DNA of 64,000 nt from Candidatus Puniceispirillum marinum IMCC1322 (GTDB taxonomy: Bacteria > Pseudomonadota > Alphaproteobacteria > Puniceispirillales > Puniceispirillaceae): the NCBI RefSeq assembly GCF_000024465.1, contig NC_014010.1, positions 744,001-808,000 on the forward strand, read 5' to 3'. The translations under genes were made by a program, and so were the position numbers. This document shows, piece after piece, positions 1-64,000 of the stretch. The notes under the pieces were generated by a model. That model had not been told where the DNA came from, did no database searches, and was given only the letters and a program-made list of their open reading frames with translations. How positions within the stretch are numbered: position 1 is the stretch's first letter; every line of letters begins with the position of its first letter.

Positions 1-612
1 CACCTTGCGCGTCAGATGCGCAAGCGCCGTGGCGTCAGAGCCTATATAAGAACCATCTTCACCAAGACCTATGGCCAGTGGTGATGCGTTTCGCGCAACC
101 ATGATAACATCGGGGAAATCTTCGACAATGGCAGCAAAGGCATAAGCCCCGTCAATTTCTGCCAGAACCTTTTGCATAGCCTGATCTGGATTAAGACCTG
201 CATCAAAAGCTTCGACAAATAAATGCGCCAGAACCTCACTATCAGTATCACTAGAAAATTTATGACCTTGTTCTATCAGACGGGCGCGGATTGGCCGATA
301 ATTTTCGATAATGCCATTATGGACAATCGCCACCCGATCAGATGCGACATGCGGATGCGCATTCATCTCGGACACACCGCCATGCGTTGCCCAGCGCGTA
401 TGGCCAATCCCCACGGTTCCGGCTAATGGGCTTTGCGTCAGCACCGCATCAAGATTAACCAGCTTTCCAACAGCACGACGAAGGTCAAAGCGCGATCCAT
501 CAAGCGTAACAATGCCCGAACTGTCATAGCCACGATATTCAAGCCTTTTAAGCGCATCAAGCAAAAGAGGACTACATGTTTGCGATCCAATCGCGCCAAC
601 AATTCCACACAT
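1..612 (-). CDS. glmS: Glutamine--fructose-6-phosphate aminotransferase (N-terminal part, runs off left edge)
   Basis: Makes glucosamine-6-phosphate from fructose-6-phosphate and glutamine in the cytoplasm, the entry step to UDP-GlcNAc for peptidoglycan and lipid A. Only the first 204 codons lie in the window; the family is about 600 residues long, so both SIS isomerase domains are outside. The frame opens with MCGIVGAIGSQ, placing the amidotransferase nucleophile Cys right after the initiator Met, followed by RLEYRGYDSSG, HTRWATHGG and HNGIIENY, all class II glutamine amidotransferase signatures. An AGAGG ribosome site precedes the ATG at 612 by seven bases. It diverges from glmU, which acts later in the same pathway. 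Confidence 0.96.
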   Translation of the reverse strand, partial: MCGIVGAIGSQTCSPLLLDALKRLEYRGYDSSGIVTLDGSRFDLRRAVGKLVNLDAVLTQSPLAGTVGIGHTRWATHGGVSEMNAHPHVASDRVAIVHNGIIENYRPIRARLIEQGHKFSSDTDSEVLAHLFVEAFDAGLNPDQAMQKVLAEIDGAYAFAAIVEDFPDVIMVARNASPLAIGLGEDGSYIGSDATALAHLTRKV

Positions 613-780
613 CGTCACACCTCTTCATATTTATGCCAAGGCATGATTATGCCAAAGTTAATCCCTGCATTGTTGATAAAGACATTTTAAGGCAAATGAA
701 AGGCATGCCACCCTCGCAACAGCAGTTTTTCGACCTAGGCTGCCCGTTTATTAAAACATGACACAGTTACTGGCATTTGT

Positions 781-809
781 TTGGAATTTAGCGTGTTTCA
801 TTCTATAAC
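781..809 (+). promoter_or_regulatory. Candidate sigma-70 promoter of glmU
   Basis: TTGGAA (781-786) and TATAAC (804-809) are separated by 17 bases, matching the -35 and -10 consensus at 4/6 and 5/6 positions. A start seven bases after the -10 would fall at about 816, the A of the glmU ATG, which would make the transcript leaderless. No Shine-Dalgarno sequence is visible before that ATG, which agrees. This is a reading of consensus only. Confidence 0.5.
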
Positions 810-815
810 AGTGTC

Positions 816-2165
816 ATGAACGTTGTCGCAATTATTCTGGCTGCCGGCCAAGGCACGCGGATGAAGTCTGCTTTGCCAAAACCACTTCATGAGGTTGGCG
901 GAATGCCGATGCTTGCCTGGTCACTAAATGCGGCGCAGGCGGTTGGGGCATCGCGTATCGTAACTGTTTTACCACCACATTCCGAAACCACGCAAAGTTG
1001 GCTTGGCGACATAGAATTCGCCATACAGGAAAACGCACGTGGGACTGGCCATGCTGTATTGGCCGCCAAAGACAAATTGGCTGGTTTTTTAGGTGTCGCG
1101 CTGGTCATGTTTGGCGATACGCCATTAATCACAGCCGCCACCTTAAGCCAGCTCACCCAATGTATCAAAGATGGTGCCGACCTAGCCGTGCTTGGCTTTC
1201 ATGCGGCTGACCCGACAGGTTATGGACGATTTATATGCGCCGAAAATGGACAGCTAAACGCCATTATAGAGCATAAAGATGCCAATGATGCCGAACGGCA
1301 GATAGATTTCGTCAATGGGGGCGTTATGGCGGTTGCATGCCCGCTACTATTCGATCTTCTTGACGCGGTGTCAGACGACAATGCCAGTGGTGAAATCTAT
1401 CTGACCGATATTGTTCACATTGCGAATGCGCGCGACCATAAGGTGGTCACCTGCAAAACTGATGAAGCCGAAATCACTGGCGTTAACAACCGCGCTGACC
1501 TTGCCAAGGTTGAAGGCATTATCCAATCACGTCTGCGCAGTGCCGCTTTGGATCAGGGTGTAACCATGCGCGCGCCAGAGACTGTGTTTTTGTCCGCAGA
1601 TGCGATCATCGAACGCGATGTTATTATTGAGCCTCATGTTGTGATCGGCACCGGCACACATATTGGTGAAGGCAGTATAATCAAATCATTTTCCCATCTT
1701 GAAGGGGCTAGCTTGGGACCATGCTGTATCATTGGCCCCTACGCAAGACTGCGTCCGGGAACAATTGCTGGAGATGGCGTTAAAATCGGAAATTTTGTTG
1801 AAACCAAAAACACCAACCTTGCGGCGGGTGCCAAGGCCAACCATTTGACATATCTTGGTGATGCGATGATAGGTGAACAGGCAAATATTGGCGCAGGCAC
1901 AATTACCTGCAATTATGACGGTACCAACAAATTCAAAACTCTCATTGGAGATGGTGCCTTCATAGGCTCAAATTCGGCTCTTGTCGCGCCAGTGCGTATC
2001 GGGGCCAACGCAATAGTGGGTGCCGGTAGCACTATCACATCAGACGTTTCCGATGACGCCATCGCCATTGCCCGCGGCAAACAAAAAAATATCGATAATG
2101 CAGCCACGTCATTTCGTGCACGAGCCCAAGATAAGAAACAAAAGAATAACAACCAAAAAAAATAG
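816..2165 (+). CDS. glmU: Bifunctional UDP-N-acetylglucosamine pyrophosphorylase / glucosamine-1-phosphate N-acetyltransferase
   Basis: Acetylates glucosamine-1-phosphate and couples it to UTP to give UDP-GlcNAc. The N-terminal half (about residues 1-230) is the nucleotidyltransferase, with the LAAGQGTRMKSALPKPLH signature near residue 8. The C-terminal half is a left-handed beta-helix of hexapeptide repeats (about 250-430) containing the acetyltransferase motifs KTKN-like VETKNTN and HLTYLGDA, then GAGTITCNYDG. The 449-residue length is normal. The ATG at 816 lacks a ribosome site but sits where a sigma-70 promoter would start transcription. hldE follows after 47 bp on the same strand and is probably co-transcribed. 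Confidence 0.97.
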   Translation: MNVVAIILAAGQGTRMKSALPKPLHEVGGMPMLAWSLNAAQAVGASRIVTVLPPHSETTQSWLGDIEFAIQENARGTGHAVLAAKDKLAGFLGVALVMFGDTPLITAATLSQLTQCIKDGADLAVLGFHAADPTGYGRFICAENGQLNAIIEHKDANDAERQIDFVNGGVMAVACPLLFDLLDAVSDDNASGEIYLTDIVHIANARDHKVVTCKTDEAEITGVNNRADLAKVEGIIQSRLRSAALDQGVTMRAPETVFLSADAIIERDVIIEPHVVIGTGTHIGEGSIIKSFSHLEGASLGPCCIIGPYARLRPGTIAGDGVKIGNFVETKNTNLAAGAKANHLTYLGDAMIGEQANIGAGTITCNYDGTNKFKTLIGDGAFIGSNSALVAPVRIGANAIVGAGSTITSDVSDDAIAIARGKQKNIDNAATSFRARAQDKKQKNNNQKK

Positions 2166-2212
2166 GCTAAATCGCGCCAGAAAACAAAGACCACAGGACA
2201 GGAAATGAATGG

Positions 2213-3661
2213 ATGACAGCTGATCTAGCAACCATTTCAGAAGCATTTTGCACCATCCAGAACAGCCATATTCTGGTTGTGGGTGATGTTATGCTAGATC
2301 GGTTTATAGATGGCCATGTCAGCCGCATTTCGCCTGAAGCCCCTGTTCCTATTCTTGAAAAATCAGCTGTCAAACAGATGCCAGGTGGCAGTGCCAATGT
2401 TGCCTGTAATTTAGCCTTTCTTGGTGCGAAAACCACACTGATCGGTGCTATTGGCGATGATGACGCTGGACAAATTCTAGCTGCTGAACTTGGCAAGAAT
2501 CCAGCGATTACATTTGCACCTCATATTGTTGCTGGCCGCCCAACGACATTGAAAACGCGCTATCGGGCAGCTGGCCAGCAGATTTTACGGGTTGATGATG
2601 AGGATACATCTCCGCTAATGCCTGATGTGACAGATGCTATTCTTTCACAGATTGAAACCTGCCTGAAATCGACGCCAGCCGTCGATGCTGTGATTATATC
2701 GGATTATGCAAAGGGCTGCCTGACACCAGCCGTCATTCAGAAGATTGTCACTTTGTGCAAACAGGCAGATATAAAAACCATAGCTGATCCAAAACTGGCT
2801 GATTTTTCAGCTTATAGAGGCGTTGATATTCTGACGCCTAATCTGTCCGAATTACGCGCTGCCAGTTATGAAGCACTTGACGCGATAGATGATATAACAA
2901 ATGTAGCGCATGACCTTATCGTCAAACATGAGCTAGGCGGCATTCTGGCAACTTTAAGCGCCCGTGGCATGGTTTTGACCGTGGCTGGTGGCACAACCAT
3001 CCTTGGCGCGGCAACAGCCAGAGACGTATTCGATGTTTCGGGTGCGGGCGATACTGTGGTTGCCACAGTGGCGGCCTGTGTTGCGCAAAATATCGCGCAT
3101 CCGCTTGCTGTCGATATAGCCAATCTTGCCGCTGGCGTCGCGGTAGCCAAGTCAGGCACCGCTATCGTCAGCCCAGGTGAAATTCTAGCCCAACTGCCAA
3201 CTACAAAGATAGCTACTGACTGGCCTTATTGGGCGGATCAGTGTCAACAATGGCGTAAAAGCGGTGCCAAAGTCGGTTTTACCAATGGATGCTTTGATTT
3301 ATTGCACCCAGGACATATTTACCTGTTGCAACAGGCTGCCGCGCATTGTGATCGCCTGATTGTAGGCTTAAACAGCGATCTTTCGGTAAAACGCCTAAAG
3401 GGCAATAACCGCCCCTTACAAAGCAGTGACAGCCGCGCCAATGTACTAGCATCGCTTCCATTTATTGATGGGGTCGCCGTATTTGAAGAAGATACGCCCT
3501 ATAATCTTGTCAGCACATTGCAACCTGATGTGATTATAAAAGGCGGTGATTACAAAGCGTCAGACGTTGTTGGGGCAGATATAGTAAATGCCCGCGGGGG
3601 TGAGGTTATTATCACCCCCACCCTTGGCACCCATTCAAGTAGCGCTATTATCGAACGCTAA
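2213..3661 (+). CDS. hldE: Bifunctional D-beta-heptose-7-phosphate kinase / heptose-1-phosphate adenylyltransferase
   Basis: Supplies ADP-heptose for the lipopolysaccharide inner core. The N-terminal PfkB/ribokinase domain (about 1-320) shows GDVMLDRF, the PGGSANVACNLA substrate motif and the DVSGAGDTVVA anion-hole and catalytic Asp motif. The C-terminal cytidylyltransferase-like domain (about 345-482) carries GFTNGCFDLLHPGH, whose HxGH binds the nucleotide. At 482 residues it is the fused form, as in Escherichia coli RfaE. A GGAAAT ribosome site lies just upstream of the ATG at 2213; an overlapping ATG at 2205 is out of frame. It follows glmU and converges on the bacA-like gene with a 14-bp gap. 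Confidence 0.96.
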   Translation: MTADLATISEAFCTIQNSHILVVGDVMLDRFIDGHVSRISPEAPVPILEKSAVKQMPGGSANVACNLAFLGAKTTLIGAIGDDDAGQILAAELGKNPAITFAPHIVAGRPTTLKTRYRAAGQQILRVDDEDTSPLMPDVTDAILSQIETCLKSTPAVDAVIISDYAKGCLTPAVIQKIVTLCKQADIKTIADPKLADFSAYRGVDILTPNLSELRAASYEALDAIDDITNVAHDLIVKHELGGILATLSARGMVLTVAGGTTILGAATARDVFDVSGAGDTVVATVAACVAQNIAHPLAVDIANLAAGVAVAKSGTAIVSPGEILAQLPTTKIATDWPYWADQCQQWRKSGAKVGFTNGCFDLLHPGHIYLLQQAAAHCDRLIVGLNSDLSVKRLKGNNRPLQSSDSRANVLASLPFIDGVAVFEEDTPYNLVSTLQPDVIIKGGDYKASDVVGADIVNARGGEVIITPTLGTHSSSAIIER

Positions 3662-3675
3662 AGATACCACTTCGT

Positions 3676-4932
3676 TTACTCCTGAATTTTTCCTTGTGCA
3701 TCAAGATAGTCTTGATCGATTTTTGGCAATGGCATATCAGCCATAGCAGCTTCAAAAGACGCAAGACGCTTATGAATTGATAATAGTTCAACGATGGTAG
3801 GCCATGAATTGACCAGGAATTGGAATGATGATGCGACCTGGCCAAAGGCTGTTAAAATCTGTTGTAAAATACCATAAGTGATTTTAGCAGCCACAATTGT
3901 TGGCACCAGAATGAAATAGGCGAACAGATTATCTGCCTGTAGATATAAAGACCGTGTGACGTTGAAATACAGATAGTGAAAATAAAGCTTGAAGTAGTTG
4001 CGCCGCACATTCAGGAATAATTCTTCAAGTGTGATAGGCTCTGCCCGGTTTGCATCATCTTCACCAAGCACAAGTTCTTTTCTGAACGCCGCTTCGACCC
4101 GCTGGTTTTTAAAATAAAGACCAGGCAGTTTAATGCCGACCACGGCTAATAGAAATGTTCCGAAAAGCGACCAGAAAATCACCGCGGTCATTAATGGTGC
4201 TGGGATCTCACCAACAATGGGAAGTTCGGTGACATGCACGGACAACTCGAACAAAATAGGCAAGAAGGCAAATAGCGTCATAATCGAATCTACGATTGAG
4301 ACACCAAGGCCCTCGACAATACTGGCAAACCGTTGCGTATCTTCCTGAATACGTTGTGATGCGCCTTCGACATGCCGAACACGTTCCCATTGTGCGGTAT
4401 AATATTCGTTCATCGCTGTCCGCCAACGAAACACATAGTGACTCACAAAAAAGCGGGTGAATGTGAAAATGGCTACGGCAATAAAGGCTATTTCGGCAAA
4501 TGTGCCCATAAGCCCATAAAAATCACCCATGGTAACATTGCCCTCACCCATCAATGCATTCTGAAGCGTGTCACCAAATGGACGCCGCCAGTGATTGATC
4601 GCAACAGACACCTGAACACCGTAATAGGTGCTAAACAAAATAAGGGCGGATCCCAAAATTGACCATCTATGCCACTTGTTGGGCGATAGTGTCTGCCAGA
4701 ACAACCAGAATGGTATCGTTGCCATAATAAAATACAGATAGAACCATAAAAAATTAGGGGTAACGAAAAAGCCCATGCCTATGACGGGGGGTGCGCCTTC
4801 TTCAGCAAATTCAAACCCGAGAAACTCACCAACGTCAGTCCCTAATGTAAACCAAAACAAAACAACAATAGACGCCCAAATTAGCAAACTCGTAAAAAAT
4901 AATTTTGGCCTTGGGAAAAACGACTCAAACAT
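3676..4932 (-). CDS. bacA: SbmA/BacA-like inner-membrane transporter
   Basis: A 418-residue polytopic membrane protein of the SbmA/BacA family. Known members import proline-rich peptides, bleomycin and other peptides by proton drive; in rhizobia BacA is needed for symbiosis and very-long-chain fatty acid modification of lipid A. The start [19 protein letters not shown], the [13 protein letters not shown] segment and the central [20 protein letters not shown] block resemble the transmembrane part of ABC exporters without an ATPase, as is typical for the family. The ribosome site GGAAAGGA precedes the ATG. It lies 100 bp downstream of rodA on the same strand, so it may be read through from the elongasome operon. 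The substrate cannot be told from sequence. Confidence 0.88.
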
Positions 4933-5032
4933 CTTATTCCTTTCCGTGCATCACCCAGTCACAAATGCTATTTGGATGTTGTCATAATTCTATACGTTAA
5001 ACTAGATTAAGCTAAATTAGTTATGCGTTTTG

Positions 5033-6121
5033 TTATTCGATCCGATCATGCACGTTGGCACTTGCCACAATGCCAATGCCCGCAAACACCGTGAGCATAG
5101 CGGTGCCACCATATGAAATCAGCGGCAGCGGCGCCCCGACTACTGGCAATAAGCCGGTAACCATAGCTACATTGACGAACATATAAAGAAACAGCATCAC
5201 CGCAATACCGACACAGGTCAGCTGGGCAAATCGCGAGGCCACGCGATAGCTGATATGCAAAATAGCCGCAATAATCAGCATATAGATCAGCATGATAAAC
5301 AAATTACCCACCAGACCAAATTCCTCACCAATCATGGTAAATACAAAATCGGTCTGTTTTTCCGGCAGATAATTCAGATGCGTCTGGCTGCCTAGCAAAA
5401 ACCCCTTACCAAACATGCCACCTGATCCCAATGCAATTTTGGATTGCGTGATCTGATAACCCGTCCCAAGCATATCGGCTTCGGGATTCAAAAACGTCAT
5501 CACCCGCGCTTTTTGATAGGCATGTAAATTCATCCATAAAACAGGAATGGCCGCACAGCCTGAAATGAAAGCAATCGTGACATAGCGCCACGGTATGCCC
5601 GCGACAAAAATAACAGCAACAGCGCCCAGAAAAAGCATAAGCGCAGTGCCAAGATCTGGCTGTTTCAGCACCAGCAAAAAGGGCACACCAACAAGCACCA
5701 AGGTAGGCAAATAGGTCAGGATCGATTGAAATTTATCAGCTGGCTGTTCATCAAAGTAACGTGCCAGCACCAATATAACTGCAATCTTTGCAGGCTCTGA
5801 TGGCTGAAAGGTAAAGCCTCCAACGGTGATCCAGCGTGAAACACCACTGCCTGTTCCAATGAATAAAAGTAGAATCAAAACAATGATTGTCGCCAGAAAC
5901 AGCGGATACACAATCGCACGTATATATTTGAAATCGATAAAGGCAAAAACGATGACAATGGCCAGACCAGCACCCGCACGCATGGCGTGACGCCCTGCCC
6001 ATGGTACCCACGATCCTTCAGATGCCGAATATAGCGCTAATGATCCTACCACGACCAGAATGCCGGCAAGAAAAATGATGTGCCACGGAATGCGCACTAA
6101 AACTTTGCCAACGGCCATCAT
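5033..6121 (-). CDS. rodA: Rod-shape peptidoglycan polymerase RodA
   Basis: SEDS-family glycosyltransferase that polymerises glycan strands during lateral wall growth, paired with PBP2. The 362-residue protein has about ten hydrophobic segments and the SEDS signatures GGFTFQPSEPAKIAVILVLA, KQPDLGTAL and the late LPLISYGGTAML block. The start overlaps the last codon of mrdA by four bases (ATGA), showing translational coupling to its partner transpeptidase. It is the last elongasome gene in the mreBCD-mrdA-rodA order. Confidence 0.96.
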   Translation of the reverse strand: MMAVGKVLVRIPWHIIFLAGILVVVGSLALYSASEGSWVPWAGRHAMRAGAGLAIVIVFAFIDFKYIRAIVYPLFLATIIVLILLLFIGTGSGVSRWITVGGFTFQPSEPAKIAVILVLARYFDEQPADKFQSILTYLPTLVLVGVPFLLVLKQPDLGTALMLFLGAVAVIFVAGIPWRYVTIAFISGCAAIPVLWMNLHAYQKARVMTFLNPEADMLGTGYQITQSKIALGSGGMFGKGFLLGSQTHLNYLPEKQTDFVFTMIGEEFGLVGNLFIMLIYMLIIAAILHISYRVASRFAQLTCVGIAVMLFLYMFVNVAMVTGLLPVVGAPLPLISYGGTAMLTVFAGIGIVASANVHDRIE

Positions 6122-8070
6122 ACGCCAAGCTCGGTAATGGTTTTCGCCATTATATCGCGGGCTATTGGCGCCGCCATTGATGAACCACTGCCACCATGTT
6201 CAACAACTACCGAAATCGCATATTTAGGCGCATTTATGGGTGCATATGCCACAAATAAGGCATGGTCACGTTCTTTCCAGGGTCGGTCGATATTCTTGGT
6301 GATGCCATCTTCACGCTGCTGTTTGGTAATCCGCTTAACTTGCACCGTGCCCGTTTTACCTGACATACCACCATATTTTTGGGATAGGGCGTAATTGCGC
6401 GCTGTGCCCATCGGCCCACCAGTTACCGCAAACATACCTTTGCGAATGATCGCCAAAGCTGACTCGGGTATATCAAGCGGCTCAAAAACGGGTGGATTAT
6501 TCGGGTCATGCATCACCAGTGATGGGTTAACTGCAAACTTACCATTGGCAATACGGGCAGTCATGACAGCAAGCTGCAATGGCGTTGCCAGCACATAGCC
6601 CTGTCCAATCGCTGCCACGACTGTTTCGCCAGGCGTCCATACTTTGCCATGCGTTGCCAATTTCCATTCATGGCTAGGAATAATACCAGATTTTTCGCCA
6701 GGGATATCAACACCAGTAACATTACCAAGCCCAAGACGAAGCGCCATATTCCGAATACGTTTAATGCCTGTCTTAAGCGCCACTTCATAAAAATAAACAT
6801 CGCAGGATTGTTCCAGCGCCGACGTGAGGTTCATGCGGCCATGCCCACCTTTACGCCAGCAATGGAAGGTTGCATTGCCAAGTTCCATATCCCCTTTACA
6901 AAAGAAAGATGATTTTTCCGAGATTATGCCCGCTTCCAAGGCGGCAAGACCAACCACCATCTTGAAGGTTGAACCGGGGGCATACATTCCAGATGTCGAG
7001 CGATTCAACAGGGGGCGGCGCGGGTGATTATTCAATCGCCGCCAATCACGGGTCAGCAGCTTTTCGGTAAACATATTCGGGTCATACATCGGGGTTGAGA
7101 CAAGCGACACAATGTTCCCATTATGAATGTCCATAACCACCACCGCACCTGACTCAGGCGGCGTCAAACGCCCCTTTGGGTCGCGCAAGATCAAATCATC
7201 ACCACTGGTAATATGCGCAACCAGCTCTGGATTAGACGCTAAACCCGCTTGCACGTCCTTTTCGGCAAAGGATACGACATCTGAGCGCCCCTTGCGCAAT
7301 ACCTTACTGGCATGAAGCTGAACGCCAATATCAATAGATAGCTGAAGGTCGGCACCAGCACGGGGGTCGGTATCGCGTAACACACGAATTGGACGACCTC
7401 TTGCATTGACCTCGATTCTTTCATAGCCCGGCATGCCACGCAGATTTGGCTCTTGCGCATATTCAACACCAATTTTTCCCGTTGATAAATCAGGCATCTG
7501 GCGCAAGCTACTATCCTGTTCGATTTCATCACTGCTAATCGGGGATACATAACCAGTGACATGACAGGTTAATGCGCCCTGCGGATAAATGCGGCGCAAT
7601 GACTTTTCAAAGGAAACGCCGGGGAGATAGGCACTGCGAATGGCTAGCCGTGCCAATTCGCGTTGTGTCAGGTTACGCCTGACGATAAGCTCACGGAAAG
7701 ATGGCCCTTTCTTTGCTTTTGTTAAAATGTCAGTCTGTATAGCTTCAGGCAGGTCAATAACCTTGGAAAGAGACTGTAATGTACCTGCCATATCTTTGAC
7801 ATGCATCGGCGTCATCCGCAATTGGAACGATTCAGCATTACCAGCAATCAGACGCATTTTATTATCATAAATACGACCTCGCGGAGGTGCCACAACACGA
7901 AGGTCAAACTGGTTTTTATCAGAAAGGCGTTGATAGCGCCGATTTTGTGTAACTTGAAGTTGATAGAGTCGGCCACCAAGAAACCCTGTCAGCAATAGCT
8001 GTCCAATACCCAATATGGCACCGCGCCTCGATACATTACGGCGGAAATCTCTTTCCTTAGCCCTATTCAT
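6118..8070 (-). CDS. mrdA: Penicillin-binding protein 2 (elongasome transpeptidase)
   Basis: Cross-links peptidoglycan during cell elongation. The 650-residue protein has an N-terminal membrane anchor (GAILGIGQLLLTGFLGG, about 18-34), a PBP dimerisation region with APPRGRIYD, and a transpeptidase domain. The active-site serine is Ser367 in STFK (Lys370), the second motif is SCD near 427, and the third is KTG at 572-574. All three penicillin-interacting motifs are therefore intact. It overlaps mreD upstream and rodA downstream by four bases each, a compact translationally coupled order. Confidence 0.97.
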   Translation of the reverse strand: MNRAKERDFRRNVSRRGAILGIGQLLLTGFLGGRLYQLQVTQNRRYQRLSDKNQFDLRVVAPPRGRIYDNKMRLIAGNAESFQLRMTPMHVKDMAGTLQSLSKVIDLPEAIQTDILTKAKKGPSFRELIVRRNLTQRELARLAIRSAYLPGVSFEKSLRRIYPQGALTCHVTGYVSPISSDEIEQDSSLRQMPDLSTGKIGVEYAQEPNLRGMPGYERIEVNARGRPIRVLRDTDPRAGADLQLSIDIGVQLHASKVLRKGRSDVVSFAEKDVQAGLASNPELVAHITSGDDLILRDPKGRLTPPESGAVVVMDIHNGNIVSLVSTPMYDPNMFTEKLLTRDWRRLNNHPRRPLLNRSTSGMYAPGSTFKMVVGLAALEAGIISEKSSFFCKGDMELGNATFHCWRKGGHGRMNLTSALEQSCDVYFYEVALKTGIKRIRNMALRLGLGNVTGVDIPGEKSGIIPSHEWKLATHGKVWTPGETVVAAIGQGYVLATPLQLAVMTARIANGKFAVNPSLVMHDPNNPPVFEPLDIPESALAIIRKGMFAVTGGPMGTARNYALSQKYGGMSGKTGTVQVKRITKQQREDGITKNIDRPWKERDHALFVAYAPINAPKYAISVVVEHGGSGSSMAAPIARDIMAKTITELGV

Positions 8071-8606
8071 GCGAACACCTTTATTCGCTCAAGCAAGTTT
8101 GAAATGGCGAAAAGAAAAACATACGCAATCGGAAACAGAATTAATGTCACGCCAATCTGGAACATCATTGGTGACAACGAAGGAATAGAAAAATTGATTA
8201 CCGAAAAGAATATTAACTGGAACAGCATCACCGTCATTACGGCGACCACAAAATTAACCCATACTTTTAAAAACTCATCATCCTGAGGGTCAGTCACACG
8301 CAAATTCATGAATAATGCCAATAGCATATAGGATGTTGCACGACCACCTATGAGATCAGAAAACAGAATATCAGAAAGCAAACCCATGATAAAAATGGTT
8401 ATGAACGGCATCAATTTACTGTGATACAGGGTCATCCAATAGACAAAAATCAGCGATAATAACGGCACCGCGCCATAGAATACTGGCCAACTTGCCAATG
8501 TGCCTTCAAACAGCACCAATATCACACCAACAAAACCAATCAGAAACTGTCCAGACACTTCTGAATGTTCCATTGCCTTTTCGAAATACTGTCCGGTTTT
8601 CTTCAT
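8067..8606 (-). CDS. mreD: Rod shape-determining protein MreD
   Basis: A small integral membrane component of the elongasome, linking MreC and the MreB filament to the wall synthases. The 179 residues form about five hydrophobic segments, with the typical MreD stretch around ILFSDLIGGRATSYMLLALF. Assignment rests on size, topology and position between mreC and mrdA. The start codon shares a base with the mreC stop (TAATG) and the end overlaps mrdA by four bases. Confidence 0.9.
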   Translation of the reverse strand: MKKTGQYFEKAMEHSEVSGQFLIGFVGVILVLFEGTLASWPVFYGAVPLLSLIFVYWMTLYHSKLMPFITIFIMGLLSDILFSDLIGGRATSYMLLALFMNLRVTDPQDDEFLKVWVNFVVAVMTVMLFQLIFFSVINFSIPSLSPMMFQIGVTLILFPIAYVFLFAISNLLERIKVFA

Positions 8607-9520
8607 TATTGCCGGGCCCCTGAAGCATTTAGACCTTCAAGTAAGCGTGTACTTTCATCGATTGGCAAAGGTGTATAGAACTCTTCCAACTGCAGATTGT
8701 CCGTATCCACCCCTTCGAGCCCACCCAACAGAATTGTCACAAAACTCAAATGCCGGAAATCAACAGCTGGCTTTATGCGCACAAAACCCTTCTCGGCAAG
8801 ATCGACCCGGCCAACAGGCAAACCTGCCGGTAAAACACCGCCATGACCGGACGTAAGCACCAATTCACCAACCGCTGGTGTTGCTTCTTCAGGCAAAAAG
8901 GCCAATTCGAGATAGGTGCCATTCTTACCCATGGTCAAACCTGGCCAAGATGACGATGCCAGAATAACCGGAATCCGCGCGTTAATATCACTGATCAACA
9001 AAACACGCGAGTGGGATGCCCCCACATCCACAACCATACCCACCAACCCATCAGCTGTGACCACGGGGTTGCCTGGCTGGACGCCTTTATCAACACCATT
9101 CGAAATAAGCACTGTATGGGCAAAACTGCCCCCAGGTGCTGTTACGGCGCGTGCCGTCAGCGGAACGCGTCCCTGAGGCGCAAGAGCGCCAGTAACACTC
9201 CGTAATTGACGATTTTCACTTTCAAGAATTTCAGCACGTCTTTGCCAGCGTTTCAGCAAATCATTTTCAGCTACAAGCCGAACATTTTCAGCCCGCAAAG
9301 AAGCCACCGTCCGAATACCTTCGACCATCGTTTCAACACCGCGAACGGGAATAGAAATGAAATCAATGGCTGGTGCCAGAAAATCATTCGCACCCATCTG
9401 GGCATTGCGCCAAGCGAGAATGTCGGCCTTGCCAACAAACATCAGCGAAAAGCTAATCACCATTAGCAGACCATGCGCTACACGCCTTTGTCTGACTCTA
9501 TGTTTATCAGACGCTCGCAT
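8606..9520 (-). CDS. mreC: Rod shape-determining protein MreC
   Basis: A periplasmic scaffold of the elongasome that contacts PBP2 and MreB. The 304-residue protein has one N-terminal membrane segment (LLMVISFSLMFVGKADIL, about 18-35), a coiled coil rich in Arg, Glu and Leu (about 68-105, including ENVRLVAENDLLKRWQRR), and a beta-rich domain with GVDKGVQPGNPVVTADGLVG and LPAGLPVGRV, characteristic of MreC. It lies 13 bp after mreB. Confidence 0.95.
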   Translation of the reverse strand: MRASDKHRVRQRRVAHGLLMVISFSLMFVGKADILAWRNAQMGANDFLAPAIDFISIPVRGVETMVEGIRTVASLRAENVRLVAENDLLKRWQRRAEILESENRQLRSVTGALAPQGRVPLTARAVTAPGGSFAHTVLISNGVDKGVQPGNPVVTADGLVGMVVDVGASHSRVLLISDINARIPVILASSSWPGLTMGKNGTYLELAFLPEEATPAVGELVLTSGHGGVLPAGLPVGRVDLAEKGFVRIKPAVDFRHLSFVTILLGGLEGVDTDNLQLEEFYTPLPIDESTRLLEGLNASGARQ

Positions 9521-9533
9521 AGCCCTGCCTACC

Positions 9534-10586
<1,053 letters not shown>

Positions 10587-10591
10587 TTACA

Positions 10592-10649
10592 GTTACTCAC
10601 AATGAGTAACTTTACGCCAATGTGACAAAGAACAAACGTCCTTTGTCAC
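10592..10649. repeat. Two perfect inverted repeats between ilvC and mreB
   Basis: GTTACTCA and TGAGTAAC (10592-10610) form an 8-bp stem with a 3-base loop. GTGACAAAG and CTTTGTCAC (10622-10649) form a 9-bp stem with a 10-base loop. Neither is followed by a run of T on either strand, so they do not look like ordinary rho-independent terminators. They could be operator dyads for mreB or RNA processing hairpins. Both are read directly from the sequence; function is unknown. Confidence 0.7.
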
Positions 10650-10687
10650 CATTTGTTTATAGATGTAGATGATAAATGCGGCGAAAT

Positions 10688-11725
<1,038 letters not shown>

Positions 11726-11737
11726 TCAAAAACGTAA

Positions 11738-11776
11738 AAGCAAGTCTATGCTTGCTTGCACCATGTAATGATGGTG
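11738..11776 (-). promoter_or_regulatory. Two hairpins between ilvN and ilvC
   Basis: On the minus strand the transcript leaving ilvN first meets CACCAT-6-ATGGTG (11776-11759) and then AAGCAAG-6-CTTGCTT (11757-11738), followed by TTACGTTTTTG. The second has a weak T tail and could be a leaky terminator or a processing site that sets ilvC output relative to ilvBN. Seen in sequence; role is inference. Confidence 0.4.
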
Positions 11777-11794
11777 ACTTGTTTAAATATTAAA

Positions 11795-12319
11795 CTATCG
11801 AGCCGAAAGATCGACCAGATTACCCCTAGAAATAGCCGATACACCTGTTCGCGCGATCTCGACTTCACCTAGCGAGCGCATCAAATCAATGAAAGCGCCA
11901 ACCTTGGATGAATTTCCTGTCACTTCAAATACAAAACTATCTAGTGTGCTGTCTAGTGTTCTTGCACGGAAAGTGTCAGCAATTCGCAAAGCCTCTATTC
12001 GTTCATCACCTTTATTGATGATTTTCACCAATGCAAGTTCACGTTCGATAAAGGCTGTCGTTTCGGTAAGATCGCAAACATCATGGATTGGCACAAGGCG
12101 CGATAACTGCGCCTTTATCTGCTCAATGATCATTGGCGTGCCGCTGGTAACGATGGAAATCCGCGAAATAGAAAACTCTACATCCACCTCGGACACGGTC
12201 AAGCTTTCGATATTGTAGCCTCGTCCCGAAAATAGCCCAATAACACGTGCCAACACGCCAGGTTCATTATCAACTAGTACAGAAATTATGTGGCGTTCAA
12301 CCACGTCAGTCATCTTCAT
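11795..12319 (-). CDS. ilvN: Acetolactate synthase small (regulatory) subunit
   Basis: Regulatory partner of IlvB that confers feedback inhibition by valine and raises catalytic activity. The N-terminal ACT domain (about 5-80) has HIISVLVDNEPGVLARVIGLFSGRGYNIESL, here described by its key residues NEPGVL and GRGYNI; a C-terminal ALS_ss_C domain follows. A longer frame to 12436 exists but overlaps ilvB; the ATG at 12319 has an AAGGAG ribosome site and gives the usual start of this family, so I use it (174 residues). It begins 34 bp after the ilvB stop. Confidence 0.95.
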   Translation of the reverse strand: MKMTDVVERHIISVLVDNEPGVLARVIGLFSGRGYNIESLTVSEVDVEFSISRISIVTSGTPMIIEQIKAQLSRLVPIHDVCDLTETTAFIERELALVKIINKGDERIEALRIADTFRARTLDSTLDSFVFEVTGNSSKVGAFIDLMRSLGEVEIARTGVSAISRGNLVDLSAR

Positions 12320-12353
12320 GCTTAACTCCTTAGGATACGGTCTAGTTTGCTGT

Positions 12354-14174
12354 TTAGACCAACACCATGCCTTCTTCAGAAATCGGCTTTTCAGCCTGAT
12401 CAGCTGGACCAAGCAACATTTCGTTATGTGCCGCACCTGATGGGATCATCGGGAAACAATTTTCATCTTTCGTTACCCGAATGTCGGCAATAACCGGCCC
12501 ATCAACCGCAAGCATTTGTGTTATGACATCATCAAGCTCATTCGCTGATTGCGCAACAAGCCCTGTCATGCCAAAGGTATCCGCCAGCTTGACAAAATCA
12601 GGTAATGATTCACTGTAGGATTCCGAATAACGGCCACCGTGAATAAGTTCCTGCCATTGCCGGACCATACCCATCCATTCATTATTGATGATGAACATCT
12701 TCACAGGCAGATTATATTGCGCCAGCGTAGATAGTTCCTGCATATTCATCATGAAGGACGCTTCACCCGCAATATCGATCACCAGCGCGTCGGGATGTGC
12801 TACCTGCACCCCCATGGCTGATGGCAATCCATAACCCATGGTGCCTAGACCACCCGATGTCATCCACCGGTTAGGTGCTTCAAAGTCGAAATATTGCGCT
12901 GCCCACATTTGATGCTGGCCAACCTCGGTAGTGACATATACATCATGCTCTCGTGTCATTTCACAAAGACGCTTGATCGCATGCTGAGGCTTGATAATAT
13001 CGCCTGATTGATCGAACCCAAGGCATTTACGTGCTTGCCACCCTTTGATCTGCTTCCACCAAGACGCAAGCGAGTCAGCGTGTGGTTTGAATGACTGCGC
13101 CTTCATCTCGGCGATCAACATTTCCAAGACCACCGTCGCATCGCCAATAACAGCCAAATCAACAGCAACATTCTTGTTGATTGATGATGAGTCGATATCA
13201 ATATGGATTTTTTCCGAATTTGGTGCAAAGCCAGAAATACGACCTGTGACGCGATCGTCAAAACGTGCACCGACATTCAACATAATATCGCAATCATGCA
13301 TTGCCAGATTGGCTTCATAGGTGCCATGCATGCCTAGCATGCCCAGAAAATGGGGATCAGATGCTGGTAACGCGCCAAGTCCCATCAAAGTCAATGTCGT
13401 TGGCCAGCCCGTCATATGCACAAGTTCATGCAATAGTTTTGACGCTTTCGGACCTGAATTGACGATACCACCGCCACCATAGATAATCGGGCGCCGCGCG
13501 CGCTTAAGCATCGCCACTGCCTGTTTGATTACGTCATTGTCCGGACGGGTGGTAACCGCATAACGTCCACGCGCCTTCGAAACAACAGCATCATCTACAG
13601 ATGTGTCATGATAGCCATATTCGCCCATCAAAATGTCTTTTGGCAGATCAATCAATACTGGCCCTGGACGCCCGGTACTGGCGACATGAAAGGCTTCAAT
13701 AACAGTATGCTGTAGCTTAGTGCCATCTTTGACCAGGTAATTATGCTTGGTACAAGCACGCGTGATACCGGTTGTATCGGCTTCCTGAAACGCATCATTA
13801 CCAATCAGATGTGTGGGCACCTGCCCTGTCAGACAGACGACAGGCACCGAGTCCATCAAGGCATCGGTCAAACCGGTAACGGCATTTGTCGCTCCCGGGC
13901 CAGATGTCACCAACACAACGCCTACTTTACCAGTTGAACGTGCATAACCTTCAGCCGCATGCACAGCGGCCTGCTCGTGGCGCACAAGTATGTGGCGTAT
14001 TTTATTGTTTTTAAACAAAGCATCATAAATAGGCAGAACCGCCCCGCCCGGATAGCCAAAGATGACTTCAACCCCCTCATCTTCGAGCGTCTTGAGCAAA
14101 ATTTCAGCACCAGCCATAGCTTGTGTAGGGGCTTCGGTAGATTTAGGGCTATTCCCAGGGGATGACTTAGCCAT
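12354..14174 (-). CDS. ilvB: Acetolactate synthase large (catalytic) subunit
   Basis: Thiamine-diphosphate enzyme that condenses two pyruvates to acetolactate, or pyruvate with 2-oxobutyrate. The 606-residue protein has the N-terminal ThDP-binding domain with the activating Glu in VRHEQAAVHAAEGYAR, a central FAD-type domain, and a C-terminal domain with MGYGLPSAMGVQ. The metal motif, usually GDxS, reads GEAS with Glu471, a variant I believe occurs in other marine alphaproteobacteria. An AAAGGA ribosome site precedes the ATG. It is first in ilvB-ilvN-ilvC, 190 bp downstream of miaA, and a hairpin with a T-rich tail lies in that gap. Confidence 0.97.
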   Translation of the reverse strand: MAKSSPGNSPKSTEAPTQAMAGAEILLKTLEDEGVEVIFGYPGGAVLPIYDALFKNNKIRHILVRHEQAAVHAAEGYARSTGKVGVVLVTSGPGATNAVTGLTDALMDSVPVVCLTGQVPTHLIGNDAFQEADTTGITRACTKHNYLVKDGTKLQHTVIEAFHVASTGRPGPVLIDLPKDILMGEYGYHDTSVDDAVVSKARGRYAVTTRPDNDVIKQAVAMLKRARRPIIYGGGGIVNSGPKASKLLHELVHMTGWPTTLTLMGLGALPASDPHFLGMLGMHGTYEANLAMHDCDIMLNVGARFDDRVTGRISGFAPNSEKIHIDIDSSSINKNVAVDLAVIGDATVVLEMLIAEMKAQSFKPHADSLASWWKQIKGWQARKCLGFDQSGDIIKPQHAIKRLCEMTREHDVYVTTEVGQHQMWAAQYFDFEAPNRWMTSGGLGTMGYGLPSAMGVQVAHPDALVIDIAGEASFMMNMQELSTLAQYNLPVKMFIINNEWMGMVRQWQELIHGGRYSESYSESLPDFVKLADTFGMTGLVAQSANELDDVITQMLAVDGPVIADIRVTKDENCFPMIPSGAAHNEMLLGPADQAEKPISEEGMVLV

Positions 14175-14202
14175 TATTTTTTCCTTTAGTGATATCTATC
14201 AA

Positions 14203-14229
14203 ACAAACAAAGCTGCCATTTCAGGCAGC
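14203..14229 (-). terminator. Terminator-like hairpin between miaA and ilvB
   Basis: On the minus strand GCTGCC-6-GGCAGC (14229-14212) is followed by TTTGTTTGTTTG. It could end the miaA transcript or act as an attenuator about 40 bases before the ilvB ATG. I found no leader peptide rich in Ile, Leu or Val codons, so classical translation attenuation is not supported. Confidence 0.5.
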
Positions 14230-14364
14230 GTGACGTAAATTTAACCTACTTTATCGACGCAGAATCGTAATTTAGACAACTTGTTTTTGTAGTCTTTTAT
14301 TTTTCTTCAAGAAATCCAATGTGATTCAGCTCTTTGTTTAATGATAGGTGCCAGCTTTTTAACG

Positions 14365-15297
14365 CTAGGTCAACCTATTTTCGCGAAGATTGTTAAAGAT
14401 ATTCTCAAAAAAACTTTCCGAATATTTCTCATTTACCTCAAATTTCGCATTAAAATTATTTCTAAGCCAGGTCATCTGACGTTTTGCATAATGCCGACTA
14501 TCCTGTTGCGCCTGACGAACAGCATCGGCTTTAGCCACATCTCCGGCCAGATATGCCGACAATTGCCGAACCCCCAGCGCTTTCATCACTGGCAAACCCG
14601 GATCAAGGTTCCGCGCTACCAGCTTTTGGACCTCATCAAGCGCCCCTGCCTCAATCATCATATCAAAACGTGTATTTATCCGCTGGTAAAGAATATCTCG
14701 CGCCGGTAACAACTTAATGGTTGTGGCCACCCCCTCAAACGCCCCCTCATGTGGGTCTTGCTGCCATGCACTGATCGGACGGCCTGTGGCCTGAACAACC
14801 CCCATGGCGCGAATAAGCCGTTGCGTATCCCCATCATATAGGCGCTCAGCAGTTACGGGGTCTAGCGCTGCCAATGCCTGACGGAATCCAGCCCCCCCTA
14901 TTTCGGCATGAAGCGTGACGGCATTGTCATGAATGTTACGAGGCACATCGGGAATTGACGCCAAGCCGTATAGGCCAGCATTGAGATACATGCCGGTTCC
15001 ACCGATGATAATTGGTGTTTTTCCAGCTTCCCATGCGCCTCTCATTTCGGTAGCGGCCATGTCCAGCCACATCGCCACTGAGGCTCTTACATGGCCATCA
15101 AGGACGCCATAAAGCCGATGCGGTGCCTGCGCCATGTCTGCATCAGATGGGCGCGCTGTCACAACCGCAAGATCTTTGTAAAGTTGCATGGAGTCTGCAT
15201 TTATAATGACACCATCTGTTCGACGCGCCATCTCGATAGCGAGCTTGGACTTACCCGAAGCGGTTGGCCCTGCAATCATAATATAATGCTTAATCAT
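14365..15297 (-). CDS. miaA: tRNA dimethylallyltransferase
   Basis: Adds an isopentenyl group to A37 of tRNAs that read UNN codons. The 310-residue protein starts with the P-loop motif MIAGPTASGKSKLAIEMA, then DSMQLYKDLAVVTARPS, and IIGGTGMYLNAGLYGL in the substrate channel; QQDSRHYAKRQMTWLRN near the end is the usual C-terminal signature. It is divergent from serB with 102 bp between the starts, and upstream of ilvB. Confidence 0.96.
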   Translation of the reverse strand: MIKHYIMIAGPTASGKSKLAIEMARRTDGVIINADSMQLYKDLAVVTARPSDADMAQAPHRLYGVLDGHVRASVAMWLDMAATEMRGAWEAGKTPIIIGGTGMYLNAGLYGLASIPDVPRNIHDNAVTLHAEIGGAGFRQALAALDPVTAERLYDGDTQRLIRAMGVVQATGRPISAWQQDPHEGAFEGVATTIKLLPARDILYQRINTRFDMMIEAGALDEVQKLVARNLDPGLPVMKALGVRQLSAYLAGDVAKADAVRQAQQDSRHYAKRQMTWLRNNFNAKFEVNEKYSESFFENIFNNLRENRLT

Positions 15298-15399
15298 AAA
15301 TTTTACCCCAGCACCTTATGGCATATTTTGCAGTGTCGTGATACATCCCAGCATATCTTGGTGATAAATGAAAAACACTGACCCAAACAAAGGTTTGTC

Positions 15400-16296
15400 A
15401 TGAATAGTGTCCTTATTTTCTCTAGCAGCAAGGCGACGACCACACCAGCACGCGCCGCCGACTGGATTGCGCCCCTGCTGGCCACAGCGCGAGACATTAA
15501 TATCTCTAGCGAGGCATCATGGCTAGCCAGGGGTTATGCTGCCGAAATAACTGTGGCAAATGATAAAGCATTCGATATCGGCAAACTTCGGACAATTGCA
15601 GATGACCTGTGCATCGATGTAAATATTGTTCCTACTGAAAATCGGCGCAAACGTCTATTGATTGCCGATATGGATAGCACGATCATCAGTTCGGAATCTC
15701 TGGATGATTTGGCAAGGCTTGCCGGGCTTGGTGACGAAATCGCACATATCACCGCACAATCAATGGCCGGCAAGATAGATTTTGAAGACGCCATCGATGC
15801 CCGTGTCGCGATGCTAACTGGCAAACCAGCCTCGCTTTTTGAGCAACTGCTTGATGAGATGACACTCACCGCTGGTGCTGTTGCGCTAGTTAAAACCATG
15901 CGCGCTAATGGTGCCTTTTGCTATCTTGTATCTGGAGGATTTGACTTTGCCACATCATATATCGCTGATATGTGCGGGTTTCATGATAGTCACGCCAACC
16001 ATATGAATATATCGTCTGGCCTGATTGAGGGTACGGTCAGAAAGCCCATATTAGATCGTGATGCAAAGGCAACCTATCTTGCACAATATTGCACGACCCA
16101 TGACCTGACTATGGCTGATGCCGCCACAATCGGTGATGGCGCCAATGATCTTGCAATGTTAAAAGCCGCCAACTTTGGCGTGGCGTTTCAGGGCAAACCG
16201 TTACTTCGTCAACATATAGACTTGCAACTCAACCATACTGACCTAACCGGATTATTATATTTGCAAGGCTATCGTGACAGCGAATTTGTTTCTTGA
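15400..16296 (+). CDS. serB: Phosphoserine phosphatase
   Basis: Last step of serine synthesis: hydrolyses phosphoserine. This is a HAD-superfamily enzyme. Motif I is DMDSTII near residue 90, with SSESLDDLARLAG following; motif II is the Ser in LVSGGFDF; motif III is the GDGANDLAML block near 247. The N-terminal 80 residues correspond to the ACT-like extension seen in other SerB proteins. An AAAGG ribosome site precedes the ATG. A strong hairpin 35 bp after the stop ends the transcript. Confidence 0.95.
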   Translation: MNSVLIFSSSKATTTPARAADWIAPLLATARDINISSEASWLARGYAAEITVANDKAFDIGKLRTIADDLCIDVNIVPTENRRKRLLIADMDSTIISSESLDDLARLAGLGDEIAHITAQSMAGKIDFEDAIDARVAMLTGKPASLFEQLLDEMTLTAGAVALVKTMRANGAFCYLVSGGFDFATSYIADMCGFHDSHANHMNISSGLIEGTVRKPILDRDAKATYLAQYCTTHDLTMADAATIGDGANDLAMLKAANFGVAFQGKPLLRQHIDLQLNHTDLTGLLYLQGYRDSEFVS

Positions 16297-16330
16297 AGCC
16301 AAGATAAATATCTTAAAACACAAAATTAAA

Positions 16331-16368
16331 AAGGGCGCCACAATAGCGCCCTTTTATTCTTTTTTTGT
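16331..16368. terminator. Bidirectional rho-independent terminator between serB and degP
   Basis: AAGGGCGC (16331-16338) and GCGCCCTT (16346-16353) form an 8-bp stem with a 7-base loop. The plus side is followed by a T-rich run to 16367 and the minus side by TTTTTAATTTTG, so it can serve the convergent serB and degP transcripts. Confidence 0.9.
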
Positions 16369-16374
16369 AACAGA

Positions 16375-17862
16375 TTATTCTGTCTTTTCAGCAAAACCAA
16401 TCTGGACAAAACGTTCTCGGCCATCACGCTCAACCAGAATGAGGATGCCTGACTTGCCACCATTTTCTGCCGCCTTGATATCTTTGGCCAAACCAAGCGC
16501 GTTTTCAACACGACGTTGACCATAACGCCGAATGATATCACCGGGGGCAAGCCCCTTATCTGCGGCCGGACTTCCGGGTAGCACCTCAACAACAGCAACG
16601 CCGGTCAATTCAGGATCAATTCCCAGTTCTTCGGCAAGTTTAGCATCGATATCCTGAACTGACATGCCAAGACTTCCAAAGCTCTGTTTATTTCCCGGTT
16701 CAGAGCTTGAGTCACTGTCAACAAGCCCAACAAGCTCGGCTTTTTCAAGCTCGCCCAGTTCGACCGTGACTGTCATTTTCTTGCCTTGGCGGAAAAGTTC
16801 AACCTTAACTTTTGAGCCTATATCAGTTTCAGCAACAATACGTGGTAGATCACGCATACGCTCAATAGCCTTGCCGTCAAATTTTAAAATCACATCACCA
16901 GGCTCAACACCCGCAACAAAGGCAGGGCTGTTTTCATTCACTGTTGACACCAAGGCACCTACAGCTTCGTCAAGCCCCAAAGATTCAGCAATATCTGTCG
17001 TCACTTCTTGAATGAATACACCTAGCCAACCGCGACGTGTCTTTCCAAATTCGGTAAGCTGGTCAGCAACCCGGCTTGCCAAATTCGACGAGATAGCAAA
17101 GCCGATACCGACCGATCCACCCGATTGTGAAAAAATAGCCGTATTGATACCAATCACTTCACCTTCAACATTGAAAAGTGGGCCACCAGAATTTCCACGG
17201 TTGATCGAAGCATCGGTCTGAATGAAATCATCATACGGACCATTGCCAATATCACGACCACGCGCCGAGACAATACCAGCTGTCACGGTACCACCAAGAC
17301 CAAACGGATTACCAATTGCCAACACCCAATCACCAACACGCAAAGCATCCGAGTCACCGAATTTGACTGATACAAGCTCTGTATCGCCAGGATCGATTTT
17401 CAAGACTGCAATATCGGTCTTCTTGTCCTGACCTAGTACTTTTGCCGTAAAGCTGGTTTCATCGGCTAAAATGACCCTAATCTCTTCGGCATTTTCGATA
17501 ACATGATGGTTGGTAACAACGATACCTGCATCATCAATGATGAAGCCTGACCCTAATGACTGGGCACGTCTTTGACGATTATTATCACCAAAATTCTTGA
17601 AAAATTCTTCAAAGGGTGATCCTGGCGGAAATTGAGGCATTTCCATGCGCTGACCATCATTAACAATGGTCGTGGTCGAAATATTGACCACCGCTGGGGA
17701 CAAACGTTCAACCTGATCTGCAAAACTGTCTGGTCGTTCACTGGCACCTGCAATTCCACCAGCAAAGCTGATAGACATAAAAATAACCACAAACACCGCT
17801 ACACCAGGTTTGATATGGTTGGCACTTACATGTGCCAACAACCGCATCAAATTGACTAACAT
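16375..17862 (-). CDS. degP: Do-type periplasmic serine protease/chaperone (DegP/HtrA family)
   Basis: HtrA-family protease for misfolded envelope proteins. The 495-residue protein has a hydrophobic export signal (about 17-40), a trypsin-like domain with His120 in TNHHVI, Asp150 in KKTDIAVL and Ser225 in RGNSGGPLFN, then two PDZ domains (about 290-380 and 410-490). The triad is intact. A longer frame reaches 17928, but the ATG at 17862 has an AAGGAG ribosome site and leads straight into the signal sequence. It lies downstream of hflK-hflC, another membrane quality-control pair. Two mutually exclusive hairpins precede the ribosome site. Confidence 0.95.
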   Translation of the reverse strand: MLVNLMRLLAHVSANHIKPGVAVFVVIFMSISFAGGIAGASERPDSFADQVERLSPAVVNISTTTIVNDGQRMEMPQFPPGSPFEEFFKNFGDNNRQRRAQSLGSGFIIDDAGIVVTNHHVIENAEEIRVILADETSFTAKVLGQDKKTDIAVLKIDPGDTELVSVKFGDSDALRVGDWVLAIGNPFGLGGTVTAGIVSARGRDIGNGPYDDFIQTDASINRGNSGGPLFNVEGEVIGINTAIFSQSGGSVGIGFAISSNLASRVADQLTEFGKTRRGWLGVFIQEVTTDIAESLGLDEAVGALVSTVNENSPAFVAGVEPGDVILKFDGKAIERMRDLPRIVAETDIGSKVKVELFRQGKKMTVTVELGELEKAELVGLVDSDSSSEPGNKQSFGSLGMSVQDIDAKLAEELGIDPELTGVAVVEVLPGSPAADKGLAPGDIIRRYGQRRVENALGLAKDIKAAENGGKSGILILVERDGRERFVQIGFAEKTE

Positions 17863-17885
17863 TCTTGATATCTCCTTAATAAATC

Positions 17886-17925
17886 CCCCATCGATTGATG
17901 GGGACATCATACTGACATCCCCATC
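17886..17925 (-). promoter_or_regulatory. Alternative-pairing leader hairpins upstream of degP
   Basis: The segment GATGGGGA on the plus strand (17897-17904) can pair either with CCCCATC (17886-17892, loop 4) or with TCCCCATC (17918-17925, loop 13). In the minus-strand transcript these are three consecutive segments in which the middle one chooses its partner, ending about 10 bases before the AAGGAG of degP. A dyad TTTAAC-C-GTTAAA lies further upstream at 17954-17966. Pairing is read directly; a regulatory role is inference. Confidence 0.45.
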
Positions 17926-18015
17926 CAATCAGGATTAACCCACATATAAAGGCTTTAACCGTTAAACTAGGCACATATGATGACCAAAAAATGGCAACAT
18001 GATGTTAAGAAGCCC

Positions 18016-18903
18016 CTAGTTTGCTGACAAACCAGTCATGCCATCTTTGTTCTTGAAGAACCGGAAAAAGCTGCTGTTAGGTGATATGACCATTGATGTA
18101 CCGCTATCGGTCATAGACTTGTCATAGGCTTCCATCGAGCGATAGAAAGCAAAGAACTCAGCATCCTGGCCAAAGCTATCAGCATAAATGCGAATTGCTT
18201 TACTATCGCCAGCACCGCGTGTTTCCTGCGCTTCACGTTTGGCTTCGGAAATGATCACCGTACGGGTTTTTTCAGCATCAGCACGGATCTTCTGCGCTTC
18301 TTCTTCACCTGTTGCACGGAATTCCTTGGCTTCCCGTTCACGCTCAGACTTCATCCGGTTAAAGATGTTCTGACTTGTGGCTTCCGGGTAATCAGCACGG
18401 CGTAACCGCACATCGATGATCTTAATGCCAAGCGATGATACAGACTCGTTCACTTCATCACCAATAGAGCGGGTGATGTCATTTCTTTGGCCTGTCAGGA
18501 TCGATCCCAAGGTTTCACGTCCAAGAGCCCGACGAACAGATGAGTCAATGATTGCTTCAAGACGACCACGCGCACCTAGTTCGTTACGAACTGTTTGGAA
18601 GAACAACAAAGGGTCTTCAATCTTGTAGCGCGCATAAGCATCTACCTGCAAACGCTTCTGATCCGAGAGAATGACTTCTTCAGCATCCTGTGGGATCAAA
18701 CTCAATACACGCTTTTCATAATAGACCACGTCCTGAATGAACGGAAGTTTGAAAGCAAGGCCTGGTTCCTGAATGGTGCGCTTAGGCTCACCAAACTGAA
18801 TGACGAGGGCTTGTTGGGTTTGATTGACGGTGAATAGCGACCCATAGGCTACTATTCCCAAAAGACCAACGGTGACAAGGCTTATAAAACGTAGAGATGC
18901 CAT
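18016..18903 (-). CDS. hflC: HflC, SPFH-domain regulator of FtsH
   Basis: Partner of HflK; the pair forms a periplasm-facing cage around FtsH and modulates membrane-protein degradation. The 295 residues have an N-terminal membrane anchor (about 5-25), an SPFH/Band 7 domain beginning VNQTQQALVIQFGEPKRTI, and a long Ala, Glu and Arg-rich coiled coil (about 170-230). It starts one base after the hflK stop. Confidence 0.96.
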   Translation of the reverse strand: MASLRFISLVTVGLLGIVAYGSLFTVNQTQQALVIQFGEPKRTIQEPGLAFKLPFIQDVVYYEKRVLSLIPQDAEEVILSDQKRLQVDAYARYKIEDPLLFFQTVRNELGARGRLEAIIDSSVRRALGRETLGSILTGQRNDITRSIGDEVNESVSSLGIKIIDVRLRRADYPEATSQNIFNRMKSEREREAKEFRATGEEEAQKIRADAEKTRTVIISEAKREAQETRGAGDSKAIRIYADSFGQDAEFFAFYRSMEAYDKSMTDSGTSMVISPNSSFFRFFKNKDGMTGLSAN

Positions 18904-18904
18904 T

Positions 18905-20035
18905 TTAGTTGCCCCCTGACTTTTTGTTTAATTCGTTTAGCGGCAGATAAGGTACGACGCCGTTACCAGATGAACTCTCGTCAATGATTATCTTGTCAAC
19001 ATTGCTGAGAATTTTTTCGATCGTTTCAATATAGATACGCTCTTTGGTTACATCTTTGTTCTGTAAATAGGCTTTATACACCTGATCAAAACGTGACGCA
19101 TCACCTTTTGCCCTGTTTACAACTTCAGCTTCATAGGCTTGTGCCTCTGCAACAAGCTGGGCAGCTTCACCTCGTGCCCGTGGGACAATGTCATTACGGA
19201 ATGCATCTGCTTGGTTCTTGAGCTTGTCACGATCCTGCCGTGCACGTTGCACCTCGTTAAAGGCGTCAATAACGTCGGCAGGCGGATCAACCGCCAAAAG
19301 CTGGACATCACGCACACGCACACCAGCCTTATATTCATCGAGCAAGTCTTGTAATTGTTGGCGGGCTTGTACCTGAATTTCCTGACGACCTTCAGTCAAG
19401 ACTGTTTGGATTGTCGTACGGCCAATGATTTCACGCATCACCGCTTCCGCAGCAACCTTGATTGTTTCATCGGGTTCAGCAAGATTGAACAAATACTGGC
19501 CTGCATCTGACACGCGCCAGAAAACCACAAAATCAATATCGACAATATTTTCATCGCCAGTAATCATCTGACTTTCATCAGCAATATCGCGACGCGAAGA
19601 GCTACTGCCACCAACATCGCGGTAACCAATCTCAATCCTATTATCACGTGTGACCTCGGGGGTCAGAACAGTTTCAACCGGAAACGGTATGTGATAGTGC
19701 AAGCCCGGCGCTGTGGTACGCACCCATTCACCAAAGCGCAAAACCACGCCCTGCTGTTGCGGATTAACACGGTAAAAACCAGTAGCCGCCCAAATGCCAG
19801 CAAAAATGATAAGAAGAAGGATAAACGAGCGTCCAGAAGATTGGCCGCCCCCCGGGATAATACGGCGTAAAGTGTCACGACCTTGCTGGACAAGTTCATC
19901 AATGTCTTGCGGGGGTTTACCGCCGCCACTTCCACCTTGACCCCATGGGCCGCTGCCGCCGCCGTTATTTCCACCAGTGCCGCCGCCTTGTCCCCAAGGT
20001 CCGCCGCCATCATTGCCTTGATTATTCCATGGCAT
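18905..20035 (-). CDS. hflK: HflK, SPFH-domain regulator of FtsH
   Basis: Forms the HflKC complex with HflC. The first 50 residues are rich in Gly, Trp and Gln (GGGPWGQGGGTGG), typical of alphaproteobacterial HflK. A membrane segment (about 75-95) and an SPFH domain with VNPQQQGVVLRFGEW follow, then the coiled coil. A TTG frame opening seven codons earlier is possible, but the ATG at 20035 has GGAG ten bases before it and gives the usual MPWN start (376 residues). It diverges from mrp. Confidence 0.95.
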   Translation of the reverse strand: MPWNNQGNDGGGPWGQGGGTGGNNGGGSGPWGQGGSGGGKPPQDIDELVQQGRDTLRRIIPGGGQSSGRSFILLLIIFAGIWAATGFYRVNPQQQGVVLRFGEWVRTTAPGLHYHIPFPVETVLTPEVTRDNRIEIGYRDVGGSSSSRRDIADESQMITGDENIVDIDFVVFWRVSDAGQYLFNLAEPDETIKVAAEAVMREIIGRTTIQTVLTEGRQEIQVQARQQLQDLLDEYKAGVRVRDVQLLAVDPPADVIDAFNEVQRARQDRDKLKNQADAFRNDIVPRARGEAAQLVAEAQAYEAEVVNRAKGDASRFDQVYKAYLQNKDVTKERIYIETIEKILSNVDKIIIDESSSGNGVVPYLPLNELNKKSGGN

Positions 20036-20213
20036 AATATTTGTGCTCCGTTTCAAAAATTCACGCCGACTATAAGCTAATCAGACACTAATGCCTAATA
20101 AACTATAGTAAGCTTGGTAGCATTTACACTGTTTAGCTTGTAAATAGCTAGACAAAGGCATATGTCACCAATCAATAGACAACATATTTGTACGGGAACG
20201 GTTTTTTTCAAGC

Positions 20214-21311
20214 ATGGCAAACGAATTGAATGACATAAAAATACGAGACGCGCTGTCAAAGATAATGGCGTCCGGTGCAGACACTGACATTGTCACCTCT
20301 GGCGCGGTTTCGGGGATCGTTATCAAAGATGGCCATGTTGGATTTTCAATCGAAATCGATCCAAAGGACAAAGACGCCGCTGAACCCTTGAAACGGGCTG
20401 CTGAAAAAGCAGTTCTGGCGCTTGATGGTGTTTTATCTGCAACCGCTTTGTTAACAGCGCATCAGGCCGCCCCAACGCAACAAGCGGCGCCACAAAGTCC
20501 TCCTCAGGGGGATCACGGAACACTCCAGCCTGCAACGCATGTTATTGCTGTTGCGTCAGGTAAAGGCGGTGTTGGCAAATCAACAACAGCAATAAATTTA
20601 GCTTTAGCCCTGGCTGAAACAGGCAAGAAGGTTGGCATTCTGGATGCTGATATCTACGGCCCGTCTTTGCCGCGCCTGATCGGGGAAAACCGCAAGCCCG
20701 AAAGCGAAGGCAAGAAGATCAAACCTATTGAAGTTTGGGGGTTGCAAACCATGTCTATCGGTTATCTTGTTGCCGAAGAGACACCTACAATCTGGCGTGG
20801 CCCCATGGTGATGAGCGCGCTAGAACAAATGCTTCGTGACGTGGCGTGGAATGGCCTTGATATTCTGGTCATTGATATGCCGCCTGGTACTGGCGATGCC
20901 CAGCTTTCACTGTCGCAGCGCGCTTCACTTGCGGGTGCAGTTATCGTTTCAACACCTCAAGACCTTGCTTTAATTGACGCCCGCAAGGGATTGAATATGT
21001 TTAAGAAGGTAAATGTCCCACTTTTGGGTATCGTGGAAAATATGAGCTTCTTTAGCTGTCCGGATTGTGGTAGCCGGCACAATATTTTTGGCCATGGTGG
21101 TGCCGCAGCCGAGGCGAAAAAACTTGGCGTACCTTTCCTTGGCGAAGTACCATTGGAGATGGATATCCGCGAAACCTCGGATTCCGGCAAGCCCATTGTT
21201 GCCAGCGCACCGGACAGTCCGCATGCCGCGCATTATCGCAAGATTGCTGCCGGCGTTCTGAATGCCCTCGATATCGGCAAGGCCGCAGCCCCACAGATTA
21301 TCTTCGAATAG
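20214..21311 (+). CDS. mrp: Mrp/ApbC-type Fe-S cluster carrier ATPase
   Basis: P-loop NTPase that binds and transfers [4Fe-4S] clusters to apo-enzymes. The 365-residue protein has an N-terminal MIP18/DUF59-like domain (about 5-85), a deviant Walker A motif SGKGGVGKSTTAINLA near 115, DADIYGPSLPR, and DMPPGTGDAQLS. The cluster-binding pair is Cys282 and Cys285 in FSCPDCGS. Between the domains is an Ala and Gln-rich linker. It stands alone, divergent from hflK and convergent with folA. Confidence 0.95.
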   Translation: MANELNDIKIRDALSKIMASGADTDIVTSGAVSGIVIKDGHVGFSIEIDPKDKDAAEPLKRAAEKAVLALDGVLSATALLTAHQAAPTQQAAPQSPPQGDHGTLQPATHVIAVASGKGGVGKSTTAINLALALAETGKKVGILDADIYGPSLPRLIGENRKPESEGKKIKPIEVWGLQTMSIGYLVAEETPTIWRGPMVMSALEQMLRDVAWNGLDILVIDMPPGTGDAQLSLSQRASLAGAVIVSTPQDLALIDARKGLNMFKKVNVPLLGIVENMSFFSCPDCGSRHNIFGHGGAAAEAKKLGVPFLGEVPLEMDIRETSDSGKPIVASAPDSPHAAHYRKIAAGVLNALDIGKAAAPQIIFE

Positions 21312-21323
21312 ATAATAATCAAT

Positions 21324-21890
21324 TTATGCTGTTGTCAGCGGGCGCGGCGCGACTGGACGCGTCAGCGTCTGATATTGAAACGCTGGAGACTCAGCATCTG
21401 CAGGCATGTCCGCTTCGATGGTTTGGTGCCAGTCAGCCATATTGAAGTCGGGGAAATAGGCAGGCTCTGTGCCGCCATCAGGTAACAGATCAACGACTGT
21501 CAATTCGATTCGAGTGCAGTAATCCAATCCTTGTCGATAAATCTCGCCGCCACCAAATAGAATGATATTAAGCTTGGCGCCTTCATTAGCGTTGATCCAG
21601 TCGATTGAGGCCGTGATAGCCGCAGATATATCGGCAACCCTATACGCACCTTCGGCGACCCAATCTGGATCACGTGTCATAACGATACTGGCACGCCCAG
21701 GCAAAGGCCGGCCAATCGAGTCCCAGGTTTTACGCCCCATAATCAGCGGACACCCCATAGTCAGTGCCTTAACGCGTTTCAAATCGTCGCGCAAATGCCA
21801 CAACAGACCTCTACCATCACCAATGATGCGGTTTTTTGCCATCGCCACAACAGCGGTCATCTGGATAGCCGGAATGATCGTTTCAGACAT
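21324..21890 (-). CDS. folA: Dihydrofolate reductase
   Basis: Reduces dihydrofolate to tetrahydrofolate with NADPH, recycling the product of thymidylate synthase. The 188 residues have AVVAMAKNRIIGDGRGLLW at the start, the substrate-binding Asp in HLRDDLKRV, the NADPH motif IMGRKTWDSIGRPLPGR, and LFGGGEIYRQGL. Length is slightly above the usual 160. It lies 8 bp after thyA on the same strand, the common thyA-folA pair. Confidence 0.95.
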   Translation of the reverse strand: MSETIIPAIQMTAVVAMAKNRIIGDGRGLLWHLRDDLKRVKALTMGCPLIMGRKTWDSIGRPLPGRASIVMTRDPDWVAEGAYRVADISAAITASIDWINANEGAKLNIILFGGGEIYRQGLDYCTRIELTVVDLLPDGGTEPAYFPDFNMADWHQTIEADMPADAESPAFQYQTLTRPVAPRPLTTA

Positions 21891-21898
21891 GAAACCCC

Positions 21899-22696
21899 CT
21901 AAACGGCAATTGGCGCGGAAATATGAGCCTGCGCGTTATAATCAATAATTTCAAAGTCTTCAAACTTAAAGCCATCAATATCTTTGGGGCGATTGTGAAT
22001 GAGTAGCTTTGGCAATGCGCCCGGAGTCCGCGTCAATTGCAGGCGCGCCTGATCAAAATGATTCGCATAGATGTGGGCATCACCCAATGTATGAACAAAT
22101 GTACCCGCTTCCAGATCGCAAATCACCGCAATCATATGCGTTAGCAAGGCATAGGACGCGATATTGAACGGCACACCAAGAAATATGTCAGCGCTTCGTT
22201 GATAGAGCTGGCAGGATAATCGCCCGTCAGCAACCTGAAACTGAAACAGGCAATGACATGGCGGTAAAGCCATGTTCGGAATATCCGCCGGATTCCATGC
22301 AGATAACATCAGACGACGTGACGTTGGTGTTTCACGAATCATGCGAATCAATTCGGCAAGCTGGTCAATCTCCGCACCATCAGGCGTTTTCCAGCGTCGC
22401 CATTGCTGGCCATAGACAGGGCCAAGATCACCATTCTCATCCGCCCACTCATCCCAGATCGAGACACCATTATCCTGCAAATAACGGATATTAGTGTCAC
22501 CGCTAATGAACCAAAGCAATTCATGGATAATAGACTTTAGGTGAAGTTTTTTGGTGGTCAGAACAGGAAAGCCATCGGCAAGATCGAATCGCATCTGATG
22601 GCCAAAAACAGCTCTTGTGCCTGTCCCCGTGCGATCATCACGGTCAATACCTTCATCCATAACGCGGGCAAGCAGGTCAAGATATTGTTGCATCAA
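21899..22696 (-). CDS. thyA: Thymidylate synthase
   Basis: Methylates dUMP to dTMP using methylenetetrahydrofolate. The 265-residue protein is close to E. coli ThyA (264) in length. It shows [19 protein letters not shown] for phosphate binding, the catalytic Cys in [31 protein letters not shown], and [12 protein letters not shown]. It is probably the first gene of thyA-folA. Confidence 0.98.
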
Positions 22697-22864
22697 TAGT
22701 CATCCCTTGGATGTGGCGCAGAAGACATAGCGGATTGCTTGATAAAATGCCATGTACACCCAACAAGGGGCAAGCGCTTTATAGGCAATAACATACTATA
22801 TCAAAACTAAGCTTCCATTGCGTGACTATTAGCCCTATATTAAGGGTGCTGGTTTACCAGCTAT

Positions 22865-23235
22865 GGCGATAAACGTGCTGTGTAATAAGCAGAGCGGACC
22901 CGGGGGCGGTACCCGGCGCCTCCACCATATCAGCTCACCCCTTTAGTTTTATAAAATTGGGTCAATCAGGAGCTGATAGCATGGGGGCGAAATAGGATCG
23001 ACGCATGTAGTAAAGGCAGTATTTTCGTTCGGTATGGTACCCACCGTTATCGGGCCATGTAGTAGTTGCAAATGACAACACTGCTCCGGTAGCAATCGCA
23101 GCCTAAGGCAGCGGGAGTAACCGATCTTAAGTCCAGATTGATTGAGCTCAGTTTGGCGGGGTTTGGGGCGCACCTGGCAACAGAAGCGTTCCGCTTATTT
23201 TGGGGTAGATCGCAAAGCTGGCTCGGCTTAATGTA
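22865..23235 (+). ncRNA. ssrA: Circularly permuted two-piece tmRNA
   Basis: Rescues stalled ribosomes and tags the nascent peptide. The acceptor piece comes first and ends CGCCTCC-A-CCA at 22927; its T stem is CCGGG (22900-22904) with CCCGG (22912-22916). The coding piece begins GGGGGCG at 22983, pairing as a 7-bp acceptor stem with CGCCTCC. The intervening part (22928-22978) folds by TATCAGCTC with GAGCTGATA and would be removed. GCATGT (23003-23008) pairs with ACGTGC (22873-22878). The tag frame runs from GCA at 23068 to TAA at 23104-23106, encoding ANDNTAPVAIAA. The outer ends are approximate. The permuted order is typical of alphaproteobacteria. Confidence 0.95.
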
Positions 23236-23263
23236 GCCAGAGACATTGAAAAAGGCGCCACCG

Positions 23264-23755
23264 ATGGAAAATGATGACGGTCAGCAAGTTGGTCTAAATT
23301 ATGAGCTTCTGGTTGAGGACGCATTGCGCTCAGTTGTGCGGGGGTCTTTGCTGATTGCGCAAAAGGCTGGCCTACCTGGTGACACACATTTTTATATCAG
23401 TTTCAAAACTGACTATCCGGGTGTGGAACTGGCTGATGATCTTAAAATCAAACACCCCGACATCATGACGATCGTTCTGCAGCATCAATATGCTGATCTG
23501 GAGGTTGACGATGACAGTTTTTCCGTCACCTTGTTTTTTGGTGGAAAACCATCACCGATGATCGTTCCATTTGCATCGGTTACGGGTTTCAATGATCCAT
23601 CTGTCGGTTTTGGCCTCCAATTCGGGACACTTGATGAGGATAATGAAGATCTCGGGGATAGTGACCAGTCCTCGCCAGATGCCAAGGCTGAAAATGGCGA
23701 AGAAACGACCGCTGATGTGGTATCGCTGGACACATTCAGAAACCGTCCCAACTAA
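23264..23755 (+). CDS. sspB: SspB-like ClpXP adaptor (alphaproteobacterial type)
   Basis: Adaptor that binds ssrA-tagged peptides and delivers them to ClpXP. The 163-residue protein has the SspB core with LNYELLVEDALRSVVRGSL, HFYISFKTDYPGVELAD, and LEVDDDSFSVTLFFGGKPS, then FASVTGFNDPSVGFGLQF. An acidic tail (about 125-150) and a short Val-Ser-Leu-Asp end follow; in SspB the C-terminal tail contacts ClpX. I choose the ATG at 23264 over a TTG at 23246 because AAGG precedes it. It begins directly after ssrA, whose product it recognises. Confidence 0.88.
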   Translation: MENDDGQQVGLNYELLVEDALRSVVRGSLLIAQKAGLPGDTHFYISFKTDYPGVELADDLKIKHPDIMTIVLQHQYADLEVDDDSFSVTLFFGGKPSPMIVPFASVTGFNDPSVGFGLQFGTLDEDNEDLGDSDQSSPDAKAENGEETTADVVSLDTFRNRPN

Positions 23756-23823
23756 ACAAATTCTGTTTATTGTTTTTATTGTTCCTATGGCAACAATGTA
23801 ACTATTTATCATTCAGGATGTAG

Positions 23824-25434
23824 ATGATGGCTGATTTCGCTTATAGCCCAATGTTTCCAGTGGGCACTGATGACACAGAATATGAATGTATATCCAAAGA
23901 ACATGTAAAGCTGGTGGAACTTGATGGTGAAACTTTCCTACGTGTAGATCCGGCGGCGCTTACCCTTTTAGCCGAACATGCCATGCGTGATATCTCGCAT
24001 TTATTACGAAGCAGTCATCTTGGTCAGCTTGCCGCCATTCTAGATGATCCCGAGGCCAGTCGAAATGATCGCTTTGTTGCCCTTGAGATGCTGAAAAATG
24101 CCGTTATCGCTGCAGATGGCCTTTTGCCTATGTGTCAGGATACTGGCACAGCTATTGTCAGTGGTTATCGCGGTGATCATGTTCTGGTCGATGGTGATGA
24201 TGGCGAAGCGCTTTCACGCGGCATCTATAACACCTATCAAAACAGTAATTTGCGTTACTCGCAACTGACCGCGCATAGTATGTTTGAGGAAAGTAATACG
24301 GCCACAAATCTGCCGGCCCAGATCGATATCAGCGCTGGCAAGGGGCTGGAATATAAATTTGCCTTTATTCAAAAAGGCGGCGGTTCTGCAAACAAAACCT
24401 TCCTGCACCAGAAAACCAAAGCTGTTCTGAATCCTGACAGTCTGCGTGAATTTATTCGTACCGCGATACTGGAATTAGGCACATCCGCCTGCCCACCCTA
24501 TCATCTGGCTGTTGTGATTGGCGGCACTTCAGCCGAATTGACAATGAAAACTGTTAAAATGGCGTCAATCCGTTCGTTGGACGCCCTGCCCACAACTGGT
24601 AATGATCTTGGCCATGCGTGGCGTGATACAGAATGGGAAGCAGAAATTCTTAACATCACACGCGAGCTTGGCATTGGCGCCCAGTTTGGTGGCAAATATT
24701 ACTGTCATGATGTACGCGTTATCCGCTTGCCCCGACATGGTGCATCCTGCCCGATTGGTATTGGTGTTTCCTGCTCGGCTGATCGTCAAGCATTAGCCAA
24801 AATCAATGCCGATGGTCTATTCATCGAAAAACTTGAACGTAATCCGGCAAAATTCCTGCCTGATGTCGAAATGGATGCCACTACCGATGTCGTCAAAATT
24901 GACTTGAACCAGCCAATGGCAGACATTCTAGCCAGTTTGACCAAGCATCCGGTTGAAACGCGCCTATCGCTCACCGGTCCTTTGATCGTCGCGCGTGATA
25001 TTGCCCATGCAAAATTACTTGAGCGCTTAAACGAAGACGGCAGCTTGCCGGACTATATCAAAAACCATCCGGTATATTATGCTGGTCCTGCCAAAACGCC
25101 TGAAGGCATGCCATCCGGATCATTCGGCCCCACCACCGCTGGACGCATGGATTCCTATGTCGAAACCTTCCAGAAAGCAGGCGGCTCTATGGTGATGCTT
25201 GCAAAAGGCAACCGGTCACGTCAGGTACGCGAATCCTGTAAAAAACACGGTGGCTTTTATCTTGGCTCGATTGGTGGTGCGGCGGCCAAACTCGCCCTTG
25301 AATCGATCAAAAAGGTTGAGGTTCTGGAATATCCTGAACTGGGCATGGAAGCCATATGGCGGATTGAAGTCGAAAATTTTCCAGCTTTCATTATCACTGA
25401 TGATAAAGGCAATGACTTTTTCGATATCGACTAA
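23824..25434 (+). CDS. fumA: Class I (iron-sulfur) fumarate hydratase
   Basis: Interconverts fumarate and malate in the citric acid cycle. The 536-residue protein fuses the alpha and beta halves as in E. coli FumA/FumB. Three Cys likely ligate the [4Fe-4S] cluster: in [21 protein letters not shown] and [11 protein letters not shown]. The beta half has [29 protein letters not shown] and [13 protein letters not shown]. Class I enzymes are oxygen-sensitive; no class II fumarase is in the window. It converges on glcF with a 9-bp gap and no visible terminator. Confidence 0.95.
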
Positions 25435-25443
25435 TACGTCATA

Positions 25444-26733
25444 TCAGGGCTTTGGCCCTCCGCTTGCCCAGTCGATAAACTGAACCGTATGGCGCACAGG
25501 CAAATCAGTGTCATTGAGTTGGGCAATACAGCCAATATTCCCGGCTGCCACATAATCTGCACCCGTTTTGATAAGACTGTCTTTTTTTCGTGCTTTCAAA
25601 TTATCAGCCATATCTGGCTGTAAAATATTATACACACCAGCAGACCCACAGCAAAGATGACCATTCACTGGCTGGCGCACGTCAAAGCCAGCACGCCGCA
25701 GAAGGCTTTGCGGCACATCATGGATTTTTTGACCATGCTGCAGTGAACAGGCGGAATGATAGGCAATAACAGGTTTGACCCCATCTTCGGCTGGCCTGAT
25801 TATGTCATCTATACCAATGTCATCTATAATTTCCGAAACATCTTTGCAAAGCGCTGATATATGCTTGGCTTTCGCCGCATAGGCAGGATCATCAGCCATC
25901 ACATGCCCGTAATCCTTGACCATTGTTCCACAACCAGACGCATTTGCGATTATCGCATCAACACCCTGACCATTGATTTCTTCATCCCATGCGTCAATCG
26001 CCAGACGAATGGATTTCAACGCCGACTCGGTTTCACCGATATGATGCGTCAATGCCCCACAGCAATGGGCCTCGGCGCGTACAACCACCTCAACACCAAG
26101 CCGGTTCAAAACGCGGATTGTGCTGCGGTTAATATCTGGATCCAGCGCCCGTTGCGCACAGCCTGCCAACAGCACGACACGCTTAATCGGCTGTTGCTGA
26201 TCTGCTGGGAAAATTTCGTTTTGTGATCCAATCACATCTAATTTTGGTATGGTTCGGGGTAATTTGTTCAATGCCGCCTGAAGTTGACGTGGCATAAGCG
26301 GTGCAAAAAGACGCCCGATGCCCGCAAAACGCATCATCATATGAAAACGTCCCGCATGAGGAATGGTCATGCCAAGCATCCGGCGCATTAGTTTATCGCC
26401 AAGTCCACGTGGGGCAACAATGTCGATTTTCTCGCGGCCTATATCAAGCAGATGGACATAATCAACACCCGAAGGACAGGTTGTCATGCAAGACTGGCAT
26501 CCAAGGCAACGATCAAGATGATGGCGGGTATCTTTTGATACGGTTTCTGGCGATTCCAATAATTCGCGCATCAGCCAGATACGGCCACGCGGGCTATCGC
26601 GCTCGTCACCAGTCTCTACAAAAGTTGGGCAGGTTGCCGTGCAAAAGCCGCAATGCACACATTTGCGTAAAATATCATTGGCTTCTTTAATTTTTGGGTC
26701 GCTGAGCTGTTCAAGCGAAAAGTGCGTTTGCAA
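25444..26733 (-). CDS. glcF: Glycolate oxidase iron-sulfur subunit
   Basis: Electron-transfer subunit of the GlcDEF complex, which oxidises glycolate to glyoxylate at the membrane. Two ferredoxin-type motifs near the N terminus, CVHCGFCTATCP and CLGCQSCMTTCP, bind two [4Fe-4S] clusters. The C-terminal half has two CCG domains: AHCCGALTHH and HLCCGSAGVYN. Length (429) matches the family. It is the last gene of glcD-glcE-glcF, 14 bp after glcE. Confidence 0.95.
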   Translation of the reverse strand: MQTHFSLEQLSDPKIKEANDILRKCVHCGFCTATCPTFVETGDERDSPRGRIWLMRELLESPETVSKDTRHHLDRCLGCQSCMTTCPSGVDYVHLLDIGREKIDIVAPRGLGDKLMRRMLGMTIPHAGRFHMMMRFAGIGRLFAPLMPRQLQAALNKLPRTIPKLDVIGSQNEIFPADQQQPIKRVVLLAGCAQRALDPDINRSTIRVLNRLGVEVVVRAEAHCCGALTHHIGETESALKSIRLAIDAWDEEINGQGVDAIIANASGCGTMVKDYGHVMADDPAYAAKAKHISALCKDVSEIIDDIGIDDIIRPAEDGVKPVIAYHSACSLQHGQKIHDVPQSLLRRAGFDVRQPVNGHLCCGSAGVYNILQPDMADNLKARKKDSLIKTGADYVAAGNIGCIAQLNDTDLPVRHTVQFIDWASGGPKP

Positions 26734-26747
26734 GACATTAACCTTTC

Positions 26748-27950
26748 TTAAATGCCATCATGCATACGGCCAAAATTTAATACAGATTTTGGATCAAAGG
26801 CCGCTTTTACACGTTTATGTAAATCAAACATTGGTTTTGCCAATGGCTGGAACGGCGGCACAAGGGTCTTGGTGTCGCCACTATCACGCATAAGCATCGC
26901 AAAGCCGTCCGCCCCCAAGGCCGAGCGAACAGCATCACCAAACTCTTTATCGGATGCGCCCGCTAGCCAGATAAGGCCGCCAGCCCAGTCAGCATAAAAG
27001 TCAAATTCAGCCTGTTGGCCTAATTTTTCAAGAAATCCTGCGGCAATCGATGGGGTGCAGGAGACTTTCCACACATCAGCTTTAGCATCAGAAAGCAGAT
27101 CAACATCACGAATTTTCTGCCATATATTTTTAGATTTATTATGCACTAGCGTTTCGCCAGCTGAATTGGCATTCAAAAGATGGGTAGCGCGGTCTTTAAC
27201 CGAAACGGCAATACCTTCAAGGCGGATCACAATGATCATGGGCGCATTCATATCTATGCCCGCGCTTTTGGCAATGTCACGCGGCAGAATAGCTGCCGAT
27301 CCTGGTTCATGTGGGGTCGCAAATATATCAGTAATCATCTTGGTCGCGCTGGCCATATCATCAGCAGGAAACAAAAGCGAAAGGCTGGTTTCTGGACGTG
27401 GTAGGGTTTTAATGGTTATTTCATCAAGCACCGCCAATGTGCCAAAAGATCCACAAATCAGCTTTGACAGGTCATAGCCTGTCACATTCTTGACGACTTT
27501 GCCGCCCGACTTGAAAAATTCACCACGACCTGACACGGCTTCAAAGCCAAGCATGAAATCACGCGCCGCCCCTACTGTCAGACGTCGCGGCCCTGACAGG
27601 TTAGCCACCATCACCCCACCAATGGTGCCAGCACTGCCAGCCCCCAGAAACCTGCCATAATCCGGAGCATCAAAAGCCAGCATCTGATTGGCATTCTCAA
27701 GCAAGGCCTCAACCTCACCCAAGGGGGTTCCCGCACGTAATGTCAAAATCAGTTCTTCTGGCTGATAATCAACAACACCAGCCATCTTAGTAACATCAAG
27801 AACGCCATCATAAGCCCCCATGCGCCCCAAAGCTTTTTTGGTACCCATAGCGCGCACCTCAAGGCGGATGTCATCAGCAATCGCCGCGTTAATGATGTCG
27901 CTTGCATCAGCAAGGCTTTGTGCTGATGTCGTTGCTAATGAATTAGCCAT
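26748..27950 (-). CDS. glcE: Glycolate oxidase FAD-binding subunit
   Basis: Second flavoprotein subunit of glycolate oxidase. The 400-residue protein has a truncated FAD_binding_4 domain: RAGTPLGEVEALLEN, then GSAGTIGGVMVANLSGPRRLTVGAARDF and KVVKNVTGYDLSKL, the usual GlcE signatures, given here as GTIGGVMVAN and NVTGYDL. An AAGG ribosome site precedes the ATG. It follows glcD after 79 bp that contain a short tandem repeat. Confidence 0.94.
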   Translation of the reverse strand: MANSLATTSAQSLADASDIINAAIADDIRLEVRAMGTKKALGRMGAYDGVLDVTKMAGVVDYQPEELILTLRAGTPLGEVEALLENANQMLAFDAPDYGRFLGAGSAGTIGGVMVANLSGPRRLTVGAARDFMLGFEAVSGRGEFFKSGGKVVKNVTGYDLSKLICGSFGTLAVLDEITIKTLPRPETSLSLLFPADDMASATKMITDIFATPHEPGSAAILPRDIAKSAGIDMNAPMIIVIRLEGIAVSVKDRATHLLNANSAGETLVHNKSKNIWQKIRDVDLLSDAKADVWKVSCTPSIAAGFLEKLGQQAEFDFYADWAGGLIWLAGASDKEFGDAVRSALGADGFAMLMRDSGDTKTLVPPFQPLAKPMFDLHKRVKAAFDPKSVLNFGRMHDGI

Positions 27951-27968
27951 GAACCTTGCCTCATATAG

Positions 27969-28009
27969 CTGGGCCTCACTTAACTGGGTCTCACTAAACT
28001 GGGTCTGTC
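27969..28009. repeat. 15-bp tandem repeat between glcD and glcE
   Basis: Two near-identical 15-base units (CTGGGCCTCACTTAA at 27969-27983 and CTGGGTCTCACTAAA at 27984-27998) are followed by a partial third unit beginning CTGGGTCT. Because 15 is a multiple of three it may be the remnant of a coding end. No function is apparent. Confidence 0.75.
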
Positions 28010-28029
28010 GGACACATTTTTACCAAAAC

Positions 28030-29526
28030 CTAGAATCTTGGGATATCGGCATGTGGCATCTTGCCTTTATGGACATGGAGCCTTCCAAGTTCAGCACAGC
28101 GATGAAGATGCGGAAACACTTTACCGGGATTGAGCAAGTGATCGGCGTCAAAGGCACATTTTAGACGCTGTTGTTGCTTCATATCATCTTCGGTGAACTG
28201 GATACCCATCAGATCGCGTTTTTCAATGCCGACACCATGCTCACCTGTCAAGACACCACCCATCTCAACACAGGCGCGCAAGATATCACCACCAAAATCT
28301 TCTGCCCGTTCAAGCTCACCTGGCTCATTCGCATCAAAAAGAATGAGTGGATGAAGATTTCCATCACCAGCATGAAATACATTGGCAACACGAAGTCCAT
28401 ATTTCTGGCTGAGTGACGCCATCCGGATCATCATATCGGGCAAGCGCCGCCGCGGGATTGTGCCATCCATACACATATAATCTGGCGAGATACGCCCAAC
28501 CGCGGGAAATGCCGATTTACGTCCCGCCCAGAAAAGGGTGCGTTCTTCTTCAGATTGGCTGACCTTGATTGATGATGCGCCGGCATTTTTCATAATCACT
28601 TCAACACGGTCTATCAACGTATCAACCTCAACCTCCGGCCCATCAAGCTCGACAATGATCAAGGCAGCAGCAGAACGTGGATATCCGGCATTGGCAAAAT
28701 CTTCTGCCGCATTAATGGCCAAACCATCCATCATTTCCATGCCAGCTGGGATAATGCCAGCACCAATAACATCACCAACAGCCTTGCCAGCAGACTCAGT
28801 ATCCTCAAAACCAACAAGCAAAGCCCGACGCGTGGCAGGCTTTTGCAGAATGCGCAGCGTTACTTCTGATACAATGCCAAGCAAACCTTCAGAGCCGGTC
28901 ATGATACCCATCAGATCATAATCACCGGCATCCAGATGTTTGCCCCCAAGGCGCAGAATTTCACCTTCAATAGTTACCATTTCAATGCCAAGCAGATTGT
29001 TGGTTGTCAGGCCATATTTCAGACAATGAACACCACCCGAATTTTCGGCAACATTTCCACCAACCGAACAGGCAATCTGGCTAGACGGATCAGGCGCATA
29101 ATAGAAACCTTGATCCTCAACCGCATTGGTAATCGCCAGATTGGTCACCCCTGGCTGAGCAACAACACAGCGATTATCAAAATCAATGTCTAGAATTTTA
29201 TTGAATTTACCCAGACCAAGAAGAACTGCGTCAGCTAATGGCAAAGCCCCTCCTGAAAGGGACGTCCCCGCACCACGCGGCACCACCTTTATGCCATTCT
29301 GATGACACCATTTCATCACGTCGGCGATCTGCGCAACAGTTTCGGGCAAAACAACGGCAAGTGGAAGCTGGCGATAGGCAGAAAGACCATCAGAATCAAA
29401 AGCACGCATGCTCTCTACCGAGTCAATCACGCACTCAGCCGGAATAATTGTTCGTAACGTAGCGCAAATTTCATCGCGCCTTTCAATCACATCACTATCA
29501 GGTTCAGGCATATGCATTTTTCGCAC
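28030..29526 (-). CDS. glcD: Glycolate oxidase catalytic FAD subunit
   Basis: Catalytic subunit of glycolate oxidase. The 498-residue protein has an FAD_binding_4 domain (KVVPRGAGTSLSGGALPLAD and SQIACSVGGNVAENSGGVHC) and a FAD-oxidase C-terminal domain with ANVFHAGDGNLHP, containing the catalytic-site His, and GGVLTGEHGVGIEKR. In free-living marine bacteria this complex allows use of phytoplankton glycolate. A GGAG-like AGGAGTGCG stretch precedes the ATG. It is first of glcDEF. Confidence 0.96.
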   Translation of the reverse strand: MRKMHMPEPDSDVIERRDEICATLRTIIPAECVIDSVESMRAFDSDGLSAYRQLPLAVVLPETVAQIADVMKWCHQNGIKVVPRGAGTSLSGGALPLADAVLLGLGKFNKILDIDFDNRCVVAQPGVTNLAITNAVEDQGFYYAPDPSSQIACSVGGNVAENSGGVHCLKYGLTTNNLLGIEMVTIEGEILRLGGKHLDAGDYDLMGIMTGSEGLLGIVSEVTLRILQKPATRRALLVGFEDTESAGKAVGDVIGAGIIPAGMEMMDGLAINAAEDFANAGYPRSAAALIIVELDGPEVEVDTLIDRVEVIMKNAGASSIKVSQSEEERTLFWAGRKSAFPAVGRISPDYMCMDGTIPRRRLPDMMIRMASLSQKYGLRVANVFHAGDGNLHPLILFDANEPGELERAEDFGGDILRACVEMGGVLTGEHGVGIEKRDLMGIQFTEDDMKQQQRLKCAFDADHLLNPGKVFPHLHRCAELGRLHVHKGKMPHADIPRF

Positions 29527-29651
29527 TCCTTATCAAACGTAATATGCGCTTCTATAAGCACTATCGCCTTAAAATATTAAAGCCATCCCCATTGATAGAT
29601 TGTATTCTGGACTGGTTAGACAAGTTTTTCAATTTTTTCAGACGATTAATT

Positions 29652-29681
29652 CAAACAAAAACGGCCAGGTTTCCCCAGCCG
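29652..29681 (-). terminator. Rho-independent terminator of rpmJ
   Basis: On the minus strand an 8-pair stem (29681-29662, two wobble pairs) closes a GAAA tetraloop and is followed by TTTTTGTTTG. It lies 30 bases after the rpmJ stop. Confidence 0.9.
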
Positions 29682-29711
29682 CATCGTTAATTTCAATAAA
29701 AGAAAGTCTGA

Positions 29712-29837
29712 TTAACCCTGACGCGCCTTTAGACGTGGGTTCTTTTTGTTGATAACATAAAGCCGACCGCGACGACGCACGACCTGGCAATTGCGATCAC
29801 GAGACTTCAATGTCTTTAGCGAACTTGCGACTTTCAT
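29712..29837 (-). CDS. rpmJ: 50S ribosomal protein L36
   Basis: The smallest large-subunit ribosomal protein. The frame codes for 41 residues, beginning [20 protein letters not shown] and ending [10 protein letters not shown]. The basic composition, the RRRGRLYVI core and the KNPR ending are those of L36. Only one Cys of the usual CxxC-Cx-H zinc site is present, so this is a zinc-independent (C-minus) form, as in many proteobacterial paralogues. It is monocistronic with its own terminator. Confidence 0.95.
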
Positions 29838-30015
29838 AATCCTAGACTCCGATTTTGACAACCATATCAGCTGTCTATTCTTATGGTTCAAAGCGCTTTA
29901 AGCAATTATGCGCAACACGAAACCCTTTAAAACTCAATTGGCGCGGAAATTAACACCTGATTATCAATAGGTCAATGCCCTAATCAGCAGATTGATCAGT
30001 TGTTTTCACATGCGC

Positions 30016-30576
30016 CTAGTTAAGCTGAACGGCTAGTGATTTGCCTTCCTGCGCGCCCATTACACCACCAGTATCTACCATATCTGCCGCTTTACGTGCG
30101 GTCAAATCATTAGCGGCAAATACATTATCAAGCTTAACAAGCGTTTCAATATCTATACCCGTATGCGCCGCCTGCTTGTAAATCAATTGAACGCGCATCA
30201 AGATCTGCTCGGTAAAGACGTCAGACTTTGCGATGACACGTGCCTGGTTTATCTGATCGGATGATAATCCACTCAACTCATGAATGGTTCTCTCGACAGC
30301 ACTACCAACAATATCAATGATTTGCAGTTTAGATTTTTCCTTTAACTGGGTAATGGGAACATAAGTAACAACGTCACCAATTTTTATATAAAGATCATGC
30401 CCGCGAATATCCGAAGAGTCAGCAGCATCTAGATATCCAAACGACATAACTGCAATGGCTATTGCGAACATGCCTGATCGCACCCTACTGCTTCGCTTTT
30501 CGAATGATCGTACAACCGGACAAAAACCAGCATTGCTTATCCGCAATATTGCCTTAAACAAGCCTAAGTCAACCAT
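30016..30576 (-). CDS. Uncharacterised, probably exported protein
   Basis: I do not recognise this 186-residue protein. A GGAG ribosome site seven bases before the ATG at 30576 fixes the start; a TTG two codons upstream is less likely. Residues 1-35 are basic (VRSFEKRSSRVRS) and are followed by a hydrophobic stretch GMFAIAIAVMSFGYLDAADS (about 36-55) that looks like a late signal peptide, with possible cleavage after DAA. Alternatively translation starts at the internal Met 36. The mature part is polar and helical with repeated Ala, Asp and Ile, and no Cys. It lies between rpmJ and msrA, all on the minus strand, with over 100 bp on either side. Confidence 0.7.
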   Translation of the reverse strand: MVDLGLFKAILRISNAGFCPVVRSFEKRSSRVRSGMFAIAIAVMSFGYLDAADSSDIRGHDLYIKIGDVVTYVPITQLKEKSKLQIIDIVGSAVERTIHELSGLSSDQINQARVIAKSDVFTEQILMRVQLIYKQAAHTGIDIETLVKLDNVFAANDLTARKAADMVDTGGVMGAQEGKSLAVQLN

Positions 30577-30699
30577 CGTCAATCTCCATAACTCAGACTT
30601 TTCTGAATAATTGGATTAACGATTTTTGCGAAGTATTTTGTTATTTAGATGGCTTTTTAAGGCGATGTTATCACCTTATTCTAGGCAACCTATTAAGGC

Positions 30700-31341
30700 T
30701 CAATCGAGAACGCACACCACACCTGTACCTTGCAGGCCACAATATCCGTTAGGCACTTTATGTAAATATTGCTGGTGAAAATCCTCAGCATAATAGAATG
30801 GTGGTGCCAGCCTGATTTCAGTGGTGATTTCGTCATTACCCGAGGCCTTTAGCGCCTGTCCATAGACCTTTGCCGATTCCCGAATAACGTCTAATTGTGC
30901 CGCATCATCAGCATAAATAACCGAGCGATATTGCGTACCAATATCATTACCTTGGCGATAGCCCTGAGTTGGGTCATGAGCTTCCCAGAAAACCTTCAAT
31001 AAATATGTCACATCAACAATCGCAGGATCAAACACGACAAGTACAACTTCGCTATGACCGGTCTGACCTGAGCAAACCTCTTCATATGTTGCATTAGGCG
31101 TTTTGCCACCCGCATAGCCAACAGACGTTGAATAGACGCCATCAATGGTCCAGAACAGACGCTCAGCTCCCCAGAAACAGCCAAGGCCAAAGATAATTTG
31201 CTGAAGATGTGCGGGGAATGGGGCTGTTGTCGGTGTGCCAAGCACACAATGCGGTTCACCCGTAAAAATCGGATTGGATCGACCGGGCAAAGCTTCGGGA
31301 TCTTCAGGCAAACGTGATTTAAAAGGATTCTGGAATAACAT
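30700..31341 (-). CDS. msrA: Peptide methionine-(S)-S-oxide reductase
   Basis: Repairs oxidised methionine in proteins using thioredoxin. The 213-residue protein has the catalytic motif [10 protein letters not shown] near residue 55, [35 protein letters not shown], and [14 protein letters not shown] at the end, where a Cys pair likely acts in recycling. A GGAG site precedes the ATG. It is downstream of pgk on the same strand, with 62 bp between. Confidence 0.96.
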
Positions 31342-31403
31342 TTACATCTCCGCAAACTTATATGGTCAAGAGGGGTGCTTCACCCTGCAACCATGACGCA
31401 CCA

Positions 31404-32603
31404 CTAGTTAATTCGCAACGCTTCAACGCCTGGCAATGTCTTGCCTTCAAGCCATTCCAAAAACGCACCACCAGCCGTTGATACATAACTGAATTGGTCA
31501 CTAACACCAGCATTTGCAAGGGCTGCCAGCGTATCACCGCCTCCAGCCACGCTCATCGTGCTACCGCCTGCTGAACGCATACCAACAGCTTTTGCAATGG
31601 CGTTTGTTGCCGTATCAAAAGGCGGAATTTCAAAAGCACCCATCGGGCCGTTCCAGACAACAGTGTTACAGGTTGCCAGAAATGCAATCGCCGACTCTAT
31701 CGATTTTGGCCCGGCATCCAGAATCATATCATCATCTTCGATAGTATCTATGGTGGCAATACGATGCACCGCCCCAGCTTTAAACTCGCCAGCTACTAGG
31801 GCGTCATCAGGCAGAATTAGTTTACAGTTACTTTCTTCGGCACGCTGTATAATGGCACTGGCTATATCAACCATATCGGGTTCGGCCAGTGACGCCCCAA
31901 CAGAAAACCCCTTGGCAAGCAAAAATGTATTTGCCATACCTCCACCCAGAATGAGCCCGTCCACCTTAGTAACCAGATTATTGAGCACATTTAGTTTAGT
32001 GGACACCTTGGCACCACCAACAAGGGCTGCCACAGGTCTTTTTGGATTGGCAAGCGCCGATTCTAATGCTGTTAATTCAGCCCCAAGTGCCCGTCCAGCC
32101 GCTGCCTTCATCATTTTTGGCAGGGCCTCAACCGACGCATGCGCCCGATGCGTACATGAAAAAGCATCGCCAACATATATATCGCCAAGTGCCGCAAGTG
32201 CCGCCGCAAAATCGGTGTCATTCGCCTCTTCGCCAGGGAAAAAGCGTAAATTTTCCATCATCAATATCTGTCCAGACTGTAATCCAGCGGCAGCTACTTT
32301 GCCGCCAGCACCTATCACATCAGCCTCGATTGCTACCTGCTTACCTATAAGCTTGGCCAGACAATCGGCTATCGGTTGAACCGAAAATTCAGGCATCATT
32401 TTGCCTTTTGGACGACCAAAATGGGTTAAAATGATCACCGACGCCCCTGCCGCCAGCATATCCTTTAGCCCAGGCAAAATGCGTTTTATGCGCGTATCTT
32501 CACTGACCTTGCCATCTTGAAGCGGCACATTGAGATCAAGACGAAGCAACACACGCTTGCCTTTTACATCAAGCTCATCGGCAAACAAAAAGGGGGCTGT
32601 CAT
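31404..32603 (-). CDS. pgk: Phosphoglycerate kinase
   Basis: Glycolytic and gluconeogenic enzyme transferring phosphate between 1,3-bisphosphoglycerate and ADP. The 399 residues include the signature KRVLLRLDLNVPLQDGKVSED, the substrate-binding HFGRPKG, the hinge region, and the nucleotide motif SVAGGGDTLAAL near the C terminus. A GGGAG ribosome site precedes the ATG, and a strong promoter match lies about 60 bp upstream. The usual neighbour gapA is not in the window. Confidence 0.98.
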   Translation of the reverse strand: MTAPFLFADELDVKGKRVLLRLDLNVPLQDGKVSEDTRIKRILPGLKDMLAAGASVIILTHFGRPKGKMMPEFSVQPIADCLAKLIGKQVAIEADVIGAGGKVAAAGLQSGQILMMENLRFFPGEEANDTDFAAALAALGDIYVGDAFSCTHRAHASVEALPKMMKAAAGRALGAELTALESALANPKRPVAALVGGAKVSTKLNVLNNLVTKVDGLILGGGMANTFLLAKGFSVGASLAEPDMVDIASAIIQRAEESNCKLILPDDALVAGEFKAGAVHRIATIDTIEDDDMILDAGPKSIESAIAFLATCNTVVWNGPMGAFEIPPFDTATNAIAKAVGMRSAGGSTMSVAGGGDTLAALANAGVSDQFSYVSTAGGAFLEWLEGKTLPGVEALRIN

Positions 32604-32658
32604 AATCTGTCTCCCGCGAAAGCATTTCTAATCTGTTAAGATGCATTTATATACGCGG

Positions 32659-32687
32659 TTTATCCTGGCTATGTCAGATAATGTCAA
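32659..32687 (-). promoter_or_regulatory. Candidate sigma-70 promoter of pgk
   Basis: On the minus strand a perfect TTGACA (32687-32682) is followed 17 bases later by GATAAA (32664-32659). The predicted start is near 32652, giving a 5' leader of about 50 bases before pgk. Confidence 0.6.
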
Positions 32688-32761
32688 TATTGTGACAAGA
32701 ATGTTTGCCAAGAATGCAAATGCCAAATTTTCAAAAACTTGGGTAAAAGCAATAATTTGCT

Positions 32762-33526
32762 CTAGGCAGTTCGTTCAAAAAAATAGGTTTGCTTGAGTGT
32801 TTCTCTGAGTTGAAAATCAGCATCTATAAAAGCTTTTGACAATTGTTTCAGAACAGCCTTGCCATAGACTTCTGGGTGGAACTCAATGACAACTTTATCT
32901 ATATTCTCCATCTTGTGTGGGTCGCAGAAATGTTGCTCGGCACCCTCTATATCGCAAAAAATAGCATTTGGCTTATGTCGGTGAATCAAATCGGAAAGCT
33001 CAAAGGTTGCCACTTCTATCTTTTTATAGTTTTGATGTTCACTAGGCTCGTCAAACGAGCTCAGAATATAGTCATTACAAGCATAAAAATTCTTCTTACT
33101 ACCATCCCCCAGCGCACCCTGAAGCAAATTTACATTCATATTATTATTACTAAATAATACTGATGCATATTCAATGGCAAGAGGATTCGCTTCAAAACAA
33201 ATGATTGAGGCCGGTTGTACCGCCTTTATCAATCGTGCCGCCGCCACACCAAGGCCACAGCCAAATTCCATAATCCTGTCGTCTTTATTGAAGTAACGTT
33301 TGGCTAGAATAAACTCTTCACGCTCTAGCGCACCTGATGCTAGGGCAATAAGTCGCTTTTGATCCATAAGCCTTTTGTCAAAATGAAATATGATGTCATC
33401 ACATATACATCCCTCAGTGGCATCCTTGACTAAGGCTTTTGCGAGGCTTTTTCTGGTTCCTGCAAATTTTCTGGCAATAAACGAGGTTGACTTGGACAAT
33501 TTCAATAACAACAACTTAATATCCAA
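32762..33526 (-). CDS. FkbM-family SAM-dependent methyltransferase
   Basis: Probably O-methylates a sugar or a related small molecule. The 254-residue frame has a SAM-binding motif RIMEFGCGLGVAAARLIKA near 85, ICFEANPLAIEYA, then FCDIEGAEQHF and KVVIEFHPEVYG, the order seen in FkbM methyltransferases. The first codon is TTG with no clear ribosome site, so the true start is uncertain; the next Met is residue 54. The DNA is visibly more AT-rich than its neighbours, with many AAA and ATT codons, which suggests transfer. It diverges from the GT9-like gene, so the two may act on the same surface glycan. Confidence 0.75.
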   Translation of the reverse strand: MDIKLLLLKLSKSTSFIARKFAGTRKSLAKALVKDATEGCICDDIIFHFDKRLMDQKRLIALASGALEREEFILAKRYFNKDDRIMEFGCGLGVAAARLIKAVQPASIICFEANPLAIEYASVLFSNNNMNVNLLQGALGDGSKKNFYACNDYILSSFDEPSEHQNYKKIEVATFELSDLIHRHKPNAIFCDIEGAEQHFCDPHKMENIDKVVIEFHPEVYGKAVLKQLSKAFIDADFQLRETLKQTYFFERTA

Positions 33527-33747
33527 TTAAACTAAAACAAATATTTCTGATATAATGAGACGTATCATGATGGTCGCACAAGACAAAGTTGCAAATTGAG
33601 TCACATTTCATACGAGGAGCCATCATTCTGTTTGAGCAAAACGGGTATGTTTTATTAGTAAAATATTATAAAATACTAAATTAGATATTAATTTTTAGTT
33701 GCACTGATGTCGTCTGGCATTGTGCGCATTTTTTCAAGAAGCGTTTT

Positions 33748-34833
33748 ATGATTGCTGACAATGCTCACATTTCGGACTCAAAACCTGCATTCGGGCATAG
33801 TATCGGTTTTGTTGCTGGCGGGATTGGCGACCAGATTTATCATCTGACCCAGCTACGCACACTCGCCACCGTAGCTAAAGATGGCGTCATCGACATTGCC
33901 TGCATTCATCCAGGCCCCATAGGGCAGCTTCTGGCTAACAGCTCGTGGGTTGGCAGGATTATTGATGCGAGACCTCTTCGACGATATGTCCCTGTTATTC
34001 GTGGACAGGTAGCCGTTGATGCCATCAAAAGACAATGCTATGACACGGCCTTTTTTATGCATCGGTCAACCAGTTTCAAAATCGCTGCGATGGCGGCAGG
34101 CATCAATTACCGTGTTGGCTTGTATGGCCATTGGCTTGATCGCGCCATATTGCATCACCGGCTTAATGACACTAACGGCACCCGCAGTGATGTATGGGGA
34201 CATCGCCCCTTTATCGGCGCAATTGATGATTTTGTTGCCGCAAGTGGCCTGACATTGGATGAAACAACGCCAACGATTTTGCCCTCAAAGCATGCGTTGG
34301 CTGAGGCTGACGAGATGTTGGCACCGTTATCAGGGCCTATCATAATTCTGAATCTATTTGCCGCTGATCCCATGCGGCGCTGGTCCATAAACGCGGCATT
34401 AGAATCAATTATGCATCTGGCTGAAGTAACTGGCGGTACATTTATTTTGAATGCGGGGCCCGACGCCCACGCCTATCACGAAGAATGTATGACACAGTGG
34501 CAGACCATGACCGCCGACAAAAGCCGTAAAATACAAGCCGCCTTAGTGAACAGTCTGGCACATAATCCATCGATGGCAAAAGATGTGGCACTTTATCATC
34601 GTGCTGACTTTTATGTTGGGGTGGATTCATTCACCGCCAATCTTGCCCTTAATTGCAACTTGCCTGCTCTGATCCTGTTTGCCCGTGAAAGCGATATTTT
34701 GCGCTATCGGTCTGTAAGCCAAGCTGTTGCAGCACCCGATGATGGTGACATTAGCTCTATCCCGACTGAAAAAATCATCATGGCATTCGAAAAGCTATCA
34801 AAGATTACGAAAGTAGGCTCTTTATCTAGCTGA
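33748..34833 (+). CDS. Glycosyltransferase family 9-like protein (heptosyltransferase type)
   Basis: Probably transfers a nucleotide-activated sugar to a surface glycan in the cytoplasm. The 361-residue protein shows a two-Rossmann GT-B layout with VAGGIGDQIYHLTQLRTLA near 22 (the GT9 GxGD motif), AAMAAGINYRVGLYG, and a C-terminal VGVDSFTANLALNCNLPALILF, matching the donor-site VGxDT/S-GxxHxA pattern with Phe-Thr-Ala replacing the usual Gly-x-x-His. That substitution makes the exact activity unclear. Its 3' end overlaps the DUF6165 gene by 8 bp in convergent orientation. Confidence 0.75.
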   Translation: MIADNAHISDSKPAFGHSIGFVAGGIGDQIYHLTQLRTLATVAKDGVIDIACIHPGPIGQLLANSSWVGRIIDARPLRRYVPVIRGQVAVDAIKRQCYDTAFFMHRSTSFKIAAMAAGINYRVGLYGHWLDRAILHHRLNDTNGTRSDVWGHRPFIGAIDDFVAASGLTLDETTPTILPSKHALAEADEMLAPLSGPIIILNLFAADPMRRWSINAALESIMHLAEVTGGTFILNAGPDAHAYHEECMTQWQTMTADKSRKIQAALVNSLAHNPSMAKDVALYHRADFYVGVDSFTANLALNCNLPALILFARESDILRYRSVSQAVAAPDDGDISSIPTEKIIMAFEKLSKITKVGSLSS

Positions 34834-35233
34834 CGGCCTCATCACGACTGTAATCTTCATAGGATTTTTCTTCGACGATGACCGAACCAGTGGCTAGGTT
34901 AATCTGTTTCTTGATATGCGCGCGCTCGTCGTTTGTCACATATACAGCCCGGGCAAGCTCGATGAACCGTGATCCGAAATCGCCTTTGTATTCTTGAATG
35001 CGGATATCGTCCTCGATATCCCATAACGCTTTGTTAATCGACTTCAACTGGTCAATCAAATCGACCATATGATCGGTTAAAAACATCTCGTCTGAAACCA
35101 GCGGCCGCAGATGCGATAATTCTGTTTCGACATTGGCCAATTTCGCCGTGTCATTGATGTTTTCCAACTTGATTTCAAGGATGGTGATCTTATCCAGCAC
35201 TTCACCAACTGACATAGGCACATTCAGCAACAC
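34826..35233 (-). CDS. DUF6165-family protein
   Basis: A 135-residue protein I place in DUF6165 from VPMSVGEVLDKITILEIKLE at the start, then ALWDIEDDIRIQEY and FIELARAVYVTNDERAHIKK. It is predicted to be soluble and largely alpha-helical; the function is unknown. I recall members beside glycosyltransferase genes, as here. The start is taken as GTG at 35233 because AAGG lies nine bases before it; an ATG at 35215 has no ribosome site. The C terminus is acidic. Confidence 0.72.
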   Translation of the reverse strand: MLLNVPMSVGEVLDKITILEIKLENINDTAKLANVETELSHLRPLVSDEMFLTDHMVDLIDQLKSINKALWDIEDDIRIQEYKGDFGSRFIELARAVYVTNDERAHIKKQINLATGSVIVEEKSYEDYSRDEAVS

Positions 35234-35427
35234 GACACTAGCCTTTCGCCGTTACAATAATAACCGGATCATATCTGATTTGCAGATAGGTGCAAATCAA
35301 TAGCGGCGAAACCATACTTAAATATTTATGACCCATACTTGTCATAGGTTCCATAATAGATGTAAATGGTGCTTGTTCAGCATATTAGATATGCACCAAA
35401 GAAACCCAATTACAAAATGCAGAACCC

Positions 35428-36162
35428 ATGCCCGACAAAGCCGTAACATCATCCAAAGACGAGTTTTGGCTCGGTGTGCGTGATGAGCTGCCAATGATGC
35501 TTGGCATTATTCCATTCGGCCTTGTTTTTGGCGTGTTGGGTATTTCCAGCGGATTAACACCACTTCAAACCATTCTGATGTCGTCCATTTTGTTTGGCGG
35601 TGCCAGTCAGGTGGTCTTTGTCCAACTATGGGCAAGCAATGTACCAGCCTTAGTAGTGGGCGGATCCGTAAGCGTGATCAATTTACGCCATGCACTCTAC
35701 AGCGCATCAATAGCCTCCTATCTGCGCCCTCTTCCCCTGCGGTGGCGCATTATTCTGGGCTATTTGCTTACCGACGAAGCCTATGCGATTTCAATCCGGC
35801 GCTTTACGAATAAGCCTTATAGCCCAAACCAGCATTTTCATCTTCTTGGCGCTGGCCTGACATTATGGATTAGCTGGCAATGCGCAACCATTACAGGCGT
35901 ATTGGCAGGCACAACAATTCCGCCTGAATGGTCGCTTGGTTTTGCCATCCCTCTGACATTCATCGCCATAGTGGCCCCCGCCATCAAGTCCCGTGCTGAT
36001 CTTGCTGCCTGCATCACCGCTGGCACCATCGCTATTACAGGCCAAAATTTACCTTTCAAAACATGGATCGTTCTGGCGGCCATAGGCGGAATTGTGGCTG
36101 GCTGGAGCGTCAAAACTGTAACGCGGCGCCCACGAAGGCAGGACGCCGGAGGGCCGTCATGA
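35428..36162 (+). CDS. azlC: AzlC-family branched-chain amino acid exporter, large subunit
   Basis: Large membrane subunit of a two-part exporter related to BrnFE, which moves isoleucine, leucine, valine or methionine out of the cell. The 244 residues start with LPMMLGIIPFGLVFGVLG and then MSSILFGGASQVVFVQLW, the AzlC signature, and NLRHALYSASIASYL. There are about seven hydrophobic segments. The stop overlaps the azlD start by four bases. Azaleucine resistance was the first known phenotype in Bacillus. Confidence 0.93.
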   Translation: MPDKAVTSSKDEFWLGVRDELPMMLGIIPFGLVFGVLGISSGLTPLQTILMSSILFGGASQVVFVQLWASNVPALVVGGSVSVINLRHALYSASIASYLRPLPLRWRIILGYLLTDEAYAISIRRFTNKPYSPNQHFHLLGAGLTLWISWQCATITGVLAGTTIPPEWSLGFAIPLTFIAIVAPAIKSRADLAACITAGTIAITGQNLPFKTWIVLAAIGGIVAGWSVKTVTRRPRRQDAGGPS

Positions 36163-36473
36163 TCTGGTTTGTTATCATCGCTACTGGACTGATTAACTTT
36201 GCCACACGCATTAGCATGTTCTCGGGCTATTCTCCCAAACAATTACCGAACTGGCTTGAAGATGCGCTTAGCTTCGTGCCGATAGCCGTTTTAACCGCAA
36301 TCATCGCACCGGCGGTGCTGTTTAACGATGCCGGCATGATCTCGATCGTCGATAATACACGTTTTTATGCGGCGCTTGTGGCCATAGTCATTGCCCTGAT
36401 TACACGTTCGGTTTTGGCCACGATTTCCTCAGGTCTGATGATATTATGGGCACTAACCTATTCCGGTTTTTAG
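36159..36473 (+). CDS. azlD: AzlD-family branched-chain amino acid exporter, small subunit
   Basis: Small partner of AzlC, with 104 residues and about four hydrophobic helices. ATRISMFSGY and LPNWLEDALSFVPIAVLTA are the family signature. The start is the ATG at 36159, set by the ATGA overlap with azlC; a longer reading upstream in the same frame lies within azlC and is rejected. Confidence 0.92.
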   Translation: MIWFVIIATGLINFATRISMFSGYSPKQLPNWLEDALSFVPIAVLTAIIAPAVLFNDAGMISIVDNTRFYAALVAIVIALITRSVLATISSGLMILWALTYSGF

Positions 36474-36477
36474 GGTT

Positions 36478-37689
36478 TCAAACAGCTCTGGCCTTTGGCC
36501 GCTGCCTACACATGACAAAATAACAAAGCACCATCATGACAAATACCGCCATAATCGCGCTTATATAATATATTTTGAAAGTGCCCAGATACTCCTTGGT
36601 GACGCCGCCAAACACATTGCCAAATACCGCACCGATACCCAGCATTATATTACCACCTGCAAAAATCTGCGTGGCTAATACGGCGTCATATACCTTACCT
36701 ATATAGGTGGGAATGAGCGCTGGCACCGAATAGAAACATAGACCGAACCCGATACCGGCCCCGATGAAATAAAGTGTATCATGGTGCAGAATCAAAAACA
36801 CATTCGCCGCGATCAAACAAGCCAAGGCCACGATTATGACATTACCAATGCCAAAACGGTCAGACGCCATCCCCATTACAATGCCAGCAAACAAACCTGT
36901 TGCCCCCATCGCCACCCACGCATCACGGGCAATTTCGGCTGAATATTGCAATTCATCGCGGATAAATGGAGACAGGTAATTCTGAAAAGGCTGCATGGTA
37001 AAACCAACAAAGAACAACAAACACCACAGCATCATAACATCACGAGACAGCAATGTGCCAAGCGATACAGACTTGGATTGCAAATCTTGAGGCGCTATTG
37101 ATGCACTGATCTTTTTTTCAAGAATATTCATGTGCCAAAGATATACTGCCGATAAGCCAACAAATATCAGACAGCCTAAGCCAACTGTTATCACCCCTGC
37201 TCGCCAGTCAAAATTATTTATAAAATAGGGGGCAATAGATCCGCTGGCAAATGTACCTATTCCGGCGCCCGTTCCAACCGCACCAAAGGCCTTACCCATA
37301 TGCGCCTTGGAAATAAAGCGGGCAAAAACGCCAACCATTGGGGCCCATGAGACAATGGTCGCAAATCCAGCCAAAAACATGCACAGGCCAACCATCCAAG
37401 GCTGTTCTGCATATCCCAACCCAATCAGACTCAATCCAGTCAGCGCAACAGCTAACACCACAAGACGACAATTACCAAACAAAGGGGCTAACAGATAACA
37501 GGTCACACCACCAATGATCAGACCTATCTTGCCGCCTGCTGTTAAAAGCCCAAGATAGTTATAATCAAAACCGATTTCCGCCTGGATGTCAGGCAGAAAT
37601 GCGGAAACAAGATCCAGACCGAATCCAAATGAAATGGCCAAGAACAAGCCAAAAATCATCACCAATGATGTTTGTGCCACTGTGCCCAT
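36478..37689 (-). CDS. Major facilitator superfamily transporter
   Basis: A 403-residue 12-helix carrier. The MFS organisation is shown by the helix 1 segment DLVSAFLPDIQAEIGFDYN, the helix 2 region GLLTAGGKIGLIIGG and a second-half repeat near GIVMGMASDRFGIGNV, the MFS loop motif in the middle. The substrate cannot be told. It is downstream of the DUF1185 gene on the same strand, 126 bp away, so it may carry a related compound. A GGAG ribosome site precedes the ATG. Confidence 0.85.
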   Translation of the reverse strand: MGTVAQTSLVMIFGLFLAISFGFGLDLVSAFLPDIQAEIGFDYNYLGLLTAGGKIGLIIGGVTCYLLAPLFGNCRLVVLAVALTGLSLIGLGYAEQPWMVGLCMFLAGFATIVSWAPMVGVFARFISKAHMGKAFGAVGTGAGIGTFASGSIAPYFINNFDWRAGVITVGLGCLIFVGLSAVYLWHMNILEKKISASIAPQDLQSKSVSLGTLLSRDVMMLWCLLFFVGFTMQPFQNYLSPFIRDELQYSAEIARDAWVAMGATGLFAGIVMGMASDRFGIGNVIIVALACLIAANVFLILHHDTLYFIGAGIGFGLCFYSVPALIPTYIGKVYDAVLATQIFAGGNIMLGIGAVFGNVFGGVTKEYLGTFKIYYISAIMAVFVMMVLCYFVMCRQRPKARAV

Positions 37690-37815
37690 GACACGCTCCA
37701 GAAGTTATGATCCGCTACTAACCTCTAGTCTGGACTCACATATAATCATAGTATTGGATATTTGATGACTGTGGCGCAAAAGCCCGTAATATCAAATCAC
37801 AATCTTGTGAACATA

Positions 37816-38430
37816 CTAAACGCCGGCGGGGTTATCCACATCATTGCCCATTTCGGCAAGGTCCTGATAACGATCACCAATACGATGATGCGGACGTCCG
37901 GTCGTTGCGCCGCCAAGTGCTACCAGAATCTCATCAGGTCCTGGCGCGTCGCCAATTGCAAATTGCAAAGTCAGATAATGTGACCGCCGTCCCGCATCGA
38001 TTTTATCCATCATCGGAATGGTAATGGCGGTATTGGCTGGGCCGCGAAGATTGGTAAAGCTTAGATAAGATTTTGCCCCTACCGCTTCACGGTAGAAATT
38101 GCCAAAGCGTAGGGTATGGGTCACGCCAGACGCATGTTCAATCTCACCATTCATGCCCACAATTGCTGCCTTGCCGTAGGCTTCGATTTTGTCGCCACCA
38201 CCTGCCATGTCAACAACACGCGCACTAAGCATCTCTCCAATCACGGGGGCTATTGCCTGAATACCGGGGCGCAAATCATCAACAAATTGTCCTGCCCATG
38301 GATTTGTAAATACGGCTGCCGCCGCAAACATATGCCATGGCTCAGCAACCGCCTTAAACCCTTCAATGAAGGTGGTGTCTTCATAGGTGACGATTTTACG
38401 GATTTCGGGCTTGATGATTTTATTGGACAT
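37816..38430 (-). CDS. DUF1185 (amino acid synthesis family) protein
   Basis: A 204-residue protein of the family Pfam names amino acid synthesis (DUF1185), whose activity is not established. The recognisable stretches are RKIVTYEDTTFIEG, AAAVFTNPWAGQFVDDL, EAYGKAAIVGMNGEIEHASG and THTLRFGNFYREA. It has no membrane segment. It lies between a pterin carbinolamine dehydratase gene and an MFS gene on the same strand. AGGT precedes the ATG. Confidence 0.85.
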   Translation of the reverse strand: MSNKIIKPEIRKIVTYEDTTFIEGFKAVAEPWHMFAAAAVFTNPWAGQFVDDLRPGIQAIAPVIGEMLSARVVDMAGGGDKIEAYGKAAIVGMNGEIEHASGVTHTLRFGNFYREAVGAKSYLSFTNLRGPANTAITIPMMDKIDAGRRSHYLTLQFAIGDAPGPDEILVALGGATTGRPHHRIGDRYQDLAEMGNDVDNPAGV

Positions 38431-38498
38431 GGTGAACCTATCAAATATGTGAGTTGCAGATTTTTTGATTGTTACTAATGGACTGGTGCTTGCCCGAA

Positions 38499-38813
38499 TT
38501 ATTTCAATGATGCACTTTTGGCAAATATATCACATTTTTCAGCCAGAATAACATCAAGATTGCTGATGCCACCTTCGGAATGCGTTGTCCATCTCATCTG
38601 TACCTTATTATAGACATTTGACCATTCAGGGTGATGGTCCATTTTATCAGCCGCCAAAGCAACCCGTGTCATAAACCCAAAAGCCGCATTGAAATCGGTA
38701 AATTTAAACGTTTTTTCAAGACCTATGTGATCATCACTTATACGCCAGACATCAAGCGCATCTAATGCCTTTTCAACAGCGTCCTTATTTAATTTTTCAG
38801 CTTTTAGAGCCAT
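38499..38813 (-). CDS. phhB: Pterin-4a-carbinolamine dehydratase
   Basis: Dehydrates 4a-hydroxytetrahydrobiopterin formed by pterin-dependent hydroxylases. The 104-residue protein has the catalytic block [20 protein letters not shown], with the two adjacent His of the active site, and [12 protein letters not shown]. The ATG at 38813 is used because AAGGAAG precedes it; an upstream ATG at 38831 overlaps that ribosome site. No phenylalanine hydroxylase gene is in the window, so its partner is unknown; it may instead help molybdopterin or regulatory functions. Confidence 0.93.
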
Positions 38814-38927
38814 GGATAGACTTCCTTTCATCCGGTGAGGGTCACATGATAGTCACTGGGTGGGGCGATGTGCCAGCGCAAAATAGCACCTCTATTCACA
38901 TAGCTTTTTCATGGGTATGATATCAAT

Positions 38928-39392
38928 ATGAAAAAAGAGCTTTTGATCGTCGCCCATGCACCGTCAGATAATACGGCAGCGCTATCGCGCGCCGCTTTTG
39001 ATGCCGCAAATAACTACGCGCCAGATGATCTTATGGTTAGGCTTTTATCCCCCTTTGATGTCCAAGCCAAAGACGTAATAAAAGCCGACGGCGTTATTAT
39101 TGGCACCACCGAAAATATCGGTTACATGGCGGGTGCAACCAAAGATATGTTTGATCGATGCTATAATAACTGGATTGATATATGCGCTGGCAAATCTGTC
39201 GGGGTTTACATTCGCGCTGGCCTTGATGGCACCGCAACCACACATGCGTTAAACAGTATTCTCACAGGTTTGAGATGGCGAATGATGGCACCGCCATTGG
39301 TTCTTCATGGCACTTGGAATCCGGCTTTCATCGATGACGTTGCCGAATTATCACTGGGTATGGCTGCAGGCATGGATGCTGGGATTTTCTAG
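38928..39392 (+). CDS. Flavodoxin-like / NADPH-dependent FMN reductase-like protein
   Basis: A 154-residue single-domain protein with a flavodoxin fold. It starts KKELLIVAHAPSDNTAAL in the place of the phosphate-binding loop, with ADGVIIGTTENIGYMAGATK, the FMN isoalloxazine loop, near 53-72, and NWIDICAGKSVGVYIRAGLD. The role is probably electron transfer or quinone reduction, but no partner is evident. It stands alone between two minus-strand genes. Confidence 0.75.
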   Translation: MKKELLIVAHAPSDNTAALSRAAFDAANNYAPDDLMVRLLSPFDVQAKDVIKADGVIIGTTENIGYMAGATKDMFDRCYNNWIDICAGKSVGVYIRAGLDGTATTHALNSILTGLRWRMMAPPLVLHGTWNPAFIDDVAELSLGMAAGMDAGIF

Positions 39393-39402
39393 CCTTACAT
39401 AA

Positions 39403-39930
39403 TTAATGCGAATGCTTTTTCTTGGTTTTTGAGTCAGTTGACATACCACCAATATCGGCAGGCTTCTTGACCATGGCATCCTGTTTTTGCGTACCTGCCT
39501 TTTCAAAAACAAGCGTGACTGACAATGTCTGTCCAACAGCTAACGTATCTTTTAGCCCCATGAACATCAAATGCAGACCGCCAGGTTCTAAAGCCACATT
39601 ACCATGTGCGGGCACTTCAACCCCGCCCATGACATGCCGCATTTTTGCAATGCCATCGACATTGGTCATTTCATGAATCATTGATTTTTCGGCAAAGTCG
39701 GCTTTTACAGCTACAAGGCGGTCGGCTTTCATTCCATGATTGGCAATTGTTAGATAACCCGCCGTTGCCGACATGCCTGGCGCAGTGGCACGAATGGCAA
39801 TATCACTTATCACCAGTTTTCCAACCTGCATGTCTGCATAGGCCATTTGCATGCCAAAGACCGAAACAAATAATAATACAAAAAATTTGCAGATTAGGCG
39901 CGACAGAAAAGCGGGAACCAAGCTGGACAT
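39403..39930 (-). CDS. Periplasmic copper chaperone PCu(A)C
   Basis: Delivers Cu(I) to the CuA site of cytochrome c oxidase. The 175-residue protein has a signal peptide (FFVLLFVSVFGMQMAYA, about 15-32) and the DUF461 domain with the copper-binding arrangement: HEM near 87, MRHVMG, and GGLHLMFMGL. The His and Met rich C-terminal tail (MSTDSKTKKKHSH) may also bind metal. An AGAGG site precedes the ATG. It lies 24 bp after the lldD-like gene, near cytochrome c and ccm genes, consistent with respiratory assembly. Confidence 0.9.
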   Translation of the reverse strand: MSSLVPAFLSRLICKFFVLLFVSVFGMQMAYADMQVGKLVISDIAIRATAPGMSATAGYLTIANHGMKADRLVAVKADFAEKSMIHEMTNVDGIAKMRHVMGGVEVPAHGNVALEPGGLHLMFMGLKDTLAVGQTLSVTLVFEKAGTQKQDAMVKKPADIGGMSTDSKTKKKHSH

Positions 39931-39954
39931 TTATTGACCTCTTATAGACGATGC

Positions 39955-41106
39955 TTAGGAAAGATTTAGAGATTTGACGTCAGCAATGGTTTGCAATCCA
40001 AGCTGCGCCATGACATCACGCACTTCTTCAAGCAAAATATCTGCGGCATGATCACCACCTTTTTTACCTAAAGCGGCTACTGCATACATAAAGGCACGAC
40101 CAATCATTACAAAATCTGCGCCCATTGCCAGCGCGCGAACAACGTCAAGACCTGATTGAATGCCGCTGTCAACAATCAACGGTATATCATCGCCAACAAC
40201 GGCACGAATGCCGGCAAGTTGGGCAAGAGGCTGTGGTGCTGCATCAAGTTGTCTGCCACCATGATTTGAAATAACAAGCGCATCGACACCCATTTTCACA
40301 GCGCGTGCCGCATCCTGACCATGCAAAATACCTTTTAGAATAAGCTTGCCTTCCCATTCGGCGCGAATATCTGCCAGATAATCCCAATCAAGCGACCCGT
40401 TTAGCTGTTCGCCAATAAATTTGGTTATTCCCATGGCGCCATCATTCTTGGCATAAGGTTCCATATTGCGGAACCGCGCGCCGCCATTTAGCAAAGTACG
40501 AATTGCCCATTCGGGACGCATCATGCTTTGCCACACAACCTGTGGGCTAAAACTCGAATTACCGCGACTACCCAGCGGCGCACCAGCAATCCGCATACGC
40601 TCACGGCGGCTTGGTGAAGGCACATCGGCAGTCAAAACAATATTCTTAACACCGCAAGCACGAGCCCGGCTCAGAAGATCTTTCATCAATTCACGATTGC
40701 GCGGGGCATAGAGTTGAAACCATGTCATATCGTCAGCTACTTCACTCACACGCTCAACCGAGTCGCTGGCGACAGTGCTAAGCGCATATGGAAAGCCGTT
40801 GCGCTTTGCCGCCGCGCCCAAGATCTGTTCAGCACCTGGCCAGATCAGCGAGGCAAGGCCAATTGGTGCCACACCAAACGGCGCCTTATAGGTTTTGCCA
40901 AATAATGTAGTGCTGATATCAGCATCAATCCGGCCACGCAAAAATTGAGGTGTGAGCTGAATAGAATCGAGAAAGGCACGGTTTTCATCGCGCGTCGTAT
41001 CATGCCCTGTTCCTGAGTCCAGATAGGCAAAAACAAATTTGGGAATACGGCGCGATGCGACTGGGCGCAGATCGCTTAACCGTGGATAGCGATTCATTAA
41101 GTCCAT
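39955..41106 (-). CDS. lldD: FMN-dependent alpha-hydroxy-acid dehydrogenase (L-lactate dehydrogenase type)
   Basis: Oxidises L-lactate or another 2-hydroxy acid and passes electrons to the respiratory chain. The 383-residue TIM barrel has APIGLASLIWPGAEQ, TWFQLYAPRNRELM, NIVLTADVPSPSRRER, the substrate-binding LILKGILHGQDAARA, and the active-site SNHGGRQLD with the catalytic His, then FVMIGRAFMYA. The N-terminal YLDSGTGHDTTRDENR differs from the usual Asp-Gly-Gly wording, so the substrate may not be lactate. A cytochrome c gene lies 52 bp upstream on the same strand and may accept its electrons. Confidence 0.85.
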   Translation of the reverse strand: MDLMNRYPRLSDLRPVASRRIPKFVFAYLDSGTGHDTTRDENRAFLDSIQLTPQFLRGRIDADISTTLFGKTYKAPFGVAPIGLASLIWPGAEQILGAAAKRNGFPYALSTVASDSVERVSEVADDMTWFQLYAPRNRELMKDLLSRARACGVKNIVLTADVPSPSRRERMRIAGAPLGSRGNSSFSPQVVWQSMMRPEWAIRTLLNGGARFRNMEPYAKNDGAMGITKFIGEQLNGSLDWDYLADIRAEWEGKLILKGILHGQDAARAVKMGVDALVISNHGGRQLDAAPQPLAQLAGIRAVVGDDIPLIVDSGIQSGLDVVRALAMGADFVMIGRAFMYAVAALGKKGGDHAADILLEEVRDVMAQLGLQTIADVKSLNLS

Positions 41107-41158
41107 AAAAACCTCAGGAGCAAATGCTCACAATAACAAGAGATGTTCTTTTACGCTT

Positions 41159-41536
41159 TTATTTTTGGGTTTTCAAATATGCGATCACATTTTGAATGTC
41201 TGACTCCTTCTTCAGACCTGCAAACACCATTTTAGTGCCTTTAAGGAATTTTTTAGGTGCCTTTAAATAGGCCGTTAAAGTGGCCTCATCCCAGATAAGT
41301 CCGGACTCACGCATCGCCTTTGAATATTTATACCCCTCTATCGAACCGGCTTTACGCCCAATGATATTGACAAGATGCGGGCCTGTCTTATTCTTTTCTT
41401 TATCGGCATAGTGGCAGGCCTTGCAGCGCTTAAACACTTTTTCTCCATTGGCAACATCATCAGCTATTGCTGATGTCCCGAAAGAACAGAGCGAAATAGT
41501 TAATACCAGTTGAAACAAAACTTTCTTTAACCGCAT
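41159..41536 (-). CDS. Class I soluble cytochrome c
   Basis: Periplasmic electron carrier of 125 residues. A signal peptide (about 1-25, ending TSAIA) precedes the haem motif CKACH (Cys38, Cys41, His42); the distal Met is in GTKMVFAGL. The family resembles cytochrome c2/c550. The ATG at 41536 is chosen because AAGG lies eight bases upstream and the signal peptide starts there; a longer frame to 41566 adds ten residues. It may pass electrons from the neighbouring FMN hydroxyacid dehydrogenase. Confidence 0.93.
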   Translation of the reverse strand: MRLKKVLFQLVLTISLCSFGTSAIADDVANGEKVFKRCKACHYADKEKNKTGPHLVNIIGRKAGSIEGYKYSKAMRESGLIWDEATLTAYLKAPKKFLKGTKMVFAGLKKESDIQNVIAYLKTQK

Positions 41537-41756
41537 GAAACGACCTTTAGCTAGAGCATGCCGCACGCCTATTGTAAAAAGCTGATGAAGCGTGATTTAC
41601 ATTCGAATTGTTACAATGCCTTGCTTTGGATTTCAACAGCAAGCACTTTCATGCGCCATCATGCCGCTATTTTGAACGGGTGAATATCTTGCCAAAACTG
41701 GCGTTTAGGCATACCAATGCCCATATCCTAGTGATGGAATTAACCAGGGGCTTTTG

Positions 41757-42209
41757 ATGGTACCAAAGCGCAGAAGATTGATAATTATTGCGTCATACGC
41801 CGCTTTGCTAGGGGTTGTTGTCACACTTACGCTGACAGCATTGCAAGATAATATCGTTTTTTTCTACACACCCAAAGAGATTGCTGAAACCAATCTTGGC
41901 CGTGACCAGCAATTGCGGCTTGGCGGCATGGTGAAAAACGGCAGTCTCGATATTGTAGGTCTAGACTCAAAATTTGTTGTCACCGACGGGGAATATGACA
42001 TAGCTGTCACATATGGTAATGCGTTGCCCAGCTTGTTTCGCGAAGGCCAAGGCGTTGTAGCCGAAGGACGCATTATTGATGGGGTTTTTATGGCCGATAA
42101 TGTTCTTGCTAAACATGATGAAAACTACATGCCTGCCGATGTTGCCGAAAAATTGAAAGAACAGGGTGTCTGGCAAGGTAGCGAAATGGAAACAGGTGAC
42201 GCACAATGA
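41757..42209 (+). CDS. ccmE: Cytochrome c maturation haem chaperone CcmE
   Basis: Periplasmic haem carrier that binds haem covalently through a His and hands it to CcmF/H. The 150-residue protein has a membrane anchor (about 8-28), an OB-fold domain with LRLGGMVKNGS and VVAEGRI, and the haem-binding LAKHDENYMPADV near the C terminus. The first Met is ATG at 41757 with AGGGG upstream; a TTG one codon earlier is ignored. The stop overlaps ccmF by four bases. ccmABCD are not in the window. Confidence 0.96.
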   Translation: MVPKRRRLIIIASYAALLGVVVTLTLTALQDNIVFFYTPKEIAETNLGRDQQLRLGGMVKNGSLDIVGLDSKFVVTDGEYDIAVTYGNALPSLFREGQGVVAEGRIIDGVFMADNVLAKHDENYMPADVAEKLKEQGVWQGSEMETGDAQ

Positions 42210-44182
42210 TTGCTGAAGCTGGTCATCTATTTCTGATTATCGCGTTTGCGCTGTCGGTTTTGCAAATCTTTGTGCCTACCTATGGGATCGTCAGTCATAA
42301 TCCTAAAATGGTTACCGCAACCTCGACGATCACACTTATATCTTGTGGTTTCGTAATGGCTGCTTTTCTGGCGCTTATGTATGGGTTTATTACATCAGAT
42401 TTTTCAATCGCGTTGGTCGCTGAACATTCACATTCGTCAAAGCCAATGATCTATAAAATATCAGGCTTATGGGGTAATCATGAGGGTTCATTGCTATTAT
42501 GGATTCTGATCCTGTGCTTATTTGCCGCCGCTTTGGCCGCAGGCTTCACATCAATGCCAGCAATATTGAAAGCCCGCATTCTGGGCGTGCAAGGTGTGAT
42601 CGCCACCGCCTTTATCGCCTTTAGCCTGTTCACCTCAAACCCCTTTGCGCGGCTTTCACCCCCTCCCTTTGACGGACGTGGTCTCAACCCTGTCTTACAG
42701 GATCCCGGCCTCGCGATGCATCCGCCAATGCTATATATTGGTTATGTGGGATTGTCATTGGCCTTTGCCTTTGCTGTCGCCGGATTGATCGAAGGGCATA
42801 TTGACACATTATGGGCACGATGGGTGCGCCCCTTTATTCTGGCCGCATGGTGCGCATTAACGCTAGGCATCGGGCTAGGCAGTTGGTGGGCTTATTACGA
42901 GCTTGGCTGGGGCGGTTGGTGGTTCTGGGATCCGGTAGAAAACGCCTCGTTAATGCCATGGCTTGTTGCAACAGCTTTGCTTCATTCAGTCCTGGTGCTT
43001 GAACGGCGCGGCGCGCTAAAAAGCTGGACTATTTTGCTAGCTATTTTGGCTTTTTCATTGTCACTGCTGGGCACATTTATTGTTCGCTCAGGCATTCTGG
43101 TATCAGTGCATAGTTTTGCCAGCGATCCCTCGCGTGGCGTGTTCATTCTAGCCATTTTGATGGTGGCTATAGGTATTCCACTAGCGTTATTTGCATGGCG
43201 CGGCCCAAGACTAGCTAGCTCTGGTGACTTTGCCATCATCAGCCGTGAGGGCATGCTGATAGTGAATAACCTGTTGCTGGTGTCATCAACAGTTGTTGTT
43301 CTGACAGGCACATTATATCCGCTAGCTTACGAGCTTGCCAATGGTGGCAAAATTTCAGTCGGGCCACCTTATTTCAACGCAACATTCAATCCGCTACTGG
43401 CACTCATGGCAATCGGCATGGCCATAGGGCCACTGTTTGCCTGGCGCAAGCAGTCATTGGGTCGGCTATCGAAAATATTCACGATCATGGCATTAGCCGT
43501 TTTGATTGCAATGATCACCTATGTCTTTGCCCTGCAACCGGCTGGCGTTACCGCTATTGCAGCGGCGGGCATCATTATCTGGCTGGTCGCTGGTATCATT
43601 GCCGAAATAGCTGTTCGCGTTCAGCTTTTCAAAGTACCGCTTGCCCATAGCTGGCGACGTTTCACAGGTTTGCCCGTTGCTACACATGCTGTCACTCTAG
43701 CGCATTTTGGCTTCGCTTTATTCCTGTTTGGTGCGGTATCTGACAGCTATCATCGAAGTGAGACTATCACCCGCGCCACAGCCAACAGCATGATTGAATT
43801 ACCCGATACTGTTATGGGACAAGGCCGCTATTTTGAATTTGCAGGCGTCGAGGCACGCGAAGGTGCCAATTATGTCACCCAGACAGCCCTGCTTCATCTG
43901 TATGATAAGCACGCGTCAAAACTTGATACTTTAACGCCTGAAATACGTCGCTTTCCTGTCGAACAGCAAACCACCTCTGAAGCTGCCATAAGAAGCCGTC
44001 TTTCAGGTGATCTATATGCCGTACTTGGCGATGGTAACGAAACGATTGGCTGGACTTTGCGCATCTATCAAAACCCCTTCATCGGATTTATATGGATCGG
44101 CGCGATTGTCATGGCGCTTGGTGGTGGGCTGGCTATGCTTGGTGGCCGTCGCCTCGAAACCAAAAATGGCAGTGCATCATGA
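42206..44182 (+). CDS. ccmF: Haem lyase subunit CcmF
   Basis: Large membrane subunit of the haem lyase that attaches haem to apocytochrome c. The 658-residue protein has about 14 membrane segments and the WWD domain: WGGWWFWDPVENASLMPWL near 235. NHEGSLLLW near the start, and MHPPMLYIGYVG are also family hallmarks. It overlaps ccmE before it and ccmG after it by four bases each. Confidence 0.97.
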   Translation: MIAEAGHLFLIIAFALSVLQIFVPTYGIVSHNPKMVTATSTITLISCGFVMAAFLALMYGFITSDFSIALVAEHSHSSKPMIYKISGLWGNHEGSLLLWILILCLFAAALAAGFTSMPAILKARILGVQGVIATAFIAFSLFTSNPFARLSPPPFDGRGLNPVLQDPGLAMHPPMLYIGYVGLSLAFAFAVAGLIEGHIDTLWARWVRPFILAAWCALTLGIGLGSWWAYYELGWGGWWFWDPVENASLMPWLVATALLHSVLVLERRGALKSWTILLAILAFSLSLLGTFIVRSGILVSVHSFASDPSRGVFILAILMVAIGIPLALFAWRGPRLASSGDFAIISREGMLIVNNLLLVSSTVVVLTGTLYPLAYELANGGKISVGPPYFNATFNPLLALMAIGMAIGPLFAWRKQSLGRLSKIFTIMALAVLIAMITYVFALQPAGVTAIAAAGIIIWLVAGIIAEIAVRVQLFKVPLAHSWRRFTGLPVATHAVTLAHFGFALFLFGAVSDSYHRSETITRATANSMIELPDTVMGQGRYFEFAGVEAREGANYVTQTALLHLYDKHASKLDTLTPEIRRFPVEQQTTSEAAIRSRLSGDLYAVLGDGNETIGWTLRIYQNPFIGFIWIGAIVMALGGGLAMLGGRRLETKNGSAS

Positions 44183-44715
44183 ACAGGGCAACCTTCATCA
44201 TCCCCTTATTTGGGTTTTTGCTGGTCGCGCTGATCGCTGGCTGGACATTATTGGGTATGCTTGACGGACAGCGTTCGGATAACCAACTACCCTCAGCCTT
44301 GCTCAACAAACCGGCGCCCACAACTATTCTGCCCGATATGGCTGGCAACAAAACCGACCTTGGCCAATTTAAGGGTCAGCCAGTTTTGGTAAATTATTTT
44401 GCGTCTTGGTGCGCGCCCTGCCGCGCCGAGGCACCAGCCCTTGGGCTTTTATCAAAGCGTATTGATATTGTCGGCATCGCCTATAAAGACCGTCTTGAAG
44501 ATACAAATAAGTTTCTGGCTGAATACGGAAACCCCTTTCGTGCCATTTTAGTTGATAAAGATGGCATGACCGCGATCAGTTGGGGTGTTTATGGTGTGCC
44601 CGAAACCTTTATTCTTGATGCAAACGGCACCGTATTATTTCGCCATGCAGGCCCCGTTACCCGTACGGTTCTGGAACAGGATATTGAGCCAATTCTGGAA
44701 AGTCTGGGGCTATGA
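44179..44715 (+). CDS. ccmG: Thiol:disulfide interchange protein CcmG/DsbE
   Basis: Membrane-anchored periplasmic thioredoxin-fold protein that reduces the CxxCH cysteines of apocytochrome c before haem attachment. The 178-residue protein has one N-terminal membrane segment (FIIPLFGFLLVALIAGWTLL, about 5-24), the active site ASWCAPCRAEAP and WGVYGVPETFILDANG containing the cis-Pro. The start at 44179 follows from the ATGA overlap with ccmF; a longer in-frame reading inside ccmF is rejected. Confidence 0.96.
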   Translation: MNRATFIIPLFGFLLVALIAGWTLLGMLDGQRSDNQLPSALLNKPAPTTILPDMAGNKTDLGQFKGQPVLVNYFASWCAPCRAEAPALGLLSKRIDIVGIAYKDRLEDTNKFLAEYGNPFRAILVDKDGMTAISWGVYGVPETFILDANGTVLFRHAGPVTRTVLEQDIEPILESLGL

Positions 44716-45812
44716 TACGCCAATGGCTCGCGCAACTGCGTTTTATCAAATTGGCGCTGATTGGCGTGCTTTTGATGGGCGCTCTTGTTATGCCGATTGG
44801 CCCATATCAACAGCAGGCCTTGGCGATCACTGCCGAAGAAAGGCTGGATGATCCAGCGATGGAAATGCGCGCTCGTGATATCGGGCGTGAATTACGATGT
44901 CTTGTGTGCCAGAACCAGTCAATCGATGATTCTGACGCGGAACTGGCGGTTGATCTGCGCAAACTTGTCCGCCAACGTCTTGTCGCCGGGGATACGGATG
45001 CTGAAGTCATTGCGTTTATACGTGAACGTTATGGTGATTTTGTCTTGTTCAAACCGCCTGTATCTTCATCTACATGGCTTTTATGGGGCGCCCCTATCAT
45101 TGCGCTTGGCCTAGGTGTGCTGATTATCTTTACAGCACGGCGCAAAACCAAGCCCGAAACAAAGGTAACTGCTTCGGCAGATAAAACCGAGAGAGCGCAA
45201 AACCCTGACGCCAGGATATCCGGACGGTTTGATCCGGCGATATTCATCATGGGCGCCGGTGCCATTGCGCTTGTTCTCGGCATTTACGCCATAATAGGGC
45301 GACCTGATCTGCCTGATCAGCCGCTGGCCGCACGGCAAGCAGATATTGCAAAGGAACGTGACAACCTCAAGCAAATGCGTACTGCCAGCATTGATGCGTT
45401 GCAAAAGGCGCAAGAGGCAACAGCGGCCAACCCTGATGACATAGCTAACTGGCTGGATCTGGCTGACAAGGCGAGCATGCTAAATGATTATGAAACGGAA
45501 TTATTTGCCCTTGGCATGGCACTTGAAATAGCACCAAACTCTACGCCGCTTATGGCCATTCAAGCCGAAGCCATGGTGCGCGCTGCAGAAGGTCAGGTTA
45601 CATTGCCTGTGCGAGAACGTCTGGCCGCCATTCTGGAACGTGACCCAATGCAACCAAGGGCGTTGTTTTTGACGGGTCTTGCCGCCTATCAGGATGGCCG
45701 AAAAGGTCTCGCCCTCAATATATGGAAACAGCTTCTTGAAAGCTTGCCCAAAGATGCACCTGTAATACCAATGCTAGAAGCGCAGATAGCTGCCATCAAA
45801 GCCGAAATGTAA
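44712..45812 (+). CDS. ccmH: Fused CcmH (CycL) - CcmI (CycH) cytochrome c maturation protein
   Basis: One 366-residue protein carries both functions. Residues about 30-130 are a CcmH/CycL domain with the redox motif RELRCLVCQNQSIDDSDA and the membrane segment after it. Residues about 175-366 resemble CcmI, with a further membrane segment (FIMGAGAIALVLGIYAII) and helical tetratricopeptide-like repeats ending at AQIAAIKAEM. CcmI binds the C-terminal helix of apocytochrome c. Separate proteins are common in alphaproteobacteria; the fusion resembles that of E. coli CcmH. It overlaps ccmG by four bases. Confidence 0.93.
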   Translation: MIRQWLAQLRFIKLALIGVLLMGALVMPIGPYQQQALAITAEERLDDPAMEMRARDIGRELRCLVCQNQSIDDSDAELAVDLRKLVRQRLVAGDTDAEVIAFIRERYGDFVLFKPPVSSSTWLLWGAPIIALGLGVLIIFTARRKTKPETKVTASADKTERAQNPDARISGRFDPAIFIMGAGAIALVLGIYAIIGRPDLPDQPLAARQADIAKERDNLKQMRTASIDALQKAQEATAANPDDIANWLDLADKASMLNDYETELFALGMALEIAPNSTPLMAIQAEAMVRAAEGQVTLPVRERLAAILERDPMQPRALFLTGLAAYQDGRKGLALNIWKQLLESLPKDAPVIPMLEAQIAAIKAEM

Positions 45813-45814
45813 CG

Positions 45815-46843
45815 CTATTTTTGAATATCGTTCGAATCGTCATCTTTATAATCTAAATTCTGTGATGGCGCCGCTGCGGCTGGCATAGGGGCAGATAATG
45901 TCACATCAACGTCACGCGCCTTTTCCCTATAGACCATATAAAGGCCACCTATCAAAATCAGCCCCATCCCGATCCAGGCGCTCGTTTCCGGCCATTCATC
46001 CCAGATCAACATGCCCCAGAAAATACCTGACGGGATCGCCACATATTCGAACGGCGCAATGACCGACGCTTCTAAAACGCGATAGGCATGTGCTGACGTT
46101 ACAGACAGCAATAAAACCGAAACTCCACAAATCAGAATAAACAGATAATCCATCAGGGACAGCGACGCTGGCGCACGCAACAGAAAATCGATCGTTGGAT
46201 TATCACTATCCGGACGCTGCATGAATATATTCATTATCAGTAGCAAACCACCAACCACGAGATAGCAAATTTGCTGGACTGATACCATCGTGGCCAGATC
46301 ACCCATGCCACTAAGCCGCCGCGTCCATATCTGGCAAAGTGCATAGCTTAATGCCGACAGCACAACCAGCAATGTTTCCGGACGGAATTCATCACCACCA
46401 GGCTGAATAATGACAATCATACCCACCAGCCCAATCAAAACGGCAATAGCACGATGAATACCTATGGTTTCTCCAAGAATTGGCACCGAAAGCAAGGTGA
46501 TGAAAAGCGGCGATACAAAGAATATCGAAATGGCTATGGCCAGTGGCAAACTACCAAGCGCGGCAAAGAAGCTAATCATCGCCACCACAATGCACATGCC
46601 GCGTCCCACAAACAGCCAGAACACATGTGCTGGTAGCTTAAACATTTTGGATATGCCACGACTGACAAGCATAACAAGTATAATTGAAAATATCGCCCGC
46701 ACGAACATGATCTGACCAAGCGAAAGATAAACGCTCATCAACTTTATGAGAGCATCATTTATCGGAATAACACCCATACCAAAGGCAAATAGCGCAAGCA
46801 CAATAACGGGCTTATTAAAACTATCCTGCCACATATCAAACAT
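45815..46843 (-). CDS. EamA/DMT-superfamily transporter
   Basis: A 342-residue protein with about ten helices in two EamA repeats: one with VSLGQIMFVRAIFSIILVML and IAISIFFVSPLFITLLSVPI, and one after LLVVLSALSYALCQIWTRR. The second repeat ends with PFEYVAIPSGIFWGMLIWDE. A cytoplasmic tail of about 40 polar residues follows. Family members export metabolites such as amino acids; this substrate is unknown. It converges on the fused ccm gene with a 2-bp gap. Confidence 0.85.
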   Translation of the reverse strand: MFDMWQDSFNKPVIVLALFAFGMGVIPINDALIKLMSVYLSLGQIMFVRAIFSIILVMLVSRGISKMFKLPAHVFWLFVGRGMCIVVAMISFFAALGSLPLAIAISIFFVSPLFITLLSVPILGETIGIHRAIAVLIGLVGMIVIIQPGGDEFRPETLLVVLSALSYALCQIWTRRLSGMGDLATMVSVQQICYLVVGGLLLIMNIFMQRPDSDNPTIDFLLRAPASLSLMDYLFILICGVSVLLLSVTSAHAYRVLEASVIAPFEYVAIPSGIFWGMLIWDEWPETSAWIGMGLILIGGLYMVYREKARDVDVTLSAPMPAAAAPSQNLDYKDDDSNDIQK

Positions 46844-47068
46844 CTCTCTAACTTCGGATTTTCCGACGATTAATGTCCTCTATCAGCAATTTCAATTCTG
46901 CGAAAGCATCAAATACAATCAACATAAACTCCGATAACCGGCATATCTTGCTATTGAGAATTCAGATTGAAATTAAACATGTCTTGAGGCAGTGTGTTCA
47001 CATAAATTCATACCTCAGATCTAGCCCATGCAGGATGTAATCTGTCTTACCAGAAATAGGGTGTATTG

Positions 47069-47431
47069 ATGACAATTCTCAAAGGTTCATGCCATTGTGG
47101 TAACATTCAATTCGAAGTCCATACCGGGCTTCGTGATATTGTAAAATGCAACTGCTCGCTTTGTAGCCGCAAAAATGCGCTTATGGCACAGGCGGAACCC
47201 GAGGAATTTGTCCTTGTGTCAGGTGAAGATAGTTTAGGACTATATCAGTGGAATACCGGGGTGGCGCGGCACTATTTCTGCAAGAATTGTGGCATCTATA
47301 CGCATCACTGGCGGCGAAGCAAACCTTGCTTTGCCTATAACGTTGCCTGTATTGAAGGGGTGGATAAAGATAATATAACTGAATTCACTCAGGTTGATGG
47401 GCGAAGCTTCTCCGTCACCAAAGAAGATTAA
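47069..47431 (+). CDS. GFA (glutathione-dependent formaldehyde-activating) family protein
   Basis: A 120-residue zinc-binding protein of the GFA/CENP-V fold. The Cys pattern is GSCHCGNIQFE, KCNCSLCSRKNAL and FCKNCGIYTHH. Founder members catalyse formaldehyde-glutathione adduct formation, but most homologues have no proven function. The ATG at 47069 is used over a TTG one codon earlier. A possible partner is the aldehyde dehydrogenase gene, which starts 57 bp downstream on the same strand. Confidence 0.9.
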   Translation: MTILKGSCHCGNIQFEVHTGLRDIVKCNCSLCSRKNALMAQAEPEEFVLVSGEDSLGLYQWNTGVARHYFCKNCGIYTHHWRRSKPCFAYNVACIEGVDKDNITEFTQVDGRSFSVTKED

Positions 47432-47487
47432 AACACCCAAAGCGGTGCACATTAAATTTATCATAAGCAAAAGCGTGGAGCATAGGC

Positions 47488-48936
47488 ATGGCGTTACAGA
47501 AAAATTTCATTGCGGGCGAATGGCTTGAGGGCGACAGTGCCATCGAAAACCGTAATCCGTCTGACCTGGGCGATATTATCGGCACATATGCCCAGGCTAG
47601 TCAGGCACAGTTGGATATGGCTTTTGAAGCGGCTGAATCCGCCCAGAAAATCTGGGCGAAAACTGGCCTTGAAGCCCGGCAAACAGCCCTGATGAATATT
47701 GGCAATGAACTGATGGCGCGAAGCACTGAGCTTGGCACTCTATTGAGCCGAGAAGAAGGAAAGCCATTAGCCGAAGGCAAAGGCGAAGTTTACCGTGCCG
47801 GACAGTTCTTTACCTATTACGCCGCAGAAACATTACGGCAAATGGGTGATACAGCCGACTCTGTGCGCCCCAATATTGAAATTGATGTTCGGCGTGAACC
47901 CGTGGGCGTTGTAGCCATCATCAGCCCATGGAATTTTCCGACAGCCACGGCCGTCTGGAAAATTGCACCTGCACTGGCATTCGGCAATGCCGTTATCTGG
48001 AAGCCAGCTAATCTGGTGCCAGCTTCGGCGGTTGCCCTTGCCGAGATCATCGCACGTCAGGACTTACCAAAAGGTCTGTTCAATCTGGTGATGGGACCAG
48101 GCAGTAGCATTGGTCAGGCACTTGTCGAAAGCACGGCGATTAACGCCATCAGCTTTACCGGTTCGGTTGATGTTGGCAAGCAGATCGCCACGTCGGCAAT
48201 TGGCAACCTGACCAAAGTTCAAATGGAAATGGGATCAAAAAACGCATTGGCTGTCATGGAAGATGGTGATCTTGATCTGGCTGTCACCTGTGCGCTTGGC
48301 GGGGCTTTTGGCGGCACTGGCCAGAAATGCACCGCCTCCTCCCGCCTCATAGTGCATGAAAAAATTCACGATGAATTTGTCGAGAAACTATCAAAGGCGA
48401 CCTCGTCGATGGTTGTGGATCATGCGCTTAAAGACGGCACCCAGTTGGGGCCAGTGGTCAGTGAAACGCAGTTAAACGAAAATATGGCTTATATTGATCT
48501 AGCAAAAAGCGAGGGCGGTGAAATTCTATGTGGCGGCGAACGCGTAACGCGCGAGACCGAGGGCTATTACATGACCCCGGCCTTGGTAGCCAATACCAGC
48601 AATGACTGGCGTATCAATCGCGAAGAAATGTTTGCACCCATAGCTTGTGTTATCAAAGCGGGTACATATGACGAAGCTCTGAACCTTGTAAATGATACGA
48701 ATTTTGGTCTGACCTCGGGGATCATCACAAAGTCACTTGCACGCGCAACACATTTTCGTCGTAACGCCCGCACTGGATGCGTTATGGTCAATCTAGCCAC
48801 AGCCGGTACCGATTATCATGTTCCCTTTGGCGGGCGGGGCGACAGCTCATACGGTCCAAGGGAACAGGGTGGTTACGCCGAAGAATTCTACACCACTGTC
48901 AAAACATCCTATATTGCATCAGGAACGCCGGAATAA
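47488..48936 (+). CDS. NAD(P)-dependent aldehyde dehydrogenase (2-oxoglutarate semialdehyde dehydrogenase-like)
   Basis: Oxidises a small aldehyde to an acid. The 482-residue protein has the catalytic Cys281 in GQKCTASSR, the general base Glu247 in QMEMGSKN, the cofactor loop SFTGSVDVGK, and ISPWNFPTATAVWK. The ending with GPREQGGYAEEFYTTVKT resembles enzymes of sugar-acid and hydroxyproline breakdown that act on 2-oxoglutarate semialdehyde; I rate the substrate as uncertain. It is the first gene of a four-gene operon (48939, 49938, 51638) with gaps of 2, 18 and 2 bp. Confidence 0.9.
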   Translation: MALQKNFIAGEWLEGDSAIENRNPSDLGDIIGTYAQASQAQLDMAFEAAESAQKIWAKTGLEARQTALMNIGNELMARSTELGTLLSREEGKPLAEGKGEVYRAGQFFTYYAAETLRQMGDTADSVRPNIEIDVRREPVGVVAIISPWNFPTATAVWKIAPALAFGNAVIWKPANLVPASAVALAEIIARQDLPKGLFNLVMGPGSSIGQALVESTAINAISFTGSVDVGKQIATSAIGNLTKVQMEMGSKNALAVMEDGDLDLAVTCALGGAFGGTGQKCTASSRLIVHEKIHDEFVEKLSKATSSMVVDHALKDGTQLGPVVSETQLNENMAYIDLAKSEGGEILCGGERVTRETEGYYMTPALVANTSNDWRINREEMFAPIACVIKAGTYDEALNLVNDTNFGLTSGIITKSLARATHFRRNARTGCVMVNLATAGTDYHVPFGGRGDSSYGPREQGGYAEEFYTTVKTSYIASGTPE

Positions 48937-48938
48937 TC

Positions 48939-49919
48939 ATGCATCGCATCGATAATCTACAATATGCCAACTGGTCTGAAAAAATATTCCGCCAAATGCG
49001 TGAAGGCAATGTCGATGCTGTTCATGTGACGATTGCCTATCACGAAACCTTTCGTGAGATGGTCGCCAATGTCGAAAAGTGGAATCTATGGTTTGAACGC
49101 TTTCCAGAGCTTATTTTCCATGGCAAGACAGGGGACGATGTCCGCCGTGCAAAAGCCGAAAACCGTACCGCTATCTTTTTCGGCTTTCAAAATCCCTCAC
49201 CTATCGAAGACGATATTGGGCTGGTGGAAATATGCCACACACTTGGCGCACGATTTATGCAGCTTACCTATAACAATCAATCCCTGCTGGCTACCGGCTG
49301 TTATGAAGATGAAGATACCGGCATCACACGGATGGGACGTCAGGTTATCAAAGAGATGAATCGCGTTGGGCTGGTGGTTGATATGAGCCATTCTGCCGAA
49401 CGATCAACGCTTGATGCTATAGATGTGTCCGAACGCCCTATAGCCATAACTCATGCTAATCCTGATTTCTGGCATCCAGCCAAACGAAACAAGTCTGACG
49501 ATGTGTTAAGAGCACTAGGTGCGTCCGGCGGCATGCTTGGGTTTTCGCTGTATCCACATCATCTGAAAGATAAATCCAACTGCACGCTTGCTAGCTTTTG
49601 CGAGATGATTGCGCGAACAGCCGATTTGATGGGTATAGATAATATCGGTCTTGGCTCGGATTTATGCCAGGATCAGCCAGACTCTGTAGTTGAATGGATG
49701 CGCGTTGGCCGTTGGACAAAAGAAATCGATTATGGCGAAGGATCAGCCTCAAATGCAGGCTTTCCCCCTATGCCAGAGTGGTTTGAAGATAATCGCCATT
49801 TTGGTAATATTGAAGCGGGCTTGATGGCTCATGGCTTTTCGGCGACAGAAACCGCCGCTATCATGGGAGAGAACTGGTTGCGGTTTTACGATAACAATTT
49901 TGGTGCATCAGACGTTTAA
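48939..49919 (+). CDS. M19 (membrane dipeptidase)-family protein with altered metal site
   Basis: A 326-residue TIM-barrel protein of the renal-dipeptidase (M19) family. The later zinc ligands are kept: His151 in LVVDMSH and His172 in IAITHANP. The N-terminal HxD pair is absent (the start is MHRIDNLQYANWSEKIFRQM), and the position of the bridging Glu is Gln84 in FFGFQNPS. It has no signal peptide, so it is likely cytoplasmic. It probably acts on a substrate other than ordinary dipeptides. The start is the ATG at 48939, 2 bp after the aldehyde dehydrogenase stop; a longer frame overlaps that gene and is rejected. Confidence 0.85.
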   Translation: MHRIDNLQYANWSEKIFRQMREGNVDAVHVTIAYHETFREMVANVEKWNLWFERFPELIFHGKTGDDVRRAKAENRTAIFFGFQNPSPIEDDIGLVEICHTLGARFMQLTYNNQSLLATGCYEDEDTGITRMGRQVIKEMNRVGLVVDMSHSAERSTLDAIDVSERPIAITHANPDFWHPAKRNKSDDVLRALGASGGMLGFSLYPHHLKDKSNCTLASFCEMIARTADLMGIDNIGLGSDLCQDQPDSVVEWMRVGRWTKEIDYGEGSASNAGFPPMPEWFEDNRHFGNIEAGLMAHGFSATETAAIMGENWLRFYDNNFGASDV

Positions 49920-49937
49920 TATTTAACAGGGTCTATC

Positions 49938-51635
49938 ATGGCAAAGACTGTTACGGCAAATAACCAGACACATATACCGCTTCGGGCAGGTAACGATGTC
50001 ATGCGTCTTGCGCGAATGGGGTCTTTCCATCAAAGCAGGCTCAGCTTCATGCGGGTCTTGCTCCGGCGCCTCAAAAGCGAAAACTGGACATTCACGCGCC
50101 CTATCTGGGACATTGATGCCAATGGTGTCGGCGTTGCCACATACAGTGCTATTGGCCCCCAACGTACCTATACATTGGTTGCGTTTGCCCATGATCTGCC
50201 TGATGAGTTGAGGTCTGACCGGGTTATTGCCGAAGCATGGGATGCCACATTCAGCTTGCATGACGGGGATGTTAGTAAAGCCGACATTGAACGGTTGAAA
50301 CAAAATGTACCTCTTCAGGAGGCAGGCCGCATTTCAGATGATGAGTTGGTTTTGTCCCGGGCAAACAAATCCGTCAGACTGTTTGATTATGTTCGTGACT
50401 GCCTTGCCGCTGGCACCCAGCCAGATCTGGCAAAGATAGAACCCATCGGCTATCTCATGCGGACAAGTGCCGTATATGGATCTGGAAAGTTTGGTGCTGC
50501 AGATCGGCACGCATGGGCTGACCGCCCTGAATTCGCAGGGTCTTTTCAACCCGAATTACTTGCCGTATGGCTGATACGTGCCTTTACCATAGACATGGTT
50601 GAACATATGGCCAAAATTCAACAGCCTGATACAGCCGTGACACTCGCCCCTGATATCCGCCGCCGGTTTGGTGTTGGCAATTCTACAGGCCTTGGTATGG
50701 CACCATTTCTGATCAATCATCCGGCTCTGATCCATGCGTGGATAAATGCCCGCGAAACAGCATTAGGACGGGTGCGGGCAATAGCCTCAACTGACACCGT
50801 GACATTGGCGCATTTTATATCGCTGGTGAAACGTGCGGCTATAAATGCTGATGCGTGGCAGGTAGAGCATCCATATCAAAATTCAAAAACCGAAGGCTTG
50901 CGCACAGACCTGTCCAGCCTTACTGCATATATGCAAACTTTTGACTCTGATCAGGCCTATCCATGGGATGTGATTTATCTGTGGGGAACCGATAATCTGA
51001 CGATTGAAGGCCAGGAACAACTCGTATCGTTGCTCATCGAACCCTTTGGTGATCTTGTCGATGATCTTGCCAGCACCATGTCTGCTGATGAAACAACCCG
51101 CCATATCATTGACGGAACCCAGACGATAGCGGCATTTCGTGAACTCATAACCACCCAATATGGCTGGGCGGGCACCCTTGATTTTTCTCAGAAAGCCGAA
51201 CAGGCGCGCGTTTGGTATGTATCTCAAGAAAAGCTAGAGCCGCGACTTGGTGAACGGTTTGAAGAGCCGATTGCCCCATACGAGCAACCTCTGGCGCCCG
51301 GGCGAGATGTGATCGCCTGCTATGAAGCCATGAAAGACTGGGGGGACAACGATACCCTAGCCACGTTTTTAATGGCACATCCTGAACATCGGCATATCGT
51401 GCGCCGCGCCCAGCTTATTAATGGTCTTGATTATGCGGAAATCCGCGATAATACAATCGCTGCCAATATGATGCCGATTGATCTTTTACGGTGTAAATTA
51501 TCATTCTTTGGCGCTACCAAATTTGATCCGCGGTCAGACCGCTGGCTCCGCATCACAATGTATCAAGGCGCCCCCTTCCCCGAAGAACTGGAAAACCTGG
51601 ATCCTGATGATCTGGTTTATCCACCGTTGCAATAG
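49938..51635 (+). CDS. Uncharacterised conserved 565-residue protein
   Basis: I cannot assign a function. The frame is strong: an AGGG ribosome site, tight placement between the M19-like gene (18 bp) and the DUF3726 gene (2 bp). The protein is soluble, without signal or membrane helices, and has several Trp-rich and conserved-looking stretches: AGNDVMRLARMGSFHQSRLS at the start, GYLMRTSAVYGSGKFGAADR near 170-190, FGVGNSTGLGMAPFLINHP near 255, and GATKFDPRSDRWLRITMYQG near the end. I recall proteins with similar wording in Rhodobacterales, all unannotated. Not a transposase, transporter or known hydrolase by motif. Confidence 0.85.
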   Translation: MAKTVTANNQTHIPLRAGNDVMRLARMGSFHQSRLSFMRVLLRRLKSENWTFTRPIWDIDANGVGVATYSAIGPQRTYTLVAFAHDLPDELRSDRVIAEAWDATFSLHDGDVSKADIERLKQNVPLQEAGRISDDELVLSRANKSVRLFDYVRDCLAAGTQPDLAKIEPIGYLMRTSAVYGSGKFGAADRHAWADRPEFAGSFQPELLAVWLIRAFTIDMVEHMAKIQQPDTAVTLAPDIRRRFGVGNSTGLGMAPFLINHPALIHAWINARETALGRVRAIASTDTVTLAHFISLVKRAAINADAWQVEHPYQNSKTEGLRTDLSSLTAYMQTFDSDQAYPWDVIYLWGTDNLTIEGQEQLVSLLIEPFGDLVDDLASTMSADETTRHIIDGTQTIAAFRELITTQYGWAGTLDFSQKAEQARVWYVSQEKLEPRLGERFEEPIAPYEQPLAPGRDVIACYEAMKDWGDNDTLATFLMAHPEHRHIVRRAQLINGLDYAEIRDNTIAANMMPIDLLRCKLSFFGATKFDPRSDRWLRITMYQGAPFPEELENLDPDDLVYPPLQ

Positions 51636-51637
51636 AC

Positions 51638-52252
51638 ATGTCTGATGCCAGCTGGTCTCTTAGCGAAACTGGTGCACTTGCCCTGAAAGCCGCAAGAGGC
51701 GCTGGCATGTCATGGGGGCTTGCCGAAGAATCCAGTCATGCCGTGATATGGTTGGCTCATCGCAGTGCCCCGGGCATTGCTTCATTATGCCGGCACCTCA
51801 CCTGGTACAAGGCAGATTATGTAAACAAGGCAGAACAATGTCCCATTGCTATTGGGGCGGCTATCTCTGATGGTGCCATAGCTCTGCCTTGCGACCTTGG
51901 CATCATTCGTGAACCCTTACTTCTTGTGCCTTTTATATCCGCCAGCGCACGCCATAATGAATGGACGTTGCATATAGACGAACTGACAATCGATATTAGC
52001 GCCAGCGGCTTTTCCAGTGATATCATCAATACGGCACTGTTAATTGAAAAGGCCGATTGCCGCATTAGCCCCGGCACGCTTTCGGCCGAAACCATTGCAA
52101 AACATAAGGCAAAGGCAACAATCGGTCGCATTCCTGCCACGGCATCGGCCTGTATCAAAACATTTGAAGCCTTTGCCCATCATACATATGCGCCACCTAC
52201 TGAGCAGTCACGCCTTGCGGGAGCAGGTTCAGGTCTTAGTGACAACGATTAA
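51638..52252 (+). CDS. DUF3726-family protein
   Basis: A 204-residue protein I assign to DUF3726 from WSLSETGALALKAARGAGMSWGLAEESS at the start, quoted here by its parts ALKAARGAGMSWGLAEE and IWLAHRSAPG. No function is known. It has no membrane helix or signal peptide. It ends the four-gene operon and converges on a second aldehyde dehydrogenase 7 bp away. Co-occurrence with the 565-residue protein suggests joint function. Confidence 0.75.
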   Translation: MSDASWSLSETGALALKAARGAGMSWGLAEESSHAVIWLAHRSAPGIASLCRHLTWYKADYVNKAEQCPIAIGAAISDGAIALPCDLGIIREPLLLVPFISASARHNEWTLHIDELTIDISASGFSSDIINTALLIEKADCRISPGTLSAETIAKHKAKATIGRIPATASACIKTFEAFAHHTYAPPTEQSRLAGAGSGLSDND

Positions 52253-52259
52253 GCATTGC

Positions 52260-53702
52260 TCAGGCGTCAACAATTCCACTGATTGTTTTGACTTCAAGAA
52301 ATTCTTCAATACCCATCGCACCGCCTTCACGGCCAACACCTGATTGCTTGAATCCACCAAATGGGCTTCCTGATGCGCGCGACGCCCCATTCACCTGCAC
52401 CATGCCTGCACGAAGCTGGCGCGCGACACGATGTGCGCGTTCGGTGTCACCGGTCTGTAAATAGGCTGATAGCCCGAATGGTGTATCATTGGCGATTGCG
52501 ATTGCCTCATCTTCAGTATCGAACGGCATAATTGATAAAACCGGGCCAAAGATTTCTTCGCGCATGATCGTCATGTCATTATTTGTGTCGGCAAAGACCG
52601 TCGGCCTGACAAAATATCCCCGGTTCAAGCCATCTGGGCGACCTACACCACCAGCAACAAGACGCGCACCTTCATCAATACCTTTTTGAATCAGATCCTG
52701 CACCTTATTGAATTGCGCCTCAGACACAAGCGGGCCGATATGCTTACCCTCTTTGGATGGCATATCTACCTTGGTTTCATCGGCAACTCTGGCAGCCACT
52801 TCGACCGCTTGATCATAGGCACTGCGCTCGACAAGCATCCGCGTTGCCGCGTTGCATGACTGCCCCGTATTATTAAAGCAGAATTTGGTGCCACGCGTTA
52901 CGGCAGCTTCAATATCGCAATCGTCAAAAATCAGATTAGGCGATTTGCCCCCCAGTTCCAGAGATACATTTTTGACACTGTCGGCAGCGGCTTTCGTAAT
53001 CAAAATGCCAGCACGCGTTGACCCGGTAAAGGAGACAACATCAATATCAGGATGTGATGACATGATTGAGCCCGCACCAACACCATCGCCATTAATCAAA
53101 TTAAAAACACCCGCAGGCAAACCAACTTCATGAACCATTTCGGCAAATAGCATACCTGACATCGGCGCAATTTCGGATGGCTTTAACACCATTGTGCACC
53201 CAGCCGCGATGGCCGCACCGACTTTCAAGACAACCTGATTCATGGGCCAGTTCCATGGCGTGATCAACGCCGCCACACCAGCCGGTTCATAGGTTAGATC
53301 CTGACCAGCCGTACCCGGGCGCAATGGGCGCACCCATTCAAAAGCGGCCAATGTGCGAATAAAAGCTTTGAGATGCGATGATCCAGAGCTGGCTTGCTCA
53401 GAAATAGCCAGGTCAATCGGCGCGCCCATCTCGTCAGAAATGGTATGTGCCATCTCACGTTCGCGTGCCTGATATACCTCAAGAAGCTTTTTCAGATAAT
53501 CCAGACGCTCTTCAGGTGATGTCATTGACCATGCTGGAAATGCGCGTTTTGCCGCCGCAATCGCTGACTCGGTATCGGCTTTGCCCGCAAGCGTGATTGA
53601 GGCATATTCTTCTTCGGTTGCCGGATTAATAACCGGAACTACCCGCCCGTCAATGCTTTTAACCCATTCCCCATCAATGTAGAGATCTGTTTTATCAATC
53701 AT
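52260..53702 (-). CDS. Aldehyde dehydrogenase family protein
   Basis: A 480-residue NAD-dependent aldehyde dehydrogenase with catalytic Cys283 in GQSCNAATRML, general base Glu249 in SLELGGKSPN, cofactor loop SFTGSTRAG and ALITPWNWPMNQ. The substrate is not defined by motif. It lies opposite the four-gene operon, so it may process a related aldehyde, but it has its own upstream region and reads as an independent gene. Confidence 0.93.
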   Translation of the reverse strand: MIDKTDLYIDGEWVKSIDGRVVPVINPATEEEYASITLAGKADTESAIAAAKRAFPAWSMTSPEERLDYLKKLLEVYQAREREMAHTISDEMGAPIDLAISEQASSGSSHLKAFIRTLAAFEWVRPLRPGTAGQDLTYEPAGVAALITPWNWPMNQVVLKVGAAIAAGCTMVLKPSEIAPMSGMLFAEMVHEVGLPAGVFNLINGDGVGAGSIMSSHPDIDVVSFTGSTRAGILITKAAADSVKNVSLELGGKSPNLIFDDCDIEAAVTRGTKFCFNNTGQSCNAATRMLVERSAYDQAVEVAARVADETKVDMPSKEGKHIGPLVSEAQFNKVQDLIQKGIDEGARLVAGGVGRPDGLNRGYFVRPTVFADTNNDMTIMREEIFGPVLSIMPFDTEDEAIAIANDTPFGLSAYLQTGDTERAHRVARQLRAGMVQVNGASRASGSPFGGFKQSGVGREGGAMGIEEFLEVKTISGIVDA

Positions 53703-53849
53703 GCCATTATCCTGTCACTGCCAAATACATCAATTAACCGCTTATAGAAGTAAATCCGTGTATCTGGATATAAATCAATGTTCGAAAGAAATACTCTTAA
53801 ACACATCTTTTCAACAACCACGGTAACAAAATCTTGTCAAGTCAAGTCG

Positions 53850-54761
53850 TTACCGTACCAGTGCTTTCTTACCTCTTTCTGCCATGTAAATACCACCAAG
53901 CACGAATGCAAGAGATAAAATATGATAAAAATACATAACCTCGCCCAGAATGATCACAGCAAATAGTGCAGCAAACACCGGTACCAGATTAACATATAGG
54001 CCTGCGCGGTTAGATCCCGCCAGTTCAACCCCACGCATAAACAATAGCTGCGCTAATAACGAAGGAAAAATGGCGCAATAAATCACCAATAACCATCCCT
54101 TTAAACCGGGCATGACTAAGTTGCCTTGTGCATATTCGATGGCACTAGATATCGTTAACGTCACCACTGCAGCAGCCGAGAAAAATGCCAACATCAAGAC
54201 GGGCGACATAACAATCCTGCGGCTCAAGCCCACTGTATAGCCGGCATAACAAAGACACGCCACCAGCATCAACAAGTCACCAACATTGAACTGGACGCTT
54301 TTAAACACGCTAAATGAACCGCCACTGACCAACAGCACGACCCCTGCAAGCGAGAGCGCAAGGCCACAAATTTGCAAAAGGCTAATCTTCGTCCGTAAAA
54401 CAACAAGACCGATAATCATGACAAAGGCAGGAATCGACCCTTGCGTGATACCAAGATTGACCGCTGTTGTATGTTGCGCGGCCAGAATGAAAAAAACAGT
54501 AAAGCCAGCCATGCCAAAAGCACCCATCATAAAGACCCAGCCAAGCCGTTCTTTCACTAGCGGTATTTGAGATATGAGTTGTTTTCGGCAAAACACAATC
54601 AGCACAAGCAGACATAGTATCCAGCGCAATTCCATCAACAGCATTGGTGAAATTTCATTAACCGAAATGCGCGCCGCAATCGTATGACCTGCCCACATCA
54701 TGGTGGCTAATGTCAGAACCACATACGGTGTGTTCCATAAATGTAAAAGAAACGCTGGCAT
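53850..54761 (-). CDS. EamA/DMT-superfamily transporter
   Basis: A 303-residue, ten-helix carrier with two EamA repeats; MMWAGHTIAARISVNEISPM begins the first, and VGDLLMLVACLCYAGYTVGL the second. The end VPVFAALFAVIILGEVMYFYH is the usual repeat tail. The ATG at 54761 is chosen; a TTG frame reaches 54800 but gives no better ribosome site. Substrate unknown. A terminator of the gene upstream lies at 54849-54876. Confidence 0.87.
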   Translation of the reverse strand: MPAFLLHLWNTPYVVLTLATMMWAGHTIAARISVNEISPMLLMELRWILCLLVLIVFCRKQLISQIPLVKERLGWVFMMGAFGMAGFTVFFILAAQHTTAVNLGITQGSIPAFVMIIGLVVLRTKISLLQICGLALSLAGVVLLVSGGSFSVFKSVQFNVGDLLMLVACLCYAGYTVGLSRRIVMSPVLMLAFFSAAAVVTLTISSAIEYAQGNLVMPGLKGWLLVIYCAIFPSLLAQLLFMRGVELAGSNRAGLYVNLVPVFAALFAVIILGEVMYFYHILSLAFVLGGIYMAERGKKALVR

Positions 54762-54848
54762 CAAAAATCCACTTGGTACTATCTGCCCAGAACTGGACAA
54801 TACAATATTTCATTTTGCGCATATTTCACAGCAACATAATAAATTTAA

Positions 54849-54876
54849 AAATGCCCCAGCATGAACCGGGGCATTT
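54849..54876 (-). terminator. Rho-independent terminator after the alanine/glycine symporter gene
   Basis: AAATGCCCC (54849-54857) and GGGGCATTT (54868-54876) make a 9-bp perfect stem with a 10-base loop. On the minus strand it is followed by TTTTTAAATTTATT (the stem's own T's and the next bases), 60 bp after the symporter stop. Confidence 0.85.
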
Positions 54877-54935
54877 ATCGAAGTTTGTCTAGTGAGCATT
54901 GGCGAACCTATTTGTCAGGCTCTGAATATTCACCA

Positions 54936-56435
54936 TTACTTGAACTTCTTGATTTCTCCGCTATCCAAGCGCGCCAGATAGGAATTCATTTCCGCACGCA
55001 CAACAGGTGCAAGGAAATAAAGACCAAGGATATTAGGCACACAAATCAGGAAGACCAGCGCGTCTGAAATATCCAGCAATGGTCCAAGCTGAACCATACA
55101 GCCCAAGGCAACAAACGCACAAAATATAACCTTGTAGATATTCTGTCCTTTTTCACCTTCACCAAACATATATGTCCATCCCTTGAGCCCGTAATATGAC
55201 CACGATATCATCGTTGAAAATGCGAACAACACCGCAGCCAAAGCAAGCGGATATGGGAACCATGAGAATTGCCGTTCAAAGGCTGATGATGTCATGGCAA
55301 TGCCTTTCGCATCACCAGCAAAGCCAGGATCAGCAACCTGAGATGTGCCAATGACAAGCGCTGTGATCGTACAGATCACAATCGTATCAATGAAAGGCTC
55401 TAACAGAGACACATAACCCTCGGTTACAGGCTCGTCTGTCCGGACAGCCGCATGGGCGATAGACGCCGAACCAATACCAGCTTCGTTCGAGAAGACAGCA
55501 CGCTGGAAACCGATAATCATCGCACCAAGCGCACCACCTGCAACTCCCTCGCCAGTAAAGGCACCGGTAAAGATATTGGCGATCGCTTCTGGAATCGAGG
55601 CATAATTAAGCAAGATAACGATCAGTGCAAAAAGGCAGTAAAATACAGCCATGAACGGAACGACCTTTTCGGTCACCTTGGCGATAGATTTAATACCACC
55701 GATAATAACCACAAAGACAACAGCCGCCAGAATAAGACCAACAAGCCATCCCAGCCCATCCAGTGCGCCACCTGAAACGTGGTTTAACTGCACATATGCC
55801 TGATTGGATTGGAACATATTACCAATACCAAGTGCACCGATAAAAATGCCAATCGCATAAAAGGTGCCGATGAATTTTCCAAACCCTTCCATGCCGCGAT
55901 CGGCAAAGCCCTTTTTGAGATAATACATAGGACCGCCCGAAACCGAGCCATCAGGGTTTTCAGATCGATATTTCACACCAAGTGTACATTCAACAAACTT
56001 GGTGGACATGCCAAGAAAGCCTGCAACAATCAGCCAGAATGTGGCACCAGGGCCACCAACGGTCACCGCAACGGCAACACCACCGATGTTACCGATACCA
56101 ACCGTACCTGAAACAGCTGTTGCTAAAGCCTGAAAGTGAGATACCTCACCCGCACTATCGGGATCGGCATAATCACCGCGTACCAACTGAATGGCATGTT
56201 TAAATCCGCGCAGATTTACAAACCCCATATAAAACGTGAAGAAAACGGCACCCGCAACAAGCCAAAGTACAACTACTGGCAACTGAGCACCAAAGATCGG
56301 GATTTTGAAAAAAACGATTTGTCCAATTAAAATGGCAATTGGCTTTGTCAAATTGTTGATAGTTTCGTCAATTCCCGCATGCGCCGAAGTTATAAACAGC
56401 AACGAGAATATGAGTGGAAGAATAAAGCGATGCAT
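54936..56435 (-). CDS. Alanine or glycine:cation symporter (AGCS family)
   Basis: Sodium-coupled amino acid importer. The 499-residue protein has an N-terminal signal-like segment and about eleven membrane helices; family hallmarks are ALATAVSGTVGIGNIGGVAVAV near 105, quoted as SGTVGIGNIGGVA, the GGPMYYLKKG loop, and FQRAVFSNEAGIGSASIAHA near 310. The last stretch SGEIKKFK is a short cytoplasmic tail. AAGGGG precedes the ATG. A universal stress protein gene lies 50 bp upstream on the same strand. Confidence 0.95.
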   Translation of the reverse strand: MHRFILPLIFSLLFITSAHAGIDETINNLTKPIAILIGQIVFFKIPIFGAQLPVVVLWLVAGAVFFTFYMGFVNLRGFKHAIQLVRGDYADPDSAGEVSHFQALATAVSGTVGIGNIGGVAVAVTVGGPGATFWLIVAGFLGMSTKFVECTLGVKYRSENPDGSVSGGPMYYLKKGFADRGMEGFGKFIGTFYAIGIFIGALGIGNMFQSNQAYVQLNHVSGGALDGLGWLVGLILAAVVFVVIIGGIKSIAKVTEKVVPFMAVFYCLFALIVILLNYASIPEAIANIFTGAFTGEGVAGGALGAMIIGFQRAVFSNEAGIGSASIAHAAVRTDEPVTEGYVSLLEPFIDTIVICTITALVIGTSQVADPGFAGDAKGIAMTSSAFERQFSWFPYPLALAAVLFAFSTMISWSYYGLKGWTYMFGEGEKGQNIYKVIFCAFVALGCMVQLGPLLDISDALVFLICVPNILGLYFLAPVVRAEMNSYLARLDSGEIKKFK

Positions 56436-56485
56436 TGATAAATTCCCCTTTTTTAGCTTTGCATCCGCGATGGCCTAGCCGGGCA

Positions 56486-56920
56486 TCATGGTACAACAGT
56501 GATTGGGACTTCAGATGTCTGAATGAGGCTTCCTGCCACGCTTCCAAACAACAATGATTTGATGCCTGATTGACCACGACGGCCAATCACGATCTGATCT
56601 ACATTATGTTTTTTGGCGAGGTCGTTGAGCGTTTCCACCGGGGCCCCATGTCGGACAATTGATTCCGCTTTGATATTATGACCTGCAAGTTTTTCCATTG
56701 CCGGGTCAATAATCGTCTTTTTGGCACGTGAAATTTCACTCTCACGACGCTTATGCCGTTCGGCATTTTCTTCAGGTGTATTGAATGAATAGGGAGACCA
56801 TTCGATAACATAGGCGACAATCAACTCAATACCGCGATCCTTGACCTGAGCTATAGAATATTCCAAGGCACGGTCACCACCTTGGCTACCATCAACTGCA
56901 AGTAACATGCATTGTGTCAT
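56486..56920 (-). CDS. Universal stress protein (UspA family)
   Basis: A 144-residue UspA-fold protein. The ATP-binding motif GRRGQSGIKSLLFGS matches G-x2-G-x9-G-S, so it belongs to the nucleotide-binding branch, and VDGSQGGDRALEYS fills the N-terminal loop. The ATG at 56920 has a GAGGAG ribosome site; a longer frame to 56998 is rejected. It may be co-transcribed with the downstream symporter gene. Role in stress survival is inferred from family. Confidence 0.93.
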   Translation of the reverse strand: MTQCMLLAVDGSQGGDRALEYSIAQVKDRGIELIVAYVIEWSPYSFNTPEENAERHKRRESEISRAKKTIIDPAMEKLAGHNIKAESIVRHGAPVETLNDLAKKHNVDQIVIGRRGQSGIKSLLFGSVAGSLIQTSEVPITVVP

Positions 56921-57267
56921 AACCAACTCCTCAATTAGCGCGCACAGGTCGAAACTTTCACCTGTGGGCAGACGTAACAGAACGAAACGGTAAAACAAAT
57001 AATGGTAATTTAGTAATGCAATCTATAGTTATAAATTTGTAACGTAACTATGATTTACCTACCTGACTTTCATTGCTAAAGAACAAAGTGTCAATAATCA
57101 TAAAATAGCATGTTTATATAGTAATACACGTTTTAATAGATTTTAGTGAAATGATATTATGCCACTTGCAAGCCTTTTCAAGCGATCAGGACAACGAAAA
57201 GGTCATGAAGGTGCAGACAATGAACGTAAAATTTTGACGCTAGAAGAAAGCTGACTTGTAGTGAAAG
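56921..57267. other. 347-bp AT-rich intergenic region
   Basis: Divided between the upstream region of the universal stress gene and the end of the ABC operon. It holds a 31-codon plus-strand frame (57159-57254) without a ribosome site, which I do not call as a gene. An imperfect 16-base direct repeat (57249-57264 and 57266-57281, 13 of 16 identical) duplicates the end of the permease gene. No terminator with a T run is visible for that operon. Confidence 0.6.
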
Positions 57268-58182
57268 CTAGCTTGTGGTGACGCCGCGCAAACGATCTGA
57301 CCGCCGCCGAAGCAACTCAATTACCGTCAGCAGAATAACAGATAATATAACCAGTAAAGTGGCCACTGCCAGAATCGTCGGGCTGATCTGCTCACGAATA
57401 CCTGACCACATTTGACGCGGAATAGTACGCTGTTCAGGGCTGGCAAGAAACAGCACGGCTACCACTTCGTCAAATGACGTGATAAAGGCAAACAGTCCGC
57501 CCGAGATGACTCCGGGAATGATTAGTGGCATCTGCACCCTGAAAAAGGTCGTAATTGGCCCGGCACCTAGTGAATTGGCAGCCCGCACCAACGATTTATC
57601 AAAACCAACCAGGGTTGCCGTCACTGTAATGATAACAAAAGGCGTTCCCAGCACCGCATGTGCCATGATCACGCCTAAATAGGTCTGGCTTAACTGTACT
57701 TTGGAATAGAAAAAGAACATGCCTGCCGCGGTAATAACCAATGGCACAATCATCGGTGAAATGAGAATTGACATGATCAGCCGACGATATGGCATTTCTT
57801 CACGACTCAGACCAATCGCCGCCAAAGTCCCCAGCGCCGTCGATAACAAAGTCGCACAGATACCAATGAAAAAGCTGTTACGAATAGCCCGCATCCATTG
57901 CGAGTTATTCCATGTATCGCTGACCCACGCCCAGTCAAACGGCGCATCGGGGACTTTCATACCATTCGTAAGAATATCTTTATACCAGCGCAGCGAATAG
58001 GCTTCCGGGTCAAAAGCCAGCATGCCTTCGGTAAAGCTGAAATATGGAGACACATTGAATGATAACGGCAACACAACCAAAATAGGCAACATCAAAAATA
58101 TGAATACAAGCCCGCATATCACGCGGAATGTGTAATGCCAGATCCGTTCGCCAGTCGAGGTATAGGGAGGAAGTTGTGCCAT
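57268..58182 (-). CDS. Polyamine/opine-type ABC transporter permease (PotC-like)
   Basis: Inner-membrane permease subunit. The 304-residue protein has about six helices and the EAA loop in LVRAANSLGAGPITTFFRVQMPL, quoted as AANSLGAGPITTFFRVQMPL, which contacts the ATPase. GGLFAFITSFDEVVAVLFL is typical of PotC. It lies 7 bp after the PotB-like gene and ends the operon. Confidence 0.92.
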   Translation of the reverse strand: MAQLPPYTSTGERIWHYTFRVICGLVFIFLMLPILVVLPLSFNVSPYFSFTEGMLAFDPEAYSLRWYKDILTNGMKVPDAPFDWAWVSDTWNNSQWMRAIRNSFFIGICATLLSTALGTLAAIGLSREEMPYRRLIMSILISPMIVPLVITAAGMFFFYSKVQLSQTYLGVIMAHAVLGTPFVIITVTATLVGFDKSLVRAANSLGAGPITTFFRVQMPLIIPGVISGGLFAFITSFDEVVAVLFLASPEQRTIPRQMWSGIREQISPTILAVATLLVILSVILLTVIELLRRRSDRLRGVTTS

Positions 58183-58189
58183 AATCGCG

Positions 58190-59455
58190 CTATCCCAGCT
58201 TCATATTATCGATGCCAATGATACGGTCATATGCCCAGTAAAGAAGCAAGACGCATCCTAGCAAAATACCACCCAGAGCCGCCGCCAGCGACCAGTTCAG
58301 TGATTTTTGCATATGATAGGCAATCATGTTCGAAATCAATTGACCATCCTGTCCACCAACCAAAGCTGGGGTGATGTAATAGCCAATTGCAAGAATAAAG
58401 ACCAGCAATCCACCTGCGCCGACACCCGGAATTGTTTGCGGCATATAAACCTTGATAAACGCCAATGTTGGCGTTGCCCCAAGTGAACGTGCCGCCCGCA
58501 TATAGGATGGAGGGATTGTCTTCATGACCGAATACAAAGGCAGGATCATGAATGGTAATAAAATATGCGTCATCGCAACGATAGTGCCCGTCATATTATA
58601 GATCAGCGAAAACCGTCCATCATCGGCGGCAATACCTATCCACACCAGCAGATCATTGATCACCCCCTGAGATTGCAAGATAGCAATCCATGCGGTAGTT
58701 CGAACCAGCAAGGATGTCCAGAAAGGCAATAGAACCATAATCATCAGAAGGTTCGACGTTTTCAGCGGCAAAGTGGCCAATAGATAAGCAACTGGATAGC
58801 CTAGGATAAGGCACATCAGCATGACACTACCCGAAATCATAAATGTCCGGATGAACAGCTTTACATAAATCTGTCTATTTTCATCAACAGCGACGAAATC
58901 ACCTGTAACAGTGAGAGTCTTATCAACCGAGGACGCATAAAACCCGGGTGTCAGACTATCTGACGTTAATTTCATTGCCTGCCAATATTCGATTTGGCCC
59001 CATTTCTTTTTGGTTTTAATAACGCTTTCTTTGAAGGGGGCTTCTAATTTATGCGCTTTGCGCGCGGTACCGGTAAATAATGACCGTGCACCTGAAAGTT
59101 GTTGGTTTACACGAGACCCCACTTTACCTGCCGTTTTTTCCTTGCGTGCCACGATCAGATCAGCCACCAGCGCCGCATACATGTCTTCCGTCGGTTCGCT
59201 GACCCCATCCCAAGCCGCGAGCTGGATAGTTGTTGCAGGCATGAGCCGTTCAAAAGTATCGTTATAAACCCCTTGCCACATCAGGGCAAAAATGGGGATC
59301 ACAAAACTGGCCAGCACAAAACCAAAAAGTGGTAAAACCAAACCCGCAGCCCGCAAACGGCTACGGAACATGGCCTGAGCCAGCTTTTTCTTAAGCGGCG
59401 TGCCATCAGCGGCCACAATTGGTGCCTTATTCATGTTTTCGGAAATGGTGTTCAT
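58190..59455 (-). CDS. Polyamine/opine-type ABC transporter permease (PotB-like)
   Basis: The 421-residue partner permease is longer than E. coli PotB (285) because of an N-terminal extension with an added periplasmic segment (about 55-195) between helix 1 and the core. The core has LGYPVAYLLATLPLK, LPFWTSLLVRTTAWIAIL and the EAA loop RAARSLGATPTLAFIKVYMP. The periplasmic insertion is seen in a subgroup of alphaproteobacterial polyamine-type permeases. It follows a terminator-like hairpin after the binding-protein gene. Confidence 0.9.
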   Translation of the reverse strand: MNTISENMNKAPIVAADGTPLKKKLAQAMFRSRLRAAGLVLPLFGFVLASFVIPIFALMWQGVYNDTFERLMPATTIQLAAWDGVSEPTEDMYAALVADLIVARKEKTAGKVGSRVNQQLSGARSLFTGTARKAHKLEAPFKESVIKTKKKWGQIEYWQAMKLTSDSLTPGFYASSVDKTLTVTGDFVAVDENRQIYVKLFIRTFMISGSVMLMCLILGYPVAYLLATLPLKTSNLLMIMVLLPFWTSLLVRTTAWIAILQSQGVINDLLVWIGIAADDGRFSLIYNMTGTIVAMTHILLPFMILPLYSVMKTIPPSYMRAARSLGATPTLAFIKVYMPQTIPGVGAGGLLVFILAIGYYITPALVGGQDGQLISNMIAYHMQKSLNWSLAAALGGILLGCVLLLYWAYDRIIGIDNMKLG

Positions 59456-59477
59456 AATATCTCAAATATAAATAAAA

Positions 59478-59503
59478 GAGGCGGTCATAAAAACAACCGC
59501 CTC
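59478..59503 (-). terminator. Strong hairpin with T tail between binding-protein and permease genes
   Basis: GAGGCGGT (59478-59485) and ACCGCCTC (59496-59503) form a perfect 8-bp stem with a 10-base loop. On the minus strand TTTTATTTAT follows. It lies 13 bases after the binding-protein stop. It likely reduces read-through into the permease genes, giving more binding protein than permease. Confidence 0.85.
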
Positions 59504-59516
59504 AAATGTTTGGTCT

Positions 59517-60608
59517 TTACTTGGCCAACCAAGAATTGAAACGCTCGTTCAATTCGTCAGCATTATCAGCCCAGAATTCAAAATCGTTTTGCAACGCATT
59601 TTTGAAATTAGCAGGAGCTGTTGGCATGTGGTCTGCCATGTTGATCGCCGGGTTATCATGGTAAGTACCAATCTTGGCAACTGAAGATGCACGCGCAGGA
59701 CCATATGAAATCCATGAGGCCTGTGCAGCAAGCTGCTCAGTGGCAGTTGAGAAGGCAACAAAGTCCATTGCCGCTTCTTTGTTCTTGCTGCCTTTTGGAA
59801 TGACCCAGAGATCAAGGTCATAAACCTGACCGTCCCAGACCATTTCGAATGTCTGGTCTTCAGCCGCAACCGCGTTGAACACACGACCATTCCACGCTGT
59901 TGTGAAGATCACTTCACCGTCAGCAAGCAACTGTGGTGGCTGTGCACCAGCTTCCCACCAGACGATATCGTCTTTGATGGTATCAAGCTTGGCAAACGCA
60001 CGTGCAACACCTTCTTCGGTACCCAGAACGTCATAGACTTCACTTGTTGGAACGCCATCGGCGATCAATGCGAATTCCAGAGTCACCTTAGGATTCTTAC
60101 GCATGCCACGCTTGCCCGGATAGGCATCGGTGTTAAAGAAGTCAGCCATGGTCTTTGGCGCATTCCAGTTACGAACCTTGCTTGAATCGTAAACATATAC
60201 AGATGACCAGATGATGTTTGATACAGCGCAATCATGCAATGTACCTGGCAGGAAGTCATCTACCGCCGGCGTACCATCAGGCGCTGCTGGCAGCATGCTG
60301 GGATCGATTTCTTCAAGAAGACCTTCATCACAAGCGCGGATCGCGTCTGACAATTCAACGTCAACAACATCCCAGGTTACGTTACCTGACTCAACCTGTG
60401 CTTTGATCTCGGCAATACCCCCGCCGTAATCTTCAGACACAATGGTCTTGCCTGTGCTAGCCATCCAAGGCTTATGATAGGCCTCGACCTGGGATTTGGT
60501 GTACGCACCACCCCATGATACGACTGTCAGGTCTGCCGCAACAGCACTGCCTGCCGTAAAAGCCGACATTGCCGCAATAGCGACCAGTTTATTGGTAAGT
60601 TTAGACAT
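59517..60608 (-). CDS. ABC transporter periplasmic substrate-binding protein (PotD/spermidine-putrescine type)
   Basis: Captures the substrate in the periplasm. The 363-residue protein has a signal peptide (about 1-24, ending AVAAD) and a type II periplasmic-binding fold: LTVVSWGGAYTKSQVEAY, WDVVDVELSDAIRACDEGLL, and FTTAWNGRVFNAVAAED with aromatic residues likely to hold a cationic ligand. A GGGAG ribosome site precedes the ATG. Position next to a divergent creatinase suggests a guanidino compound such as creatine, but the family also takes polyamines. Confidence 0.92.
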   Translation of the reverse strand: MSKLTNKLVAIAAMSAFTAGSAVAADLTVVSWGGAYTKSQVEAYHKPWMASTGKTIVSEDYGGGIAEIKAQVESGNVTWDVVDVELSDAIRACDEGLLEEIDPSMLPAAPDGTPAVDDFLPGTLHDCAVSNIIWSSVYVYDSSKVRNWNAPKTMADFFNTDAYPGKRGMRKNPKVTLEFALIADGVPTSEVYDVLGTEEGVARAFAKLDTIKDDIVWWEAGAQPPQLLADGEVIFTTAWNGRVFNAVAAEDQTFEMVWDGQVYDLDLWVIPKGSKNKEAAMDFVAFSTATEQLAAQASWISYGPARASSVAKIGTYHDNPAINMADHMPTAPANFKNALQNDFEFWADNADELNERFNSWLAK

Positions 60609-60629
60609 AATATTTTCTCCCTTATTGTT

Positions 60630-60720
60630 ACCCCTTATGGGGTTCTACGCACATAACGATCCGAGGTGCTTTGCATTACCCTTTGTAAGGACCGTCAATT
60701 CATGACCATTGTCATGGTCA
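60630..60720 (-). promoter_or_regulatory. Two small inverted repeats in the ATPase-to-binding-protein gap
   Basis: TGACCAT-TGTC-ATGGTCA (60703-60720) is a perfect 7-bp stem that begins at the ATPase stop codon. ACCCC-TTAT-GGGGT (60630-60643) lies 20 bases before the binding-protein ATG. Such hairpins in this position are known to protect upstream RNA or set processing points. Confidence 0.55.
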
Positions 60721-61830
60721 AACTGTTGTCCCGCAATCAAGTGCCCGGCAATCATCCGTATTCCAAGCCACAAATAAATCTGCACCAATGTCCAGTCCCA
60801 AAGGTCCTGCCGTGTTTGGCACCTTTACGATAAATTGATCATTGCCAGTCACCATCATCCGGCACCTGATATGGTCGCCTAGATAGATCAGTTCCAAAAC
60901 CTTTGCATCCAGTGCGCTCATTGACTTAGATTTCTTGTCGGTCAATACGCACCTCTCTGGGCGGATAGACAGCATTGTTTTGGAACCTGGCCCATCAATA
61001 TTCACAGCCAAAGCCTTAACAATATCGCCCTGATCCAGCTTAACGCTGGCAACATTACCGCTTACATTATCCACAACACCTGGAAGCTGGTTATTTTCGC
61101 CAATAAACTGCGCAACGAAGGCATTTTCCGGCTTTTCATAAAGCGTAACGGGATCGTCAAGCTGTTGAATAATGCCATCATCAAACACCGCAATCCGATT
61201 TGACATGGTCAATGCCTCGGATTGATCATGCGTTACATAAACAACCGTCACACCTAGATTTTCATGGATATGCTTAATCTCATACTGCATATGCTCACGA
61301 AGTTGCTTATCAAGCGCGCCAAGCGGCTCATCCATCAAAACAAGGCTAGGGTTGAAAACCAGTGCTCTTGCTAGCGCGATACGCTGTTGCTGACCACCCG
61401 AAAGCTGGGCTGGTTTACGATCAGCAAACTGCCGCATCTGCACCATATCTAGAACGTTACGAACTTTGTCTTCTACATCAGACGAATTGAATTTACGGAC
61501 TTTAAGCGGAAAGGCCAGATTTTCAGCCACCGTCATATGCGGAAACAGTGCGTAATTTTGAAACACCATCCCGATACCGCGTTTATGCGGCGGGATGTTG
61601 TTGATCGCCACATTATTGAGTTTGATGTCGCCATGCGTTGCGGTTTCAAAACCGGCAAGCATCATCAGACAGGTTGTTTTACCCGAACCTGATGGCCCAA
61701 GCATGGTGACGAATTCACCCTCGGCAATATCAAGGTTCAGATCCTTGACCACAAGCGAGACACCATCATAGCTTTTTTGAACACCCTGAAATGATACAAA
61801 AGCGTTTTGCGGCGCGGACATTACTGACAT
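60718..61830 (-). CDS. ABC transporter ATP-binding protein (PotA-like)
   Basis: Energises the permease pair. The 370-residue protein has Walker A GPSGSGKTT near 45, the Q loop FQNYALFPHMTVAENLAF, the ABC signature LSGGQQQRIALARAL, Walker B LVLMDEPLGALD, and the switch His in VTHDQSEALTMS. A C-terminal TOBE domain (about 280-365) is typical of PotA/MalK-type subunits. First gene of the operon. The start at 61830 has no clear ribosome site; Met4 at 61821 is an alternative. Confidence 0.94.
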   Translation of the reverse strand: MSVMSAPQNAFVSFQGVQKSYDGVSLVVKDLNLDIAEGEFVTMLGPSGSGKTTCLMMLAGFETATHGDIKLNNVAINNIPPHKRGIGMVFQNYALFPHMTVAENLAFPLKVRKFNSSDVEDKVRNVLDMVQMRQFADRKPAQLSGGQQQRIALARALVFNPSLVLMDEPLGALDKQLREHMQYEIKHIHENLGVTVVYVTHDQSEALTMSNRIAVFDDGIIQQLDDPVTLYEKPENAFVAQFIGENNQLPGVVDNVSGNVASVKLDQGDIVKALAVNIDGPGSKTMLSIRPERCVLTDKKSKSMSALDAKVLELIYLGDHIRCRMMVTGNDQFIVKVPNTAGPLGLDIGADLFVAWNTDDCRALDCGTTV

Positions 61831-62203
61831 TTTATAATACTACCAAGATGATTTATCTTTATTATTTGTTTAACAGTACTTTATTATTTTTTTAACAATG
61901 CTTTCCATGTCTGGCATATGTCAATCATTTTCTGGCACTTTAAAGTGGCTTAACAGTGCTTTAGAATTCAACAATCCATCCCCAATATCCAGTGCTTAAT
62001 GTGACCACCAGCAATGCCAAAAACGATGCACGCTTTACGGCACAGCAAAAACAACACCCCCAAAATAACATCCCCAAAACAGCAACGGCTTCATCATATT
62101 TTGCAGTCGGTATCTAAATGCAGTGAATTCGATTGACCAGCTCTTTATTTTTCTCTAATGCCAAAAATAAATCACGATTATAAATAGTTTACAGGAGTAT
62201 ATA
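61831..62203. promoter_or_regulatory. Divergent control region between the ABC transporter and creatinase
   Basis: The 373-bp gap holds no gene. It contains three copies of a 13-base sequence TTAACARTRCTTT at 61870-61882, 61892-61904 and 61950-61962, and the palindrome CACTTTAAAGTG at 61936-61947 between the second and third copies. The first two are 22 bp apart, about two helical turns. They are placed as operator sites would be for regulating the ABC operon, the creatinase or both. No regulator gene is adjacent. Confidence 0.5.
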
Positions 62204-63421
62204 ATGTCCGACGATCAGATGCTTCATGTTACCCGCTGGCATAATGGGGAAAAGACCTTCCAGCCTTTTTCTAGTGGTGAAATGAATCGTCGTAGTGATG
62301 CGATGATGGCGATAATGGGCAAGCTGGATATTGATGCCTGTTTGTTCACATCCTATCATAATGTCTGCTATTTTTCGGGCTTTCTATATTGCCAGTTTGG
62401 GCGGCGCTATGGTGCGGTTCTGGGCAAGGATGGCGTCACCACTATTTCGGCTGCGATTGATGGTGGCCAGCCTTGGCGCCGTTCGACAGGCGATAATGTG
62501 ACCTACACCGATTGGCGTCGTGACAGCTATTTCACCGCCCTCAAAGACCTTCTCAAGGGCGTAAAACGTCTTGGTATCGAATTTGATCATGTCAATCTGG
62601 ATTTAAAAGTCCTGCTTGAGGAACAGTTTCCGGGCGTCGAACTGGTCGATTGTGCCACCGCCGCGATGAATCTGCGCACCATCAAAAGTGCCGAAGAACA
62701 TGTTCTGATCCGCAAAGGTGCCGAAATGTGCCGCGTTGGTGGCCGTGCGGTTATGGAAGCTGTAAAAGCTGGCGTGCCCGAACATGAAGTTGCTATAGCC
62801 TCAACAAATGCCATGGTGCGGGCGATTGCCGATTCCTTTCCCTTTGTCGAATTGATGGATACATGGACATGGTTCCAGTCGGGCATCAATACCGATGGGG
62901 CGCATAATCCGGTCACCAACAAGCTGATCGAAGATGGTGATATTTTATCGCTCAACACATTTCCGATGATGTTCGGCTATTACACCGCGCTGGAACGCAC
63001 CCTGTTTTGCGGGTCGGCATCGAACGCGCATCACGATCTCTGGCAGAAAAACTGCGCCGTGCATGTGCGTGGCATGGAACTGCTGAAACCCGGTGCCAAA
63101 TGTGCCGATGTAGCGGCCGAACTCAATGAAATGTATCGCGAGTGGGACTTGTTGAAATACCGGTCATTTGGCTATGGCCATTCCTTTGGCGTGCTGTGCC
63201 ATTATTACGGGCGCGAAGCCTCGGTTGAATTGCGCGAGGATATCCAGACCGAACTGAAACCGGGCATGGTGGTGTCGATGGAACCAATGATCATGATCCC
63301 CGAAGGCGACTCAGGGGCTGGCGGCTACCGTGAGCATGATATCCTGATTATCACCGAAGATGGCGCGGAAAACATCACCCAATTCCCATTTGGCACCGAT
63401 GAAATGATCGTCGGGCGGTAA
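62204..63421 (+). CDS. Creatinase (creatine amidinohydrolase)
   Basis: Hydrolyses creatine to sarcosine and urea. The 405-residue protein is a pita-bread (M24-fold) enzyme that keeps the wording of Pseudomonas putida creatinase: ISAAIDGGQPWRRSTGDN, MDTWTWFQSGINTDGAHNP, FGYGHSFG and VVSMEPMIMIPEG. His234 in TDGAHNP matches the catalytic His232. A GGAG ribosome site precedes the ATG. The metal ligands of M24 aminopeptidases are replaced, as expected for the metal-free creatinase. DddP DMSP lyase and Xaa-Pro peptidases share the fold but not these motifs. It diverges from a polyamine-type ABC operon that may import its substrate. Codons are somewhat more GC-rich than nearby genes. Confidence 0.93.
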   Translation: MSDDQMLHVTRWHNGEKTFQPFSSGEMNRRSDAMMAIMGKLDIDACLFTSYHNVCYFSGFLYCQFGRRYGAVLGKDGVTTISAAIDGGQPWRRSTGDNVTYTDWRRDSYFTALKDLLKGVKRLGIEFDHVNLDLKVLLEEQFPGVELVDCATAAMNLRTIKSAEEHVLIRKGAEMCRVGGRAVMEAVKAGVPEHEVAIASTNAMVRAIADSFPFVELMDTWTWFQSGINTDGAHNPVTNKLIEDGDILSLNTFPMMFGYYTALERTLFCGSASNAHHDLWQKNCAVHVRGMELLKPGAKCADVAAELNEMYREWDLLKYRSFGYGHSFGVLCHYYGREASVELREDIQTELKPGMVVSMEPMIMIPEGDSGAGGYREHDILIITEDGAENITQFPFGTDEMIVGR

Positions 63422-63445
63422 CGTCCGGCGGTATAAATCATAAAA

Positions 63446-64000
63446 TCACGTTATCTTCGATGCCCAAACATTTACTATTTCGTTGGCGATGGTGTGTTGT
63501 CTTTCCTTAATTGTTTCTTCGTTCCAGTCATCAAATTCATCAATAAAAGCAACTTTCGAAAACTCATTACCTGCCTCAGCAGAATAATATTTTTTCTGCT
63601 TCTCAATAAATTTTCTTCGGGCGGCCTGTTTATTCTTTTTACCACTCAAAATCATCATATTTCCAAGCCTTTGATGATAGGTGCGATGTGTATCAGTATC
63701 AAAGTTTGGCCAGTTTTTTTTATGTAGTTCTTGGGGCAGAATATGCTCTACGTGCAAATCAGAACTGGATGAAACTCGTAGTGTTTGCACGTCCCGTTTA
63801 GCGTTATAGATTGCGATCAAAATATCTCGTGCTCGCTCTTCTTTTATTACCGGCAGGTCAGATAATCTTCTTACAAACTGTTCATCATCTAATACAAGTT
63901 TACCTTTTGAGCTAGCATCATGATCTTTCAATTTCTCATGAACATATTCTAATACATCGTCCTCAAGAACCTCTTTCTGGTAAATTTCTTTGCCCATTTC
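63446..64000 (-). CDS. DUF1524/GmrSD-like nuclease, C-terminal part (runs off right edge)
   Basis: The C-terminal part of a protein whose frame continues past the right edge, since the Met at 63997 is preceded by a sense codon. It contains the DUF1524 His-Asn-His nuclease motif: SSSDLHVEHILPQEL and HQRLGNMMILSGKKNKQAAR. In DUF262-DUF1524 proteins the N-terminal half is an NTPase and the whole acts as GmrSD-type restriction of modified phage DNA. The DNA is AT-rich compared with the genes to its left. It converges on the creatinase gene with a 24-bp gap. Confidence 0.82.
   Translation of the reverse strand, partial: EMGKEIYQKEVLEDDVLEYVHEKLKDHDASSKGKLVLDDEQFVRRLSDLPVIKEERARDILIAIYNAKRDVQTLRVSSSSDLHVEHILPQELHKKNWPNFDTDTHRTYHQRLGNMMILSGKKNKQAARRKFIEKQKKYYSAEAGNEFSKVAFIDEFDDWNEETIKERQHTIANEIVNVWASKIT

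Follow-up and report, generated by a model that had tools for sequence, protein, structure and literature searches.

The four genes considered here lie at positions 47488 to 52252 of the window, i.e. the whole stretch of 64,000 nucleotides of Candidatus Puniceispirillum marinum IMCC1322 that was analysed. The open reading frame list confirms what the first-pass annotation had described: all four are on the plus strand and are separated by gaps of 2, 18 and 2 bp. The locus and its immediate neighbours are organised as follows:

47066 to 47431, plus strand: GFA-family open reading frame (Pfam), an upstream local neighbour outside the conserved unit
47488 to 48936, plus strand: aldehyde dehydrogenase (ALDH; Aldedh), 482 residues, from the open reading frame list and Pfam
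48939 to 49919, plus strand: M19-family protein with replaced metal ligands, 326 residues, a relative of PDB 2i5g ('amidohydrolase')
49938 to 51635, plus strand: U565, the core protein, 565 residues, with no Pfam or NCBIfam family and no recognised fold
51638 to 52252, plus strand: DUF3726 protein (Pfam), 204 residues, modelled with an Ldh_2 fold
52260 to 53702, minus strand: second, convergent ALDH, which marks the 3' end of the unit and is also found in SAR116 relatives
53850 to 54800, minus strand: putative EamA-type transporter, which adjoins the cluster in SAR116 relatives too

The gene spacing supports a single predicted transcript running from ALDH to DUF3726. The unit ends there because the convergent ALDH on the minus strand terminates 7 bp beyond the last gene. 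Promoter-like matches in the region are not in excess (6, versus 7.7 in shuffled sequences), while terminator-like matches number 9 versus 5.3. A Pfam scan of the neighbours at 45.8-54.8 kb revealed no regulator gene, and no LysR, Ldh_2 or betaine transporter gene lies beside the locus. The GFA-family frame starts 422 bp before ALDH on the same strand (420 bp in the first-pass annotation, which had proposed it as a possible member of the cluster). This membership was rejected: of the loci whose gene order was compared, L075 alone has the gene at the corresponding position, and it is absent there from all 37 sampled loci.

The Pfam assignments are clear for Aldedh (E 1.6e-152, 508.7 bits), Peptidase_M19 (2.8e-74), DUF3726 (2.3e-14) and GFA (3.4e-11), while U565 matched no Pfam and no NCBIfam family. 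A narrower assignment of ALDH was not obtained: the best NCBIfam resemblance, to alpha-ketoglutaric semialdehyde dehydrogenase, scored 469 bits, far below the cut-off of 770, and none of the 25 NCBIfam matches shown reached its cut-off.

The M19-family protein scores 250.6 bits against PF01244 (membrane dipeptidase; cut-off 26) and is a member of that family. The loss of metal ligands noticed earlier in this protein proved real and is conserved across 107 aligned sequences, drawn from proteins of 300-360 residues. The roles of the positions concerned (bridging Glu, HxD and others) are those we take over from renal dipeptidase. The place of the bridging Glu is occupied by Gln in 107/107 sequences, that of the window included, and the His of the LTH motif is replaced by Tyr in all 107. 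The HxD motif reads LxY (Leu in 106/107, Tyr in 100/107); this site was placed by motif position, because structure-relative alignments stop short of it. The binuclear metal ligands HxD and bridging Glu are missing, while both second-site His residues, the Arg and the Asp are retained in every one of the 107 sequences. Because the replacement residues are so strongly conserved, the protein is, judging from the alignment, not a decayed one. The nearest solved relative is PDB 2i5g (E 9.8e-53, residues 4-318), which in alignment with the M19 protein also carries Gln at the bridging-Glu place.

For U565, structure prediction gave a confident model (pLDDT 90) with no convincing match in the PDB, which is reported here for the first time. 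Whole-chain comparison with solved structures yielded scattered, weak matches, the best being E 0.19 in Foldseek and Z 4.7 over 101 residues in VIA. Acetyltransferase-like matches at Z 3-4.4 were among them and were dismissed as noise. U565 may nevertheless have a known fold that the two aligners did not list. Inspection by eye for metal, flavin or P-loop motifs found none that stood out. No enzyme activity can be deduced from the model.

The predicted structure of DUF3726 has an Ldh_2 (type-2 malate/lactate dehydrogenase) fold from which about 160 internal residues are missing, likewise a new observation. The 14 best superpositions are all on Ldh_2 structures (Z 9.2-10.7 over 166-176 residues), a family (PF02615) that includes the delta1-piperideine-2-carboxylate reductase 1wtj and the ureidoglycolate dehydrogenase 4fjs. 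The top one, 3uoe, has Z 10.7 over 176 residues at an rmsd of 3.8, versus Z 3.2 for the best structure outside the family. The Foldseek E value of the model is only 0.24, and PF02615 is absent among the Pfam matches up to E 10. DUF3726 has 204 residues versus 339 in the full-length Ldh_2 chain, and the 176 aligned residues cover chain range -2..333. The DUF3726 N-terminus can be aligned by profile with the Ldh_2 of the operon itself, and the C-terminal tail mostly reads GxGLxDND. At the SHG motif of Ldh, the profile alignment shows a gap; one DUF3726 sequence, that of L150, has SHG at another place.

Conservation of the neighbourhood was assessed in 37 loci from 35 genomes across Alphaproteobacteria (the U565-bearing genomes G064, G074 and G088 were left out) and in 84 closely related named loci. 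DUF3726 follows U565 in 34/37 and 84/84 of these, respectively, and M19 precedes U565 in 31/37 and 76/84. All four genes occur together in only 13 of the 37 sampled loci, with ALDH next to M19 in 11 of those 13; among the named loci, 53 of 84 have the full set. Consequently, the conserved core is the triad M19-U565-DUF3726 and ALDH is a frequent extra, a relative scoring above 590 bits being found upstream on the same strand in 53/84 named loci. The first-pass interpretation is thus partly supported. Its idea of a conserved module in other marine alphaproteobacteria held, and the module reaches beyond the sea to plasmids of Mesorhizobium, Aminobacter and Pseudomonas. In the genus that holds a named Ruegeria, U565 is present in 52 of 54 genomes. 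U565 and DUF3726 are fused into one gene in L070 and L109.

Additional members are often found in the close named operons, namely LysR (within 7 kb in 46/84 related loci), an Ldh_2-type reductase and betaine transporters (BCCT or ProXWV); the Ldh, LysR, HDAC and BCCT labels come from a profile search that covered L069-L152 and not L032-L068. A gene of the histone-deacetylase family replaces ALDH in L077, L079 and L080 and directly precedes U565 in L136 and L149. U565 itself forms several clades, with copies at the 45-48% and 40-42% level in genomes that have a closer copy as well. The tree was built from proteins of 500-620 residues, those of named loci being admitted up to 830 residues and trimmed at 620; the conserved-residue count left out 5 of 122 sequences as fragmentary or deep. 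Rhizobial relatives (about 30% identity) lie beside polyamine-type ABC genes without ALDH. Since these relatives differ in this way and only 13/37 loci have all four genes, some relatives appear to serve other substrates.

The linked genes point to the type of substrate. BCCT genes occur on the same strand within 7 kb in 25/84 named loci and fall into two sequence clusters. ProXWV follows Ldh in Aminobacter, and ProX-, ProW- and ATPase-like genes precede ALDH in L053 and L054, which belong to 1.4-Mb genomes. A full-length SoxA-like protein was found in 7/127 scanned stretches. Five of them (L071, L072, L125, L107 and L047) hold N-methylglutamate dehydrogenase (mgd)-clade genes within 8 kb. Their SoxA-like proteins form one clade with the copy at 254 kb of the window genome (62-71% identity), versus 46-47% and 40-41% to its two other copies; the sox-like genes of L051 and L060 fall outside the mgd clade. 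In Ruegeria sp. TM1040, LysR-ALDH-M19-BCCT-U565-DUF3726-Ldh directly adjoins mgd-type genes and a tmaR-like gene, and the gene list of the 38 kb viewed contains neither gmaS nor mgs. P. inhibens likewise has the mgd-clade linkage without gmaS/mgs in the stretch viewed. The first-pass annotation had proposed, from the ALDH at the head of the operon, breakdown of a nitrogen-containing compound through an aldehyde. Breakdown of a nitrogen compound is favoured by the betaine transporter genes that recur beside related operons and by the mgd-clade genes that accompany some of the loci.

In the window genome itself, the mgd-clade genes lie at 254 kb, unlinked to the four-gene unit, in a block with dimethylamine-monooxygenase genes, an AraC/GlxA-type regulator and sox-like genes. 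The order matches the one given for R. pomeroyi in PMC13390433, dmmDABC-tmaR-mgdABCD. The genome also has gmaS-mgs-type genes, so its Mgd would have another use as well. Its only Ldh_2 gene was found, as a new observation, in a ProXWV (betaine ABC) operon, and the product is 62% identical to the Ldh_2 encoded right after DUF3726 in G109, a genome of the same family. Molybdenum-hydroxylase-like genes stand beside this unlinked Ldh, near urate-degradation-like genes. In G109, a gene for glutathione-dependent formaldehyde dehydrogenase is found three genes ahead of U565; this gene and the upstream GFA gene of the window would be fitting for a release of one-carbon units. Across 289 genomes, SoxA/MgdC-like genes (E<=1e-180) occur in 35/39 genomes with U565 versus 71/250 without, a comparison in which genome size and lifestyle act as confounders and Mgd is not separated from sarcosine oxidase.

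Homarine (N-methylpicolinate) is a nitrogen compound and an osmolyte of marine algae, and SAR116 is an abundant group of the surface ocean. The four genes are probably the SAR116 form of a homarine catabolic cluster leading to N-methylglutamate and glutamate. What is observed is the gene anatomy, the conservation of the triad, the predicted DUF3726 fold and, in other genomes, linkage to mgd-clade genes, Ldh_2 and betaine transporters; which substrate is used, in which order the steps run and what each enzyme catalyses we infer. Homarine would be taken up by a betaine transporter, for which the unlinked ProXWV is a candidate here. U565 and DUF3726, its partner, would be the first to attack the N-methylpyridinium ring. 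A C-N bond of the opened product would then be hydrolysed by the altered M19 protein, and ALDH would oxidise the resulting semialdehyde. The Ldh_2 enzyme, unlinked here and linked elsewhere, would reduce an N-methyl imine to N-methylglutamate, which Mgd may convert to glutamate and a one-carbon unit. N-methylglutamate is proposed as the product because mgd-clade genes are linked without gmaS/mgs in the TM1040 and P. inhibens stretches, and it fits the picolinate skeleton.

An operon named homABCDER has reportedly been described for this pathway, including in SAR116. The hom operon and the present cluster seem alike in their marine alphaproteobacterial distribution, in betaine-type uptake and in having a regulator and five genes in the full form, and N-methylglutamate dehydrogenase would be the next step in both; the window form is without linked LysR and Ldh_2 genes. 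According to PMC12817926, R. pomeroyi draws down homarine quickly. A conserved homarine pathway is the subject of a 2026 paper (Nat Microbiol 11:1531), as cited in PMC13390433. Because of that paper, the pathway has probably been characterised already, and the earlier label 'uncharacterised' is probably out of date.

It is unlikely, though worth weighing, that the cluster degrades another betaine (trigonelline, stachydrine or another N-methylated heterocycle or amino acid), again with an N-methyl amino acid as a product. Linkage to BCCT and ProXWV says 'betaine' and not which one, and substrates may differ between clades because U565 has several. Trigonelline degradation (tgn) likewise attacks an N-methylpyridinium carboxylate and includes an aldehyde dehydrogenase step, but it relies on a flavin monooxygenase pair, none of which is among the four genes here. 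The known trigonelline route ends in methylamine and succinate, and the mgd-clade linkage noted above points instead to N-methylglutamate.

Far less probable is a part in the demethylation of glycine betaine, dimethylglycine and sarcosine, which the solved relative 2i5g, presumably a P. aeruginosa gene of the dgcAB region, brings to mind. The breakdown of glycine betaine is not known to require an ALDH or Ldh_2. In V. natriegens and P. aeruginosa, a dipeptidase gene and a hypothetical gene are reported to precede dgcAB (PMC12093977); the passage concerned names no other neighbour of the dipeptidase gene. Relatives of a P. inhibens FAD-dependent oxidoreductase lie within about 10 kb in 20 scanned stretches, some at only 25-28% identity, yet no gene of this type recurs inside the operon in the loci whose gene order was compared, and genes of the sarcosine-oxidase and MttB/dimethylglycine types are found elsewhere in the window genome. 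Degradation of peptides or polyamines via a dipeptidase and an aminoaldehyde dehydrogenase is the least credible of all. The M19 and ALDH annotations, the polyamine-type ABC genes of rhizobial relatives and the histone-deacetylase-family genes would suit it, but in the window-type clade it is betaine carriers that are linked to the operons, and a dipeptidase reading of the M19 protein was not adopted, its metal site being replaced throughout the alignment.

Beyond the homarine assignment, a broader and distinctly speculative proposal is that M19-U565-DUF3726 may be a new, reusable three-protein module that opens N-methylated heterocyclic betaines with no recognisable flavin, haem or Rieske part. 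U565 would provide an orphan fold, DUF3726 would be a dehydrogenase that has lost its nucleotide-binding part and now presents an imino-acid-like substrate to U565, and the M19 active site would have been re-purposed. Different betaines might then be served by clades that differ in their transporters and in their tailoring enzymes (ALDH, Ldh_2, HDAC-family hydrolase).

The grouping of the M19 protein with PDB 2i5g and its conserved metal-ligand replacements are new here. Through the probable assignment of the genes to homarine catabolism, two families that have had no name would gain a place in the marine nitrogen cycle that can be put to the test. Should U565-DUF3726 open the pyridinium ring, the ring opening would take place on a fold that has no known relative.

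The four-gene set described in the first-pass annotation is real. The positions of its four plus-strand open reading frames were confirmed, with gaps of 2, 18 and 2 bp in ORF coordinates, and Pfam returned the domains that had been named: Aldedh, Peptidase_M19, none for the 565-residue protein (U565), and DUF3726. The pathway that these genes encode is most likely the homarine (N-methylpicolinate betaine) route reportedly published in 2026. The locus and its surroundings in the closed genome of 2,753,527 bases are as follows:

Window 47488-52252, plus strand: aldehyde dehydrogenase (ALDH), M19, U565 and DUF3726 genes
Window 45815-46843 and 53850-54800: EamA-type transporter genes flanking the cluster on both sides and shared with SAR116 relatives
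Window 57268-58182 and about 59526-61797, minus strand: genes for a polyamine-type ABC transporter, beginning about 5 kb past the cluster; compared with the genes beside the Sinorhizobium triad (U565, M19 and a protein in the place of DUF3726), identity is 60% for the ATPase and 30% for the binding protein

U565 is present in 39 of 289 alphaproteobacterial genomes and on 168 of 72,556 plasmids. In one rhodobacterial family, sampled at nearly one genome per genus, it was found in 134 of 295 genomes, a count that takes in a short match at E 7e-4 (G396), and in one genus of that family, which includes a named Ruegeria, in 52 of 54. In G252, G154, G527, G558, G583, G599 and G629 a closer copy is accompanied by further ones, which share about 47% and 40-42% identity with the query. 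In G289, G303, G352, G496 and G523 the matched range contains one TGA, and these may be pseudogenes.

The neighbourhood was counted in a class sample of 37 loci from 35 genomes, with the window left out and with some contigs short or the gene broken. DUF3726 lies downstream on the same strand in 34 loci and M19 at most 5 kb upstream in 31, so the proposed conservation holds for the triad, but only 13 have the complete set of M19, DUF3726 and an ALDH no more than 6.5 kb upstream. A second set comprises 84 named loci: four from plasmids and the best 80 of 577 relatives. Here DUF3726 comes after U565 in all 84, M19 before it in 76, and ALDH is upstream in 53; a type-2 malate/lactate dehydrogenase (Ldh_2) lies at most 5 kb away in 28, a BCCT betaine carrier at most 7 kb away in 25, and LysR is present in 46. 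ALDH, M19, DUF3726, Ldh_2 and LysR occur jointly in 20. With the start codons chosen by the analyst, 61 of these 84 loci show a 4-base overlap between U565 and DUF3726; L070 (Mesorhizobium) and L109 (a Rhodoferax MAG) carry the two as a single fused gene. These neighbour counts, overlaps and fusions make the triad a functional unit, with ALDH as a frequent member. Fuller forms are found in plasmid records:

P. inhibens DSM 17395: LysR-ALDH-M19-U565-DUF3726
P. inhibens DSM 17395, second copy on the same plasmid: BCCT present, adjoining sarcosine-oxidase-type genes
TM1040 and P. inhibens M644: LysR-ALDH-M19-BCCT-U565-DUF3726-Ldh
Aminobacter: LysR-ALDH-M19-U565-DUF3726-Ldh, then a betaine ABC transporter

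Distant rhizobial triads (about 30% identity), among them L155 and L158 on Sinorhizobium and Neorhizobium plasmids, retain U565, M19 and a protein in the place of DUF3726, arranged differently. They are accompanied by an IclR regulator gene and by genes of a polyamine-type ABC transporter; a Pfam search of the DUF3726-place protein in L155 gave zero matches. A histone deacetylase (HDAC)-family hydrolase gene replaces ALDH in L077, L079 and L080 and lies immediately upstream of U565 in L136 and L149. Together, these rhizobial triads and substitutions suggest that the module is used for several substrates.

The homarine ring contains five carbons and carries a carboxylate, and N-methylglutamate has one carbon fewer. 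In the proposed mechanism, one of the ring carbons would consequently have to be lost, plausibly as formate following a cut beside the ring nitrogen. U565-DUF3726 is the candidate for ring attack and M19 for C-N hydrolysis; ALDH would oxidise a C5 semialdehyde, and Ldh_2 would reduce the N-methyl imine. The last role is in line with the action of Ldh_2 enzymes on alpha-imino acids; the Ldh_2-type structure 1wtj is titled delta1-piperideine-2-carboxylate reductase.

The nearest solved relative of M19 is PDB 2i5g. The loss of metal ligands noted earlier was borne out: the first metal site is gone, and its replacements are conserved across 107 sequences, in which His151, His172, Arg183 and Asp241 are invariant. 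Such constraint speaks for an altered but working active site. For the DUF3726 model (pLDDT 89), the best Foldseek match was weak (E 0.24) and an Ldh_2-type enzyme, and the top 15 VIA rows were all of this type (14 at Z 9.2-10.7, one at 8.1; next row Z 3.2). In profile comparison, the N-terminus of DUF3726 aligns with the Ldh_2 encoded in the operon itself (probability 65%, E 6e-5); for two unrelated profiles the probability is 0.2%. Since the match covers nearly the whole Ldh_2 chain with 176 of 339 residues aligned, about 160 internal residues are missing from DUF3726, and the missing segment would be the nucleotide-binding part. The U565 model (pLDDT 90) gave best matches of E 0.19 in Foldseek and Z 4.7 over 101 residues in VIA. 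Across 117 sequences, 93 of its positions reach a conservation of 98% or more; they include 17 Arg, 12 Asp or Glu, 4 Trp and one His but no Cys, a composition that points to no obvious metal- or thiol-based site.

SoxA/MgdC-like proteins (E<=1e-180, a threshold that mixes N-methylglutamate dehydrogenase, Mgd, with sarcosine oxidase, Sox) occur in 35 of the 39 U565-bearing genomes versus 71 of the 250 that lack it (Fisher p 2e-13), and in 32 of 33 versus 61 of 202 when completeness is 90% or more and contamination 5% or less. The exceptions are G036, G074, G084 and G173, three of which are less than 85% complete. As genome size and lifestyle confound the test and the threshold is mixed, this co-occurrence backs the pathway reading as support, not proof. 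A full-length SoxA-like protein is encoded in 7 of 127 scanned stretches, and five of the seven form a clade with the copy at 254 kb in the window genome (62-71% identity; with the two other copies of that genome they share 46-47% and 40-41%); those of L051 and L060 fall outside. The 254-kb copy belongs to a block in which dimethylamine-monooxygenase genes, a regulator of the AraC/GlxA type and sox-like genes follow the order that PMC13390433 reports for R. pomeroyi: dmmDABC (SPO1579-1581), tmaR (SPO1584) and mgdABCD (SPO1585-1588). That paper also assigns Mgd a part in homarine catabolism.

The TM1040 and window-genome AraC/GlxA-type regulators share 51% identity, and the TM1040 "sarcosine oxidase" genes beside the operon are other than the ordinary kind. 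None of the genes listed in the 38 kb viewed in TM1040, where the plasmid-record gene table is incomplete, is gmaS or mgs; its Mgd-type enzyme therefore seems to serve the U565 operon. The window genome carries genes at 1.88 Mb that we take to be of the gmaS-mgs type, and so, judging by gene content, it could also form N-methylglutamate from methylamine. Beside its dmm-mgd block, a 114-residue ORF (G000:C1:248721-249062; L193:3722-4063) repeats the start of a longer glutamine-amidotransferase-like gene in the gmaS-mgs-type cluster (L209:10715-11659) and looks like a truncated duplicate.

The single Ldh_2 gene of the window genome lies at 1.54 Mb, as the last gene of a ProX-ProW-ProV operon:

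G000:C1:1542875-1546927 (L196:7876-11928): ProXWV betaine ABC operon ending in Ldh_2

Its product shares 62% identity with the Ldh_2 that comes directly after M19-U565-DUF3726 in the same-family genome G109, and only 37% with that of TM1040. In G109, a glutathione-dependent formaldehyde dehydrogenase and an amidase-like gene stand just before M19-U565-DUF3726-Ldh_2 (L057:12221-14594). The ProXWV-Ldh_2 operon is probably the unlinked rest of the pathway, supplying the transporter and the last reductase. What is added here to the homarine route is a structural reading of DUF3726, a U565 without a recognised fold, and a pathway that would be split in the window genome.
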